Assembly (NCBI GenBank): GCA_015491865.1
Contig: WFVD01000004.1
Span: forward strand, 81,294-145,293
Length of the DNA stretch: 64,000 nucleotides
Direction of reading: 5' to 3'
From: Gammaproteobacteria bacterium
GTDB lineage: Bacteria; Pseudomonadota; Gammaproteobacteria; SZUA-140
Shown here: piece by piece, positions 1-64,000 of the stretch
Layout of the letters: each line of letters opens with the position of its first letter
Numbering within the stretch: the stretch's first letter is position 1
Program-made: the position numbers and the translations under genes
The notes under the pieces: model-generated
The model's input: only the letters and a program-made list of their open reading frames with translations
Database searches by the model: none
What the model was told of the DNA's origin: nothing

Positions 1-1
1 T

Positions 2-1630
2 CTTATTCTTATCAGCAGCACACTACCAGATGTAGAATGGCAACAGGTAAGTAGAGAGATTAGCACCAGCAAAGCGTGGCAGGAGATCCCTGTTATCCTG
101 ATCGCGACCGACCCCGAATGGTTTGAAGCAAATGCAAAACAGGCCTTCAATTGTGGCATTACTGATGTTATCTACACCCCCCTCCGTCCCGCCCATTTCT
201 CACCGCGTATCTATTCTGCACTGCTGCTTAAAAAAGAACGCACAATCAAAAAAATCAATGCACGTGAATTAGAAACTGAGTTGGCCGAACGAAAAGTCAT
301 TGACGCTCGTCTTCAATACCTTGTCAATCACGATGACTTAACAGGGCTATATAGCCGTCGCCGTCTGGTCAAAGCACTAGAAAATGCGCTCTCCCAGAGC
401 CGCAAGTCAGGCCAGCCGGTGGCACTGCTGCATATCGATCTCGATCAGTTCAAGGTCATCAATGATCTCGAAGGCCATCAGGCGGGTGACCAGCTCCTGG
501 TCAATATCGCGAATATGCTACGTCAGTTCATCAACAAGGATAAAGTTATCGCCCGCATCAGCGCTGATGAATACACCATTCTCATCCAGAACTCGACACA
601 GGTAAGAACGCTCGAATTTGCAGAAATGATCCGTCACGCAATGAAGATGTTCTCATTTGAGATCGAAGACAGGGTCTATAGCATAGGGATGAGCATCGGC
701 ATCGCTCTGGTTAGCGCAGATGATGAGATTAGTGCCAGCGAGGTACTGGCGCGGGCAGACCAGGCCTGTTTTATAGCCAAAAAACATGGCCGAAATATGA
801 TTCACCTATACAATGAGCTAGACCAGGAGGTCAATCTCCAGCGCGACGAGGCGCACTGGACACCTAAAATCAGGAATGCGCTGACTCACAATCGATTCTG
901 TCTGATGTTCCAGCCCGTCATTAACCTTAAATCGAACCAGGTTGAACATTATGAAGCGCTCATCCGTATGCGTGATGAGAATAATGAGCTAATCTCACCT
1001 GGCATATTTATTCCGGTAGCTGAGCGAGTCGGGATGATACATGAGATCGACAACTGGGTGATCACGCAGGCGATTGGTGCGCTTCAGCAGCTACCTGAAG
1101 ATAAGTCTCATGTATCACTCAACATCAACCTCTCAAGCCACGCCTTTCATGACCCTGGCCTGCTGCAGCGAATTAAAGATTCACTTCATGCCTCTGGCGT
1201 TGATGCCAGGCGCATTACTTTTGAGATCACAGAGACGGCTGCCATCGCCAATTATGAGCAGACACGCGCGATGATTATCAAGCTACGCGAGCTGGGATGT
1301 GGTTTTGCATTAGATGATTTTGGTGTCGGCTTTAATTCATTCAGCTACCTAAAACAGTTCCCTGTTGATTATCTCAAGATCGATGGTAGCTTTATCACTA
1401 ACCTGGTGAATGACCCCATAGACCAGACCCTGGTGAAATCAATGGTAGAGATCTCAAAAACACTTGGAAAAAAGACTGTTGCAGAGTTTGTTGAGAGCGA
1501 GGAGGTGCTGGAGATGATCAAGTCTTACGGCATCGATCACGCCCAGGGCTACTACATCGGAAAACCGGATTCTGAATTTGAGGGGGTTGAATCGGTTAGC
1601 TTTTGCCCGCTAGCCCCCAACAATGCGTAA
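2..1630 (+). CDS. Response-regulator-like GGDEF-EAL protein, 5' truncated by window edge; degenerate GGDEF (SADEY), intact EAL
   Basis: Frame is open from nt 2 upstream of the listed start (LILISSTLPDVEWQQ...PVILIATDPEWFEANAKQAFNCGITDVIYTPLRP looks like a receiver domain end). ISADEY at GGDEF position; YEALIR and DDFGVGFNSFSYLKQFPVDYLKID for EAL. Confidence 0.85.
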   Translation, partial: LILISSTLPDVEWQQVSREISTSKAWQEIPVILIATDPEWFEANAKQAFNCGITDVIYTPLRPAHFSPRIYSALLLKKERTIKKINARELETELAERKVIDARLQYLVNHDDLTGLYSRRRLVKALENALSQSRKSGQPVALLHIDLDQFKVINDLEGHQAGDQLLVNIANMLRQFINKDKVIARISADEYTILIQNSTQVRTLEFAEMIRHAMKMFSFEIEDRVYSIGMSIGIALVSADDEISASEVLARADQACFIAKKHGRNMIHLYNELDQEVNLQRDEAHWTPKIRNALTHNRFCLMFQPVINLKSNQVEHYEALIRMRDENNELISPGIFIPVAERVGMIHEIDNWVITQAIGALQQLPEDKSHVSLNINLSSHAFHDPGLLQRIKDSLHASGVDARRITFEITETAAIANYEQTRAMIIKLRELGCGFALDDFGVGFNSFSYLKQFPVDYLKIDGSFITNLVNDPIDQTLVKSMVEISKTLGKKTVAEFVESEEVLEMIKSYGIDHAQGYYIGKPDSEFEGVESVSFCPLAPNNA

Positions 1631-2032
1631 CTGGCTATCTGTGTCGTTACCGGATTGAGCACGGTGCAGTAGCAGTAACAGCTCTGCCTCTGCTCGAACC
1701 AGACCGCAAGTAGCGACCACCTCTTCCACTGTTGCGCCCTGGCGAACCATGCGCGTTGCCTGTTCCAGCGCGCGCTCAGAAGGGTCACGTAAATCAAGCT
1801 GGTCCTGGCGCTCCAGCACGCGTTTTATCTTCTGTTCAAGCTTATTTAGGTGACTGCCAACACCCGCAGCACCCGTGCATAGCGCACTGACATCATTGCT
1901 CAGTAACTTAAGCTTCTGCTCATAAGACTGGCTGCTCTTTCGCAGCTGGGTGGCGAGCTTTATCACCAAAAGCACCAGGATAATGTTGATACTGACCAGT
2001 AGCACCATATAATATTCGCTATACTCCATCAC
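1610..2032 (-). CDS. DUF2802-type membrane-anchored protein of the chemotaxis cluster
   Basis: N-terminal TM, coiled coil, C-terminal 'ARQGATVEEVVATCGLVRAEAELLLLL'-like segment typical of the small gene after cheW in Pseudomonas-type clusters; 21-bp convergent overlap with the upstream gene. Confidence 0.65.
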   Translation of the reverse strand: MMEYSEYYMVLLVSINIILVLLVIKLATQLRKSSQSYEQKLKLLSNDVSALCTGAAGVGSHLNKLEQKIKRVLERQDQLDLRDPSERALEQATRMVRQGATVEEVVATCGLVRAEAELLLLLHRAQSGNDTDSQLRIVGG

Positions 2033-2089
2033 TCACCACCTCATGTATCATTATTAATATGCCAGCTCGGCCAGCCACGCTCATCACGG

Positions 2090-2566
2090 CTAAAACTCAG
2101 CAACCTCCTGCCACTCATCATTGGATAACAGTTTATTGACATCCACCAGAATCAACAGGTTCCCTTCATTACTGTAAACACCCTGAATATATTTTGAGCT
2201 CTCATCGTTACCAACGTTGGGCGCAGTTTCAATCTCCGATGATCGCAGATAGACCACCTCGGCCACACTATCAACCAGTATCCCCAACACATTACCTTTG
2301 GACTCGACAATCACCACGCGTGAGGCGTCATCCGTCTCATACACTGACAGACCAAAGCGCATCCGGGTATCAAGCACCGTGACCACATTACCGCGTAGGT
2401 TAATAATTCCGAGTATGTAGGCTGGCGCGCCAGGAACGGGGGTAATCTCACTGACACGCAGCACCTCCTGTACCTGCATCACATTGATACCATAGGCCTC
2501 ACCTTCCAGTTTAAAAGTGACCCACTGAAGGACTTCATCCTGAGGGTTGACTGCCTTTTGATTCAT
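2090..2566 (-). CDS. cheW: Chemotaxis protein CheW (start moved to MNQKAVNP)
   Basis: CheW fold motifs (QVQEVLRVSEITPVPGAPAYILGIINLRGNVVTVLD); listed 176-aa ORF start is probably 18 codons too long. Confidence 0.92.
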   Translation of the reverse strand: MNQKAVNPQDEVLQWVTFKLEGEAYGINVMQVQEVLRVSEITPVPGAPAYILGIINLRGNVVTVLDTRMRFGLSVYETDDASRVVIVESKGNVLGILVDSVAEVVYLRSSEIETAPNVGNDESSKYIQGVYSNEGNLLILVDVNKLLSNDEWQEVAEF

Positions 2567-2689
2567 ACCTACGCTCCCTTCAAATATACAGGTAGATGAT
2601 CTATCGTTAACAAGTGTCAACTAATAGACACCAGGTTGATTATTGCTTATAACATGCATAAGACGTACCAGATCTTCTGATATCGCATC

Positions 2690-3397
2690 TCACCCATGAG
2701 CATGCTCTTCATTCAGTATCGTTAGCAGCACATCAATATCTAACAGCGCACACATCTTTGCCACTACGATGCCGCAATACCATGGACGTTTAGTTGTCCC
2801 ACTCCGCCAGCGAATATCGGTCGGCCCCACTGTTTCAACTTCATCCACATGGCGGCAGGCGATCCCGATAGATCCCCCTTCAATTAAGACAATCCGGTTG
2901 GGCGGTAGCAGCGCATCACCTGCCGAAGAGAGGGGTTCACCACTTAACTCTGCCACAAGATGTTCAAAGTTGATCACCCTGACTGTTTGACCTCGATGGA
3001 GGATCACACCTAAGTAGCGTGCTGTATTCCCCGGTATCACTTTAATCTCATCACACTCGGTTAATATGCCACCCAGTTTTTCTAACGGCGCGGCTAATGT
3101 GATCTCACCTACATTAAAAAATAACGCCTTAAATGGACGCTTTCCCCATACTGGGGTGTCATTAGCCACGTTGGCGGCTTCAACTGCCGCCGATTGATGA
3201 ATAATATCGGCTGCGGTATCACTAACCTCAGTAACCCTCTGTTCTACTACCACTTCGGCAATATTTTCGGCACTGGTTTTCAGTTCAGTGACTGGTTCAT
3301 CAAACGTCGCCTCAGGGATCTCCATCAACAACGAATCCAGATATTGGGTAAGCGCCTTCTCCTGTGTTGCAAGGCCTCTCTCTTTTTTATCGTTCAT
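2690..3397 (-). CDS. parP: CheW-domain protein, ParP-like
   Basis: Variable N-terminus plus C-terminal CheW-like domain (PRFKALFFNVGEITLAAPLEKLGGIL...YLGVILHRGQTVRVI); directly next to a ParA-like gene inside the che cluster. Confidence 0.75.
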   Translation of the reverse strand: MNDKKERGLATQEKALTQYLDSLLMEIPEATFDEPVTELKTSAENIAEVVVEQRVTEVSDTAADIIHQSAAVEAANVANDTPVWGKRPFKALFFNVGEITLAAPLEKLGGILTECDEIKVIPGNTARYLGVILHRGQTVRVINFEHLVAELSGEPLSSAGDALLPPNRIVLIEGGSIGIACRHVDEVETVGPTDIRWRSGTTKRPWYCGIVVAKMCALLDIDVLLTILNEEHAHG

Positions 3398-4176
3398 CCT
3401 GCCGCCTTGAAATCTGACTTATCCTGCACCAAAACCGCTTTAAGCAGTTCAGCGTATGCGACTGAACCACGAGAACGAGGTGCAACAGATGAAATGGGGC
3501 GACCTGCACGGCTTGCTTCTCGGAACTGTGTATCAACAGGAATAACCTCATGCCAGAGCCCCTGCGGGTAACGCTCTCTCATATTTTCCAGCGCCTGCCC
3601 GGAGGCGCGGGTACGGCGGTCAAAAAGCGTTGGCACAATAAGATAGGGGATAGGGGTCATACGTGCATGGTTCATCATCGCAACCGTTCGCATCATACGC
3701 TCCAGCCCCTTTAACGCGAGGAATTCTGATTGTACTGGCACTACCAGGAAATGACAGGCAGCCAGCGCATTAACCATCAACACGCCCAATGTAGGTGGAC
3801 AGTCCAGCAGGGCGTAGTCGTAATCACTACTCACCTCGCTCAAACCACGCGCAATAACGAGCCCTTTTCCATCTTGCGTACCGAGCTGTCTATCGAGCGT
3901 TGCCAATGCAGTTGAGGCTGTAAAAATAGAGAGATTCTCAAACTCTGTTTTATAGATCATCGATGAAACGGGACCACTACCACTATGGAACAGGCCATAA
4001 AGGCTACTGCCATCACCTTCTGGATCAAACCCCATATAAGATGTCATCGAACCGTGTGGATCCATATCGACCAACAATACTCGCTCTCCCTGCTGAGATA
4101 ACAGTCCTGCCAGTGTCACTGCGGTAGTTGTCTTGCCAACACCGCCCTTTTGATTTGCGACCGCCCAGATACGCAC
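3394..4176 (-). CDS. parC: ParA-family ATPase, ParC-like (chemotaxis array positioning)
   Basis: MRIWAVANQKGGVGKTTTAVTLAGLLSQ deviant Walker A; 4-bp overlap with parP. Confidence 0.8.
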   Translation of the reverse strand: MRIWAVANQKGGVGKTTTAVTLAGLLSQQGERVLLVDMDPHGSMTSYMGFDPEGDGSSLYGLFHSGSGPVSSMIYKTEFENLSIFTASTALATLDRQLGTQDGKGLVIARGLSEVSSDYDYALLDCPPTLGVLMVNALAACHFLVVPVQSEFLALKGLERMMRTVAMMNHARMTPIPYLIVPTLFDRRTRASGQALENMRERYPQGLWHEVIPVDTQFREASRAGRPISSVAPRSRGSVAYAELLKAVLVQDKSDFKAAG

Positions 4177-5462
4177 TACCCAGCCCCCCTGGCAGCACCT
4201 ACTGGGGATGAGACTGGCCCTTGCATATTGAGCGGTGAGAGTTCAATAGGAGCAAGGAATTTTATCGGTGGTGAAATCAGGGGTGCAGGCATCCACACAG
4301 GTACTCCAATAGGCGTTGCGCTCGTCTTCGGTACGGATGGTGGTACTAAGTTTTCCAGCGCCACAGGGTCAGTTCGATGTAGTCCAGAGGCATCGATCAG
4401 TGCATCAAGGCGCATAATATCGTTGAGATCAGCAGTCGCTTCAGTACTCGACCCATCAACAGACGATGCTTCGGTGCTCGCAACATTCGCGTCATTAACA
4501 GGCGGTTCTTCAACTTCAGATACAATGCCAGGTTCAGTCGGTACCATCCTGGGCTTAGGTTTAATCTGTCGTACATGACGGCTTGCTGATATCACCACTA
4601 CAACGCGACGATTCTTTATCCGCCCCTCCGGAGTGTCATTACTCACAAGCGGACGGAATTCACCATAGCCAATCGCTGCCATTCTTTCAGGCGCTATCCC
4701 CTCTGACTCAAAGAGGCGTACCACACTTGCGGCCCGCGCTGCGGAAAGCTCCCAGTTAGAGGGGTAGATCTGGCTCTTGATCGGTAAATTATCGGTATAC
4801 CCTTCAATGCGCATATCATTTGGAAAGGCTCTAAGAATACGTGCTAATGCCTCTAGAACAGGTAGCGATTGCTCCTGCATTCTGGCACTACCACTCGCGA
4901 ATAGAATACTGGTCTTGATTTCAATTTCTATCCAGCGCTTATTGCGTTTTACCGAAATTAGATCACGATCTATCAAGGGCTGCATTGCGGCTTTAACATC
5001 ATTGGCAAGTCTGTTCAACTGCGCTGATGCTGACTCTTTGTTTGAGCCGTCCAGCCCACCATTATTACCCTCACCCAGGTTATCCAGACGCTCATCGGCC
5101 ATCGGAAACTCAGAAAATTCAATTTCATCTTCTTTATAGTGACCTTCCGTTTTGTTTGCGCGAGAAGGCATTTTCACCGGGCCTTCAGGTACTGAGATCG
5201 GGTTTGCAGTATCTTTAAACTCAAGGTTAGCTGATTGAGGTGAACGCGCTATCTTCCCTATCTGGATGGGCTTGAGTGATTTATTAGAATCTTTAAATGC
5301 CGCCACAATCGCATCTGACAAAACGCGATATTTGCCCTCATTTACTGATGAGATCGAATACATAACAACAAAGAATGCGAACAATAGTGTGATAAAATCC
5401 GCATATGAGACTAGCCAGCGCTCATGGTTCTCGTGCTCTTCATGTTTAGGTTTTCGCGCCAT
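4176..5462 (-). CDS. motD: Flagellar motor protein MotD (MotB-like, OmpA domain) with long C-terminal tail
   Basis: HERWLVSYADFITLLFAFFVVMYSISS plug/TM; OmpA-like IEGYTDNLPIKSQIYPSNWELSAARAASVVR; about 133 extra Pro/Ser-rich residues. Confidence 0.9.
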   Translation of the reverse strand: MARKPKHEEHENHERWLVSYADFITLLFAFFVVMYSISSVNEGKYRVLSDAIVAAFKDSNKSLKPIQIGKIARSPQSANLEFKDTANPISVPEGPVKMPSRANKTEGHYKEDEIEFSEFPMADERLDNLGEGNNGGLDGSNKESASAQLNRLANDVKAAMQPLIDRDLISVKRNKRWIEIEIKTSILFASGSARMQEQSLPVLEALARILRAFPNDMRIEGYTDNLPIKSQIYPSNWELSAARAASVVRLFESEGIAPERMAAIGYGEFRPLVSNDTPEGRIKNRRVVVVISASRHVRQIKPKPRMVPTEPGIVSEVEEPPVNDANVASTEASSVDGSSTEATADLNDIMRLDALIDASGLHRTDPVALENLVPPSVPKTSATPIGVPVWMPAPLISPPIKFLAPIELSPLNMQGPVSSPVGAARGAG

Positions 5463-5484
5463 ACGACTAAGGGTTTATTCTCAA

Positions 5485-6225
5485 TTAATGAATAAAACCC
5501 TGAAGCTTGGTTTCGATGCTTCTTGGGTTCTCACCTTCCGCGATCGCCACAATTCCTTCTATGATCATTTCGCGAAACTTTGTTTGATCATGAATAATTG
5601 ACTTCATTTTATTTGCCATCGGTAAGAAGAAAATATTGGCAAGCCCCACCCCATAAATGGTTGCTACAAACGCTACCGCAATACCAGAGCCTAACTTACT
5701 GGGGTCAGCAAGATTCTGCATCACATGAATCAACCCCATCACCGCACCAATAATCCCAATAGTTGGCGCATAACCACCCATCCCCTCCCACACCTTTGCA
5801 GCCTGTGTGTCGTGATACTCCTTGGTGTCCAGCTCCACCTCCATGATGCCGCGAATCGCCTCTGGCTCACTACCATCAACCAGTAGCTGCAGTCCTTTTC
5901 TGGCAAAAAGATCGGACTCATTTTCAGCCAGTGCTTCAAGCCCTAGCAATCCCTCTTTTCGTGCGATATTACTCCAGTCAGTAATCTTCTCAATCGCTTC
6001 AACAGCTGCCAGTTTTGGCGGAAAGATCATCCAGCGTGTCAGTTTGAGCGCCTTCATAAAGATATCAAGGGGCGTCTGCACAAGAAGACAGGCAAGTGTT
6101 CCACCACCTACAATCAGGAAGGCAACTGGCAGTAGCAGTGAAGAGAGATGACCACCTTCAAGGTGGTTCCCGCCAATTATCGAAATGCCAGCGAGAATAA
6201 CACCAGCAATAGTCATCATATCCAT
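5485..6225 (-). CDS. motC: Flagellar motor protein MotC (MotA-like)
   Basis: MotA/ExbB motifs, GGYAPTIGIIGAVMGLIHVMQNL; precedes motD. Confidence 0.92.
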   Translation of the reverse strand: MDMMTIAGVILAGISIIGGNHLEGGHLSSLLLPVAFLIVGGGTLACLLVQTPLDIFMKALKLTRWMIFPPKLAAVEAIEKITDWSNIARKEGLLGLEALAENESDLFARKGLQLLVDGSEPEAIRGIMEVELDTKEYHDTQAAKVWEGMGGYAPTIGIIGAVMGLIHVMQNLADPSKLGSGIAVAFVATIYGVGLANIFFLPMANKMKSIIHDQTKFREMIIEGIVAIAEGENPRSIETKLQGFIH

Positions 6226-6228
6226 TGC

Positions 6229-7299
6229 TTATGTTTCCTTTCCAAATATTGTTGCAATTTCATCAAGCGATAATATTTCATCTGCAAGATTTGCCTCGAC
6301 AATCGCCATTGGCATACCATAAATTACACAACTCGCTTCATCCTGAGCCCAGATAGTGGCACCCTTCTGTTTCAACAGTCGTGCACCTTCTCGCCCATCG
6401 GCACCCATCCCTGTTAAGACTATTGCGAGCACATCGGAAGAACAGATAGTGGCTATCGATGTAAAGGCGAGATCAACACTCGGTTTATAGGTCTGCCCCG
6501 GCGCTGCCGCTTCAATATTGAGTGTCATACGGCCACCACTATGGGTGACCGTGCTCTGCTGTCCACCCGGTGCTATATAAGCAACACCCGGCAGGACTGT
6601 TTCACCGTGGTCAGCCTGCTTTACCCTGATATTGCATAATGAATCGAGCCGTTCTGAAAATGAAGGAGTAAAGCTTGCCGGCATATGCTGAACAACCAGA
6701 ATGGGCAGTGGAAATCCCGCCGGGATTCTGGTGAGAATCTTCTGTAACGCAACCGGACCACCGGTAGAGGTGCCAATAGCGATCAGCTTATTTTTTTTCA
6801 GTTCCAGGCTTGCACCACTTCGTACAGGTGGCTTTTGTGAATGAGAAATCTGTCTGCTGGCCACGCTGCTTCGATGAGCAGATGCTTTATGCTTTGGTAA
6901 TCCCCGCGCTCCCAACACACGCACTCGCGCGCACAACAATCGTCTGGCGGTATCTCGCTCACTGGCAATGTCGTCTATCTTTTTTGGTAAGAAATCGACT
7001 GCACCTGCATCGAGTGCGTCAAGTGTCGCCCTGGCACCTTCAGTCGTCAGCGATGAAAACATTAAAATGGGGGTTGGGTTCTGCATCATAATCTTCTTGG
7101 TAGCAGCGATGCCATCCATTACTGGCATTTCGATATCCATGGTGATGACATCAGGCTTCAACTCTGCCACCTTTGTAACTGCCTCTGAACCGTTAACGGC
7201 ACTGCCTATGACTTCAATGTGTTTATCTGCATTCAACATCTCTGTCAGGCGGTGCCTGAAGAAACTTGAATCATCAACAATAAGTACACGAACCGTCAC
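6229..7299 (-). CDS. cheB: Protein-glutamate methylesterase CheB
   Basis: REC domain (DVITMDIEMPVMDGIAA) plus esterase GTSTGGP, VQHMP, LTGMGADGREG. Confidence 0.95.
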   Translation of the reverse strand: MTVRVLIVDDSSFFRHRLTEMLNADKHIEVIGSAVNGSEAVTKVAELKPDVITMDIEMPVMDGIAATKKIMMQNPTPILMFSSLTTEGARATLDALDAGAVDFLPKKIDDIASERDTARRLLCARVRVLGARGLPKHKASAHRSSVASRQISHSQKPPVRSGASLELKKNKLIAIGTSTGGPVALQKILTRIPAGFPLPILVVQHMPASFTPSFSERLDSLCNIRVKQADHGETVLPGVAYIAPGGQQSTVTHSGGRMTLNIEAAAPGQTYKPSVDLAFTSIATICSSDVLAIVLTGMGADGREGARLLKQKGATIWAQDEASCVIYGMPMAIVEANLADEILSLDEIATIFGKET

Positions 7300-7314
7300 A
7301 TCTCACCCCAGTTA

Positions 7315-9450
7315 TCAGGCATATGCCGTTAGTAGCTCTGGAACATCCAGGATCAGCGATATTTTTCCATTCCCTGTGATAGTTGCACCTGCCAGTCCAC
7401 GAGTGCCATGCAACATTGAGCCCAACGGTTTAATGACAACCTCTTCCTGACCGATCAGCTGGTCGACAACAAACCCTACCTGCTGTGCTCCTGAACTAAC
7501 GACAACCACATGTCCCTCTTTCTGGTCTTCGTTACGCCGGGCACCTTTTATTAACCACTCCCTCAGGTAGAAGATTGGCAGTGCCTTATTCCTGATCAGT
7601 ATTACCGGTTGGCCATCAACAACTTTCGATTCAGTTAGATCAAGATTAAATATTTCAACCACGCTAACTAATGGTAATGCGAACACCTGCTCTTCTAGCA
7701 ACACCATTAATGTCGGCATAATAGCAAGCGTTAATGGCAGTTTGATGGCAATACGACTCCCCTTTCCCAGTTCTGAGTCGATCTCTACTGATCCATTCAG
7801 TTGTGCGATGCGTGTTTTAACCACATCCATTCCAACACCACGACCTGAGATATCAGATATCTTCTCCTTGGTCGAGAACCCCGGCATAAAGATCAGGTTG
7901 AAACACTCTTTATCATCTAGTCGTGCGGCAGAGTCTTCATCATATAGCCCTTTATTAATCGCAATATTTCGTAGCTTATCTGCATCCATCCCGGCACCAT
8001 CATCATCGATGGTTAACAGGATATGGTCGCCTTCCTGTGTTGCTGAGAGCACAACAGTACCGGCGCGGTCCTTTCCTGAAGACTCACGTACGTCCGGCAT
8101 TTCAATACCATGATCAACAGAGTTGCGTATCAGATGCACAAGCGGATCAGCCAGTGCTTCTACAAGATTTTTATCAAGGTCAGTCTCCTCGCCTATCAGC
8201 TCGAGCGAGACCTCCTTTTTGAGACTTCTGGCTAGATCGCGAACCACTCTGGGAAAACGTCCGAAGACCTTTTTGATTGGCTGCATTCTTGTTTTCATCA
8301 CCGAGTTCTGTAGATCAGTTGTCACCAGGTCAAGGTTTGCAACCGCCTGCGTCATGGATTCATCACCCTTGGTGGACTCCAGTGTGGAGAGACGATTCCG
8401 GACCAGTACGAGTTCGCCAACAAGGTTCATAATGTCGTCGAGACGTTTCGTATCAACACGCACGGTTGTTTCTGTCTGCGCGGCCGTTTTCTCTTTCTTT
8501 TTTGCAGGTAGCTTAGCTGCTGGGGCCGGGGTAGTGGATTCAGGCGCGCTCTTCTCAACAACATTCTCAACTTTATTAGCAACCCCTTGAGCCAGAGTGC
8601 CCGCAGCAGGAGTGGCCGCTGGGGTTTCACCCTTACCATGTAACTGATCGAGTAGCGCCTCAAATTCATCATCGGTGATTAAGCCGTCATCCTTTGCTTG
8701 CTCTTTCGCTTGCTCATTAGCACCATCCACCTTCTCTTCACCAGTCGATGTAACCGCCTTTGGTACGCCGCCCCCATGCAGTTGATCTAATAGCGATTCA
8801 AACTCATCATCGGTAATCTCATCACTGCCCACTTCACTCCCACCTGATGTCTGTTGAACGGGCTGAACAGAACCTGGGGGACTTTCGCCATGTAGCTGAT
8901 CAAGTAAAGCTTCAAACTCATCATCAGTGATATCTTCTCCACCAGCAGAGGGTACTTCATTCACCGGCATTTCAACTGGAGAAGGGGGTGCAGCAGGCAT
9001 GGGTGGCACTGGAGGTTCAGCTGCAGCCGCTTCAGTCGGGTTCTCATTACTGTTTTCATCACTGCCGGAAAGAAACCGTTTTAATGTTTCAATCAGTTCA
9101 GGATCAGCGGGTGTTGGGTCAATCCCCTCACGCACTTCATCAAACATGTCATTAACACTATCAGTGACACGCAAAAAAGCATCCATCAAAGAGGCGTCAA
9201 CCACACGGTCACCCTGTCTTAAGATGTTAAAGACATCTTCCGCATGATGGCAAACTTCGACCAGTGCAGTTAGCGACAGAAATCCTGCGCCTCCTTTGAT
9301 TGTATGGAAACCACGGAAAACCGCATTTAGTAGCTCAGCATCCTCAGGGCTCTGTTCGAGATCAACCAGCTGTTCGCTCAGCTTCTCGAGAATCTCATCT
9401 GCCTCAACAAGAAAGTCCTGCAGGATTTCGTCGTCAGTATCAATGGCCAT
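7315..9450 (-). CDS. cheA: Chemotaxis histidine kinase CheA
   Basis: P1 FHTIKGGAGFL; HATPase LIRNSVDHGIE, ISGRGVGMDVV; C-terminal CheW-like P5. Linker carries three ITDDEFExLLDQLHG repeats. Confidence 0.96.
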   Translation of the reverse strand: MAIDTDDEILQDFLVEADEILEKLSEQLVDLEQSPEDAELLNAVFRGFHTIKGGAGFLSLTALVEVCHHAEDVFNILRQGDRVVDASLMDAFLRVTDSVNDMFDEVREGIDPTPADPELIETLKRFLSGSDENSNENPTEAAAAEPPVPPMPAAPPSPVEMPVNEVPSAGGEDITDDEFEALLDQLHGESPPGSVQPVQQTSGGSEVGSDEITDDEFESLLDQLHGGGVPKAVTSTGEEKVDGANEQAKEQAKDDGLITDDEFEALLDQLHGKGETPAATPAAGTLAQGVANKVENVVEKSAPESTTPAPAAKLPAKKKEKTAAQTETTVRVDTKRLDDIMNLVGELVLVRNRLSTLESTKGDESMTQAVANLDLVTTDLQNSVMKTRMQPIKKVFGRFPRVVRDLARSLKKEVSLELIGEETDLDKNLVEALADPLVHLIRNSVDHGIEMPDVRESSGKDRAGTVVLSATQEGDHILLTIDDDGAGMDADKLRNIAINKGLYDEDSAARLDDKECFNLIFMPGFSTKEKISDISGRGVGMDVVKTRIAQLNGSVEIDSELGKGSRIAIKLPLTLAIMPTLMVLLEEQVFALPLVSVVEIFNLDLTESKVVDGQPVILIRNKALPIFYLREWLIKGARRNEDQKEGHVVVVSSGAQQVGFVVDQLIGQEEVVIKPLGSMLHGTRGLAGATITGNGKISLILDVPELLTAYA
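8635..8931 (-). repeat. Three-copy ITDDEFE[AS]LLDQLHG protein repeat in cheA
   Basis: Copies at 8887-8931, 8773-8817, 8635-8679 (CheA residues 174-188, 212-226, 258-272). Confidence 0.95.
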
Positions 9451-9457
9451 ATTATCA

Positions 9458-10204
9458 TTAGAATCCTAGACTTGAGAGAAGGTCATCAACTTCATCCTGA
9501 CTCTTCAATGCAGTGGCACTCTCTTTTCCTGGCACTTGCGGCCCTTCCAGTACTTTCTCAACCGGTTTTTTAGTGGCTTTAGGTAAATCACTATCCAGGT
9601 CACCCGAGAGTTTTATCAGTCCAACCAGTTTATCTTCAACATCCTGCACAAGCGTAATTACGCGCCTGATAATCTGGCCGGTGATATCCTGAAAGTCCTG
9701 CGCCATCAAGATATCATTGAGGTATAACTTGATCTTTATATAGCGGTCAGCTGAAATCTCCAGGTGGCTTCCAATTTCACGTGAAAGTTCGCGAAACTCA
9801 TCTGCTGAAAGGTCCCGTGAAATAAACCGCTTCCACTTTACTTCAATATGAGAGGCGCTTGCTTCCAGTTCACTACAGACCGGTATTGCCTCTTCTACGG
9901 CGGTCAACGTTTTATGCGCCGCCTGATCAGTCACATTAATCACATGGCTCAGACGCTCTCTGGCATCAGGAATTTCATGTTCTGCAAGCTCTGAAATCTC
10001 AGTCTCAATACCAAACCCTACTAGCGTATCGTGAAGCTCTCGTGTTAGTTGGCCTATTTCCTGAAACATTTTTGTTTCATTAAGACGACTGATCTCTCTT
10101 AAATGGTCAACTGCTTTTCCCTCATCACCACTCTCTATGCTGCTAACCAGCCCACGCGCCTGCTCCAGGCATCGTTCACTTAATATTGACTCACTGAGCG
10201 CCAT
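9458..10204 (-). CDS. cheZ: Protein phosphatase CheZ
   Basis: DILMAQDFQDITGQIIRRVI and C-terminal QDEVDDLLSSLGF; start moved to MALSESI. Confidence 0.93.
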   Translation of the reverse strand: MALSESILSERCLEQARGLVSSIESGDEGKAVDHLREISRLNETKMFQEIGQLTRELHDTLVGFGIETEISELAEHEIPDARERLSHVINVTDQAAHKTLTAVEEAIPVCSELEASASHIEVKWKRFISRDLSADEFRELSREIGSHLEISADRYIKIKLYLNDILMAQDFQDITGQIIRRVITLVQDVEDKLVGLIKLSGDLDSDLPKATKKPVEKVLEGPQVPGKESATALKSQDEVDDLLSSLGF

Positions 10205-10226
10205 CTCTGTCTCTCCTTCCGTGGGG

Positions 10227-10607
10227 TTACTTTGATGCCTCAATACGCTCGAAGATCTTTTCTATCTTCTCCTTCAGCGTTGCTGCATTAAATGGTTTAA
10301 CCACATAGCCATTAACACCCGCCTGTGCAGCTTCCACAATCTGCTCCTTCTTGGCCTCAGCAGTTACCAGCAGCACTGGCAGGTTCGCCAGCTTCTCATC
10401 AGCACGAACAGCTTTTAGCAGATCAATACCCTCCATTCCCGGCATATTCCAGTCTGTGACCAGAAAATCAAAATCACCCGCCTGCAACATGGGCAGTGCT
10501 GTATTGCCATCATCGGCCTCTGCTGTGTTATTAAAACCAAGATCTCGCAAGAGGTTCTTTATGATCCGTCGCATTGTAGAAAAATCATCTACAATGAGTA
10601 TTTTCAT
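10227..10607 (-). CDS. cheY: Chemotaxis response regulator CheY
   Basis: [25 protein letters not shown]...[18 protein letters not shown]...VKPF. Confidence 0.95.
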
Positions 10608-10634
10608 ATCTTTATCCAAGGTAACCTCCCACAA

Positions 10635-11384
10635 TCAATCGTTGTTAACCCAATGTCCTAGTCGCGCCTGCAACCGAATCAACGCCTGGCTATGAATCTG
10701 ACTAACACGCGATTCACTCACCCCGATAACCGAGCCGATTTCTCTGAGATTTAGCTCCTCATCATAATAAAGCGTTAACACTAGCCGCTCTCTTTCTGGT
10801 AAGCCGGATATTGCTTCGGCCAGGTTTTTCTTAAAATCATCTTTCTGCACGCCATCAAATGGGTTGGTTGCAGGTCCACTGAGTTTTGATGGTACAGAGT
10901 CTTCATTCATCCCCATATCTTCAAAACTTAACAGGCGGCAACTACTCGCATCCTGAAGTGTCTTATGGTATTTCTCCAGCGGCATCTCTAATGCTTCTGC
11001 CACTTCGTGGTCTCGTGCATCACGCCCTGTTTCATTCTCAATTTTCCGTACTGCTTCGGCGACCTGGCGCGCTTTTCGATGCACTGAACGTGGGGCCCAG
11101 TCACCTTTCCGGATTTCATCAAGCATTGATCCCCTAATACGGATACCGGCATAGGTTTCAAAACTTGCACCCTGTTTAGCGTCATAATTACGCGACGCCT
11201 CCAGCAGGCCAATCATGCCGGCCTGTATCAGGTCATCGACCTGTACGCTAGGCGGCAGGCGACTCATAATGTGGTAGGCAATCCGTTTCACCAGCGGCGC
11301 ATAGCGTGTTACCAGGTCATCGGCACCATTACTGGCAGGTTTATCGTCTTCTTGGATAGTTACGTACATAGCTAGATTATTCAT
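10635..11384 (-). CDS. fliA: RNA polymerase sigma factor FliA (sigma-28)
   Basis: YAPLVKRIAYHIMSRLPPSVQVDDLIQAGMIGLLEA; sigma4 LREIGSVIGVSESRVSQIHSQA. Start at MNNLAMYVTI (or 11369); listed ORF start is within flhG. Confidence 0.93.
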   Translation of the reverse strand: MNNLAMYVTIQEDDKPASNGADDLVTRYAPLVKRIAYHIMSRLPPSVQVDDLIQAGMIGLLEASRNYDAKQGASFETYAGIRIRGSMLDEIRKGDWAPRSVHRKARQVAEAVRKIENETGRDARDHEVAEALEMPLEKYHKTLQDASSCRLLSFEDMGMNEDSVPSKLSGPATNPFDGVQKDDFKKNLAEAISGLPERERLVLTLYYDEELNLREIGSVIGVSESRVSQIHSQALIRLQARLGHWVNND

Positions 11385-12267
11385 ATAGTGTTGTCGTTCC
11401 ATCATTACTGGATTTAAACAATCTCTCGACGAAAAATTCCAGATATCCGCTCGCCGAGTCCGGTGTTGGCCATTGATCAGTTTTCTGCGCCAGTTTCTTA
11501 AATGCAATTGATGCTTTGCTACGGGGGTATGCATCAACGACAGAGCGCTGCTTCTGGATAGCCTTTCTTAAATAGTCGTCATAGGGGACTGCGCCCATAT
11601 AATCGAGTGTTGCATCAAGAAATCGATTTGTCACTTTGACAAGCTTTTTATAGAGCTCTATGCCCTCCTGAGAGCTGCGCACCATGTTAGCGACAATACG
11701 AAACCGATAGAGCCCATGGTCACGACTTAGTAACTTGATGGTGGCATAGGCATCGGTAATGGAAGCCGGCTCATCACATACAACAACGATCACTTCATGT
11801 GAAGCTCGGCTAAATGTTACGACACTATCGGAAACACCTGCTGCGGTATCAATCACCAGCACATCGGGGTTATAGCTAAGTTCACTGAAAGCTCGAATCA
11901 GACCTGCATGTTCAGCGTGGCTTAGCTCCGCCATATTCTTCAAACCAGAAGAGGCAGGGATCACCTGTAGCCCTTGCGGGCCTGCTACCATCACCTCTTC
12001 CAGTGCACGATCGCCACTAACGACATGTGAGAGGTTATAGACAGGCTGAAGTCCTAACAGGACATCCACATTAGCCAGTCCCAAATCTGCATCCATGAGC
12101 AATACGTTTTGTCCACTTGCAGCAAGGGCTACCGACATATTTACAGAGACATTTGTTTTCCCAACTCCGCCCTTTCCACTCGTTACCGTAATGACGCGGA
12201 CTGGGTTTGGGTTTGCAACATGGCGTAGGCCTGACATTTGACTTACTCCTACTTCAGACATTAGCAT
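11377..12267 (-). CDS. flhG: Flagellar number regulator FlhG/FleN (MinD-like ATPase)
   Basis: VITVTSGKGGVGKTNVSVNMSVALA; position between flhF and fliA. Confidence 0.93.
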   Translation of the reverse strand: MLMSEVGVSQMSGLRHVANPNPVRVITVTSGKGGVGKTNVSVNMSVALAASGQNVLLMDADLGLANVDVLLGLQPVYNLSHVVSGDRALEEVMVAGPQGLQVIPASSGLKNMAELSHAEHAGLIRAFSELSYNPDVLVIDTAAGVSDSVVTFSRASHEVIVVVCDEPASITDAYATIKLLSRDHGLYRFRIVANMVRSSQEGIELYKKLVKVTNRFLDATLDYMGAVPYDDYLRKAIQKQRSVVDAYPRSKASIAFKKLAQKTDQWPTPDSASGYLEFFVERLFKSSNDGTTTLYE

Positions 12268-13549
12268 TTGCCACTCCCCTTGCGATTGACTGGCTGATCA
12301 ACTCCATGCCATTTTCACCATTCCCTCCTGGAACAGTCCTTTCTTTAATATCGACGCATCGATTGACCAGGTCATAGGCACGTACCAGATGTAGATCCTC
12401 TGGTACTTGCTGGCCATCACAAATATAGGAGAGTGGGACGCCGTATTGCGTGGCAACATCAATGGCACCCCCAAAACTGGTCGCCTCATCCAGTTTGGTA
12501 AAGATCACACTCGCAGGGTTAAAAACCCCAAATGCACCCATCACTTCACGTACACTTGACACCTGTGAAGTTGCCGAAATAACTAACGATGATTTTATGA
12601 ACATATCATCGCCACACAAAATCGACGCCTGTTCTGCAAGGTGGCTATCCCGCTGGCTCATACCGGCGGTGTCGATGACTATCAGGCGACGATCGCAGAG
12701 GTCATCAAGTACCTTGCGGAGCTCTTCCCGGCTATCTGCTGTTTTCACTGGAATATCAAGAATTCGCCCATAGGTGCGTAACTGCTCATGGGCGCATACG
12801 CGGTAGTTATCAATCGTTACTAGTGCAACGTGCCGATTACCGTGTCGTAGCGCATAGCGTGCCGCCAATTTAGCTGCCGTTGTGGTTTTACCCACTCCGG
12901 TTGGTCCAACCAGTGCGACGATCCCGCCATCATTAAGTATTTCATCATCAGCAACAGGGATCGCGCTTGATAAACACTCTAATGCACTTCTAAAAAGATC
13001 ATCGGGATGAGTGCGCACCGGTACCTCCTCCGCTAATACCTTACACCGCTCATCACTTAAACCAAGCGCCATCAGTTGCTGTATGAGTTCTGCCTTCTGT
13101 GGGTGACGGCGGGTAAACTCATCCCATGCCAACCCTGACAGTTGCTTTTCAAGCATGCCACGCAGGTTTTTTAATTCGGTTTGCATCTCAACAATGGCTG
13201 GTTCCTGTCCCCACTGTATATCAGGAAGCGACGGCTGGGTACGCCCGGAACTCGCCCCTCCACCTTCATAGCGGAAGGCTGCACTTACTTGGGAAGATCT
13301 TGGTTGAGACGGTTGTCTGGAGTGGGCTGCAGTCGGTTGAGGAGTGACGTGATGCCCACTCTCTCGTACATTCTTCGTTGATGCTGTTCCAGGGAAGCTT
13401 GATTCATCATAGTCAATCGCAGCGACGATTTCGACTCCACCATCGACACTTTTGTTTGATAAAATGACGGCATCAGGCCCCTGGGCATCACGTACCATGC
13501 GCATTGCCTGTCGGACATCGGGGGCAAAATAACGTTTAATTTTCATCAC
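12254..13549 (-). CDS. flhF: Flagellar biosynthesis GTPase FlhF
   Basis: MKIKRYFAPDVRQAMRMVRDAQGPDAVILSNK; SRP-type GTPase VALVGPTGVGKTTTAAKLAARYA. Confidence 0.95.
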   Translation of the reverse strand: MMKIKRYFAPDVRQAMRMVRDAQGPDAVILSNKSVDGGVEIVAAIDYDESSFPGTASTKNVRESGHHVTPQPTAAHSRQPSQPRSSQVSAAFRYEGGGASSGRTQPSLPDIQWGQEPAIVEMQTELKNLRGMLEKQLSGLAWDEFTRRHPQKAELIQQLMALGLSDERCKVLAEEVPVRTHPDDLFRSALECLSSAIPVADDEILNDGGIVALVGPTGVGKTTTAAKLAARYALRHGNRHVALVTIDNYRVCAHEQLRTYGRILDIPVKTADSREELRKVLDDLCDRRLIVIDTAGMSQRDSHLAEQASILCGDDMFIKSSLVISATSQVSSVREVMGAFGVFNPASVIFTKLDEATSFGGAIDVATQYGVPLSYICDGQQVPEDLHLVRAYDLVNRCVDIKERTVPGGNGENGMELISQSIARGVANANV

Positions 13550-13625
13550 TGCGCCCCGCCCTTTCTGTTACTGCCAGTCACTTTCTGCTTCGTCACCATG
13601 ACCACCTCATTACACACATCTTCGG

Positions 13626-15761
13626 CTATTCAGGTCTGCCAATGTTTGCGATAATCTTTATCTGCCTGTTATCTGGCATTTCGTTGTAAGACAGCACGTG
13701 TAAATTGGGTACTGTATTCCTTACAAAGCGTGCCAACATTGGCCTCAACGGAGCTGATACGAGTAATACCGCGGGCTGCCCTGCCATCTCCTGTCGTTGC
13801 GCCGATTCCAATAGTGACTGATGTATTCTTTCTGCCAACCCTGGCTCCAGTCCACCACCACTCTGCATAGATTCTTGCAATAACTGTTCCAAAGAAGGAT
13901 CAAGAGAAATAACCGACAACTCTGGCGATAACCCATTGATATTCTGAACTATCATCCGCCCAAGGCTGACACGCACCGCCGCGGTTAAAACGTCAGGATC
14001 TTGACTCCTGGTACCCTCTACCGCGAGCGTTTCGATAATCGTGCGCATGTCACGAATGGGAATGTTCTCTTCCAGCAGATTGCGTAGCACCTTCTGAATC
14101 GTACCGAGCGGCATCACATCAGGGACTAACCCTTCGACCAGTTTAGGTGCGCTCGTCCCTAGCCCATCAAGTAGATGCTGCACCTCTTCACGCCCTAGCA
14201 GATCGCAGGCCTGGCTCTGTAAGATTTGACTGATATGAGTGGCGACGACGGTACTGGCATCGACGACGGTGTAGCCCATTGTCTGTGCCTGTTCACGCTG
14301 ACTGGGATCGATCCAGACTGCATCCATCCCAAATGCTGGGTCTTTAGTGGGGGTACCCTGCAACGTACCAAAGACCTGCCCTGGATTAATCGCCATTTCA
14401 CGATCGGGATAGATATCAGCCTCTCCCACTGCGACGCCCATCAACGTAATCCGATAGGTGCCGGGTGATAACTCTAAATTGTCACGAATATGAACAGGCG
14501 GAATCAGAAAACCGATCTCCTGTGTCAGCTTCTTGCGAATCCCTTTAATACGCGCCATCAACTGACCATTCTGATTTTTATCGACAAGCGGTATCAGTTT
14601 GTAACCGACCTCAAGTCCTATAACATCAACCGGCTGCACATCGTCCCAGCTGAGCTCTTTATTCTCATCAGCCACCTCTTCCTGCGACAACTCACCTTGC
14701 TGCCCAGATTTAACGGGCTGGCCACCAGCAGCAGAAGGGGGTAGATGCTCCACTCCTGCTGCGGCCTCATCGCCAGTAGCACGCGTGGTGACATAAAATG
14801 CGGCGCCCCCTGCCAGCGCCGCAATGGTAAGAAAAACCAGGTTTGGCATGCCTGGAATCAGTCCTAGTGAGCCGATGACACCAGCGGTTACTCCTAACGC
14901 ACGTGGGCTTGAGAACATCTGAGAAGAAAACTGCTGCCCCATATCCTCTTCGCTAGAGACACGCGTCACCATAATTGCAGCGGCTGTCGAGAGAATTAAT
15001 GAGGGAATTTGAGCAACCAGACCATCACCGATGGTCAATAGCGTGTAGTTACGCATTGCATCAGAAAATTCCATCTCATGCTGCAGGATGCCGATCGCAA
15101 GGCCGCCCACGATATTGATAAAGAGAATCAAAATACCTGCAATGGCATCACCACGTACAAATTTACTGGCACCATCCATTGAACCATAAAAATCAGCCTC
15201 AGCCACCACATCAGCACGACGGCGCATGGCTTCGTCCTGGTCAATGGCACCTGCATTCAGGTCTGCATCAATGGCCATCTGTTTACCGGGCATCGCATCC
15301 AGTGTGAAACGGGCACTTACCTCAGAAATTCGTCCCGCACCCTTTGTCACGACAACAAAATTAATGATCACGAGAATCGCAAATACGACCAGACCAACCG
15401 CATAGTTTCCGCCAACCACAAAATCACCAAATGCCTCGATGACTTCACCCGCCGCATTGGTACCGGTATGCCCTTCTAGTAGTACCACACGGGTCGAGGC
15501 GATATTAAGCGCCAAGCGTAATAGTGTCGCAATCAACAGAATGGTTGGGAAAACAGCAAAATCGAGCGGTCGTTTCGCGTAAACTCCGGAGAGAATTACA
15601 ATCAGTGAGAGTGCGATATTAAAGGTGAAAAATAGATCGAGTAGAAATGGAGGCATCGGCACAACAACCATCGCCAGAATTGACACCAATAATAGCGGTG
15701 CACCAATCAGTCCATTGCGACTAATCTGGCGCGCGGTATCTAGTACAGTTGCTTCTGCCAT
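13626..15761 (-). CDS. flhA: Flagellar biosynthesis protein FlhA
   Basis: Full-length 711 aa export gate; ARFTLDAMPGKQMAIDADLNAGAIDQDEAMRRRADV. Confidence 0.96.
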   Translation of the reverse strand: MAEATVLDTARQISRNGLIGAPLLLVSILAMVVVPMPPFLLDLFFTFNIALSLIVILSGVYAKRPLDFAVFPTILLIATLLRLALNIASTRVVLLEGHTGTNAAGEVIEAFGDFVVGGNYAVGLVVFAILVIINFVVVTKGAGRISEVSARFTLDAMPGKQMAIDADLNAGAIDQDEAMRRRADVVAEADFYGSMDGASKFVRGDAIAGILILFINIVGGLAIGILQHEMEFSDAMRNYTLLTIGDGLVAQIPSLILSTAAAIMVTRVSSEEDMGQQFSSQMFSSPRALGVTAGVIGSLGLIPGMPNLVFLTIAALAGGAAFYVTTRATGDEAAAGVEHLPPSAAGGQPVKSGQQGELSQEEVADENKELSWDDVQPVDVIGLEVGYKLIPLVDKNQNGQLMARIKGIRKKLTQEIGFLIPPVHIRDNLELSPGTYRITLMGVAVGEADIYPDREMAINPGQVFGTLQGTPTKDPAFGMDAVWIDPSQREQAQTMGYTVVDASTVVATHISQILQSQACDLLGREEVQHLLDGLGTSAPKLVEGLVPDVMPLGTIQKVLRNLLEENIPIRDMRTIIETLAVEGTRSQDPDVLTAAVRVSLGRMIVQNINGLSPELSVISLDPSLEQLLQESMQSGGGLEPGLAERIHQSLLESAQRQEMAGQPAVLLVSAPLRPMLARFVRNTVPNLHVLSYNEMPDNRQIKIIANIGRPE

Positions 15762-15776
15762 AACTACTACTCCACC

Positions 15777-16910
15777 TTACTCATCACGTTTTAGATCATC
15801 GGGAATCGGAAGATCATCCATCGTCAATGCCTCATCAAAGCGAGACTGTTTCTGCCTTAGCTGATAAACGTATGCCAACACCTGTGCCACTGCAAGATAG
15901 AGACCAGCAGGGACCTCACCATTTAATTCAGTGCTGTAATAAAGCGCTCTTGAAAGTGGCGGCGCTTCAACCAATGGGACATTATTGCTATAGGCGAGGC
16001 TTCTGATTTTAGCTGCGACAAGGTCCTGCCCTTTTGCGACCACAACGGGGGCACTCATGTTGAGCTGATCGTATTTTAAAGCGACTGCATAGTGTGTTGG
16101 ATTGGTGATGATCACATCGGCCTTGGGCACCTCTTCCATCATCCGTTTTTCTGCCATTGCCATCTGTGTTTCACGCACTTTGCGCTTCATTTCAGGATTG
16201 CCTTCTGTCTGCTTATATTCATCCTTAACTTCCTGGCGCGTCATCTTTAATTGTTTGGCGTGATCCCATAGTTGAAACGGCACATCAATTACAGCAATCA
16301 AGATGGTTGCGCAGCTCAACAGGATAAAGCCCCACATCAACAGATTACCGGCCTGTGCGATCGCCGGCTCAATACTCTTTATTCCAAGCAGGATATAGAG
16401 TTCAGATTGATTCCATAACAGCACAATGGCGATTGACATCACCAACATAAACTTGGCCAGCGCTTTGATCAGCTCCATTAACCCTTTCGCGGAAAAAACC
16501 CGCCCCAGTCCTTTAATCGGGTTAAGTTTGTCCCACTTAAAAGCCAGCGCCTTGGTACTAAAAGACCAGCCACTCAGCGCCATTGGTGAGAAGAATGCAA
16601 CCAGCATGACGACCATAAAAAAAGGCACCAGGGCAATGATTGCTTCAGTAAAGGAGTCTTCGAGAAGAATAGGGATATTATTGACATCCATCAGATCCAT
16701 GCGACTGGCGGTAAAGGATTCACGCATAAGGCTCATCATGTCGGCAACCAGTCGATCACCAAACATCAGGAAAGCAGCACCAGAGGCGAGTAATAACCCC
16801 ATCGTAGCAAGTTCACGAGAACGGGCAACCTGCCCTTTATCTCGCGAATCCTGCAGGCGTTTAGGCGTCGCCTCTTCTGTTCTTTCCTGACCTGTGTTGC
16901 TTTCTGCCAT
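15777..16910 (-). CDS. flhB: Flagellar biosynthesis protein FlhB
   Basis: QERTEEATPKRLQDSRDKGQVARSREL; autocleavage motif NPTHYAVAL. Confidence 0.96.
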   Translation of the reverse strand: MAESNTGQERTEEATPKRLQDSRDKGQVARSRELATMGLLLASGAAFLMFGDRLVADMMSLMRESFTASRMDLMDVNNIPILLEDSFTEAIIALVPFFMVVMLVAFFSPMALSGWSFSTKALAFKWDKLNPIKGLGRVFSAKGLMELIKALAKFMLVMSIAIVLLWNQSELYILLGIKSIEPAIAQAGNLLMWGFILLSCATILIAVIDVPFQLWDHAKQLKMTRQEVKDEYKQTEGNPEMKRKVRETQMAMAEKRMMEEVPKADVIITNPTHYAVALKYDQLNMSAPVVVAKGQDLVAAKIRSLAYSNNVPLVEAPPLSRALYYSTELNGEVPAGLYLAVAQVLAYVYQLRQKQSRFDEALTMDDLPIPDDLKRDE

Positions 16911-16913
16911 TGT

Positions 16914-17693
16914 TTATCTCGCAGAAACCAGGTTGCCAACCGCCATAAGCGCATGCTCGATAAGACTGCTGAACTGGGGCAGGAAGATGGGTAGCGATAC
17001 CAGCATAAAAATAAAACCAAACGTCAGGGTTAGCGGAAACCCTACAGCAAAAACGTTCAATTGAGGTGCGGCGCGCATCATAATACCAAATGCAATATTC
17101 ACCAGCAGCAGTGCCACAACAACTGGTAACGATATTATGACTGCGCCAGTAAATATCCAGCTAGACCATAATATCAATACCCAGAGGCCGTCATTACTAA
17201 CGCCTTGCATTGAGATCGGTAACATCTGAAAACTTTCTGCCAGCACATCAATCACAACCAGGTGACCATTCAGTGCAAGAAACAGTAGTGTTGCAATAAT
17301 GATATAAAACTGACTAACAACTGGCACTGTTACACCGTTAGCTGGATCATTCATTTGCGCAAATCCAAGTCCCATAGTCTGCGCCATGATATGCCCCCCG
17401 GTCTCAATCGCACTAAAGATCAACTTCACTGCGAACCCCATAGCAAGGCCAGTCATCACTTGGGCTGCCGTCGTTAATATGCCATCGAGTCCAAATGGAT
17501 CAATACCAGTGGGCGGCGGCGGGAGAACAGGGACGATGATCATGGTTAATGAAATGGCAACCAGCAATCGTATCCTGGCCGGAATGACACGTGCGCCAAA
17601 AATAGGTACTACCGCCACAAATGCGGCAATGCGCGCAAAAGGCCAGAAATAACTAACCACAAGCATCATCAGTTGTTCGTCAGTAAAATTCAC
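16914..17693 (-). CDS. fliR: Flagellar biosynthesis protein FliR
   Basis: Polytopic 259 aa protein at conserved position; RIAAFVAVVPIFGARVIPARIRL. Confidence 0.94.
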   Translation of the reverse strand: MNFTDEQLMMLVVSYFWPFARIAAFVAVVPIFGARVIPARIRLLVAISLTMIIVPVLPPPPTGIDPFGLDGILTTAAQVMTGLAMGFAVKLIFSAIETGGHIMAQTMGLGFAQMNDPANGVTVPVVSQFYIIIATLLFLALNGHLVVIDVLAESFQMLPISMQGVSNDGLWVLILWSSWIFTGAVIISLPVVVALLLVNIAFGIMMRAAPQLNVFAVGFPLTLTFGFIFMLVSLPIFLPQFSSLIEHALMAVGNLVSAR

Positions 17694-17715
17694 GTCAGCT
17701 GCTCAACTATTCTGA

Positions 17716-17985
17716 TCAGCCAATCGTCATCGGGATGCTTTCGATGAGCCGTCGCGTATAGCTTGTCATCACCTGTAATATCCACGGCCCCCCTATTAAC
17801 ATTACAATAAAGGTGATGAATAATTTTGGAATAAAACTAAGTGTTGCTTCATTAATCTGGGTTGCAGCCTGAAACATGCTGACCATCAAACCGACAATCA
17901 ATGCCGGAATTAACAGCAGTGCAATGATCATAATAGTCACTTCAAGGGCTGTTCGTCCTAAAGTTAGTACATCTTCCGGACCCAT
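17716..17985 (-). CDS. fliQ: Flagellar biosynthesis protein FliQ (start moved to MGPEDVL)
   Basis: 89 aa, two TMs; MGPEDVLTLGRTALEVTIMIIALLLIPALIVGLMVSMFQAATQINEATL. Confidence 0.94.
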   Translation of the reverse strand: MGPEDVLTLGRTALEVTIMIIALLLIPALIVGLMVSMFQAATQINEATLSFIPKLFITFIVMLIGGPWILQVMTSYTRRLIESIPMTIG

Positions 17986-18007
17986 ACTACTTACCTCACT
18001 ACATTGA

Positions 18008-18748
18008 TCACATATAAAAACTTGAGGCAAGCGTCCCCATAATTAACGCCCAACCATCCACTAGTACAAACAACATCAGTTTAAATGGCAATGAGATGAT
18101 CAATGGTGACAACATCATCATACCCATCGCCATCAACACACTCGCCACAACAAGATCTATAATTAAAAAGGGGATAAAAATCATAAATCCAATCTGAAAT
18201 GCAGTCTTTAACTCACTCGTAACAAAGGCCGGGAGCAGCATGGAGAGAGGAACGTCATCATATGATTCGATCGCTTCGTTATCAGAGAGGCTGGCAAATA
18301 AATTAAGATCACTATCTCGTGTCTGAGCCAGCATGAATTTTCGAAACGGTTCAACTGACTTTTCCAATGCCTCTTCAGCTTCAATCTTCTCCTCCATGTA
18401 AGGCTTTACCCCAGCCTCATAACTTGCCTCAAAAACAGGCATCATGATGAAAATAGTGAGAAACAGTGCGAGTCCGACTAACGTCTGTGTTGTCGGTGTC
18501 TGGGCCGTACCGAGTGCCTGGCGCAAAATAGCAAGTACAATGATAATTCGGGTAAACGAAGTCATCATCATTAAGCCTGCAGGTAGCAGCGTTAAAACGG
18601 TCATCAACGCTAATATCTGGATCGGTAGCGTATAGGTTTCCCCCCCATCACTCGTGGGTGAGACAGTGAGCGCTAGCATACCGGTATCAGCCATGACCGT
18701 GGTCATTGGGATTAAATATAAACAGATCGTAACGAATAAACGACTCAT
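18008..18748 (-). CDS. fliP: Flagellar biosynthesis protein FliP
   Basis: [42 protein letters not shown]; 4-bp overlap with fliO. Confidence 0.95.
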
Positions 18749-19212
18749 GATTCAGCTCGCTTTTCGACCTGCTGTTTAAGGTGACTCAGGAAGCCTTTAC
18801 CATTTCCACCTGCGTGATTATCATTTTCTTTTAGATCATTCTCATTACTAAGATTGTTCTCTAAAACATGCAGGGTTCTGATGTTGCCGGGAGATATTCC
18901 TACCAGAACCTGTACATCGCCGGCCTGGACTACGACTATCTTTTCACGTTGACCAACAGTAATGCCGGCAACCACCTTCAGATTAGCATTAGAGATACCA
19001 CCTAAACCACCAAACCGTTTCATCATCCAGCCGGCAGCTAGAATCATCAACAGCACAACAGATAAGCCAGCTACTATTTGTAGAATATTGCCTGCCCCCA
19101 TCACATCAGGAACCTTCTGAATCTCTACTGCTGCCTCATTTGCGAGAACAGAGAACGGGGCCACTAGCAAATATAATAAAGGAATTTGTTTTAATGCCAT
19201 CATCTTAAGCAA
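18745..19212 (-). CDS. fliO: Flagellar biosynthesis protein FliO
   Basis: Single TM plus [33 protein letters not shown]. Confidence 0.88.
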
Positions 19213-19216
19213 TCAA

Positions 19217-19630
19217 CTATTTAAGCTTCTTGACACGTTCAGCCGCACTGATGACATCTGTCAGTCGAACACCAAATTTCTCATTCACTACCACCACCTC
19301 TCCATGAGCAATCAGTGTTCCATTAACAATCACATCCATCGGTTCGCCTGCAAGTCGGTCTAATTCAACCACTGATCCCTGGTTTAGCTTAAGAAGATTC
19401 CTGATATTAATTTTGCTACGTCCAATTTCTACCGATACGGTAACGGGGATATCAAGGATCATCTCGATATTCTCTTCCATCGCGTTTGCTGGCGATGAAT
19501 CTGCCTGAAGGTTATGGAAGTCAGCTGGCGCAGCCTCTGGTGTTGCCTGTGCTTCTGACTCCGCCTGCTCATTCATTGCAGCAGCCCAGTCGTCACCTAC
19601 CTCGTCAGTGTTATCAGTTGTATCATTCAT
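19217..19630 (-). CDS. fliN: Flagellar motor switch protein FliN
   Basis: ILDIPVTVSVEIGRSKINIRNLLKLNQGSVVELDRLAGEPMDVIVNG. Confidence 0.95.
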   Translation of the reverse strand: MNDTTDNTDEVGDDWAAAMNEQAESEAQATPEAAPADFHNLQADSSPANAMEENIEMILDIPVTVSVEIGRSKINIRNLLKLNQGSVVELDRLAGEPMDVIVNGTLIAHGEVVVVNEKFGVRLTDVISAAERVKKLK

Positions 19631-19635
19631 ACTTA

Positions 19636-20643
19636 CTACCCCGTTACTGTTTTAAGCTGCTTAGTGCTTTCGGCGACTACACGTTCCGTTATTTTGATCG
19701 CATTCTTCCCTTCTGACACACCAAACCGCCCCCTAAACAGGGGTATCTCTTCCACCCGAATGGTGACATTTTCTGGAAGATCAATTGGAATGATATCCCC
19801 CTTTCTAAGCCCATTAAGTTCTTCTAGTGTTATCTCTGTCTCTGCTAATACACTGCTAATCTCTACATCAGCCTCTTTTACCTCCTCTACGAGCGCAATA
19901 GACCAGCGGTGATCATTTTCATCCCTGTCACTTTGCACACCGGAATCCAGAAGTTCACGAATGGGCTCTACCATTGAATAAGGTAACGTCACATGAAGAT
20001 CACCACCTCCTCCTTCAAGCTCGATGTGAAAGGTTGTCACTACCACAACTTCACTTGGGCTAACAATATTTGCAAAGTGCGGGTTGACTTCTACTCCCTG
20101 ACACTCAAAAGTGACCGGTATCACTGGATGCCACGCCTCTTTCATATCTTTGTAACTTAGATCAAGCATCATCTGGACAATGCGTTGCTCAGTCGGGGTA
20201 AATTCCCTGCCTTCAATTTTGGCGTGAAACTTTCCTTCACCACCAAAGAAATTGTCAACAACTGTAAAAACAAGCTTGGGGTCAAATACAAACAATCCTG
20301 TTCCCCGAAGCGGTTCAACCTTAGTAAGGTTAAGGCTCGCAGGGACAAAAAGACTATGTACATACTCTGCAAATTTGAGCATCTGTACGCTGCCAACAGA
20401 AATCTCAGCGGTACGCCTTAGCATGTTAAACAGACTGACTCTAAAGTGACGTGCGAAACGTTCGTTGATCATCTCCAGCGTAGGCATGCGCCCACGTACA
20501 ATTCTGTCCTGACTATTAAAGTCATATTCATGCGCCGTGCCATCATCGAGCGGCTCATCATCTTCTGATTCGATATCGCCGCCGGTCACACCATGGAGCA
20601 GCGCATCAATTTCGTCCTGAGTTAATAGATCATTGACAGACAT
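19636..20643 (-). CDS. fliM: Flagellar motor switch protein FliM
   Basis: N-terminal CheY-binding LLTQDEIDALLHGV; FliM core. Confidence 0.96.
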   Translation of the reverse strand: MSVNDLLTQDEIDALLHGVTGGDIESEDDEPLDDGTAHEYDFNSQDRIVRGRMPTLEMINERFARHFRVSLFNMLRRTAEISVGSVQMLKFAEYVHSLFVPASLNLTKVEPLRGTGLFVFDPKLVFTVVDNFFGGEGKFHAKIEGREFTPTEQRIVQMMLDLSYKDMKEAWHPVIPVTFECQGVEVNPHFANIVSPSEVVVVTTFHIELEGGGGDLHVTLPYSMVEPIRELLDSGVQSDRDENDHRWSIALVEEVKEADVEISSVLAETEITLEELNGLRKGDIIPIDLPENVTIRVEEIPLFRGRFGVSEGKNAIKITERVVAESTKQLKTVTG

Positions 20644-20657
20644 TTCGACTTCCCACG

Positions 20658-21218
20658 TTATTGCATAACAAAGCCGGTGAAATAAAGCGCTTCGACATCG
20701 TTTTTACTGCCCTCTTCTTTCAGAATGCTACGAAGCTCTTCGAGTGCAAGATCACGTAGTTTCTGCTTCCCGGCTGCATTTGTGATCATTTCAAAATCGA
20801 GATCACTAAAAAGAACCAGGAAATTATTCTTTATCTTTGGCATATGCGTTGAAACGGCATCAATCACATCCTGATCCCTGGACATCACTTCAACATTAAT
20901 CTGTAGATAGCGAATCTGGTTCTTATCGATAAAATTAACCACAAATGGTGACTCAAAGGCGAGATAGATAGCCGGCTCTTTTGATTCCTTTTTCTTTGCT
21001 TTTTTAGGCTTCTTCTCCTCATTTGCCACTACCTCTTCATCACTTACAACCTCTTCCGTACCTGGAAAGACACCTGCAAAATAGAGTGTCGCTACCACGC
21101 TACCAACAATGGCCAATAGCACTGACAACACAATCAAAATCACCTTCAGCAGGTTTCCTTTCGGCTTCGGTGCCGGCGCGGCTTGCTTAACCTCTTCAGC
21201 TTCTTCATCTAATGGCAT
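20658..21218 (-). CDS. fliL: Flagellar basal-body protein FliL
   Basis: TM plus YLAFESPFVVNFIDKNQIRYLQINVEVMSRD...; first gene of fliL operon. Confidence 0.92.
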   Translation of the reverse strand: MPLDEEAEEVKQAAPAPKPKGNLLKVILIVLSVLLAIVGSVVATLYFAGVFPGTEEVVSDEEVVANEEKKPKKAKKKESKEPAIYLAFESPFVVNFIDKNQIRYLQINVEVMSRDQDVIDAVSTHMPKIKNNFLVLFSDLDFEMITNAAGKQKLRDLALEELRSILKEEGSKNDVEALYFTGFVMQ

Positions 21219-21268
21219 AACCTGTATCCCTTCACATTTGTTTAATAAACATATTTCTCACCTGACTA

Positions 21269-21284
21269 TGCAATCATTGAGCCA
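21269..21284 (-). promoter_or_regulatory. Putative sigma-54 promoter of fliL operon
   Basis: Minus strand TGGCTCAATGATTGCA fits TGGCAC-N5-TTGCA with correct GG/GC spacing, about 50 nt upstream of fliL. Confidence 0.65.
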
Positions 21285-21679
21285 GCAAATATTTTTTAAA
21301 ATAAACCCTATTAATCAGCAAGATAATTAACAACAGCGTGGGTCCGCCATGAATTTGACAGTGGAGTTTTCGCTGTAGAATATGCTACCGGCAAAAACAT
21401 GACACCAGGAGGCGCGTCCATTCAGCCAACCCAGGTCAACGACAGTGGTGAACAGTTGCCGCGAAGAGCACTACTATTTATCGATTACATTAATGAGCAT
21501 CAGAGCAAATCGCTATCAACGATTGCTACTATATTTGTCGCAAGCCATCATGAGAATCGCATCTGAATCCAGGTGATTTCCCTACAACAAATAATTAGCA
21601 GTCGCTACCGCACAACTTTAGAAACAACCCTGCCGCATTGATAAAACTCATACAGTCCAATATGTTAGACTAAACGACA

Positions 21680-21748
21680 GTGACCCAGAGTCGCTTCTCT
21701 GTGACTCATACTCTCTTAACTCTGAAATAAATCACACATTCGTGACCC
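21680..21748 (+). repeat. Three GTGACYC direct repeats upstream of orphan parA
   Basis: GTGACCC 21680-21686, GTGACTC 21701-21707, GTGACCC 21742-21748; spacings 21 and 41 bp. Confidence 0.45.
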
Positions 21749-21836
21749 ACCTCACAGCAAATAACACCCAACAGCGCTACATTCTTTGGTAATAATGGCG
21801 ATATATAGAGTAGATGAGCGTTTGAAAGGCACGATT

Positions 21837-22541
21837 ATGCAATCAGTATTATTACTAAATGCAAAAGGTGGTAGCGGCAAAACAACCATTGCAACAAACC
21901 TCGCATCGCTTTACGCTTCAGCTGGCTTCAAGACAGCGATTCTTGACTACGACCCCCAGGGCTCTAGCCGCTACTGGGGTTCACTACGTGACAGTACGGA
22001 GTACCCACCCGTTCATCTCATTGATGCGAGCCATAAGCGGACAGGAATTACGCGCGCCTTTCAATTGAAAACCCCACCAGATACTGAACGTGTCATTATC
22101 GATACACCTGCGGGTATTAGTCGCGACCTGCTACGTGAAGCGGTTGACCGCGCTGATATTATTGTTATCCCAGTCACGCCCTCTCCAGTCGATATCCATG
22201 CGAGCGCTGAATTTATCCGTGAACTGATGCTTACCATTAAAATGCGCGCTGCGGGTATTCCTGTCGGTATTATTGCCAATCGAGTACGCCGACAGAGCCC
22301 AATCTACCAACCACTGGAGCGCTTTCTTGATTCACTTGATATTCCATTTCTTGCAACGCTAAGTGATAGCGATCACTATATTAGCGCTTCAGAAAAGGGG
22401 ATTGGCATCCACGAGATGGAACCCTCGCTAGTAAGCCAGGAGCGGATAGAGTGGGCACCGCTGATTAAATGGATCGGTGAGCATCTTCCCCACACCTCAT
22501 CACCAGACGAAAACCTGCTATTGAGGGCTGCGGCAAATTAA
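21837..22541 (+). CDS. Orphan ParA/MinD-family ATPase (start moved to MQSVLLLNAKGGSGKTT)
   Basis: Deviant Walker A NAKGGSGKTTIATNLA; DYDPQGSS; IIDTPAG; no parB-like gene nearby. Confidence 0.85.
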   Translation: MQSVLLLNAKGGSGKTTIATNLASLYASAGFKTAILDYDPQGSSRYWGSLRDSTEYPPVHLIDASHKRTGITRAFQLKTPPDTERVIIDTPAGISRDLLREAVDRADIIVIPVTPSPVDIHASAEFIRELMLTIKMRAAGIPVGIIANRVRRQSPIYQPLERFLDSLDIPFLATLSDSDHYISASEKGIGIHEMEPSLVSQERIEWAPLIKWIGEHLPHTSSPDENLLLRAAAN

Positions 22542-22563
22542 CAGTCTTTGAGTGTCGCCAAAA

Positions 22564-25500
22564 TCAGGCGTTATCCTCTTCACTCATTAATAGCGCATGA
22601 AACTCATCCGCTGGCAGTGGCTGACTGAAAAGATACCCCTGAAGATAGTCACAGGCGTAGTAACTCAGGAAATCGACCTGCCCCTGCTCCTCTACCCCTT
22701 CGGCAACCACCTCTAGCTTTAGACTATGCGCCATTGCGATCACTGCAGTAACAATTGCCGCATCTTCAGAATCACTGGTTACATCACGAATAAAAGAGCG
22801 ATCAATCTTGATCATATCGACCGGAAAGCGCTTGAGGTAACTCAGTGACGAATAGCCTGTACCAAAGTCATCAATCGATAACTGCACTCCCAGCTCTTTT
22901 AAGAGGCTAATATTAGCAAGTGATACTTTATCGTTCTGCATCAATACTGTCTCGGTAATTTCGATATCAAGTAGCGATGGTGGAAATTGATGTTCATCGA
23001 TCGCCTGGTGAATGACATCAATGAGCACCTCATCTCGAAACTGCTTACCCGACAGGTTTACCGCTATTCTGAAAGGTGCACCAGTCAGTTCAATAATCGC
23101 TCTGCCCTGCTTGCATGCCGCATTCAGTATCCATGCACCGACATCAATAATTAACCCTGTGTCTTCTAGCAACGGAATAAATTTATCAGGTGCAACCAGC
23201 CCCAGATCAGGGTGATGCCAGCGAATCAGGGCCTCTGCACCGATGATACGACCGCTCTCCATTGAGACCTGCGGCTGGTAAAATAGCTCAAATTCATTAC
23301 GCTCCTGCGCATAACGTAAGCTTGTTTCCAGCGACAGGCGCTCAAAAGCACGAGCGCCCATATCAGTTGAATAAAACTGGTAGTTGTTTCGCCCGGTATC
23401 TTTTGCGCGATACATCGCTGTATCGGCATTCTTGATGAGTGTATTGGCATCGGTACTGTCATCGGGTGAGATGCTAATCCCGATACTGGCCGACAGATAG
23501 AGTTTCTGATTATGAATTTCGTAAGGCTGCGAAAGCACTTCGATCAGTTTCTCTGCAACCTTTGCCACCGCTTCACTATTAGGCACCTTTTCTAATAGCA
23601 GAGCAAATTCATCGCCACCAAAACGTGCCACCGTATCACGGTCACGCACACAGCTTAACAGGCGTGCAGGTACCTTCTGGAGGAGCAGGTCACCAACACC
23701 ATGCCCCAGTGTGTCATTGATATTTTTGAAGCGATCCAGATCGATAAACATCACCGCGCAACGCTGTTCGGCACCGCGCGCCTGCTTGATTGCATTATTG
23801 ATACGCTCGATTAGTAACACCCGGTTTGGTAAATCTGTCAGGATGTCGTGATAGGCGAGATGATGCAGGCGCTCTTCACTCTGCATACGCTCGGTAATAT
23901 CCTTCCCGGATGAAATAAAATGGGTGATCTTTCCATTGCTATCCTTGAGCGGTGAGATAGTTTTCTCTTCGTAATAAAGAGAGCCATCCTTTTTGCGGTT
24001 GATCAGCACATTGCGATAAACCTCTCCACGTAAAATTCCGAGCCAGAGCCTCTCATACTCCTTCTTGTCATTTCGTCCTGACTTGATAATCGAAGGACTA
24101 TTGCCACACGCCTCCTCTTTGCTAAACCCTGTGATCGCCTCAAAGGCAGGGTTTACATATTCGATCACACCGTGGCGATCTGTAATCATAATCGAATCAG
24201 CTGTCTGTTCTAGTGCACTGGAGAGTTTGGCCATCTCCCACTCTTTCGCCTCGATCGCCTCTTCATGCACCCTGCGCCGTTTAGTAACATCACGAGCACA
24301 ACCGATATAGAGTAAGCCATCACGCCCATCCAGCCTGCGAATATTTATTTCAACAGGGATCTTCTCGCCACTCCTGGTAACATGCACTGTCTCGAACAGA
24401 CGACTCTTATGTTGCAACACATATTGTACACAGCGCTGCAGTTCATCCTCCATACCGGGAAGATTAATATCCATAGGGGTCATTTCCAATAGCTCATCCT
24501 TGCTATACCCTAAACGCTGGCACATCGCCTGATTCACATCGATAAATTTTCCGGGCCCATGCTCTGCGCTAATTTTTACCACAAATAACGCATCATTATT
24601 ACTATCAAACAGAAGCGAATAGCGCTGTTCAGATTCATCTTTCTCCTGTGAGAGAATGTGGGCATTTCGTACAAGCATTCTGGTATAGCGCTGCTCACGA
24701 TAGAGAATCAACATCACCAGCAGCGTTACTAGAATGCCTGCAGACAGTATCAACCAGGAACGCCAGAAAGGCATGGTTGCTATAAATTCAGAGGATGGCC
24801 TGAACAACAACCCCCACTGCTGCCCATGATGATTCAACTCCAACTCCAACTCCAGCTCCATGCCACTAGTCTCCCCTGCGCGATTATCCCCGGTGGGGAG
24901 CACCCCCTCTTCTACGGTTCGCCCTCGTCGAAAATAGAGTAATGTTCGCTCATCAGGGCCCACCTGATCATATACCCAGACATCAAGGGTGGTATGTGAT
25001 GAGTCCTGTAACGCCTCATCAATAAAATCAGCCAGTCGAAATACACCGATCGCATACCCTTCCAGTAGTTTACGACGAGCCGCAACGGTCTGAGGAACAA
25101 CATCACCATGGTAAACAGGCTGGAGGAGTGTATAGACGTACGGTTCGCCCTCCATGCGCTGTTGCGTGATTCGCTTGCTGACCACTATTTCCCCGCTATC
25201 TCGTGCCTCTTCAAGCACTTCCCGCATCACCTCATCTGAGGCAAGATCAAACCCTAGCACTCGCTCGTTGCCTTCATACGGTTCTACAAAATAGACAGGG
25301 AAATACTCAGCGCGATCCTGAGCTGTTACCAGCTCTCCGCTCACGCTATTTTCAGTAAAGCGGAAATGATCATAACCCGCGCGGTGTGCCTGTGCTTCAT
25401 ATTCATGACGCTCAGCATGCAACACTCTGGGCACCCATTCGAGCGCTCGGGTGTCGGTATGTTCAAGCAGAACCGCACGGACAAAAGCAGCGAAAGCAGC

Positions 25501-25749
25501 GCGATTGACGGTATCTGATGAGCGGTGAAAGTTGGCAATAGAGCTCACCGCTTCCTGATGCCTCCCTACTTCATTCTCAATTGCTGAAAAATAAGATGTG
25601 GCAACTGACTCAAAGCGCGCCTGAAGCCTCTGCTGTTCCCAGTCGAGCACCCAGAAAAAAAGGGTAAATGAACAGAGAACACCGGCAATAAAGATGTATG
25701 CTAATACCTTCCCGTGGGATTTTGTTTTCATACGCTTATCTATTGCCAC
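22564..25749 (-). CDS. CHASE-PAS-PAS-GGDEF-EAL membrane protein (dual c-di-GMP domains)
   Basis: CHASE-like periplasmic region between two TMs; RDRDTVARFGGDEF (I-site and A-site intact); AEALIRW; DDFGTGYSSLSYLKRFPVDMIKID. Confidence 0.92.
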   Translation of the reverse strand: MAIDKRMKTKSHGKVLAYIFIAGVLCSFTLFFWVLDWEQQRLQARFESVATSYFSAIENEVGRHQEAVSSIANFHRSSDTVNRAAFAAFVRAVLLEHTDTRALEWVPRVLHAERHEYEAQAHRAGYDHFRFTENSVSGELVTAQDRAEYFPVYFVEPYEGNERVLGFDLASDEVMREVLEEARDSGEIVVSKRITQQRMEGEPYVYTLLQPVYHGDVVPQTVAARRKLLEGYAIGVFRLADFIDEALQDSSHTTLDVWVYDQVGPDERTLLYFRRGRTVEEGVLPTGDNRAGETSGMELELELELNHHGQQWGLLFRPSSEFIATMPFWRSWLILSAGILVTLLVMLILYREQRYTRMLVRNAHILSQEKDESEQRYSLLFDSNNDALFVVKISAEHGPGKFIDVNQAMCQRLGYSKDELLEMTPMDINLPGMEDELQRCVQYVLQHKSRLFETVHVTRSGEKIPVEINIRRLDGRDGLLYIGCARDVTKRRRVHEEAIEAKEWEMAKLSSALEQTADSIMITDRHGVIEYVNPAFEAITGFSKEEACGNSPSIIKSGRNDKKEYERLWLGILRGEVYRNVLINRKKDGSLYYEEKTISPLKDSNGKITHFISSGKDITERMQSEERLHHLAYHDILTDLPNRVLLIERINNAIKQARGAEQRCAVMFIDLDRFKNINDTLGHGVGDLLLQKVPARLLSCVRDRDTVARFGGDEFALLLEKVPNSEAVAKVAEKLIEVLSQPYEIHNQKLYLSASIGISISPDDSTDANTLIKNADTAMYRAKDTGRNNYQFYSTDMGARAFERLSLETSLRYAQERNEFELFYQPQVSMESGRIIGAEALIRWHHPDLGLVAPDKFIPLLEDTGLIIDVGAWILNAACKQGRAIIELTGAPFRIAVNLSGKQFRDEVLIDVIHQAIDEHQFPPSLLDIEITETVLMQNDKVSLANISLLKELGVQLSIDDFGTGYSSLSYLKRFPVDMIKIDRSFIRDVTSDSEDAAIVTAVIAMAHSLKLEVVAEGVEEQGQVDFLSYYACDYLQGYLFSQPLPADEFHALLMSEEDNA

Positions 25750-25857
25750 CTTTGCCCACTCCCTGTTTCAGTACCGTAATAATGAGCCTGGTAGAGTCAA
25801 TGATCACGAACCCCTGTTTTCAATATATTATTGCCCCCTTCACCTTAAAACAAGCAC

Positions 25858-27627
25858 TCAATATACATCGAATGACAACGCCTCCTCAGGCGAGACTTTA
25901 CCAGCCTTTACCAACCGAATCAGATCGTCACACAACGGTACCATCCCACGCTGTAGCGCCGTCTCAAGAAGTAGCGGCCGATCAGCCCTTATATTGATCA
26001 ACCCCGCAATTACCTCATTCACGATCAACACTTCACTGACTAACGTACGTCCCTGAAAACCACTCTGGTTACAGCGGTCACAGCCAGCTCCAGACTGTAG
26101 ACAATCGTTGTCTGAAAGCCCCATCAACGCTTTCGTAGCAGCATCGACAGAGACCGGTCTGACACAGTGATGGCAGTTCAGTCTCACCAGGCGCTGCGCT
26201 AAAATTCCCCGCAGCGTTGCGGCCAGCAGGTAGGGCTTAACCCCCATATCAATTAAGCGTAGCACGGTACTCACACAGTCATGCGTGTGCAGTGTGCTCA
26301 ACACAAAGTGGCCTGTTAACGCGGCCTTGTTGGCGATCTCAGCCGTCTCACTATCACGAATCTCACCCACCATAATCACATCAGGATCATGGCGTAACAC
26401 ACTCCTTAATACCCGTGCAAAGTCGACCTCACGCGAAGCTGTCACCTGAATTTGCTCGATGCCGGTCATCTCATATTCCACCGGGTCTTCAATCGTGATG
26501 ATATGCGCCTGCTCTTTCTTAATCTCATTCAGCAGCGCATATAATGTAGTGGTTTTACCGGAACCGGTTGGCCCTACCACCAGCAGTAAACCGCTACTTT
26601 TTGTTAGCAATGCTGCGATCTTTTCCTGGCCTGAACTGGCCAGTCCCAGCCGAGAAAAAGGCTTAACACCTCTCTCTTTATCCAGAATTCGAATCACCAC
26701 GCTCTCACCATCGATAGTGGGAATCACTGAGATACGCAGATCGATATGATGCTTGCCACGCATCAGCCTGATGTGACCATCCTGCGGCTGGTAGCGCTCA
26801 GCGATATCCATCGCGGCCAGCACCTTGATACGACTGACCAAAGGGCAGAGCAACGATTTATCCATTGCACGCGCTAGCTGCAGCTGCCCGTCGACACGGT
26901 AATAGACCTTAATCCCCCTCTTGCCAGGGCGTATATTGATATCTGAGGCGCCGCGTACAACACCTTGCAGCACAATCGCACTCAGCAAACGCACAAGCGG
27001 CCGCTTTTTTGCCTGGGCCTCGACCACATTCATCGCTTCCGCCTGCCTGCCATGATAGGTAAGAGGCCCAAGGCGCTTATCCTTCATCGCCTCATGCTCA
27101 TCAAAACGGCTGTAATATTTGCTCTGCGCAAGGGCAATATCGCGCAACGGAGCAATCACCGCTTCAGGCTTCAGATTAATGGCAAAGGTCAGGGCCTCAA
27201 GGCTACTCAGATCCAGCGGGTTCTCCATCGCCACCACCAGACGCCTGCCCAGCACCACCAGCGGCATAATGTTATAACGGAGGGCCACTTCAGCCGGAAT
27301 ATGCTGCAGCACCTCCCGCACGATCTCGAAGTCATCAAGCCGAACATACGGAATGCCAAATTTCATCGCCAACGCCTGATAAACCTGCTCCTGTGAAACC
27401 AGGCCCTGATCCACCAGCATCACACCCAGACGTTTCTGAACCCCTTTTCTCTGCTGCTGCAGCAGCTCATCCAGCTGCTGGTGACTAATCAGGCGTTGAT
27501 TGTTGACAAGAATTTCGCCCAACTGACAATTCAACATGGGTGCCTGTAATGAGAGCGCCGTGCGCAACTCATCCTGACTCCTGATCACTTCGCCCTGCAT
27601 GTCGTCTCTCCCTGCCTTATCTGCCAA
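25858..27627 (-). CDS. GspE/PilB/MshE-type secretion ATPase, orphan
   Basis: GPTGSGKTTTLYALL, IITIEDPVEYEM, DPDVIMVGEIRD, GHFVLSTLHTHD, CHHC...CDRC zinc motif; MshEN-like N-terminal repeats. Confidence 0.9.
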   Translation of the reverse strand: MADKAGRDDMQGEVIRSQDELRTALSLQAPMLNCQLGEILVNNQRLISHQQLDELLQQQRKGVQKRLGVMLVDQGLVSQEQVYQALAMKFGIPYVRLDDFEIVREVLQHIPAEVALRYNIMPLVVLGRRLVVAMENPLDLSSLEALTFAINLKPEAVIAPLRDIALAQSKYYSRFDEHEAMKDKRLGPLTYHGRQAEAMNVVEAQAKKRPLVRLLSAIVLQGVVRGASDINIRPGKRGIKVYYRVDGQLQLARAMDKSLLCPLVSRIKVLAAMDIAERYQPQDGHIRLMRGKHHIDLRISVIPTIDGESVVIRILDKERGVKPFSRLGLASSGQEKIAALLTKSSGLLLVVGPTGSGKTTTLYALLNEIKKEQAHIITIEDPVEYEMTGIEQIQVTASREVDFARVLRSVLRHDPDVIMVGEIRDSETAEIANKAALTGHFVLSTLHTHDCVSTVLRLIDMGVKPYLLAATLRGILAQRLVRLNCHHCVRPVSVDAATKALMGLSDNDCLQSGAGCDRCNQSGFQGRTLVSEVLIVNEVIAGLINIRADRPLLLETALQRGMVPLCDDLIRLVKAGKVSPEEALSFDVY

Positions 27628-27864
27628 GGCCTGTCATTAAACCCAGGTGTTAATCCATTAACATCCCATGATCAGATTAGCACTATTCCCTCACCAGCCG
27701 ACCTGTAACAAATTCCAGCCGCCACTATTTGCCACCTTGCCTTCTTTACGCACAAAGTCAAAACATTGACGAGATAAGAATATACCCGTCTCACAAAGCT
27801 AAACTTATGTATCATAAAGATGTTTTGGTGGTATTCGCTCTCTAAATGGGGCAGCAATGCAAAC

Positions 27865-27880
27865 TGGCACACTCCATGCA
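27865..27880 (+). promoter_or_regulatory. Putative sigma-54 promoter of the GGEEF cyclase
   Basis: TGGCACACTCCATGCA: full TGGCAC -24 box and TGCA -12 box with correct spacing, upstream of GAGGAGG SD and ATG 27923. Confidence 0.75.
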
Positions 27881-27922
27881 TATTGCCTGGGACGAGCTGG
27901 CACTAACGAGGAGGTTCGAACA

Positions 27923-28855
27923 ATGCCCACCCCGCAGAGACAACAGAACGACAAGGACATGGTCTACGAACTAGGTAACCTGGCATTGATGTCAGACGCC
28001 CTGGAGAGTGAGTCGGGACAGGGCGGTTTGAATAGAGCCTTGCAGATCATCAGTGTTCTACAGACTACACTCGACAGCGATGCCCTGATTGAGATCTTCT
28101 CGCAGGAGATCAGCGTGATGATTCCCCATCACAGCATCCTCTATGAACACCCGGCACAAGGCATTCGACGTGAAGTTGGAACAGCAGCCAAACACTCCTG
28201 CTCATACCAGCTCTCGGCTGCGGGACAATCGCTGGGACAGTTGACAATCACACGCAAAAAGAAATTTGATCACCAGGAGACGATGCTGTTTGAACACCTG
28301 CTCTGTAGCCTGGTCTACCCACTGCGGAATGCACTGCTATATAAAGGCGCCCTGACAGCAGCGTTGCGTGATCCACTTACCGGCGCCAACAACCGTGCAG
28401 CGATGAATGCCGCTATCATCCGTGAAATAGAACTGGCACGCCGCCACAACACAACCCTGTCACTCATTGCACTTGATATTGATCTCTTCAAACAGATCAA
28501 CGATGAGTATGGCCACACTGCGGGGGACTACATTCTGAAAAGCGTGGTTGAACGCATCTCAGACTGCATACGTAGCTCAGATATGCTGTTCCGTTATGGC
28601 GGTGAAGAGTTCACCATCTTGCTCAGCAATACCGATAAAGCGGGTGCGATGTTACTGGCAGAACGGATTCGCAGAACAATTTATACCAGTCATTACCAGT
28701 ATGGAGATGTGTTAATTCCAACCTCTGCCAGCCTCGGTGTCGCCTGCATCAGAGGTAATGATGACGCCACTACACTCTTTGAAAGAGCTGATATGGCGAT
28801 GTACGATGCGAAAAACGCAGGAAGAAACTGCGTTAAATTTGCACAGGCAAATTAA
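27923..28855 (+). CDS. Diguanylate cyclase (GGEEF) with N-terminal sensory region; start moved to MPTPQRQ
   Basis: RSSDMLFRYGGEEF gives I-site RxxD and A-site; SD GAGGAGG at 27908-27914, 8 nt before ATG 27923. Confidence 0.9.
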   Translation: MPTPQRQQNDKDMVYELGNLALMSDALESESGQGGLNRALQIISVLQTTLDSDALIEIFSQEISVMIPHHSILYEHPAQGIRREVGTAAKHSCSYQLSAAGQSLGQLTITRKKKFDHQETMLFEHLLCSLVYPLRNALLYKGALTAALRDPLTGANNRAAMNAAIIREIELARRHNTTLSLIALDIDLFKQINDEYGHTAGDYILKSVVERISDCIRSSDMLFRYGGEEFTILLSNTDKAGAMLLAERIRRTIYTSHYQYGDVLIPTSASLGVACIRGNDDATTLFERADMAMYDAKNAGRNCVKFAQAN

Positions 28856-28943
28856 AAAAACACTCTATATATTTCACGCGGAGAACCACCAGTCATCCAG
28901 AAAAAGACCCAGAAACAATGCCGGATAAATCCTGCATGGCGGC

Positions 28944-29099
28944 TCATACATAGGTAGGCGCTGGCCTCTGCTTTTTCAGCGTTCTAAGCAACCAGCCCAG
29001 CAACAAAATAATAATTGGGCCACCCAGAACCTGAAACTGTGAAATAATAGCACCCGACTGAAAAACAGATCGGACAACAAAAATGATTTTAATACTCAC
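28944..29099 (-). CDS. Possible small membrane protein (51 aa, GTG start)
   Basis: Translation (M)SIKIIFVVRSVFQSGAIISQFQVLGGPIIILLLGWLLRTLKKQRPAPTYV: hydrophobic helix then basic tail; no clear SD, divergent overlap with DAHP synthase start. Confidence 0.3.
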   Translation of the reverse strand: MSIKIIFVVRSVFQSGAIISQFQVLGGPIIILLLGWLLRTLKKQRPAPTYV

Positions 29100-30198
29100 C
29101 CCAGATACCGACCAGCAAAGCAGCCACTACCTCCGCCTGATGGATCATCTCAACAATCTACCATCTATCGAGCACCGCATACATCAGGAGAAAGGGACTC
29201 AACAGACACTCACCGAGATCTACCTGATCGGCGACACACATACCCTTAATTTAGATGAGATGAGTTCACTGCCCTGCGTTGAACGTGCGGTCCGTATCTC
29301 AGAAGAGTACCGTGTCCTGGGGCGACACAAAGACGATACGCGCCCCACCTCGTTTGAGTACAACGGTATCACCTTTGGGCAGAATAACCTGAACATCTTT
29401 GCGGGGCTTTGTGCAGTCAATACGCCAGAGCATGTTGAGGCGATGATGAAAGTATTACAGGAAAACGGCCAGCAATGTACTCGCATGGGGGCCTATAAGC
29501 CACGCACGAACCCCTATTCGTTTCAGGGTTTCGGTAAAGAGTGCCTGCCGTATGTTTTCGAACTTGCCGGTCAATATGATATCAAAGTTGTTGCCATGGA
29601 GATCACCCATGAGAGCCATATCGATGAGATCAATGAAGCGCTGGAACAGACAGGCAATCCAACGGGTGTGATGTTACAGATTGGCACCCGTAACACCCAG
29701 AACTTTGAGCTATTGAAAATTGTCGGCCGCCAGCAACGCCACCCGGTGTTATTGAAACGCGGCTTTGGCATCACGCTGGAAGAGTCACTCAACGCCGCTG
29801 AATACCTCGCAAGCGAAGGGAATAGCAAAGTGATCTTTGGGCTGCGCGGCATGAAAACCAACATGGGTGACCCGCATCGTAACTTTGTCGATTTCGCTCA
29901 TGTGCCCGTGGTAAAACGACTCACCCGCATGCCGGTCTGTATCGATCCCTCCCATTCGGTCGGCTCACGCGATCTTGCGCCAGACAATATTCTCGATGTG
30001 ATGCATGTCACCGCGCAGGGCATCATCGCTGGAGCCAATATGGTGCTGGTCGATTTTCACCCGGAACCGAAAGTCGCACTGGTCGATGGGCCGCAGGCAC
30101 TCACCCTGAAAGAGCTACCCTATTTTCTTGAAGATATACGCATCGCGCGCGACGCCTATGAACAGCGCGTTGCACTTGCTAAAAAGCACTTTAACTAG
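29083..30198 (+). CDS. 3-deoxy-7-phosphoheptulonate (DAHP) synthase, AroF-I/KDO8P-like family
   Basis: GAYKPRTNPYSFQGFG; VLLKRGFGITLEE; PVCIDPSHSVG; VDFHPEPKVALVDGPQAL. Confidence 0.85.
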   Translation: MILILTPDTDQQSSHYLRLMDHLNNLPSIEHRIHQEKGTQQTLTEIYLIGDTHTLNLDEMSSLPCVERAVRISEEYRVLGRHKDDTRPTSFEYNGITFGQNNLNIFAGLCAVNTPEHVEAMMKVLQENGQQCTRMGAYKPRTNPYSFQGFGKECLPYVFELAGQYDIKVVAMEITHESHIDEINEALEQTGNPTGVMLQIGTRNTQNFELLKIVGRQQRHPVLLKRGFGITLEESLNAAEYLASEGNSKVIFGLRGMKTNMGDPHRNFVDFAHVPVVKRLTRMPVCIDPSHSVGSRDLAPDNILDVMHVTAQGIIAGANMVLVDFHPEPKVALVDGPQALTLKELPYFLEDIRIARDAYEQRVALAKKHFN

Positions 30199-30276
30199 TG
30201 GATCATCTTAATCACGCAGGCCAGATAGCAGTAGCGATACTATCTGAATCGTGACCTGCATGATGAGCGGTTATAG

Positions 30277-30813
30277 CTACGACCTGTTTTCTGCTTCTGC
30301 CACCTGCTCCAGCTCTTCTTCAAAACCAAATGCGCGCATATTGGTCATGCGCTGAGGGTAGAGAATACCATCCAGATGGTCACACTCATGCTGCACCACT
30401 CGCGCATGAAAACCACGAACCTTGCGTTCAACCTTCCCACCAAACTGATCAAGCCCGCTGTAACGAATATGGGTATAACGCAGCACCTCGCCTCGCAAGC
30501 CCGGCACACTCAAGCACCCTTCCCATCCCGCTTCCATCTGTTCATCTAACGGTTCGAGCACGGGGTTAATCAATACAGTGGTCGGTATAGACTCCTCACC
30601 AGGATAACGCGGGTTTGCAGCCAGCCCAAAAACCACTACCCGCTTGCTCACACCAATCTGGGGTGCCGCCAAACCTGCCCCCTCCTGTTTGGCCATGGTA
30701 TCGAGCAGATCATTCACCAGCATGCTTAATGTCCGTGTATTGAATTTAGTCACCGGCTCCGCGACCTGCAACAATTTAGGATCACCCATCCTGAGCACTT
30801 TTTTTACCGCCAT
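30277..30813 (-). CDS. def: Peptide deformylase
   Basis: GAGLAAPQIGV, EGCLSVPGLRG, QHECDHLDGILY; start moved to MAVKKVLR. Confidence 0.95.
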   Translation of the reverse strand: MAVKKVLRMGDPKLLQVAEPVTKFNTRTLSMLVNDLLDTMAKQEGAGLAAPQIGVSKRVVVFGLAANPRYPGEESIPTTVLINPVLEPLDEQMEAGWEGCLSVPGLRGEVLRYTHIRYSGLDQFGGKVERKVRGFHARVVQHECDHLDGILYPQRMTNMRAFGFEEELEQVAEAENRS

Positions 30814-31029
30814 ACATAACCTCATATCTCAATCTACTATCCCGGCCTCGGTGTCATTAACAGCAGCCGTACACTTACCTCCAGGCTCGCTCGCATATTA
30901 TGCTGTTTACTGGCAGATATTGCCTCTGGATAATAGCACTCCAGGCGCTTTATCTAATGAGACCTTTACAGAACTCGGCCAATTCTGGCTGATAGCAGAA
31001 ATCCATTTACGTCATTTTAAAATCAGAGC

Positions 31030-31058
31030 TTGCCAATATAGTAACCATTGTTTACCAT
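31030..31058 (+). promoter_or_regulatory. Putative promoter with embedded operator upstream of marR-like gene
   Basis: TTGCCA-17 bp-TACCAT; imperfect palindrome GTAACCATTGTTTAC (31041-31055, 12/15 symmetric positions). Confidence 0.45.
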
Positions 31059-31066
31059 ATTGACAA

Positions 31067-31510
31067 ATGAAGCCATTCCAGCCCACACCCCGTCTTGTTC
31101 TACTGCTCTTTCGCGCCTTTGAAGTGTCGCTGCTACAGCAGCTTCACCATAACGGTATCAACGATGTTACCCCTTCGCATCTCAATGTATTGCGCCACCT
31201 CGATAACAGAGGGATGAAAATCAGCCTGCTAGCCCAGGATGCTGCACTTAGCAAACAGCTGGTTGGGCGCATTGTGAAAGAGCTTGTCGAGAAAGGGTAC
31301 CTGAAGATCTCACCGGACACCTCTGATGGCCGCGCTAAATTTGTCTGTTACACCGAGAAAGGGAGATCATTAATTAAAGCCGCGACCAGGGTTGTTACTG
31401 AAATAGAGCATGGATATGAAAAACAGCTGGGCAGCAGTGAATACCAGCGTTTCAGAAAACAGCTATCCCAACTCACCACTGCACATCAGAAGGAAACAGT
31501 CATCACATGA
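31067..31510 (+). CDS. MarR-family transcriptional regulator
   Basis: wHTH: VTPSHLNVLRHLDNRGMKISLLAQDAALSKQLVGRIVKELVEKGYLKISPDTSDGRAKFV. Confidence 0.85.
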   Translation: MKPFQPTPRLVLLLFRAFEVSLLQQLHHNGINDVTPSHLNVLRHLDNRGMKISLLAQDAALSKQLVGRIVKELVEKGYLKISPDTSDGRAKFVCYTEKGRSLIKAATRVVTEIEHGYEKQLGSSEYQRFRKQLSQLTTAHQKETVIT

Positions 31511-32169
31511 ACGATAACGGCCTGAAACAGATTGGGGAAAATATCTGGGTAATTGAACAACCCTCAAACTTTCTGGGTGTCGCATTCGGCCTGCGAATGA
31601 CCATTATACGTAACGAACAACAGCAGCTGACATTACACTCGGTGACCCCATACAATGAAGAGAGAGATATCGAAATCCAGGTGCCAGGGAGGATCACGCA
31701 ATTTATTGTACCCAATCTGGAACACACCCGCTTTATCTCACAGTGGCAGCAACGCTATCCCGACGCACAGACCTTTTCACCACCCTCATCAACAATTCAG
31801 CACAGCATCGATCTAACAGCATTCAAGAGTAACACCCTTTCATCCATTCCGATTAAGGGCATCCCTCGCCTGCGGGAGTTTGCCTTCTTCCACAGTGAGA
31901 GCAAAACGCTGCTTCTAACCGATCTTGCCTTCAATTTAAACAGTGACATCTCATTATGGGGAAAGTGTTTTCTGAAGATGAATGGTGCTTACAACCAGTT
32001 CACTTCAAGCCGGATTTTAAAATCACTGATAAAAGATAGAAGTGCTTTCAGCTCATCAATAGAGCAGATCATGCAGTGGGAGTTTGAACAGATCGTGATG
32101 GCCCACGGCACACCGATTACAGAAAACGCCAGAGAGCGGTTTACCCACTCCTTCCGGTGGGCACGATAA
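31507..32169 (+). CDS. DUF4336 domain protein
   Basis: IGENIWVIEQPSNFLGVAFGLRMTIIR; FFHSESKTLLLTDLAFNL; 4-bp overlap with marR-like gene. Confidence 0.75.
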   Translation: MNDNGLKQIGENIWVIEQPSNFLGVAFGLRMTIIRNEQQQLTLHSVTPYNEERDIEIQVPGRITQFIVPNLEHTRFISQWQQRYPDAQTFSPPSSTIQHSIDLTAFKSNTLSSIPIKGIPRLREFAFFHSESKTLLLTDLAFNLNSDISLWGKCFLKMNGAYNQFTSSRILKSLIKDRSAFSSSIEQIMQWEFEQIVMAHGTPITENARERFTHSFRWAR

Positions 32170-32176
32170 GCGACCG

Positions 32177-32578
32177 TCAGTATCCGTCGGCAATGTACGC
32201 TATCGCCCCTTTCGCTACTTCACGCCACGCCTGTTCAAGCGCCGCATCAAATTCAGGATCATGCTCAGCCAACGCTATCACCAGGCTATCGATCCAGAAC
32301 TGATAGTAATCTGGTTTAATCGCTAAACCATCACGATTATGGGATTCTCGAATCCGTTTAATGGCATTCCTCGCGATCTTATTACCCTGCGGGAAGAGAA
32401 TCACCATATTGACCGCCTGTGATAGAAGCTCCTGCTGCTTAACAATATCGGTTGCAGCAAGCTTGCGGGCGACAACGGGGTTGCTCTGCATAAAGAGCGC
32501 ATAAAACCGACTCAGAAAATTTCGTTTAGAAATTGCGCGCCCGTAGCTCAGCCGTACCTTTGAAATCTCTTCTTTCAT
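32177..32578 (-). CDS. Globin-family protein
   Basis: LSRFYALFMQSNPVVARKLAATDIVKQQELL...RESHNRDGLAIKPDYYQFWIDSLVIAL; start moved to MKEEISKV. Confidence 0.85.
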   Translation of the reverse strand: MKEEISKVRLSYGRAISKRNFLSRFYALFMQSNPVVARKLAATDIVKQQELLSQAVNMVILFPQGNKIARNAIKRIRESHNRDGLAIKPDYYQFWIDSLVIALAEHDPEFDAALEQAWREVAKGAIAYIADGY

Positions 32579-32826
32579 TTCCACCCTCAATGTATTCGTC
32601 ACACGCGGCGAGCAAATATAAGAGTACGGACATAGCATCTGTACGCTCAGCAATAAAAACTGAGAATCAATCAGCAATATGGGAATTCCCTGGACGTGCT
32701 TCAGAAATCACCCGAGAGAAGAGACATCTATCGATCAATCGACGGCATCACTTCCGCTCTCCCCCTTATGTTGCCATTCACTTTCTGTTATTGTTTGCTG
32801 AATCCAGACCTGAAAATCACTGTTTT

Positions 32827-33813
32827 ATGATCCGTATACGCCTCTTATTCCCACCCATGTTGCTCGCACTGCTGGTGAGTACACCAGCGAGTGCCCAGAA
32901 TGAGGCTAGAGAAGATGAGCGCTGGTTTCAGACTGAGATTATAGTCTTTGAAATACGAGAAAAAAACGCCACAGATTCACAGGAAATATGGCCTGATGAT
33001 CCAGGGCTGCCAGACTATGAAGGGAGCATTGAGCTCACGCCAATGGCCGATCCGGCGATCACCGTCGAGCGCGCGCGCGCAGCAGGCGGGCGTGACGTTA
33101 TCACACCCCCCCCCCCTGAAGCGGAGCTAAACGAGCCTCATCTCTCTGAACCGGCAATCGTAACAAACGAGGCTGTGAGTACCACTGTGCCACCTCAGGT
33201 TGCACGAGAGCAACCTTTCCAGCAGCTGCCAGACGAAGCGCTAACGCTAACAGAAATCGCCGAGAAGCTCCGTGACTCGCAAGATTATGTCCCCATTTTG
33301 CACATCGCCTGGCGCCAGCCGGTTGCCGCAAAAGATAAAGCACGGGCGATATATATCAGCAGCCAGCAAGATGAGAACACACCTGAGCTCAGCACTATTC
33401 ATGAACTGATATCGCCCCCTTCAGATAACGAAACAGCGCTACCATTCGTCGTTGCGCAGAATGAAACGGGCGAGAACCCAAGCGAACGCGCCCTCAACAC
33501 AATCGATGGCATCTTCAAGCTTCATCTGGGACGCTACCTCCATGTTGAGGCCGATCTGCTCTATCGCAGTCAGACAGAGCCGCAGGAGAACAACACTTTT
33601 TTCATGACCCTTGACGAAAGTGAGCAGCCTCAAACGCTCTTCCGCATGCATCAGAAACGCCGTATGCGTAGTGGCGAACTGCACTACTTTGACCACCCAA
33701 TGTTTGGCCTGCTGGTAAAGATCATCCCTTATGAACTGCCCAAGCCAGCAGTGGAAACTGAAGAAGCAGAAGCCGCTGATCCACCACTAACGAATCAAAA
33801 TAGCGGGGCCTAA
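32827..33813 (+). CDS. CsiV-family secreted protein
   Basis: Signal peptide then WFQTEIIVFE...; C-terminal HLGRYLHVEADLLYR...LHYFDHPMFGLLVKIIPYE. Start moved to MIRIRLL. Confidence 0.8.
   Translation: MIRIRLLFPPMLLALLVSTPASAQNEAREDERWFQTEIIVFEIREKNATDSQEIWPDDPGLPDYEGSIELTPMADPAITVERARAAGGRDVITPPPPEAELNEPHLSEPAIVTNEAVSTTVPPQVAREQPFQQLPDEALTLTEIAEKLRDSQDYVPILHIAWRQPVAAKDKARAIYISSQQDENTPELSTIHELISPPSDNETALPFVVAQNETGENPSERALNTIDGIFKLHLGRYLHVEADLLYRSQTEPQENNTFFMTLDESEQPQTLFRMHQKRRMRSGELHYFDHPMFGLLVKIIPYELPKPAVETEEAEAADPPLTNQNSGA
33106..33116 (+). repeat. C11 homopolymer inside csiV-like CDS
   Basis: Direct read: tcacaCCCCCCCCCCCtgaa, encoding PPPP; preceded by (GC)6 at 33069-33080. Confidence 0.95.
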
Positions 33814-33828
33814 TCTCAATGATGAAAA

Positions 33829-35135
<1,307 letters not shown>

Positions 35136-35152
35136 ACAGCAGCGTTCCTTCG

Positions 35153-36181
35153 TTAATCGCGTGGCAGCTCAGGAAAGCGTTGCGTTGGAAAACGCCCACT
35201 CACCGTATGCAGGAATGCCGCAATATCCTGTTGCTGGGCGGGAGTTAAATCTTTACCCAACTGCGTCGTACCCATTACGCGAATCGCCTCTTCCAGTCTC
35301 TTCACCTGACCGTTGTGAAAGTATGGGGCGGTCAACGCCACATTACGCAGCACCGGTACACGCCACATGCGGCGGTCGGTTTCATCTTTGGTGATATAGT
35401 AACGACCGATATCATCGGCCAGCTGGTAGCGCGCTTCATCTTTGGTGCCCGGATAGTTAGGAAACAGCTCATAAAAACCTTCGCCCATCTGAAACGCCAG
35501 CCCCGGCACCGGCCCGGAGAGATTGACCCAGAAGTGGCAGGAGGCACAGCCCACATCGACAAAGGTTTTAAAACCGCGTTTAGCCTGCTTTGAAATAGCA
35601 TCTTTATCACCTTGCAGGTAACGATCAAAGTCACTATCAGGAGTGCGCAAGGTGCGGATATAAGCGGCCAGTGCTTTTGTGATCGAGTCGTAACTTAATG
35701 CCACCCCTTTCCCGTAGGTCTCTGCAAAACGCCGGGGGTAATCGGCCGTATTCCAGATGCGCTCCACTACCGCCTGCTTATCTTTCATTCCCATTTCAGT
35801 CGGGCTGATCAGATGCTCTTTGATCGCCTCTTCAAGCGTCGCCGCACGGCCGTCCCAGAAATAGACGGTCTGATAAGCCACGTTATATAGCGTTGGCGAA
35901 GAGCGTTTGCCCTCAATGCCCAGCGCCCCGCGTGACACCGCTTTGCCATCATCTCCTGCCGACATCACATTGTGGCAGCCGTTGCAGGAGATCGTGTAGG
36001 TTGCAGAGAGCCGTTTATCAAAAAAGAGCTGTTTCCCTAATTCGATTTTGGCCGCCGTCTGGGGGTTATCACTCGGAATAGGGGGCGATGGCGGCAGCGG
36101 CTGAAATGGTTCGAAATCAGCATAAACTGAACTGGAAAACAGCATTAAAGAGGAGGCAACAATAGAAAACAATCGACTCAT
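35153..36181 (-). CDS. Di-heme cytochrome c peroxidase (MauG/CcpA family)
   Basis: Signal peptide; CNGCH and CASCH heme motifs; GIEGKRSSPTLYNVAYQTVYFWDGRA. Confidence 0.93.
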   Translation of the reverse strand: MSRLFSIVASSLMLFSSSVYADFEPFQPLPPSPPIPSDNPQTAAKIELGKQLFFDKRLSATYTISCNGCHNVMSAGDDGKAVSRGALGIEGKRSSPTLYNVAYQTVYFWDGRAATLEEAIKEHLISPTEMGMKDKQAVVERIWNTADYPRRFAETYGKGVALSYDSITKALAAYIRTLRTPDSDFDRYLQGDKDAISKQAKRGFKTFVDVGCASCHFWVNLSGPVPGLAFQMGEGFYELFPNYPGTKDEARYQLADDIGRYYITKDETDRRMWRVPVLRNVALTAPYFHNGQVKRLEEAIRVMGTTQLGKDLTPAQQQDIAAFLHTVSGRFPTQRFPELPRD

Positions 36182-36208
36182 GTTAATTCAGACCTTTTTA
36201 ATAAAAAT

Positions 36209-37252
36209 TTACAGTAATCCTAATGTGTGCGGCTCGTCATAGCCAACCACCTTCTCGACCGCCCTCTGCCATTCCGGGTCAGCGCTCAACGATTCACAGG
36301 TCACGCGCCCTTTTCCATGCAGACGAGAGAGGCGCAACTGAGAAGCTGGATTATGCCAGTTTTTGAGCCGTTCTAACACGCTCACCACCGCATCAAACTC
36401 CTTGCAGACCAGCACCATATCACAACCCGCATTGATTGCCGCCTCGGCACGATCCGCAACAGTGCCCACCCCGCTCGCCCCTTTCATCTCAAGGTCATCG
36501 CTGAAGATCACCCCCTGGAATCTGAGACGATTGCGCAGCACCTCCTGCAACCAGAACGGTGAGACGCCGGCCAGTGCTGAATCGATCTGCTCATAGAGCA
36601 CATGCGCCACCATCACCGCTTCCATGCCGACGTGAGCCATGCGGTCGAACGGCATGAGATCCTCCATCTGTAGATCTTCATAGCGGCGGCTATCGACCGG
36701 CAGCGCAAGATGTGAATCTTCCACCACACCACCGTGACCGGGAAAATGTTTACCCGTGGCGGGCATTCCGGCGCGGTGCATGCCGATCATATATTGATGA
36801 GCAAGATCGGCTACCACCTCCGGGTTACGGTGGAAGGCACGCTCGCCAATCACTTCGCAGATGCCGCGCCCAAGGTCAAGCACCGGTGCGAAGCTAAAGT
36901 CGATGCCAACTGCGCGCAGTTCGATCGCCATTAACCAGCCGCTCAGCTCGGCCAGCTCACGCGCCACTTTAGGCGCTGTATCAAAACATTTTCCAAGCTG
37001 GGCAACGGCGGGCAGTTCTGTAAACCCGGCACGAAAGCGCTGCACCCTGCCCCCTTCGTGATCGACCGCCACCAATAGCTTTGGTGTTCGCAGACTATGA
37101 ATCTCGGCGATCAATGCCGACACCTGCTCGGGCGATTCATAGTTGCGACTAAAGAGGATCACCCCACCGATCAGTGGATGCTGCAACAGCTCGCGCTCTT
37201 CCGCACGCAGTTGCAGTGCAGCAATCCCCATCATCACCGGCCCTAATGCCAT
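36209..37252 (-). CDS. nagZ: Beta-N-acetylhexosaminidase NagZ
   Basis: VDHEGGRVQRFR; KHFPGHGGVVEDSHLALPVD; FSDDLEMKGA; start moved to MALGPVM. Confidence 0.95.
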   Translation of the reverse strand: MALGPVMMGIAALQLRAEERELLQHPLIGGVILFSRNYESPEQVSALIAEIHSLRTPKLLVAVDHEGGRVQRFRAGFTELPAVAQLGKCFDTAPKVARELAELSGWLMAIELRAVGIDFSFAPVLDLGRGICEVIGERAFHRNPEVVADLAHQYMIGMHRAGMPATGKHFPGHGGVVEDSHLALPVDSRRYEDLQMEDLMPFDRMAHVGMEAVMVAHVLYEQIDSALAGVSPFWLQEVLRNRLRFQGVIFSDDLEMKGASGVGTVADRAEAAINAGCDMVLVCKEFDAVVSVLERLKNWHNPASQLRLSRLHGKGRVTCESLSADPEWQRAVEKVVGYDEPHTLGLL

Positions 37253-37277
37253 GGTCTCCTCACTATTATTAGATACA

Positions 37278-38078
37278 TTAATTACGATCTCGTGTCCGCA
37301 CATCCAGCCAGTCGCGCAGGCGGTCACCCAGCAGATTAACCGACAACACCACCAGCATCAATGCGATCCCCGGCACCAGCACCATATGTGGTGCCACCAG
37401 CATATAGCGTGTGCCGTCACGGATCATACTGCCCCATGACGGCGTCGGAGGCTGAATGCCGAGCCCAAGGAATGAGAGACCCGCTTCGGCGATCACCACA
37501 CTGGCGATCGCAAAGGTCGCTTCCACAATCAGTGGCGCGGCAATCAACGGCACAAGGTGTTTGAAAATGATTCGACTGCGGCCAGCACCGAGCGCAATCG
37601 CAGCCTGTACATGATCACGATTTTTCAGCGTCATCACCTGTGCACGTGAGAGCCGTGCAAAGCCGACCCAGCCAACAACACAGAGTGCAATCACCACATT
37701 ATCAATACCCGGTCCCATCAACCCGGCCAGTGCAATCGCCAGTAAGATGCCGGGGAAGGCGAGAAAGATATCGATAATGCGCACAACCAGGTGATCAAAC
37801 CAGCCACCGACAAAGGCGCTGAGTGCACCGATCGTCACACCGACCAACAGTGAGATGGTCACGACGGCAATCGAAACAATAAATGAGGTCTGCGCACCGA
37901 CAATCAGTCGATCCCACAGGGAGCGCCCAAGGTCATCGTAGCCAAACCATTCGTGGCTATCCGGTGGCAGCAGGATTCGGCTCAGCTCAATATGGTCAGG
38001 CGAGAGCGCAAACAGTGGGCCAAATAGCGCCAGCACAAGCCATAACAGAAAGATCACTGCAGGAAACCAGAGGCGCAT
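37278..38078 (-). CDS. Peptide ABC transporter permease (DppC/OppC-like)
   Basis: HEWFGYDDLGRSLWDRLIVGAQTSF; EAA loop EAGLSFLGLGIQPPTPSWGSMI. Confidence 0.92.
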   Translation of the reverse strand: MRLWFPAVIFLLWLVLALFGPLFALSPDHIELSRILLPPDSHEWFGYDDLGRSLWDRLIVGAQTSFIVSIAVVTISLLVGVTIGALSAFVGGWFDHLVVRIIDIFLAFPGILLAIALAGLMGPGIDNVVIALCVVGWVGFARLSRAQVMTLKNRDHVQAAIALGAGRSRIIFKHLVPLIAAPLIVEATFAIASVVIAEAGLSFLGLGIQPPTPSWGSMIRDGTRYMLVAPHMVLVPGIALMLVVLSVNLLGDRLRDWLDVRTRDRN

Positions 38079-39007
38079 TATCTCCCCCCCCCGAGTCGAA
38101 TGCGTGGGTCCATCCAGGCGTAGACCAGGTCGGTGAGTGTGTTGACCACCACATAGGTGAGACTAATCAGCAGGATGCACGCCTGTACCACCGGGTAGTC
38201 TCGACGATTGATCGCATCGATGGTTAACTGGCCGATACCGGGCCATGAAAAGACGATCTCGGTGATCATCGCACCACCGAGCAGCGCGCCGAGTTGCAGA
38301 CCCAGCAGCGTAATCACCGGCAACATCGCATTTTTCAGCCCGTGGTTCACGATCACCGCTCGCTCCGAAAGCCCTTTGGCGCGCGCGGTGCGAATGTAAT
38401 CTTCCCCCATCACCTCAAGCAGCGTTGCGCGAATCATGCGCGCCAGAATTGCCGCCAGCGCAGTACCGAGCGTCAGGGCCGGCAGCAGCAGCGATGCGAC
38501 GCCAGACTGCCCACTCACCGGCAACCAGCCCAGCCATAGTGAGAAAAAGAGAATTAGCAGCGGCCCCATCCAGAAGTTGGGGATCGAAATACCAAACAGT
38601 GAAAAGAGCATCGCGCCGCTATCCCATGCGCTATCTTTTTTCATCGCTGCCATGATGCCAAGCGGGAAGGCGATAACCACCGCCACCAGCAACCCGGCCG
38701 CGGCCAGCGTAGCAGTCGCCGGAATCCGCTCCATCAGGATATCAGCAATCGGTCGTTTCGAATGGAGCGACTCACCCAGATCAAACTGAAGCAGCCCGTG
38801 AAAATAGTTGATCAACTGCACCCCGATCGGCTGATCGAGTCCCAGTGCGGCACGCAGTGCCTCACGATCGGCGGGCTGGCTCGACTCACCCAGCATCACC
38901 TCAACCGGATCACCCGGCACCAGGTGGATCAGAAAAAAGACCAGGCACGAAACGCCGAAGATGACGAACAGCGCACTGAGTAGCCGAGAGAGCAGGAAGT
39001 TCAGCAC
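38078..39007 (-). CDS. Peptide ABC transporter permease (DppB/OppB-like)
   Basis: VFFLIHLVPGDPVEVMLG; MGEDYIRTARAKGLSERAVIVNHGLKNAMLPVIT; stop/start overlap with next permease. Confidence 0.92.
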   Translation of the reverse strand: MLNFLLSRLLSALFVIFGVSCLVFFLIHLVPGDPVEVMLGESSQPADREALRAALGLDQPIGVQLINYFHGLLQFDLGESLHSKRPIADILMERIPATATLAAAGLLVAVVIAFPLGIMAAMKKDSAWDSGAMLFSLFGISIPNFWMGPLLILFFSLWLGWLPVSGQSGVASLLLPALTLGTALAAILARMIRATLLEVMGEDYIRTARAKGLSERAVIVNHGLKNAMLPVITLLGLQLGALLGGAMITEIVFSWPGIGQLTIDAINRRDYPVVQACILLISLTYVVVNTLTDLVYAWMDPRIRLGGGR

Positions 39008-39013
39008 GTGACG

Positions 39014-39496
39014 CTACCCATTGATAACCACTGCCGTTCCAGCCTCGACACAGTCAAACAGTCTGATCAACGCATCATTGCGCATCCGGATACAGCCGTG
39101 CGACATCGGTACCCCCATCGGCTCGCTGTCGGGCGTACCGTGGATGTAGATATAGCGGCGCATCGAATCGACACTGCCCAGCCGGTTTTTGCCAATCTCA
39201 CAGCCACTCAACCATAAGATTCGACTCAGCACCCAGTCTCGTCCCGGCTGCACGGCAGCAAGCGCTGGCGAGTAAAGCTCTCCCGTTGGGCGGCGCCCAA
39301 CAAAGACCGTATTCAGCGGTAAGCCAGCACCAATCTTTGCGCGAATAATATGACGACCGCGCGGAGTACATTCACTGCCAGCCATCTCGCCTGGGCCATT
39401 TTTAGCCGTTGAGATCGCGGCCTCCATCACAACCTGCTCATCCCTTACCAGGCGCAGTCGCTGTGTTGTGATATCGATGATAATCTCAGCCACCAT
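39014..39496 (-). CDS. L,D-transpeptidase (YkuD family)
   Basis: IYIHGTPDSEPMGVPMSHGCIRMRNDALIRLFD catalytic motif. Confidence 0.92.
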   Translation of the reverse strand: MVAEIIIDITTQRLRLVRDEQVVMEAAISTAKNGPGEMAGSECTPRGRHIIRAKIGAGLPLNTVFVGRRPTGELYSPALAAVQPGRDWVLSRILWLSGCEIGKNRLGSVDSMRRYIYIHGTPDSEPMGVPMSHGCIRMRNDALIRLFDCVEAGTAVVING

Positions 39497-39511
39497 ACAG
39501 TTATCTACCCA

Positions 39512-41014
39512 TCAGTTTTGCTTAACATACAGCAGCCCATCATAGTTCCCATCCCGTGCAATGGTATACCCTGCCACCCCATCTCGTGCGATAAAAACAT
39601 GATCTTCGTACCACAGCGGCACAAACGGTAGCCGCTGTAACAGGTGCGACTGTAACTGTTGATATAACACCGCCTGCGCCTTGATGGTAGTAGCGGACTC
39701 TGCCGCTTCAATCAGGCGGTCCGTCTCCTCATCGATAAAGCGCCCACGGTTCGCTCCGGCCGGTGGTACCGCAGTGCTATGAAACACGTAACGAAAGATG
39801 TCCGGCAGTTTAATCCCGACCCACATCAGGCTGTACATCTGAAAACGCCCCGCCTTGATGTCGCCATAAAAGGTTCCCCAGTCATAGCTCTTCAGTTCGA
39901 CCTTGATACCGACCTCTGCAAGCTGTTGCTGAATCACGGTGGCGAGTCGCAGGCGAAACGGATCGCTTGAGGTCTTATAGGTTAATAGTAGTGGGGTATC
40001 TGGCGTGTAGCCCAGCGGCTTCAACAGCGCCCGTGCCGCTTCGGGGTCATAGGGAATCTGCTGTAGTGCCGGCGCACCCGCCCAGTGGTCTGGTGGTAAC
40101 AGTGCATTGGCTGGCTGAGCCGCCCCACCCAGCACATATTGAATGATTGAGTCACGATCGAGTGCCAGCGAGATCGCCTGCCGCACCTTATCAACCCCTG
40201 TCAATTCATCTTCCATATTAAACCCGAGATAAGCGAAATTAGATCCGGCACCATGCATGATGTTAAGGCCAGGCTGCTGCGATAGATAACGGATCAGCTC
40301 CGGAGGTAGATCATTCTGCATCATATCGATCTCACCGCGCATCAGTTTTAAAACCCGCACCGATGGATCCTTGACCTCTATAAACTCCAGTAATAGCTGG
40401 TCACTGCGCCGCTTTAACCTTAGATGGGTATCGTCCGGCCACGCTGCTAACTGGTAGCCACCACTGCCGACTGGTGAGCGGTTAAATGCGTGCCCGGACT
40501 CAATGAGCGACTTTGGCAGAATGCCAATACCGAGCCGGCCGGGGAAAAGCAGGTCGGCTTCTTTAAGGATAAAATCGATCACCGCCTCACCACTGGTTTC
40601 AATACGCTCAATCGAGCGCGCCAGTGAGAGACGGTGTGGCGATGCGTTGCGGCTGTCGAGAATAAATTCATAAGTTGCTGCCACATCGGCACTGGTGAGG
40701 CGCTCACCGTTGCTAAAGCGTGGACGATCAGGCGTGAGTGTGAAACGGTAATGCAACGGGGTGAGTCTCTGCCAGCTTGCCAGTGACGGCACCGGCATTG
40801 AGACGGCATTAAAGTCGACTAAACGCTGATATAGCAGGCGATTGATACGTGATGAGGTGGCATCGGTGGCGAAGCGCGGATCAAGCGTGACCGGCATCTT
40901 TGAGAGGCCGAAGCGCAGTGCGCCGCTGTCGGGCGCAGAACAGCTACTCAATAAAAGCGCCGAGAACAAAAGCAAGATTGATGCAACGACTCGTTTCCCT
41001 GTCGTGCCGCGCAT
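39512..41014 (-). CDS. Peptide ABC transporter substrate-binding lipoprotein
   Basis: Lipobox LLLSSC; SBP_bac_5-type GLSKMPVTLDPRFATDATSSRINRLLYQRLVDF. Confidence 0.92.
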   Translation of the reverse strand: MRGTTGKRVVASILLLFSALLLSSCSAPDSGALRFGLSKMPVTLDPRFATDATSSRINRLLYQRLVDFNAVSMPVPSLASWQRLTPLHYRFTLTPDRPRFSNGERLTSADVAATYEFILDSRNASPHRLSLARSIERIETSGEAVIDFILKEADLLFPGRLGIGILPKSLIESGHAFNRSPVGSGGYQLAAWPDDTHLRLKRRSDQLLLEFIEVKDPSVRVLKLMRGEIDMMQNDLPPELIRYLSQQPGLNIMHGAGSNFAYLGFNMEDELTGVDKVRQAISLALDRDSIIQYVLGGAAQPANALLPPDHWAGAPALQQIPYDPEAARALLKPLGYTPDTPLLLTYKTSSDPFRLRLATVIQQQLAEVGIKVELKSYDWGTFYGDIKAGRFQMYSLMWVGIKLPDIFRYVFHSTAVPPAGANRGRFIDEETDRLIEAAESATTIKAQAVLYQQLQSHLLQRLPFVPLWYEDHVFIARDGVAGYTIARDGNYDGLLYVKQN

Positions 41015-41017
41015 CAG

Positions 41018-41491
41018 CTAGCCATTCCACTCACAGAAAGGGTGCGTCACCAGAGAGACGTTGTAGTAACGAGGATCATCGGAGACCTCTTTCCCAATCC
41101 ACTCTGGCTTCTCAAATGGTTCGTTCTCATGCTGTAACTCAATCTCTGCCACGACCAGCCCGGCATTATCGCCCTCAAACAGATCGATCTCCCAGGTGTG
41201 GTGACCACGCCGAACAAAATAGCGCACTTTCTCGATCAATGGCCCGTCACTAAAACTGGCGAGCATCTCATCGGCATCAGCCAGCGGGATCTCATACTCA
41301 TATTCACTGCGTGAGATTCCAAGCGTGGCGCTCTTAAAATTAAGGAACGCCTTTTCGCCCGAGGTGCGAATGCGGATGGAGACCTTTTCAGAACTGGCAA
41401 GGTAGCCCTGCACGTAGCGGCAGAAGCTATCGACCTCACTGCGCCATGCGTCACTGGTTAAGAGAAATTTTCTTTCAATCTCCTGCGCCAT
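41018..41491 (-). CDS. CYTH-domain protein
   Basis: MAQEIERKFLLTSDAW; YQGYLASSEKVSIRIRTSGEKAFLNFK; EIDLFEGDNAGLVVAEIEL. Confidence 0.93.
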   Translation of the reverse strand: MAQEIERKFLLTSDAWRSEVDSFCRYVQGYLASSEKVSIRIRTSGEKAFLNFKSATLGISRSEYEYEIPLADADEMLASFSDGPLIEKVRYFVRRGHHTWEIDLFEGDNAGLVVAEIELQHENEPFEKPEWIGKEVSDDPRYYNVSLVTHPFCEWNG

Positions 41492-41496
41492 CGTTG

Positions 41497-42888
41497 TCAA
41501 TCTCGCTCAAACAGCGCCATCGCCTCAACATGTGAGGTGTGGGGAAACATATCCATCACACCGACACAGCTCATGCGATAGCCATGTTTATTGACCAGTT
41601 CATTGGCATCTCGCGCCAGTGTCGCCGGATTGCAGGAGACATAGGCGATCAGTTTAGGTGCTAACTTCGCCAGTGGAGCCATCATCTCTAGCGCCCCGGC
41701 ACGCGCAGGATCCAGCAACACCTTATCAAACTGCTGTTGTCCAGGGAGAAAACCGGCCTGGTGTAGCCGCTCAGGCTTGGTTAAATCGGCCGTATAAAAT
41801 TCAGCATTATCGATACCGTTATGTTTTGCATTATGGCGCGCCAGCTCAACCAACGCATCATCGCCTTCAATCCCAACGATCGATGCGACACGTCGCGCCA
41901 TCGGCAGGGTAAAATTGCCGAGACCACAGAAAAGATCCATCACCCGATCTTCGGGCTGTAGATCCAACAGCTCAATCACCTTATCGATCATCTTGCGGTT
42001 GATTTCGCCATTAACCTGCACAAAATTCATCGGCCCAAAACGGTACTCGACGTTATGCGCCGGCAGACGGTAACAGAGCGCTTCCTTACTGTTTTCTTTC
42101 GCCTCCTCCGGCCACAATAAATGCACGGTATCGGGCCCCTTGGGTTGTAGATAAAGCAATATATTATGCTGCTGTGCAAAGGTGCGCAGTTTGTCGATAT
42201 CACTATCGATAAAGGGCTCAAGGTGACGGAAGATCATCGCGGTACCGTCGTCACCCACGGCAATCTCAATCTGCGGGATTCTCATGTAGATCGACAGGTT
42301 ACCAACCAGATCCTTCAATGCGTTAATCTGCCTGCCCACAGAGGGGTGCAGCACTCTGCAGCTCTCGATGTCGGCCAGATAGGGGCTGTTCTTCTCACGA
42401 AATCCGACCAGCACCTTCTCTTTTTTAATCACATATTTAACACCGAGGCGCGCCTTGCGGCGATAGCCCCATAGCGGCCCGCTCATCGGTGGTAACAGGT
42501 GAGCGGCTTCAACACTGCCGATATGTTTGAGGTTGTCGAGCAGCACCTGCTGCTTGGCGTGGATCTGTGTCTCTGCAGCCATATGTTGCAGACTACAACC
42601 GCCGCAAATGCCAAAGTGAGGGCATCCCGGCTCCACCCGCTCAGGCGATGCCTTAATCACATGGGCAACGCCCCCCTCGTCGTAACTCCCTTTACGTTTG
42701 AGATACGAGAAAAGCACCTCTTCACCCGGCAACGCACCATCAATAAAGACCGCTTTGCCATGTAGACGGGCAACCCCTCGTGAATCATGAGTGAGCGACT
42801 CGACTACAGCATAGCTGCTCTGCTGAAGGTCAACCCGCCCTCTGTTTCTGGATGAACGTTTACGCGAACGCTTCTGTTTACGTGTCAT
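41497..42888 (-). CDS. rlmD: 23S rRNA (uracil-5-)-methyltransferase RlmD
   Basis: TRAM domain; CPHFGICGGCSLQHM; MDLFCGLGNFTLPMA; VSCNPATLARDA. Confidence 0.94.
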   Translation of the reverse strand: MTRKQKRSRKRSSRNRGRVDLQQSSYAVVESLTHDSRGVARLHGKAVFIDGALPGEEVLFSYLKRKGSYDEGGVAHVIKASPERVEPGCPHFGICGGCSLQHMAAETQIHAKQQVLLDNLKHIGSVEAAHLLPPMSGPLWGYRRKARLGVKYVIKKEKVLVGFREKNSPYLADIESCRVLHPSVGRQINALKDLVGNLSIYMRIPQIEIAVGDDGTAMIFRHLEPFIDSDIDKLRTFAQQHNILLYLQPKGPDTVHLLWPEEAKENSKEALCYRLPAHNVEYRFGPMNFVQVNGEINRKMIDKVIELLDLQPEDRVMDLFCGLGNFTLPMARRVASIVGIEGDDALVELARHNAKHNGIDNAEFYTADLTKPERLHQAGFLPGQQQFDKVLLDPARAGALEMMAPLAKLAPKLIAYVSCNPATLARDANELVNKHGYRMSCVGVMDMFPHTSHVEAMALFERD

Positions 42889-42902
42889 CTTAACCCCTGT
42901 GA

Positions 42903-43808
42903 TTAAGCTGAATGGGGTGTATCTGAAAAGACAGGCGTCGACAGGTAACGATCCCCCCGGTCGCAGATGATCACCACTATCACTGCGTGACTCACCTCCT
43001 GAGAGAGCTGTAAAGCAGCACTCACCGCGCCACCGGATGAGATCCCGGCAAAGATCCCTTCACGTCGTGCCAGTTCACGCGTGGTCGCTTCAGCCGCTTG
43101 CTGGCTCACATCAATGATACGGTCGACACGCTGTGCATCATAAATCTTCGGCAGATACGCCGCCGGCCAACGGCGAATGCCGGGGATCTGCGCCCCCTCC
43201 ATCGGCTGCACACCGACGATCTGAATCTCAGGGTTCTGCTCTTTCAGAAAACGTGACGTACCCATAATGGTACCGGTTGTTCCCATCGAGCTAACGAAGT
43301 GGGTAATGTTGCCATCAGTATCGCGCCAGATCTCAGGACCAGTACCGCTGTAATGTGCGCAGGGGTTATCCTGGTTTGAAAACTGATCCAGCATCACCCC
43401 TTCACCATTGGCGACCATCTCGCGCGCACGATCAATGGCTGCCTCCATGCTGCCCTCCTGCGGTGTCAATATAATTTCAGCACCGTAAGCCGCCATGCTG
43501 GCGCGGCGCTCAACACTCATATGAGCCGGCATCACCAGGATCAGCCGGTAGCCTTTAATTGCGGAGGCCATCGCCAACGCAATGCCGGTGTTACCACTGG
43601 TCGGTTCGATCAGTGTGTCACCCGGTTTGATCTGACCGCGCATCTCGGCCTGCTGAATCATATTCAATGCAGGCCGATCTTTAACCGATCCAGCAGGGTT
43701 ATTCCCCTCCAGCTTGGCCAGGATCACATTATCAGCGTCACCCGGCAGGCGCTGCAATCTCACCAGTGGAGTGTTGCCAATAAAGTTTTCAATGGTGGGG
43801 TACGACAT
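42903..43808 (-). CDS. cysM: Cysteine synthase CysM
   Basis: IGNTPLVRLQRLPG; GNNPAGSVKDRPALNMI; EPTSGNTGIALAM; GISSGGAVSAAL. Confidence 0.93.
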   Translation of the reverse strand: MSYPTIENFIGNTPLVRLQRLPGDADNVILAKLEGNNPAGSVKDRPALNMIQQAEMRGQIKPGDTLIEPTSGNTGIALAMASAIKGYRLILVMPAHMSVERRASMAAYGAEIILTPQEGSMEAAIDRAREMVANGEGVMLDQFSNQDNPCAHYSGTGPEIWRDTDGNITHFVSSMGTTGTIMGTSRFLKEQNPEIQIVGVQPMEGAQIPGIRRWPAAYLPKIYDAQRVDRIIDVSQQAAEATTRELARREGIFAGISSGGAVSAALQLSQEVSHAVIVVIICDRGDRYLSTPVFSDTPHSA

Positions 43809-43855
43809 CGTTTAGATCCAGGGCATAAATAAGTTAGTGGGCTGATTTTACCTGA

Positions 43856-45760
43856 CTAAGCGCGATTAAACTCAACTACATTGCTCTCGCCTGACGATGA
43901 GATCGCCTGCTGTTCGCGCAGTTCGGGAACCAGGTGATGTAAAATAGTCTGCACCTGCTCTTCATCAAAGGCGTCACACGCCTGTTGTAACATAGCCATA
44001 TTTTTCTCAACGACATCCCATTCAGACTTCGTTGAACGAGCCAGCAATATTTTACTATGCCCTGTCTTTATCAGATCTTCCTGCTGATAAAATAGCTCTT
44101 CATAAAGTTTCTCACCGGGGCGCAGACCTGTGTATTTGATCTCGATATCTTCATCCGGCATCTTTCCAGATAATCGAATCATCTGCTCCGCCAGATAACT
44201 AATCTTGAGCGGCTCTCCCATATCGAGTACAAAAATCTCACCACCACTCCCCATTGTCGCGGCCTGCAAAATAAGCTGGCTAGCTTCAGGAATGGTCATA
44301 AAAAAACGGGTAATATCAGGGTGTGTAACAGTTACCGGGCCACCACTGGCAATCTGTGTTTTAAACAGCGGCACCACGCTGCCTGCTGAACCCAGTACAT
44401 TACCGAAACGCACTGTTATATATTGTGTCTCTACCTGCGTATTGAGTGTCTGACAATAGATCTCTGAGGCACGTTTACTTGCGCCCATTACGTTTGCAGG
44501 GTTAACCGCCTTATCGGTTGAGATCATCACAAATGTCTGGCAACGATATTTTGCAGCCGTCTGGGCCATCAGGCGTGTGCCGAGCACATTGTTCCGGATA
44601 GCCTCTCGCACCTGATGCTCAAGCATCGGCACATGTTTATAGGCAGCGGCGTGAAAAATAATCTCTGGCTGATATTTCCTCATGACATGCACAACCGCTG
44701 CCGCATCACAAACATCGCCGAGCAGAGAATGAAACAGCAGCCCTGGATACTCTTTTTTAAGCTCGTTCCCGATGGTATAGAGATTAAACTCTGATTTCTC
44801 AAACAGGATTAACCTGGCCGGACCCAGTTTCGCTACCTGTCGACAGAGTTCAGAACCAATAGAGCCACCGCCGCCACTAATTAAGACCGTTTTACCAGCG
44901 ATACCCTGATTGATTCCTTCCCAGTCAAGCTGCACAGGATCGCGCCCCAGGAGATCATCAATCGCCACTTCTCGTAGTTCAGTCAACGTTGAGCGCCCCG
45001 AAACGAGATCCTGAATACGGGGCAGCGTTCTGAATGGAACCCCCGCCCGTTCACACAGTTCAACCAGACGCCGCATCTGCTGGCTGTTAGCTGAAGGGAT
45101 CGCAATCATAATGACATCAACCGGGTATTTGGCGATCACCTCCTCAACCGCTGCTACCGTTGCCAACACGGGGATGCCTCTCACCCTGGCCCCTTTCAGG
45201 TTCGGGCTATCATCCAGAAAACCAACGACCTGATACACCCCTTCACGTAACAGGTCTCGTACTAACATTTCTCCCGAACGCCCAGCACCGATAATCAGCA
45301 CATGCTTTTTCCCAACAACATTTTTCAGGTTCAGGCCATGCTCTTTCCACATACGGTAGACAATGCGCGGTATAGCCAGCAGAAATATCAGGTAGACAGG
45401 GTAAAAGAGCAACACTGTACGCGGGATGCCTTCCAGGCGATTAAACATAAACAGTGCCAGTGAGATAGCTAAAATACCGATCGCTGCTGCGCGAGCAATG
45501 TTCCACATATCGGGCAAGCTGGCAAAACGCCACAGACCTCTGTACAGACCCATCAGCGCAAAAACAATCCCCTGGGCTGCGACCACAACAAACAGCGTCT
45601 GCCACACCAGCGCCCACGCCGACTCGACCATAGTAAAGTTATAACGGGTAAGAAATGCCAGGCCCCACGCGACCATTACCATCAACAGGTCGTGGCTAAT
45701 CACTGCTAATCGTCTGCTCTGGTGTTTTATCAACAGCTCACTGCCCATATTTAAAAACAC
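43856..45760 (-). CDS. Membrane-bound nucleotide-sugar 4,6-dehydratase (WbpM/PglF/CapD-like)
   Basis: N-terminal TMs, CoA-like domain, SDR ISGGGGSIGSELCRQV, ISTDKAVNPANVMGASKRASE. Confidence 0.9.
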   Translation of the reverse strand: MFLNMGSELLIKHQSRRLAVISHDLLMVMVAWGLAFLTRYNFTMVESAWALVWQTLFVVVAAQGIVFALMGLYRGLWRFASLPDMWNIARAAAIGILAISLALFMFNRLEGIPRTVLLFYPVYLIFLLAIPRIVYRMWKEHGLNLKNVVGKKHVLIIGAGRSGEMLVRDLLREGVYQVVGFLDDSPNLKGARVRGIPVLATVAAVEEVIAKYPVDVIMIAIPSANSQQMRRLVELCERAGVPFRTLPRIQDLVSGRSTLTELREVAIDDLLGRDPVQLDWEGINQGIAGKTVLISGGGGSIGSELCRQVAKLGPARLILFEKSEFNLYTIGNELKKEYPGLLFHSLLGDVCDAAAVVHVMRKYQPEIIFHAAAYKHVPMLEHQVREAIRNNVLGTRLMAQTAAKYRCQTFVMISTDKAVNPANVMGASKRASEIYCQTLNTQVETQYITVRFGNVLGSAGSVVPLFKTQIASGGPVTVTHPDITRFFMTIPEASQLILQAATMGSGGEIFVLDMGEPLKISYLAEQMIRLSGKMPDEDIEIKYTGLRPGEKLYEELFYQQEDLIKTGHSKILLARSTKSEWDVVEKNMAMLQQACDAFDEEQVQTILHHLVPELREQQAISSSGESNVVEFNRA

Positions 45761-45765
45761 TCATG

Positions 45766-46785
45766 TTAATTCTGGTGTTCATGACGATGAGCCAGTTCTC
45801 CGGTTTTGATAATAATCAGGGTGTAAACAGCAATCCAGCCAGTCACAATGGCCAATTGGGAAAAAACTGTAGCCTGCATCGCCCACCACGCCGAGGCGGC
45901 ACATAACGCCATCAACAGATAGGCATACAGTACCGTTTTACGGTGCCCCCAGCCAGCCTCGACCAGCCGTTGATAACTGTGGCTCTTATGCGCTTCCCAT
46001 ATCCGCTCTCCCGCGAACAGGCGTCGAATCAGCGTCACCGAAGCGTCCACAATAAAAGGGGAGAATATCAGCAGTGCAACCCAGAATGGAAAGATGCTAT
46101 CAACAGTTGCCCACAATGTGAAAGCGGCCACCAGAAAACCCAGTGTTGACGAGCCCGCGTCCCCCATAAATATCCGGGCGGGCGGAAAGTTGAACAGTAG
46201 AAACCCCAGCACAGCACCCACCACAATAAGATTAGCAATGATAAAGGATTGGTGCTGCGCCAACCAGCCGAGCAGTGCAAAACAGGAAAAACCTGCTATC
46301 GCCATGCCAGCGGCAAAGCCATCCATCCCGTCCATAAAGTTATAGAGGTTGATCATCCAGACAATGAACAGCGAAGAGAGCAGCAGCGCAATGGCGTCGT
46401 GCCATGGCCATGATACCCCGGGAAGTTCTAGTGTTGCCGGCTGAAAACCGTTCATCAGCAGTATCACCGCCACAATAAGATGAACACCAAACCGAATCGC
46501 GGCGCTCACGGAGTAACAGTCATCGAGAAATGAGATCGCCATTACCGCTAATGCGCACAACAGTAAGATCGGGCTAATGATCAGATCCAGCAGCAATACT
46601 GCGGCCACTGAAACGACAAAAAAGGTGATCATAATCGCCAATCCACCTGTTCTAGGGGTCGGTACGGAGTGCAGCGAGCGCTCATTGGGGTGATCCATTA
46701 CTCGCAGCCAGGAAGAGGGGTTTAGAAATTGACGAGTCAGCGACATGGACAGCAGGAATGAAACAATAAATAACGCACTAATCAT
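45766..46785 (-). CDS. MraY/WecA-like polyprenyl-phosphate sugar-1-phosphate transferase
   Basis: HSVPTPRTGGLAI; INLYNFMDGMDG; FPPARIFMGDAGS; H-rich SHSYQRLV loop. Start moved to MISALFI. Confidence 0.9.
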   Translation of the reverse strand: MISALFIVSFLLSMSLTRQFLNPSSWLRVMDHPNERSLHSVPTPRTGGLAIMITFFVVSVAAVLLLDLIISPILLLCALAVMAISFLDDCYSVSAAIRFGVHLIVAVILLMNGFQPATLELPGVSWPWHDAIALLLSSLFIVWMINLYNFMDGMDGFAAGMAIAGFSCFALLGWLAQHQSFIIANLIVVGAVLGFLLFNFPPARIFMGDAGSSTLGFLVAAFTLWATVDSIFPFWVALLIFSPFIVDASVTLIRRLFAGERIWEAHKSHSYQRLVEAGWGHRKTVLYAYLLMALCAASAWWAMQATVFSQLAIVTGWIAVYTLIIIKTGELAHRHEHQN

Positions 46786-46863
46786 TAGCGAATTATACTC
46801 ATCTCCCCCGCCCATTTCACACATTTCCTTCTATGGTCAGAAGTGTGGTAACAGAGGCGCCCA

Positions 46864-47829
46864 CTAACCTCGCTTCTCGTACCAGTCGACAACGCGTGCT
46901 ATCCCTTGCGCCACGGTCTGTGGCGGCTGCCACCCGAGCACGCGAGCGGCTTTACCAGAGTCGACCTGCAATGATCCCAGCAGCCGGTCAGCAAGGACTT
47001 TTTTTCCAGCAATAGAGGCACCCGCAATTAACCACTGCGGCGGCAAGGGGAGCAGACGCGGAGATCTTCCCATCGCCTTGGCAATACATTTGATCAGCTC
47101 AGCGGTTGAAAGATCCTCGCCATCGGAGACCAGAAAGGTCTCATTGGCCGCCATCGGATTGGCAACACACTCCCTGATCATATCCACCAGGTTGCCGAGC
47201 GCCACCAGACTTCGCCTGTTGTTAACCAGTGCAAATGGAAGTGGAACCCCCTTTGAGACAGACTTGAGCAGCGTCAGGAAATTACCCTTAACACCCGGCC
47301 CATAGACGAGTGGTGGGCGAATAATCACCACCTCCATTCCTGTTTCCGATGCGGTCTGTCGCAAGAGATTTTCTGCCTCCCACTTTGAAACCCCATAAGG
47401 ATCGAGGGGCGCGCTGTTCACCTGCTCAGTAAAAGGCTCACCATCGGTTAGCTCACCATTGACCTTAATGGTGCTAAGGTAGATCAATCTTTTCACCCCG
47501 GCAGCGGCGGCATCACGTGCAAGCTTTCCACTACCGTCACAGTTAACACGCCGAAATTCGGCCAGTGGACTGGAGGCTGTCTCTTTCATCACATGCACAC
47601 GTGCCGCGAGGTGAACAACACAATCGATATTTTTTAGCGCCTCATCCCATCGAGTATTACCATCGATATCACCAACAGGAATAGATGAAAACCTGTCGTC
47701 CTGCATACTCGCTTCATTCCTGATGGCAGCTGTAACAGTCATTCCATGAGCGAACAGCAGCTCACACAAAGCCTTGCCAACAAAACCATTGGCACCGGTC
47801 ACTAAAACATTGTGCGCGACTGTTTTCAT
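46864..47829 (-). CDS. NAD-dependent nucleotide-sugar epimerase/reductase (SDR)
   Basis: VLVTGANGFVGKALCELL; LSTIKVNGE; YGVSKWEAE. Confidence 0.85.
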   Translation of the reverse strand: MKTVAHNVLVTGANGFVGKALCELLFAHGMTVTAAIRNEASMQDDRFSSIPVGDIDGNTRWDEALKNIDCVVHLAARVHVMKETASSPLAEFRRVNCDGSGKLARDAAAAGVKRLIYLSTIKVNGELTDGEPFTEQVNSAPLDPYGVSKWEAENLLRQTASETGMEVVIIRPPLVYGPGVKGNFLTLLKSVSKGVPLPFALVNNRRSLVALGNLVDMIRECVANPMAANETFLVSDGEDLSTAELIKCIAKAMGRSPRLLPLPPQWLIAGASIAGKKVLADRLLGSLQVDSGKAARVLGWQPPQTVAQGIARVVDWYEKRG

Positions 47830-47879
47830 CTGTGGCTGTTATGTACGGAAATTTAAAAATAGAGGGAAGGAGATCACCA

Positions 47880-48947
47880 TCACCTCAATAATGCCCTGTC
47901 ATCAATAATGCCAGACTCACCCACCATGAGATCATTCCGTTCTAATAGGTCGATCGTCTGCTGCAGATCCAGCACCATCGTTTCTGAGCTATATTCGTTT
48001 TTTAACACGTGGCGATCTTCACCATCATCTTTTATCAGCTCCGGTAACATCGGCAATATCGCGTAATAATCACCACGCATGGCAGTGTGATATCGTTCCT
48101 CCTCAGACACCATGATCTCATGCAGTTTCTCTCCTGGGCGTATCCCCGTGACATCAATCTTGATGTCACGCTCGCCAATAAGTGCTTTGGCAATATTCAT
48201 TACCGTGGCAGATGGCGCGTTTGGTACATAGGTTTCACCTGGGTTTGCCCCCTCCAGCGCGGCAAAAACCGTATCCACCGCCTGATCAAGACTCAATAAG
48301 AAACGGGTCATCTCGGGTATGGTAACGGTTACCGGGCCACCACCCCTGATCTGTTTATGAAAAAGAGGAATCACAGACCCCCGGGATGCCAGAACATTTC
48401 CGTATCTAACACAGATAAAACGTGTCTGCGGACTCAGGACATTGGCTGAAGTAAAAATTCGCTCCTGAATTGCCTTGCTCATTCCCATTACATTTACCGG
48501 TTTGCAAGCCTTGTCTGTACTTATGCCAACCACCGTCTCTACTGCATAACTGTGCTCCCGAATCGCCCTCGTCAGGTTCATTGCACCCACACAGTTGGTC
48601 ATCATCGCCTGCCCAGGGAAATATTCGCATGCAGGTACCTGCTTGAGTGCAGCTGCATTAATAACCACATCCGCATCTTTGACTACCGAACAGACATCTC
48701 CATAGTCCCTGATATCACCAATACGAAACTCCAGAAGATCGATAGCGTTTTGATAAGTTTGCTCACTCAACGGAAACATTCTGTTCATATATGCCTGGCG
48801 CATATCGTGCTGTTTCTCTTCCCCTCTGGAAAAGAGTATCACCTTTTCTGGCGTTCCCTTTTCTCCGGACAAAAGGCGATGCGTCAGCACATGACCAAGC
48901 GAGCCGGTGCCCCCGGTAACGACTACAACCTTATCTTCCAGTATCAC
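47880..48947 (-). CDS. Nucleotide-sugar 4,6-dehydratase/epimerase (CapE/WbjB/PseB-like)
   Basis: VVVTGGTGSLGHVLTHRLL; AAALKQVPACEYFP; GISTDKACKPVNVMGMSKA; RYGNVLASRGSVIPLF. Confidence 0.82.
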   Translation of the reverse strand: MILEDKVVVVTGGTGSLGHVLTHRLLSGEKGTPEKVILFSRGEEKQHDMRQAYMNRMFPLSEQTYQNAIDLLEFRIGDIRDYGDVCSVVKDADVVINAAALKQVPACEYFPGQAMMTNCVGAMNLTRAIREHSYAVETVVGISTDKACKPVNVMGMSKAIQERIFTSANVLSPQTRFICVRYGNVLASRGSVIPLFHKQIRGGGPVTVTIPEMTRFLLSLDQAVDTVFAALEGANPGETYVPNAPSATVMNIAKALIGERDIKIDVTGIRPGEKLHEIMVSEEERYHTAMRGDYYAILPMLPELIKDDGEDRHVLKNEYSSETMVLDLQQTIDLLERNDLMVGESGIIDDRALLR

Positions 48948-49813
48948 GCTCTACTCCGCTTTTTAATCTCAGATGCAAGTTCGTCAAGCATCTCGTCCCA
49001 CTCAGGAATGGTATAGCCTGTCTCGTTGATAAAAGCATCGCCAATCAGGCTGCGGTCGCACACAAAGTCAGTTTCCGGCCGCAATGTAATATCAGTCCGC
49101 CCCAGTTTTTCCGTTAATTTCAACAACAGATCATATTTATTGATCGGTTTTGACGCAACATGCCACAAACCGTGCAACTCATGACAGTTACACAGGATAA
49201 ATTCAATAATTCTCGCCATCTCCTGAGTCGTAACACCACTATAAATCGCCTTTTTAAACCCCTTTATCTCACCCCTCTGCGCCAGGTACCACTCAATAAG
49301 GCTTTTTTTCCTGGCAAGCTCAAGACCAATAATGGATGTTCTTAGTGTCACGCAATGTGAACCCGTTACCTCACCAAGAAGCTTGCTGCGCCCATACAGA
49401 TCGTTCGCATCAGGAAAATCAGACTCAACATAACCTCCTTTCATTCCTGAAAACACACAGTCTGTACTGATGTGTACCAGCCGTGCACCGACCGATTCAC
49501 ATAGCTGGCTCAATTGATGAGGAAACAGAGCATTGATCTCGATACTGGGGATGCGCGCTTTAGAAGCGCTACGCTGCTTGACGATACCAATGGCATTGAT
49601 GACCACTTCTGGCTGGAAGCTCAATAGTACATCCGATAATTTTCCAAGGGAGCGCACATTCACTTCATAATAGGCATTTTCTTCGCTAAAAATTTTGCAA
49701 GCAGAATAGTGGTGGGGTTTCTCTCGCAATGTGATTCGCACATCATGATGAGCAGAAAAATGGTTAAGAAGCTGATGGCCAAGCATTCCTCCGCCAAGAA
49801 CAAGTATTTTCAC
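48944..49813 (-). CDS. RmlD-like dTDP-4-dehydrorhamnose reductase-family SDR
   Basis: MKILVLGGGMLGHQL; STDCVFSGMKGGYVESDFPDANDLYGRSKLLGE; 4-bp overlap with preceding gene. Confidence 0.8.
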   Translation of the reverse strand: MKILVLGGGMLGHQLLNHFSAHHDVRITLREKPHHYSACKIFSEENAYYEVNVRSLGKLSDVLLSFQPEVVINAIGIVKQRSASKARIPSIEINALFPHQLSQLCESVGARLVHISTDCVFSGMKGGYVESDFPDANDLYGRSKLLGEVTGSHCVTLRTSIIGLELARKKSLIEWYLAQRGEIKGFKKAIYSGVTTQEMARIIEFILCNCHELHGLWHVASKPINKYDLLLKLTEKLGRTDITLRPETDFVCDRSLIGDAFINETGYTIPEWDEMLDELASEIKKRSRA

Positions 49814-49890
49814 TCTATTCCTCCGTGTTTTCCCGCTTGTCTGTGCTGTATGGTTTATAACCTGATACCCATCGAATACACACAGTGTGT

Positions 49891-51048
49891 TTAGCTGGAT
49901 GATCGGTTAGCGTTGTCCCCAATACCCCCTTCACGATAAAGCGCCAATGTTTCCCTGATCACCTGCTCTAATGACAACCCCTCCACCACGATTTCGCGCC
50001 CCCTGGCACCCATTTTTTTTCGTAGAAGAGGGTCTGAAACCAGCTGTTCGATCGCATCAGCCAGCGGTACGCTTTTCTTAACAGGGACTAACAAGCCATT
50101 CTCATTATGATGAACAACCTCTCGACAGCCCGGGGCATCACTGGCAACGATAGCTCTTCCTGACGCAGCAGCCTCGAGCAACACCTTGGGCAGCCCTTCA
50201 CGATACGATGGTAAACAGACGACATGAGCCTGACGAAGCACCTCTGCCATATCCTCACGCCTGCCCCACCACTCCACAACCCCTTCCTGTTGCCATTTCA
50301 AAAGTTGCTCACGGGGAATTGAGGCGGGATTAATGGCATCAGCCTCGCCTACCAATACATAACGCGCAACCACACCACGCTTATTCAGAAGGGATGCAGC
50401 TTCCACGAATTCACCTACCCCCTTGCTCCATAACATCCGTGAGGCAAGCATGACGACTGGGGGTTCATCCGCCTCGGCAGATAGAGAGAATTCCTGAAGA
50501 TCGACACCTGCACCCCGAATCACTGCAGCGCGATCAGGCTTTAAAATACCCGCTGTCACCAAAGTCTCTAAATCATCATTATTCTGCAATATCACTTTAC
50601 TATGACGGCGATTCAGTAACACTCGTAAAACAACTCGCAGCACCGCACGCAGAAACCAGGCCTTTTTGCTCTCTGATGAATAAGCAAAACCCAGCCCACC
50701 CAGTGCATTAATTCTCGCCGGGATAGCTGCCACTGCGGCAGCCAGGCTTCCATAAATCACCGGCTTTAGCGCGACATGGTGTACCAGGTCCGGGCGTTCC
50801 TGACGATAAATTCTGATTAAATGAAGCAGCGAAGGTAGTTCTGATAACGGATTAAGGCCACGGCGACACATATTAATCGGGATTAATTTAAGGCCATTCT
50901 TTGTGATCTCATCTCCATGCGCGGTGACGCGTGTGGCAACGACCACTTCATACCCCTCATCACGCACAGCACAGGCTAGCTGCAAACGGTGAGAGCAGAA
51001 ATACCAGTCCTCTGCCACCAGATAGAGAATCTTACCCTTACTCGCCAT
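49891..51048 (-). CDS. Glycosyltransferase (GT4-like)
   Basis: ASRMLWSKGVGEFVEAA; LPSYREGLPKVLLEAAASGRAIVASDAPGCREVV. Confidence 0.88.
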   Translation of the reverse strand: MASKGKILYLVAEDWYFCSHRLQLACAVRDEGYEVVVATRVTAHGDEITKNGLKLIPINMCRRGLNPLSELPSLLHLIRIYRQERPDLVHHVALKPVIYGSLAAAVAAIPARINALGGLGFAYSSESKKAWFLRAVLRVVLRVLLNRRHSKVILQNNDDLETLVTAGILKPDRAAVIRGAGVDLQEFSLSAEADEPPVVMLASRMLWSKGVGEFVEAASLLNKRGVVARYVLVGEADAINPASIPREQLLKWQQEGVVEWWGRREDMAEVLRQAHVVCLPSYREGLPKVLLEAAASGRAIVASDAPGCREVVHHNENGLLVPVKKSVPLADAIEQLVSDPLLRKKMGARGREIVVEGLSLEQVIRETLALYREGGIGDNANRSSS

Positions 51049-51167
51049 CGCACACCACCATGTGCACTGAGATAATCGCCATCATTGTGCAACTAATCTG
51101 CGTATGAATATCAGAATGATTGCCGCCCTGAGCAGGACTATGACTAGCTTCAGACTTGATAAAAAAG

Positions 51168-53183
51168 CTATCCATTTTGTTCATTTTCAAGCCAGGCCTG
51201 AAACATCAGTACATCCCACAGGTAATATTGCCAGTTATGTCGCCCGCCAAGGTGCTCCGCCCACATATTACGGATGGGCCCGGGATTAAAGAAACCCTCG
51301 TCACGGAGACGCTGTTCATTCAATAACGCCTCAGCCCAATCACGTAAAGGGCCTCGCAACCAGTGGTCAATAGGTACTCCAAAGCCCATTTTTGGACGTT
51401 CTATTAACGCTTTCGGAACGTACTGATAGAGCACCTGCCGCAATAGCCATTTACCCTCACCACCCCGAATCTTCATTGACAATGGGATAGTGGCTGCAAA
51501 CTCAACGACCCGATGATCCAGCATCGGAACTCGAGACTCAAGACTGACCCCCATGCTGGCTCGATCAACTTTAACCAGAATATCATCAGGCAGATAGGAG
51601 ACCGTATCCAGAAACATCATGCACCGAGTAAAATCAGGCAATTCAGCCCATTGCGACGGATCTGTTAATACCGTTCTGGGTTCTTCTCCACCCAGGACAA
51701 CGCTTGCCGGATCCTTCCAGTGAGAGACCAGACGTAAGTACATCGCCTCAGGAGTGGCTACATCCAGTATTTCGGCTAACTTATGCAACTTATCGCCTGC
51801 CTGGCGCTGCTGCAATCTGGCAGGCAATACAAACGAGAAGAGTTTGAACAGGAAGTCCCAATTCTGGGGCGGCACCACCTTTAACAGCCTGGCGACTGCA
51901 TGCCGCACCCATCGAGGCATCCAGCCAATTCTCTTCCAGATAGCACGTCCCCAGAAATAGCGATTATAGCCAGCAAAGAGTTCATCTCCTCCATCCCCTG
52001 ACAAACTAACCGTTACCGATTGTTTCGCCATTTGTGAAACCAGAAACGTAGGGATCTGTGAGGAATCAGAAAATGGCTCACTATAAAGTGTTGGCAGCCG
52101 AGGAATCACTGCCATTGCCTGTTGTGGCGAAACATAAAGCTCTGTATGGTCCGTTCCAAGATGGTCAGCTACTCGTTTTGCATGGATCGCCTCATTGTAT
52201 TCCGCCTCATTAAAACCAATAGTGAAGGTCTTGACCGGCTCCATGCTCTGCGCCTGCATCAGCGCTACAATGAGCGAAGAGTCAATGCCTCCGGAAAGAA
52301 ATGCTCCAAGCGGGACATCGGCAGACATCTGGCGTTTAACCACATCGCGCAAGAGCGTATCGAGGCTTTTTGTCGCCTCAGACTCACTCCCTGTGAACGG
52401 TCTCGCCTCACCGTCTTCTACAACACTTCTAGCCGACCAGTAAGAAACAGGCGAAAATCCCACGCCACCATCAGCCACTGGATGCGGGCAGAGGCCCACC
52501 CCGGCGGCGGGATGATCGATACTAATCGTCAAACGACAACCGGCAGACAGCTTGTAAATACCAGAGTAAATTGAATAGGGTGCGGGCACATAGTTGTGGC
52601 GCATATAGAGTGCCAATGAGTCCCTGTTTATCTGAGCACACCAGCCGGGGTGTACTTTTAAAGCTGCAAGCTCCGATGCAAATACCAGGGTATTATCGAG
52701 CCACCCATAATATAGCGGCTTTTCCCCCATGCGATCTCGGACCAGATGTAGTCGCCGTTTTTTTCTATCCCACAGAGCAAAGGCAAACATTCCGTCAAAG
52801 CGCTGTACTGCCTTATCGAGTCCCCACTGGTCAATCGCTGCTAGCATCACTTCTGTGTCAGAGTGGCCACGCCATTGCATCCCCTCCTCTTTACCACCAT
52901 GTGTCAACTCTTCCCGTAATGCCTGGAAATTATAGACCTCACCATTAAAAATAATCACATAACGAGAGGATGCAGAGATCATTGGTTGATGACCGCTAGG
53001 CTTGAGGTCATGAATAGAGAGACGACGATGTGCAAGTGCAACCGTTACACGCGCATCACACCAGACACCTGAGTCATCCGGCCCACGGTGATAGAGTGTG
53101 TCCGCCATGCGGCGTACGATTGACTGCGCTTCGGCCTCATCGACAGTACATTGAAAATCTAGAAAACCAGCTATACCGCACAT
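51168..53183 (-). CDS. Asparagine synthase (glutamine-hydrolysing) family amidotransferase
   Basis: MCGIAGFLDF Cys nucleophile; FLSGGIDSSLIVALM PP-loop; SLSGDGGDELFAGYNRYFWG. Confidence 0.93.
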   Translation of the reverse strand: MCGIAGFLDFQCTVDEAEAQSIVRRMADTLYHRGPDDSGVWCDARVTVALAHRRLSIHDLKPSGHQPMISASSRYVIIFNGEVYNFQALREELTHGGKEEGMQWRGHSDTEVMLAAIDQWGLDKAVQRFDGMFAFALWDRKKRRLHLVRDRMGEKPLYYGWLDNTLVFASELAALKVHPGWCAQINRDSLALYMRHNYVPAPYSIYSGIYKLSAGCRLTISIDHPAAGVGLCPHPVADGGVGFSPVSYWSARSVVEDGEARPFTGSESEATKSLDTLLRDVVKRQMSADVPLGAFLSGGIDSSLIVALMQAQSMEPVKTFTIGFNEAEYNEAIHAKRVADHLGTDHTELYVSPQQAMAVIPRLPTLYSEPFSDSSQIPTFLVSQMAKQSVTVSLSGDGGDELFAGYNRYFWGRAIWKRIGWMPRWVRHAVARLLKVVPPQNWDFLFKLFSFVLPARLQQRQAGDKLHKLAEILDVATPEAMYLRLVSHWKDPASVVLGGEEPRTVLTDPSQWAELPDFTRCMMFLDTVSYLPDDILVKVDRASMGVSLESRVPMLDHRVVEFAATIPLSMKIRGGEGKWLLRQVLYQYVPKALIERPKMGFGVPIDHWLRGPLRDWAEALLNEQRLRDEGFFNPGPIRNMWAEHLGGRHNWQYYLWDVLMFQAWLENEQNG

Positions 53184-54316
53184 TCAGAAAGGGTCTCCTC
53201 GTAGAGATGATGATAGCGAGCAGTAATAGTGGGAAGATCATAGTGCTGTTCAACACGTTGTCGCGCAGATAGACCCAGTCTCTTTCTGCTTTCAACCGGA
53301 AGACTCAATAATTTCTTTAGCCTGCTTGCTAACATTTGAGGGTCGTCAGGCGTGACAACTTCTCCAGTATCACCAACAATTATCGCTGAATCACCTACAT
53401 CCGTCACAACAGCTGGCACACCACACGCCATCGCTTCACCAACAACGTTAGGAAAAGCTTCGCCATAGCTCGACGAAGAGACTGCGACATCAAAGGCAGC
53501 GGTTAAACGGGGAATATCATCACGCTCACCAAGCAGATGAAAAACATGTTCTAATCCGGCCTCACTAAGCCAGGAGGTCAGCAAACGATTATTCCAGCTT
53601 ATTCCTTTACCGCATAGAAGGTAGTGCACGTCAGGATAAGTGCTATGAACTAAACGGCAGGCATTAATAAAGCCTTGATGATCTTTTTGTGGATCAAAGC
53701 GCGCTACCAGCCCAACCAGTATGGTCGTTGTATCCACAGCCAGTTCTTTTCTTACTGCGTGATAGGCGCCACTATCAGGCATAAATCTTTTCGTATCAAA
53801 ACCATTTGGAATAACAATCATCTTCTTTTCAGTATAGCCAAGCTGATGATGAAGCTCTGCCGCGACATGGGAGCAGCAGACAATCCGAGCTGGGAGTCTC
53901 GAAGAAAGCCTGGCACATAACCTCACCAGCCAGATAGTCGTTTTTTTGCTACTAGCAGCATCAAGTGTGCTATTTCGTATCCCCCAGAGCACGGGTATAC
54001 CACCAGCCAGCTTGGCCGCTATGCCAGCAACGAAATCGGCATGATACATCCAGCTCTGCACAATATCAGGGGATTCTCGGCGTAACATTTTCGCCAGATT
54101 AAAGAATGCAGCAGGGCCAGGCACACCTCTCTTCATTCCTAATGCAAAAACAGGAACGCCAATCGCCCGGATTCTTTCACCTACTGGGCCGATGTCAGTT
54201 AATGAAATGACAACTTGTGAGTAGTGCTCCGGGTTTCCTCTCGAGAGCAGTTTATACAGCATCATCTCTGCACCGCCAGTCCCCAGCCCCGTTATAACAT
54301 GGACTATTTTATTCAT
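53171..54316 (-). CDS. Glycosyltransferase (GT4-like)
   Basis: VARFDPQKDHQGFINA; SSYGEAFPNVVGEAMACGVPAVVTDVGDSAIIV. Confidence 0.88.
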   Translation of the reverse strand: MNKIVHVITGLGTGGAEMMLYKLLSRGNPEHYSQVVISLTDIGPVGERIRAIGVPVFALGMKRGVPGPAAFFNLAKMLRRESPDIVQSWMYHADFVAGIAAKLAGGIPVLWGIRNSTLDAASSKKTTIWLVRLCARLSSRLPARIVCCSHVAAELHHQLGYTEKKMIVIPNGFDTKRFMPDSGAYHAVRKELAVDTTTILVGLVARFDPQKDHQGFINACRLVHSTYPDVHYLLCGKGISWNNRLLTSWLSEAGLEHVFHLLGERDDIPRLTAAFDVAVSSSSYGEAFPNVVGEAMACGVPAVVTDVGDSAIIVGDTGEVVTPDDPQMLASRLKKLLSLPVESRKRLGLSARQRVEQHYDLPTITARYHHLYEETLSECAV

Positions 54317-55155
54317 TATTTAGGGCTAAAAAAACCAGGAAACACTGCTGCCACTCTCTTTTTAATCCTGTACCTGTTTTTTCCCTGGAGAAAAGGAAAG
54401 AGCGCCAGTAAAGGAGCAAATAACCGCCTTGCCTGTGCTGAACGGATAAACAGGGCCCAGGGGCTTTCAATCGCTCTTGTGTCAAGGTCAAGGGGAACCT
54501 GCTCATACTTACAAAAATCAACCGCTTCTGCGCACCATTTTCCACGCACAATAACATGGCGATACCGGAAGGGTTCGTCCTGTGAACTATTTACGCATAA
54601 AAAAGGTTGCTCTAGCTCATCCGAACGACGAGAACCCAGTAGCTCTAATTCCCACGGCGATTCCCCGCTGCGTAACAACCCAAGCAGCACGCGCTTATCC
54701 CAAATGGCAACTTGAAGAGAGAGGCGGTAGTCAGCCCCTTTATTTATAATGCCGAGCCTGCCGTTGTCATCACAACATCGGTCCGGAGCTGGATTTGCAA
54801 CCAACCTCATATAACCGGCAGAGACCTGTTTAAAATAAGCAACGTACTGGTTAAGCTGCTTAGTATCAACATCAGCGTCTAAAAAAAAATCCTCCAGCAT
54901 TAGTAAAATCAGTGGCTCGTTGATCACGGTTAATGCTTCATCTAATAACGAAGAAAAATCACGCCCCTCCCCCAGACAAAGACTCTGGACACGCCTATCT
55001 TCAAACTTCTCTTTTTCTGTAATTAGATAAACTGGATATGGGCAATCGGCCCAGTACTTAAAAAATAGCGTGAAAAACGGTGTCCAGACATCTTTAAATT
55101 TATCGCACGATGAGATCATCACCGCAACGCTATCTCTGGGTCTATTATCAGTCAT
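54316..55155 (-). CDS. Unassigned protein in polysaccharide locus, possible glycosyltransferase
   Basis: SVAVMISSCDKFKDVWTPFFTLFFKYWADCPYPVYLITEK; LILLMLEDFFLDADVDTKQL; operon context. Confidence 0.6.
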   Translation of the reverse strand: MTDNRPRDSVAVMISSCDKFKDVWTPFFTLFFKYWADCPYPVYLITEKEKFEDRRVQSLCLGEGRDFSSLLDEALTVINEPLILLMLEDFFLDADVDTKQLNQYVAYFKQVSAGYMRLVANPAPDRCCDDNGRLGIINKGADYRLSLQVAIWDKRVLLGLLRSGESPWELELLGSRRSDELEQPFLCVNSSQDEPFRYRHVIVRGKWCAEAVDFCKYEQVPLDLDTRAIESPWALFIRSAQARRLFAPLLALFPFLQGKNRYRIKKRVAAVFPGFFSPK

Positions 55156-55167
55156 TAATCTATCTAA

Positions 55168-56682
55168 CTACTTTGAAATAAGGGCTTTAATTTTATTATT
55201 CAGCCATGGTCGAACTAAAGAGGCGCTCATTGCTGCCATAATAATTGCGATACTACAGATAATAAAAACGGCTATCACTACTCCCAGCTTACTGTAGAAA
55301 TCGCTCGCCTCTACAGGAAAAAACAACCATCCTGCCCAGACTATTAGGAATGCCGCTATACCTGGCGGTATTATATCATTGAATAACCAGCGCCTTAGCT
55401 GGCCAACCATAAATTTCTGATGCATCAAATAAACCCCAGCACAGAGATAGCAGAGTTCCACCAGCATCAGGCTTGCTGCAGCCCCCACAGTGCCATATAC
55501 AGGAACAACCAGCATAAGCAGGGCTAATAGAAAAACTAACATGATGAGCCTTAAACGCAAGAGAAGAGATACAGTGCCATAGGCCAGCTGTAATGCCATG
55601 GGCATACTCATCATGCCGTTAAATAATACGCTCAAAACAAGCAGACTGAGCAACATAAAGCTCTCATTTGCAATCAACTGCTCTCCCGTCCATATGTACA
55701 TCACATCATAGGAGAAAAAGGCAATCGAACAGAAAACAGGAATCGTAATAACAGCTATTATCTGACAACCACGATGATATGTTTTCTGTAGATTTAATTC
55801 ATTTCTATCTTCAATAAGCTGAGTTAATCGTGGAAAAAGGGCTGAATATATCGGCGTAATAAACATGAATAGCCCCATAGCGATAGTAGCGGCCAACACA
55901 TAGTAGCCAAAATATTCCAGTGGTAATAAGGCACTCAAGATGACTTTGTCAGCTTGAGAGAATAGCGTATTGACTAAGCCAATCCCCCCCATACCAGCAG
56001 CAAAAGAAAAAAGCCCCTTAATGATTGCCCACTGAAAACGAGGCCGCCCTGCAGCCGATGGTAGACTCCGCCACAGGATGGTGCCAGTAACCACAGACTG
56101 GATGAAGGCAATAGATAAATGCCAGGCGAAAAACAGCTCGATAGAGGGGGAATAGAGCCATAATATCAATGCCGCACCTGCAAACCGAACGGTGACAAAT
56201 ATCATTGATAATGAGTTAGCTAACACCTGCTTCTGTAGCCCATACAGACCACTCGCATAAAGATTATTAGGAAACTGAACCGCAAGCGCCACTCCCATTA
56301 ATATGACAATATATTCAAGCTCTTCAGTAGAGAAAGCTGATGAATTAAGCCAGTAGCCAGCAATAAAAGGGGCGATTAAAAATAGCAGTAACAACATCGA
56401 GATGGCTAAAAGCCAATACATCACTTCTAATGTGCGTAACGTATCTCTCATTAAACTCGTAGCACTAGAGACTGAGAGACGAGCCAACTCCCGAGTCAGG
56501 CTCATGCTCAAACCAAAATCAAGCAGGAAAAGCGTTGCTTGGAGTGTACCAAAAAAACCAATTAACCCATAAGCCTCCATTCCAAGAAGATGGATGTAGA
56601 TCGGGGTGAATATGATAAAGATGATCGACGACCAACCACGGCCAAGAAAATTTGCCAGTATGTTTCGGGTAACAACAGACAC
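55168..56682 (-). CDS. Wzx-type polysaccharide flippase
   Basis: 504 aa polytopic, MVV/Wzx-like N-terminus NILANFLGRGWSSIIFIIFTPIYIHLLGMEAYGLIGFF. Confidence 0.85.
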   Translation of the reverse strand: MSVVTRNILANFLGRGWSSIIFIIFTPIYIHLLGMEAYGLIGFFGTLQATLFLLDFGLSMSLTRELARLSVSSATSLMRDTLRTLEVMYWLLAISMLLLLFLIAPFIAGYWLNSSAFSTEELEYIVILMGVALAVQFPNNLYASGLYGLQKQVLANSLSMIFVTVRFAGAALILWLYSPSIELFFAWHLSIAFIQSVVTGTILWRSLPSAAGRPRFQWAIIKGLFSFAAGMGGIGLVNTLFSQADKVILSALLPLEYFGYYVLAATIAMGLFMFITPIYSALFPRLTQLIEDRNELNLQKTYHRGCQIIAVITIPVFCSIAFFSYDVMYIWTGEQLIANESFMLLSLLVLSVLFNGMMSMPMALQLAYGTVSLLLRLRLIMLVFLLALLMLVVPVYGTVGAAASLMLVELCYLCAGVYLMHQKFMVGQLRRWLFNDIIPPGIAAFLIVWAGWLFFPVEASDFYSKLGVVIAVFIICSIAIIMAAMSASLVRPWLNNKIKALISK

Positions 56683-56687
56683 CTGCT

Positions 56688-57824
56688 TTACGACCTTAAT
56701 TTCAACAAAAGATGCTCGCTATTAATATACAAGGCGTGTTGACTATAGTTCTCACTGATCCAGCCATGCATCGCCGTAGCTGTAGCATCAGGATCATTTG
56801 GCTGATTTATCAGCATATCATGCCAGGCGGCCATTAATGCATCGGGATTCGCTGGAGGAACCACCCGACCAAATTTACCGACAATCTCAGCCGCATCCCC
56901 CACATCAGTCACAACAGCGGGGATACCACACGCCATTGCCTCAGCAACAACATTGGGAAAACCCTCGCCATAATGAGAACTTAATGTAAACAGGTCCATC
57001 GCGTTGTATATTGACGCCATATCAGAACACCCTTTCAACCATATCAGGTGCTCTGCAAGCCCCAATTTTTCAGCTTCTGATGCCAGTAGCTGTCTATACT
57101 CCTCAGGACCATCACCCACACAGACAAAACGAACATGATCAAGCTTATCTTTTAAACCTGCAGCGGCCAATAAGAAAGTGCCATAACCTTTCATAGGGTC
57201 CAGGCGTCCTACCAGTCCAATCAGCTGTTGACCATCAGTGATATTTAGCGCCTGCCTGACCTCCTCTCTTTTCACATTATCGGGCTTGAAATACTGTGTA
57301 TCAATGCCGTTCTGAACAACAAAAAGTTTACCCACAGGAAAGCCTTTCTTTGTTGCATGATTAAGCCCGGCAAAAGAGTTAACAATAATCAGATCTGCAC
57401 GCTGAGAAAGCCTGCGTTCCAGGGTATAACTCAGACGAGAGAGATAATCATAATTTCCTGTCTGCATGTCGGAGGCTCTAACGCCCCACGCTACCTTTAT
57501 TTGAGGAAACCTGAATTTAATCAGTGTGCATAACAGATTAGGGACGGCCAGATAACCGTGAATGATATCAGGGGATCGCTGCTGAATAAGCCGGGATAAG
57601 CGCTGGAGAAATGAGAAAATATCCCAACGACCACGTTTACCGAGTGAAATAACCTCGACCCCACTCCCCCTCAGCAAATGAGTCAGCGGGCCACCCGGAT
57701 AAAACAGAGCAACGGCTACCTTATGGCCCCGTTTTTTTAGCCCAACGGCAAGTACAGCTAGCTGGCGCTCTGCGCCACCATGCTCAAGCGATCGCGCAAT
57801 GAACAGAATATCGAGTAACTTAGT
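56688..57824 (-). CDS. Glycosyltransferase (GT4-like); GTG start at VTKLLDIL preferred
   Basis: IARSLEHGGAERQLAVLA; GRLDPMKGYGTFLLAAA; SHYGEGFPNVVAEAMACGIPAVVTDVGDAAEIV; alternative start removes a 37-bp overlap. Confidence 0.87.
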   Translation of the reverse strand, partial: TKLLDILFIARSLEHGGAERQLAVLAVGLKKRGHKVAVALFYPGGPLTHLLRGSGVEVISLGKRGRWDIFSFLQRLSRLIQQRSPDIIHGYLAVPNLLCTLIKFRFPQIKVAWGVRASDMQTGNYDYLSRLSYTLERRLSQRADLIIVNSFAGLNHATKKGFPVGKLFVVQNGIDTQYFKPDNVKREEVRQALNITDGQQLIGLVGRLDPMKGYGTFLLAAAGLKDKLDHVRFVCVGDGPEEYRQLLASEAEKLGLAEHLIWLKGCSDMASIYNAMDLFTLSSHYGEGFPNVVAEAMACGIPAVVTDVGDAAEIVGKFGRVVPPANPDALMAAWHDMLINQPNDPDATATAMHGWISENYSQHALYINSEHLLLKLRS

Positions 57825-57838
57825 CACATAAAAACCCG

Positions 57839-58777
57839 TTATCGCTCGCCTGTTCCAGAGCGAGCTTCTCGCCACAAATCATATCTGGAAATACAGTACC
57901 CAGGAATTAAGGCGAAAAGCCATAACACCTTTGCTCCAGGAGCATGTAATCGAGAGTACTGTTCAAACAGAGAGTCGTCGGCCAACAGCGATAATCTTGT
58001 GTAAGAGATTGCATTTTTAATGAACTGTGTGGGTGAGTATCTAAACCAGTCAATATCCGCATCTATAAAGAGGGCGTAGTACTCCCTTGTCCCAGTTCTT
58101 GAAAAAACCGACTTCTGAGTAAGCTGCGCGCCAGCATCATGATAATAGACTCTTAAAGGTTCATTAACGAAGCGCGTCTTATAGTCTCGTGCAATACGAT
58201 TCCATACAACTGATTCGGGAACAAATTTCTGCCCCTGGTACTCAGGAAATGGGTATTTTTTCAGTACATCCCGTCGGTGAAAACCCCATTTCTCCCCTGC
58301 CACCTTATATTTATAAGTAATTTCTAATGTATCTGAATCAAAAACATCTTCTGGAAAAAAATCACCGATCACCTCACCATGCTGATCTTCACAAAGGGCT
58401 GTTACCGCAGAAAAGCCCGCTTTCTCATCTTCTGGGATAGCCTCCCAGTGAAACAGAAAACGTTCAAGCGCCGTTGCTTTGAAAGCATCATCTGAATCGG
58501 CTGTCAGAAACAGTTCACCCAGAGCCTCTTTTACTCCTCGATTAAAGGCAACATGCTTACCAGCATTCTCTTGATAAAAATAGCGAATGGGAAAAGTTGA
58601 CTCTTTTCGCCACCCCTTAATTAGGTCAGCGCTTCTGTCACTGGAGCCATCGTCAATGATCAACCACTCAAAATCAGTAAACGTTTGTGACTGTAAACTT
58701 TCATATACTCTTATTAGCGTATGAGAGCGGTTATATGACGGGGTAAATACAGTAAATTTATGCTGGTAGCTCGCCAT
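57839..58777 (-). CDS. Family 2 glycosyltransferase
   Basis: FTVFTPSYNRSHTLIRVYESLQSQTFTDFEWLIIDDGSSD; LTADSDDAF. Confidence 0.9.
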   Translation of the reverse strand: MASYQHKFTVFTPSYNRSHTLIRVYESLQSQTFTDFEWLIIDDGSSDRSADLIKGWRKESTFPIRYFYQENAGKHVAFNRGVKEALGELFLTADSDDAFKATALERFLFHWEAIPEDEKAGFSAVTALCEDQHGEVIGDFFPEDVFDSDTLEITYKYKVAGEKWGFHRRDVLKKYPFPEYQGQKFVPESVVWNRIARDYKTRFVNEPLRVYYHDAGAQLTQKSVFSRTGTREYYALFIDADIDWFRYSPTQFIKNAISYTRLSLLADDSLFEQYSRLHAPGAKVLWLFALIPGYCISRYDLWREARSGTGER

Positions 58778-58809
58778 AATTTTATTGGAAAGCTATGCAG
58801 CACACCTCT

Positions 58810-60120
58810 TTATGTGGATATAGCTGCATGCGACGCCCTCTCTTTTGCATGATCATGCCTCAACCTCCATGCTAGCGATAGTACAAAGAAAAATAGATAA
58901 TGAAGTGGAGAGACTCGCATAAGACTCCACTCGCCCATCTGCTGCAGTGCAATCCCACCTAGCATCATTAGTATCCATAATGCGAGAAACGAACGGTTCT
59001 TATTGAGATGCCACTCACCAAACAGGACCCTAACAGCAATCACTGCTCCACTTATCCATAATAAGAAAAATGGCACCGCACCCACAACACCCGTCTCACC
59101 AAATAGCCCAACGACCACATTAAGCGGTGTCTCGACAAGCTCACCTTTTAGAAATTCCGCAGTAGCGCCAAATCCAATACCAAACCAGGGGTGTGCTTTT
59201 AATTGCTCCCAGTAAACCAACCAGATAGGAAACCGACCACTCGTAACATCATTCTGATGCAATCTTAAGAAACTATATAAGCGATCACCCAGGATAAAAT
59301 AAAAAACCCCACCTGCAACTACAATCGAAAAACCCACTATGATCCAGAAACAGCTGGGCTTCTTATAGTACTCATATCCAAGATATAAAATAACAGCGGA
59401 AAAAAGAAGCAGCGCCCACCCCAACCAGAGGAACGATGCACGGGAATTAGTCATATAGAAAACAAATAGCAATATAGGCAACAGGATAAATAATAGCAGA
59501 GACCGACCTAAACGAGAGCGAGCCATAAGCAAAAAGTACATCCCGGTAACAATACCAACCACGCAGATCCAACCAAGGTCATTCGCCTCATTAAATAAAA
59601 ATGACCAGCGTAGACCATGGAGGTGGTTGATAAAACCGACTGCTCCAAAATTCACAGGGCCATACCACTGAAGAAATAGTGTTCCAAAGGCACAAATAAC
59701 CGACACTGCGAACAATGGTATTAATATTTTTTTATTCTTAGCACCTACCCCTAGGATAATAAAGGGAAGTGTCGTGATAAAAATAATTGCTAATAGCCGA
59801 AGTGAATAAATGGGGGAAGGGGCATTAACCGCCGAAGGAATTATGGCTAGAAACATCACCATTAATAGAAAAAGATAGTGGTAATAACACCTAACAAAGA
59901 GCCTCTTCTGCGGTATAGAGGTGATAAGGATAGCCAATACTGAAAGTGTCAGCATAAAAAATATGTATTGACCATAAGGGATATTCTCCCGTACGCCATC
60001 CGACAAGTTTGGCATAACACTCAGCAGTATCACTGCCCCGCACCAGAGAAACCACAAAGAGAGCTGAGGAGAGCGCAGAATGATAACGGGGGTGGTCCGA
60101 CCAGCTTCAGAAAAAGTCAC
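58810..60120 (-). CDS. O-antigen polymerase/ligase family protein (Wzy/WaaL-like)
   Basis: Polytopic 436 aa, GRFPIWLVYWEQLKAHPWFGIGFGAT periplasmic-loop motif. Confidence 0.8.
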   Translation of the reverse strand: MTFSEAGRTTPVIILRSPQLSLWFLWCGAVILLSVMPNLSDGVRENIPYGQYIFFMLTLSVLAILITSIPQKRLFVRCYYHYLFLLMVMFLAIIPSAVNAPSPIYSLRLLAIIFITTLPFIILGVGAKNKKILIPLFAVSVICAFGTLFLQWYGPVNFGAVGFINHLHGLRWSFLFNEANDLGWICVVGIVTGMYFLLMARSRLGRSLLLFILLPILLFVFYMTNSRASFLWLGWALLLFSAVILYLGYEYYKKPSCFWIIVGFSIVVAGGVFYFILGDRLYSFLRLHQNDVTSGRFPIWLVYWEQLKAHPWFGIGFGATAEFLKGELVETPLNVVVGLFGETGVVGAVPFFLLWISGAVIAVRVLFGEWHLNKNRSFLALWILMMLGGIALQQMGEWSLMRVSPLHYLFFFVLSLAWRLRHDHAKERASHAAIST

Positions 60121-60157
60121 TATCAGTTTCCAAGTAATAATCCTTTATCATCAAACA

Positions 60158-61567
60158 TTAATAAGCACTCTTATCGGTAAAGCCTCGAAGGATCGTCAAG
60201 GCGATTATCTTTAGATCAAACCAGATAGACCAGTTCTCAATATAGTAAAGATCATATTCAACACGTTTTTTCATTTTATCCAGCGTATCCGTTTCGCCAC
60301 GCCAGCCATTAATTTGTGCCCAGCCAGTAATTCCTGGCTTTACCTTATGGCGCTGCATATAGGCATCTACCATGTCTTTATACTGTTCAGTATGCTCCAT
60401 GGCATGAGGACGAGGCCCAACAATTGACATACGACCCTGCAATACATTGAAAAACTGGGGAAGCTCATCCAGACTTGTGCGCCGTAGAAAAGCACCAATC
60501 GAGGTGATGCGAGGATCATTTCTTGATGCCTGGGTCACAGTCCCCTTGTTTTCCTGATGAACAGCCATCGTTCGAAATTTATACACTTTTATTGGCTTTC
60601 CATCCCATCCATGGCGCCGCTGCCTAAATAACACGGGGCCTGAAGAGCTGAGTTTAACTGCAATCGCAATCACAAACATAACGGGACTAATCAGGATCAG
60701 GATGACCAGTGATAACAGACGATCAGAAACCCCTTTAATCACTCTATTCACACCCACCATGGGTGTCGAATTTAAGTTCATCACAGGAATTCCGGCTACT
60801 GATGAGACCGAGTGCCTCAGCAGCCTGAAACCGAAGATATCGGGCACAAAACGGACCGTTACCGTATGATGACGCAGCTCAAATAGTATCTCTTTCACTC
60901 TGGCTTCAGCACGCAGCGGCAATGCTACCCAGACCTCATCAATTTTTCGGCGAGTCATTAGTTTCAGCAGTGAGTTGATATCGCCTCTAACCCTGACACC
61001 ATCAAGCACATGATGGTGAAGCCTGCTGTTATCGTCATAAAGCCCAACCACTTTCAGACCTGTCCACGAGGCTTCGTTGATTCGACGCACAACCTCACGC
61101 CCTAGCTCTCCTGCACCAATAACTGCGATTGAGCGGGTGTTAAATCCTTTTTGCCTGATCCAACGCAATGCAAAACGGAGAAAGACGTGATAGGCCATTA
61201 ACAGCATCCACGACAATAGCGCCCAGCCACCGAGCCACAGGCGAGAATAATCTGAGCTGGTTTTTGTGACAAACCCCAGTAAGATCAGGATCAGAATCAC
61301 ACCAATCAATGCGAGCGTTACGCGACGCATCTCGCTTATCAGTAAACCACCACGCCACGATTGATAGATCCCAGCTGAAGAGAAAGCGAGCGGCACCAGC
61401 AATAGCGCAATCAACGTCGCCATCTGATAATTCATTGACATCTCCCAGCTGTCAAACCGCCAGAAATATGTCAATAGCGCAGCAAACAATACCATCAAGA
61501 CATCGCCTGTCCGCATGACTAATGAGAACACCACTGAATGCTCTCTTAAAATTCCGCTCCTAAACAC
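60158..61567 (-). CDS. Undecaprenyl-phosphate glucose phosphotransferase-type PGT (WcaJ-like)
   Basis: N-terminal TMs and CoA-binding-like domain; [39 protein letters not shown]. Confidence 0.92.
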
Positions 61568-61677
61568 CTAAAGTAATCTCATCTTCCAGGGTGGCTATCC
61601 GCCTGACTTCAGGGGGATAAATTCGACTGAACGGGGATTTTATAGAAAAAAAAGGGGGAGGTATATGAACAACTCAC

Positions 61678-62619
61678 CTAAAATCTAAGGGTACCCTGAT
61701 TAGCAAGAAACCAGCGGTATGTCTGCGCCAGCCCTATCTTGAATGAGCATTTAGGAAACCACCCTATCTCATTGACTTTACTAGTATCAAGCAGTTTTCT
61801 TGGCGTCCCGTCAGGCTTCGTAAGATCATACTCAATCGTGCCGTCGTAGCCAACGATATCCTTCACATTTTCAGCCAGCTCAGCAATGGAAATGTCCTCT
61901 CCTGTTCCGACGTTAACGATCTCCTCTTCTTCATAATTTTCCATTAAGAATAGTGACGCTTCAGCCAGATCATCAACGTATAGGAACTCCCTTTTGGGTT
62001 TGCCAGTGCCCCAGACCATCACCTTGTCTGCCCCCGATTCCTTCGCTTCATGAAACTTCCTGATCAAGGCTGGCAGTACATGCGCGTTATCCAGGTCAAA
62101 ATTATCGCCGGGGCCGTAGAGATTGGTCGGCATCAGCGAGATCGCGTTGAAGCCATACTGACGCCGATAGGCCTGACACTGTTTGATACCGGCGATTTTT
62201 GCAACGGCATACCATTCATTAGTCGGCTCAAGCTCGCCCGTCAAGAGAGACGATTCTGCCATCGGTTGTGAGGCATATTTAGGATAAATGCAAGAAGAAC
62301 CCAGGAACAGCAGTTTTTTTGTGCCTGAACGGCGCGCTGAATCGATAACATTCAGCTGAACCAATAAGTTATCACGAATGAAATCGGCAGGGTAAGTGTT
62401 GTTTGCATGAATACCACCGACCTTTGCGGCGGCAAGAAACACATATTCGGGCTGTTCTTGCTGGAAAAAATCGCTAACGTCAGCCTGTTTAGTCAGGTCC
62501 AGCTCTCGATGAGTACGCGTAATCAGATTCTCAAAACCATGCCGCTGAAGCGTGCGACAGATCGCGCTTCCAACCAGCCCACGATGACCTGCTACATAGA
62601 TCAATGCATCTTTATTCAT
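61678..62619 (-). CDS. fcl: GDP-L-fucose synthase
   Basis: [51 protein letters not shown]; start moved to MNKDALI. Confidence 0.94.
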
Positions 62620-63709
62620 TGTATGAATAGGTCTTATAACCTTCCCTGCGGCAAAGTTCATCTCTTTCAGCGACCTTCAGGTCTTCTCTCACCATCTCTG
62701 ACACCAGCGATTGAAATGAGGTCTGCGGAACCCACCCCAACTCTCGCTTTGCCTTACTGGGGTCACCCAATAGCGTCTCCACTTCTGTCGGACGAAAATA
62801 ACGCGGATCAACAGCGACAATACACTTCCCGCTTTGTTCATCAATACCCACTTCATCTACACCGGAGTCCTCCCAGCGGATGTTGATACCCAGTTCATTT
62901 GCAGCCGCATTAACAAAATCACGCACAGAATATTGCTCGCCTGTTGCAATCACAAAATCCTGGGGCTTTTCTTGCTGCAACATCAACCACTGCATTTCAA
63001 CATAGTCACGCGCATGCCCCCAATCCCGCTTAGCATCAAGGTTGCCGAGGAATAATTTATCTTGAAGTCCTAGCTTGATTCGCGCAATTGCTCTTGTAAT
63101 TTTACGCGTAACAAAGGTTTCACCACGAATAGGAGATTCATGATTAAAAAGAATCCCATTGCAGGCATATATACCATAGGCTTCACGATAATTAACAGTA
63201 ATCCAATAAGCATAAAGCTTGGCAACCGCATAAGGTGAACGAGGGTAAAATGGAGTCGTCTCAGTTTGAGGGATCTCCTGTACCTCACCATAAAGTTCTG
63301 ATGTTGATGCCTGATAGAAGCGGGTTTTCTGTTCCAAACCAAGGATTCGAATCGCTTCCAGAATCCGCAATGAACCTAAGGCGTCAGCATTAGCCGTATA
63401 CTCAGGCACCTCGAATGAGACCGCCACATGGCTTTGGGCCGCTAAATTATAAATTTCATCAGGCTGAACCTCCTGAATTACACGAATCAGATTCGTAGAA
63501 TCAGTAAGATCCCCATAATGCAGAATAAGCCGTGGGTCTGCTTCATGAGGATCCTGATATAGATGATCGATGCGGTCAGTGTTAAAGGATGATGCACGGC
63601 GTTTTAGGCCATGCACTTCATAACCTTTTTCTAATAGTAATTCCGCCAGATAAGCACCATCCTGGCCTGTGATTCCTGTAATCAATGCCTTCTTACGAGA
63701 AGCGTTCAT
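62612..63709 (-). CDS. gmd: GDP-mannose 4,6-dehydratase
   Basis: [44 protein letters not shown]. Confidence 0.96.
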
Positions 63710-64000
63710 TATCTCTCTGTCTCACTTTTCGAACGAATCGAGTTAACTAGTAATTGCCTGGAGAAATACCATATAAAACGAGGATTATGCTTAAAGTATC
63801 GCCCCCCTAACCTTCGAGGCTCACATAGCAGCCTGAACAACCACTCCAAGCCCGCTTCTTGCATCCACATCGGCGCATGCTGTTTTTGGCCAGCGATAAA
63901 ATCAAAAGCAGCACCCACACCAATCATAACACAATTTAACTGATCTCGATGCTCTGCCATCCAGCGCTCTTGTTTCGGGCACCCTAGCCCCACGAAGAGG
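63709..64000 (-). CDS. WecG/TagA/CpsF family glycosyltransferase, 5' end beyond window
   Basis: Frame is open to the edge: [21 protein letters not shown]...[41 protein letters not shown]; listed GTG is not the true start. Confidence 0.92.

Follow-up and report, generated by a model that had tools for sequence, protein, structure and literature searches.

Architecture of the CheA at the locus

The window, by which we mean the whole stretch of 64,000 nucleotides analysed here, carries a che operon whose genes described below lie on the reverse strand. The cheA gene (7315..9450) encodes a protein of 711 residues that consists of P1, a disordered linker with three short motifs, P3, P4 and P5. P1 (Hpt) covers residues 8-108 and the disordered linker about residues 128-330. 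Copy 1 of the motif is ITDDEFEALLDQLHG at residues 174-188 (8887..8931), copy 2 is ITDDEFESLLDQLHG at residues 212-226 (8773..8817) and copy 3 is again ITDDEFEALLDQLHG at residues 258-272 (8635..8679), which gives spacings of 38 and 46 residues. A degenerate DNA pattern of the motif has three matches in the window, where 0.00 are expected (none in 100 shuffles). The shorter pattern [DE]EF[DE]xLL has one match besides cheA in the whole 2.54 Mb genome, within a chemoreceptor-like protein. Also encoded here are cheY (10227..10634) and cheZ, and the same operon contains a parC-like gene for a ParA-family ATPase (3394..4176) and a parP-like gene (2690..3397), the product of which has an N-terminal extension and a CheW-like domain. 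On rechecking the sequence, the coordinates given in the earlier note for the CheA motifs, the FliM N-terminus and the CheZ C-terminus were all correct.

This CheA had been suggested to lack the P2 domain. Pfam was dropped as a test because it overlooks P2 in control CheA that visibly carry one; the absence of a Pfam match is thus uninformative, and the question was put to AlphaFold2 and to a P2 profile instead. In keeping with this, Berry et al. 2023 (PMC10782961) report that HMMER picks up P2 in fewer than 20% of CheA, and HHpred in roughly half of them. The AlphaFold2 model (49 sequences, mean pLDDT 73.8) contains no strands between residues 127 and 334, that is, between the end of P1 and P3. 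The only helices predicted there, with moderate confidence, are isolated ones at 176-186, 214-224 and 260-270, one per motif, and the linker outside them is mostly below pLDDT 50. In a Foldseek search with the model, the best matches listed cover P3-P5 or kinase domains and not the linker.

The P2 profile was built from 12 P2-bearing CheA of other classes. It matched none of 177 CheA of the window's type, presumably the published F6 class, and 18 of 22 other CheA, up to 12 of those 18 being in the profile itself. The motif pattern showed the opposite distribution, with 176 of the 177 F6-type CheA and 1 of the 22 others. The earlier note had proposed a survey of motif copy number against the presence of P2, and had named a recognisable P2 in the linker as the finding that would speak against it. 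The survey was run, and by profile and pattern P2 and motif are mutually exclusive across the CheA compared; neither structure prediction nor profile found a P2 in the linker, which supports the suggested absence. Other CheA genes in the source genome of the window do encode a visible P2.

Conservation of the linker motifs

In pairwise comparison the window copies have different codons at 8 of 15 positions but differ by one amino acid at most. Compared with six CheA of the same genus, amino acid changes affect 8.9% of compared positions in motif codons and 57% in the spacers, against 5.5% in P1 and 6.2% in P3-P5. Since motif codons change so much less than the spacers, the codon comparison indicates that each copy is under strong purifying selection. 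Together with the codon differences between copies, the low replacement relative to these relatives indicates that each copy is old and separately maintained. All near-invariant positions of the P1-P3 linker in 49 aligned CheA fall within the motifs, which are the sole conserved linker sequence there, and position 6 is Phe in 99% of CheA motifs.

Distribution of the motif array among CheA proteins

Loci from named and further genomes yielded 175 distinct CheA of the window's type, and the motif pattern is present in 174. Copy number by the same pattern is one (10 proteins), two (35), three (105), four (23) or six (1), and neighbouring copies lie a median of 42 residues apart. Pseudomonas, Marinobacter, Shewanella, Alteromonas, Pseudoalteromonas, Aeromonas and Methylomonas are represented. 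Three copies are also found in the CheA of genomes that we presume to be Vibrio: we infer this from their CheY, which shares 94-98% identity with 3to5, the solved CheY of V. cholerae. Of 397 genomes of the phylum, 71 contain the longer pattern [DE]EF[DE]xLLDxLHG; among the matches listed, all are in the window's class, Gammaproteobacteria, with none in the genomes listed from other classes. A reversed control pattern gave no match among the rows listed in the same scan. The motif array is thus a class-wide trait of CheA with two to four copies as the norm.

The earlier note had put forward triplication as a point to test. Three copies are indeed present in the window, but 8 of 15 codons distinguish any two of them and the array occurs class-wide, which rules out a recent local triplication; with two to four copies usual, the number three is not the key point.

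Two variants of the array were observed. The CheA of one genome (G052, locus L027) has about 939 residues or more, matches the motif seven times and carries an extended (PAKPAAA)n tract ahead of P3. In the presumed Vibrio CheA (L267-L273), copy 3 is followed by a conserved extension, GPSxEELDAATKP, which is a candidate for a ParP-specific part of the CheA-LID discussed below.

Resemblance to the CheY-binding peptides of FliM and CheZ

Two known CheY-binding peptides are encoded in the window on the reverse strand, TQDEIDALLHG at the N-terminus of FliM (20590..20622) and QDEVDDLLSSLGF at the C-terminus of CheZ (9461..9499). Both are highly conserved in the genomes compared. The CheA motif shares with the FliM peptide (complex 1F4V) and the CheZ peptide (complexes 2FMF and related) the core D-E-hydrophobic-[DE]-x-L-L, and thereby has the acidic, hydrophobic, LL amphipathic helix core of such peptides. 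It differs from them in carrying Phe where FliM and CheZ have Ile or Val, in an added LDxLHG end and in standing in several copies inside a linker.

A BLOSUM-smoothed profile of 435 CheA motif instances was scanned over the window and over 4357 non-CheA reading frames from other loci. The FliM N-terminus was the best non-CheA 15-mer of 25,813 in the window at every smoothing tried, and the CheZ tail was within the first ten at two smoothing settings and was lost at the third. Among the 4357 frames FliM was the best-ranked family: the top 100 included 27 of 35 FliM, matched at the N-terminus in nearly every case (hypergeometric 2.6e-39); CheZ placed 8 of 79 there (4e-4), many matched away from the C-terminus. 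Scanned in reverse with a FliM profile, the window gave CheZ and the CheA motif copies among the best matches. A CheZ profile did not recover the CheA motif. A sharp unsmoothed matrix, which placed FliM first and CheZ second in the window, was set aside as it ranked CheZ tails inconsistently elsewhere; relative to it, smoothing kept FliM and demoted CheZ.

In these profile comparisons the likeness of the motif to the FliM peptide is solid and that to the CheZ tail moderate and one-way: the CheA profile ranks FliM first and the FliM profile has the CheA copies among its best matches, and the CheZ profile does not retrieve the CheA motif. The motifs had been described as resembling both peptides. 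For FliM this holds, far above background, but for CheZ the resemblance is weaker than claimed. Apart from these peptides, the FliM and CheZ profiles score LGREEVQHLLDGLG, within the FlhA-like protein of the window (13626-15761), highest or nearly so, probably by chance.

On the side of the proposed partner, the alpha4-beta5-alpha5 docking face of the window CheY matches that of E. coli CheY. The residues I95, A99, Y106, V108, F111, L116 and K119 are nearly invariant among 151 CheY; they form the docking face in the solved complexes 1F4V, 2FMF and 1EAY. All three entries contain chains homologous to the window CheY.

Persistence of the motif without ParC or CheZ

ParC orthologues (41-60% identical) lie near most F6-type cheA loci with enough flank, and seven genomes (G303, G029, G041, G173, G193, G281 and G044) have none. 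In ParC-less genomes the best matches (31-36%) are either a ParA of another type or the chromosomal one next to gidB and parB; in G303 the ParC search gave no match at all. The CheA of all seven retains the motif or a variant of it, in the typical threefold form in G303, twofold in G029, as one copy in G041 and G173, as variant EITDDEFEALLNQRD-type repeats in G193 and G281, and as degenerate pairs in G044. G303 is a single contig, 100% complete, with the order cheY-cheZ-cheA-cheB-cheW; cheB is followed directly by cheW, and motCD, parC and parP are all absent from its che operon (L274). This locus stands beside the presumed Vibrio in the CheA tree. In a quick tree of the CheA core, which has some long branches, most ParC-less rows fall within ParC-bearing groups; five label changes are needed, at least three of them forced by well-supported branches.

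The altered repeats of G193 and G281, two genomes of one family, belong to their CheA (L151, 7473-9612, forward strand; L152, 7533-9728, reverse strand) and read DPDGEITDDEFEALLNQRD three times and DPDDDITDEEFELLLQMRE twice. They have lost the LHG end and gained a new conserved LPEGVDPDG-type start, and the CheZ of these two genomes ends in LGI instead of LGF.

CheZ was also missing by Pfam search from five genomes (G041, G173, G152, G359 and G341), all of them motif-bearing. A cheY gene was present in 7 of 7 loci examined that lack ParC or CheZ. Among the candidate partners, only CheY thus occurs throughout these lineages. Because the motif is retained after such losses with cheY still there, its retention fits CheY docking better than ParP/ParC docking alone.

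Discussion

We believe that the CheA linker is best read as a multivalent CheY docking array in place of P2, a reading that we hold with moderate confidence. The array would occupy the same P1-P3 position as P2 (PF07194, PF09078) and is proposed to do the same job, docking CheY and possibly CheB. In contrast to P2, it consists of several short helix copies rather than one folded domain, has no fold and shows no detectable sequence similarity to it. According to Berry et al. 2023 (PMC10782961), P2 is absent from about half of CheA and an unstructured region is present, as in the CheA described here; since so many CheA lack P2, a docking site is not obligatory, which weighs against our reading. 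The sections of that survey consulted mention no conserved motif array in the unstructured region.

By analogy with the solved complexes of the FliM and CheZ peptides, each motif may become helical when it docks on the alpha4-beta5-alpha5 face of CheY. CheY would then be held by its output face near P1, with its phosphorylation site left free for P1. Copies of a FliM-like helix probably let one CheA capture several CheY molecules. Two to four weak sites per chain, hence four to eight per dimer, would raise the local CheY concentration and so speed phosphotransfer, as P2 does in E. coli. Once phosphorylated, CheY would pass to the related FliM peptide at the motor. Some features speak against this reading. 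The CheZ tails match only moderately, Phe is nearly fixed at position 6 although the FliM and CheZ peptides carry Ile or Val there, and the LDxLHG end lacks a FliM counterpart; the last two suggest a further or different partner.

The most serious competing explanation is that the motifs are the CheA-LID bound by ParP, whose CheW-like AIF domain tethers the array to polar ParC, with CheY uninvolved. ParP and ParC are encoded in the window operon and beside nearly all motif-bearing cheA with enough flank, and ParP has two near-invariant tryptophans (positions 197 and 206 in the window protein). The Vibrio LID is placed between P2 and P3, only in CheA with ParC/ParP (PMC7534058, PMC5706961), and so lies in the same linker, before P3, where the presumed Vibrio CheA carry three motif copies. 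On these grounds ParP may well bind at least one copy, because the LID is placed in this linker and nothing else is conserved there. Where ParP exists, at least one copy probably doubles as its LID. As the whole explanation, ParP docking seems rather unlikely to us. The LID is described as one extra domain after P2, whereas no P2 is seen in the F6-type CheA. The motif moreover outlasts ParC in seven genomes, in typical form in G303 and altered or degenerate in three, and the ParC-less rows are mostly nested in the tree. ParP alone would also leave the FliM resemblance a coincidence. Likewise doubtful is a shared array read by both CheY and the ParP AIF domain, in which docking and polar anchoring would compete for the copies or divide them. 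The window ParP-like protein has R and I at positions 127 and 177, where about 90% of ParP have tryptophan.

Other partners appear improbable. The motifs might bind CheZ or another component (CheW, receptors, CheB or a polar landmark) and neither CheY nor ParP. E. coli CheA-short is reported to bind CheZ (PMC7750401), so a CheA is able to recruit CheZ, and the LHG part of the motif has no FliM counterpart; the five genomes in which Pfam found no CheZ nonetheless retain the motif. That the motifs cross-link CheA through self-association, as SHOCT-type helices, we consider very unlikely. SHOCT (PF09851) matches copy 3 of the window (residues 252-270) with 28.6 bits against a curated cut-off of 27, and 46 of the 49 CheA in the alignment give a hit at E no higher than 0.1 (lowest 2.3e-7). 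The window match covers 19 of the 28 SHOCT positions, and the majority of the more divergent CheA with motifs that were tested have no match or one below cut-off. The family name implies a C-terminal position, while the CheA copies are several and internal between two domains. SHOCT helices would explain neither the resemblance to FliM nor the exclusion of P2, and the label is probably a short partial match arising by convergence.

CheA without P2, the LID, and CheY-binding peptides in FliM and CheZ have all been described before. No description of the conserved CheA motif array was found in the open-access literature searched. Standard depictions of CheA include P2, and one has been ascribed to the proteins of Pseudomonas putida and Vibrio cholerae (PMC11978298, PMC7534058). 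The F6-type CheA examined, Pseudomonas included, show none. Polar-flagellate Gammaproteobacteria such as Pseudomonas and Shewanella, and apparently also Vibrio, have CheA in which P2 is missing and two to four copies of a FliM-like helix stand in the linker instead.

The array is in addition a concrete candidate for the ParP-binding LID. If the shared array is real, signalling load and array positioning would be coupled via the disordered CheA linker. If the array docks CheY, it would offer a simple handle on how P2 can be dispensed with and on how copy number tunes signalling, and a large group of polar flagellates would deliver CheY to both kinase and motor by similar short peptides, present in multiple copies on the kinase.
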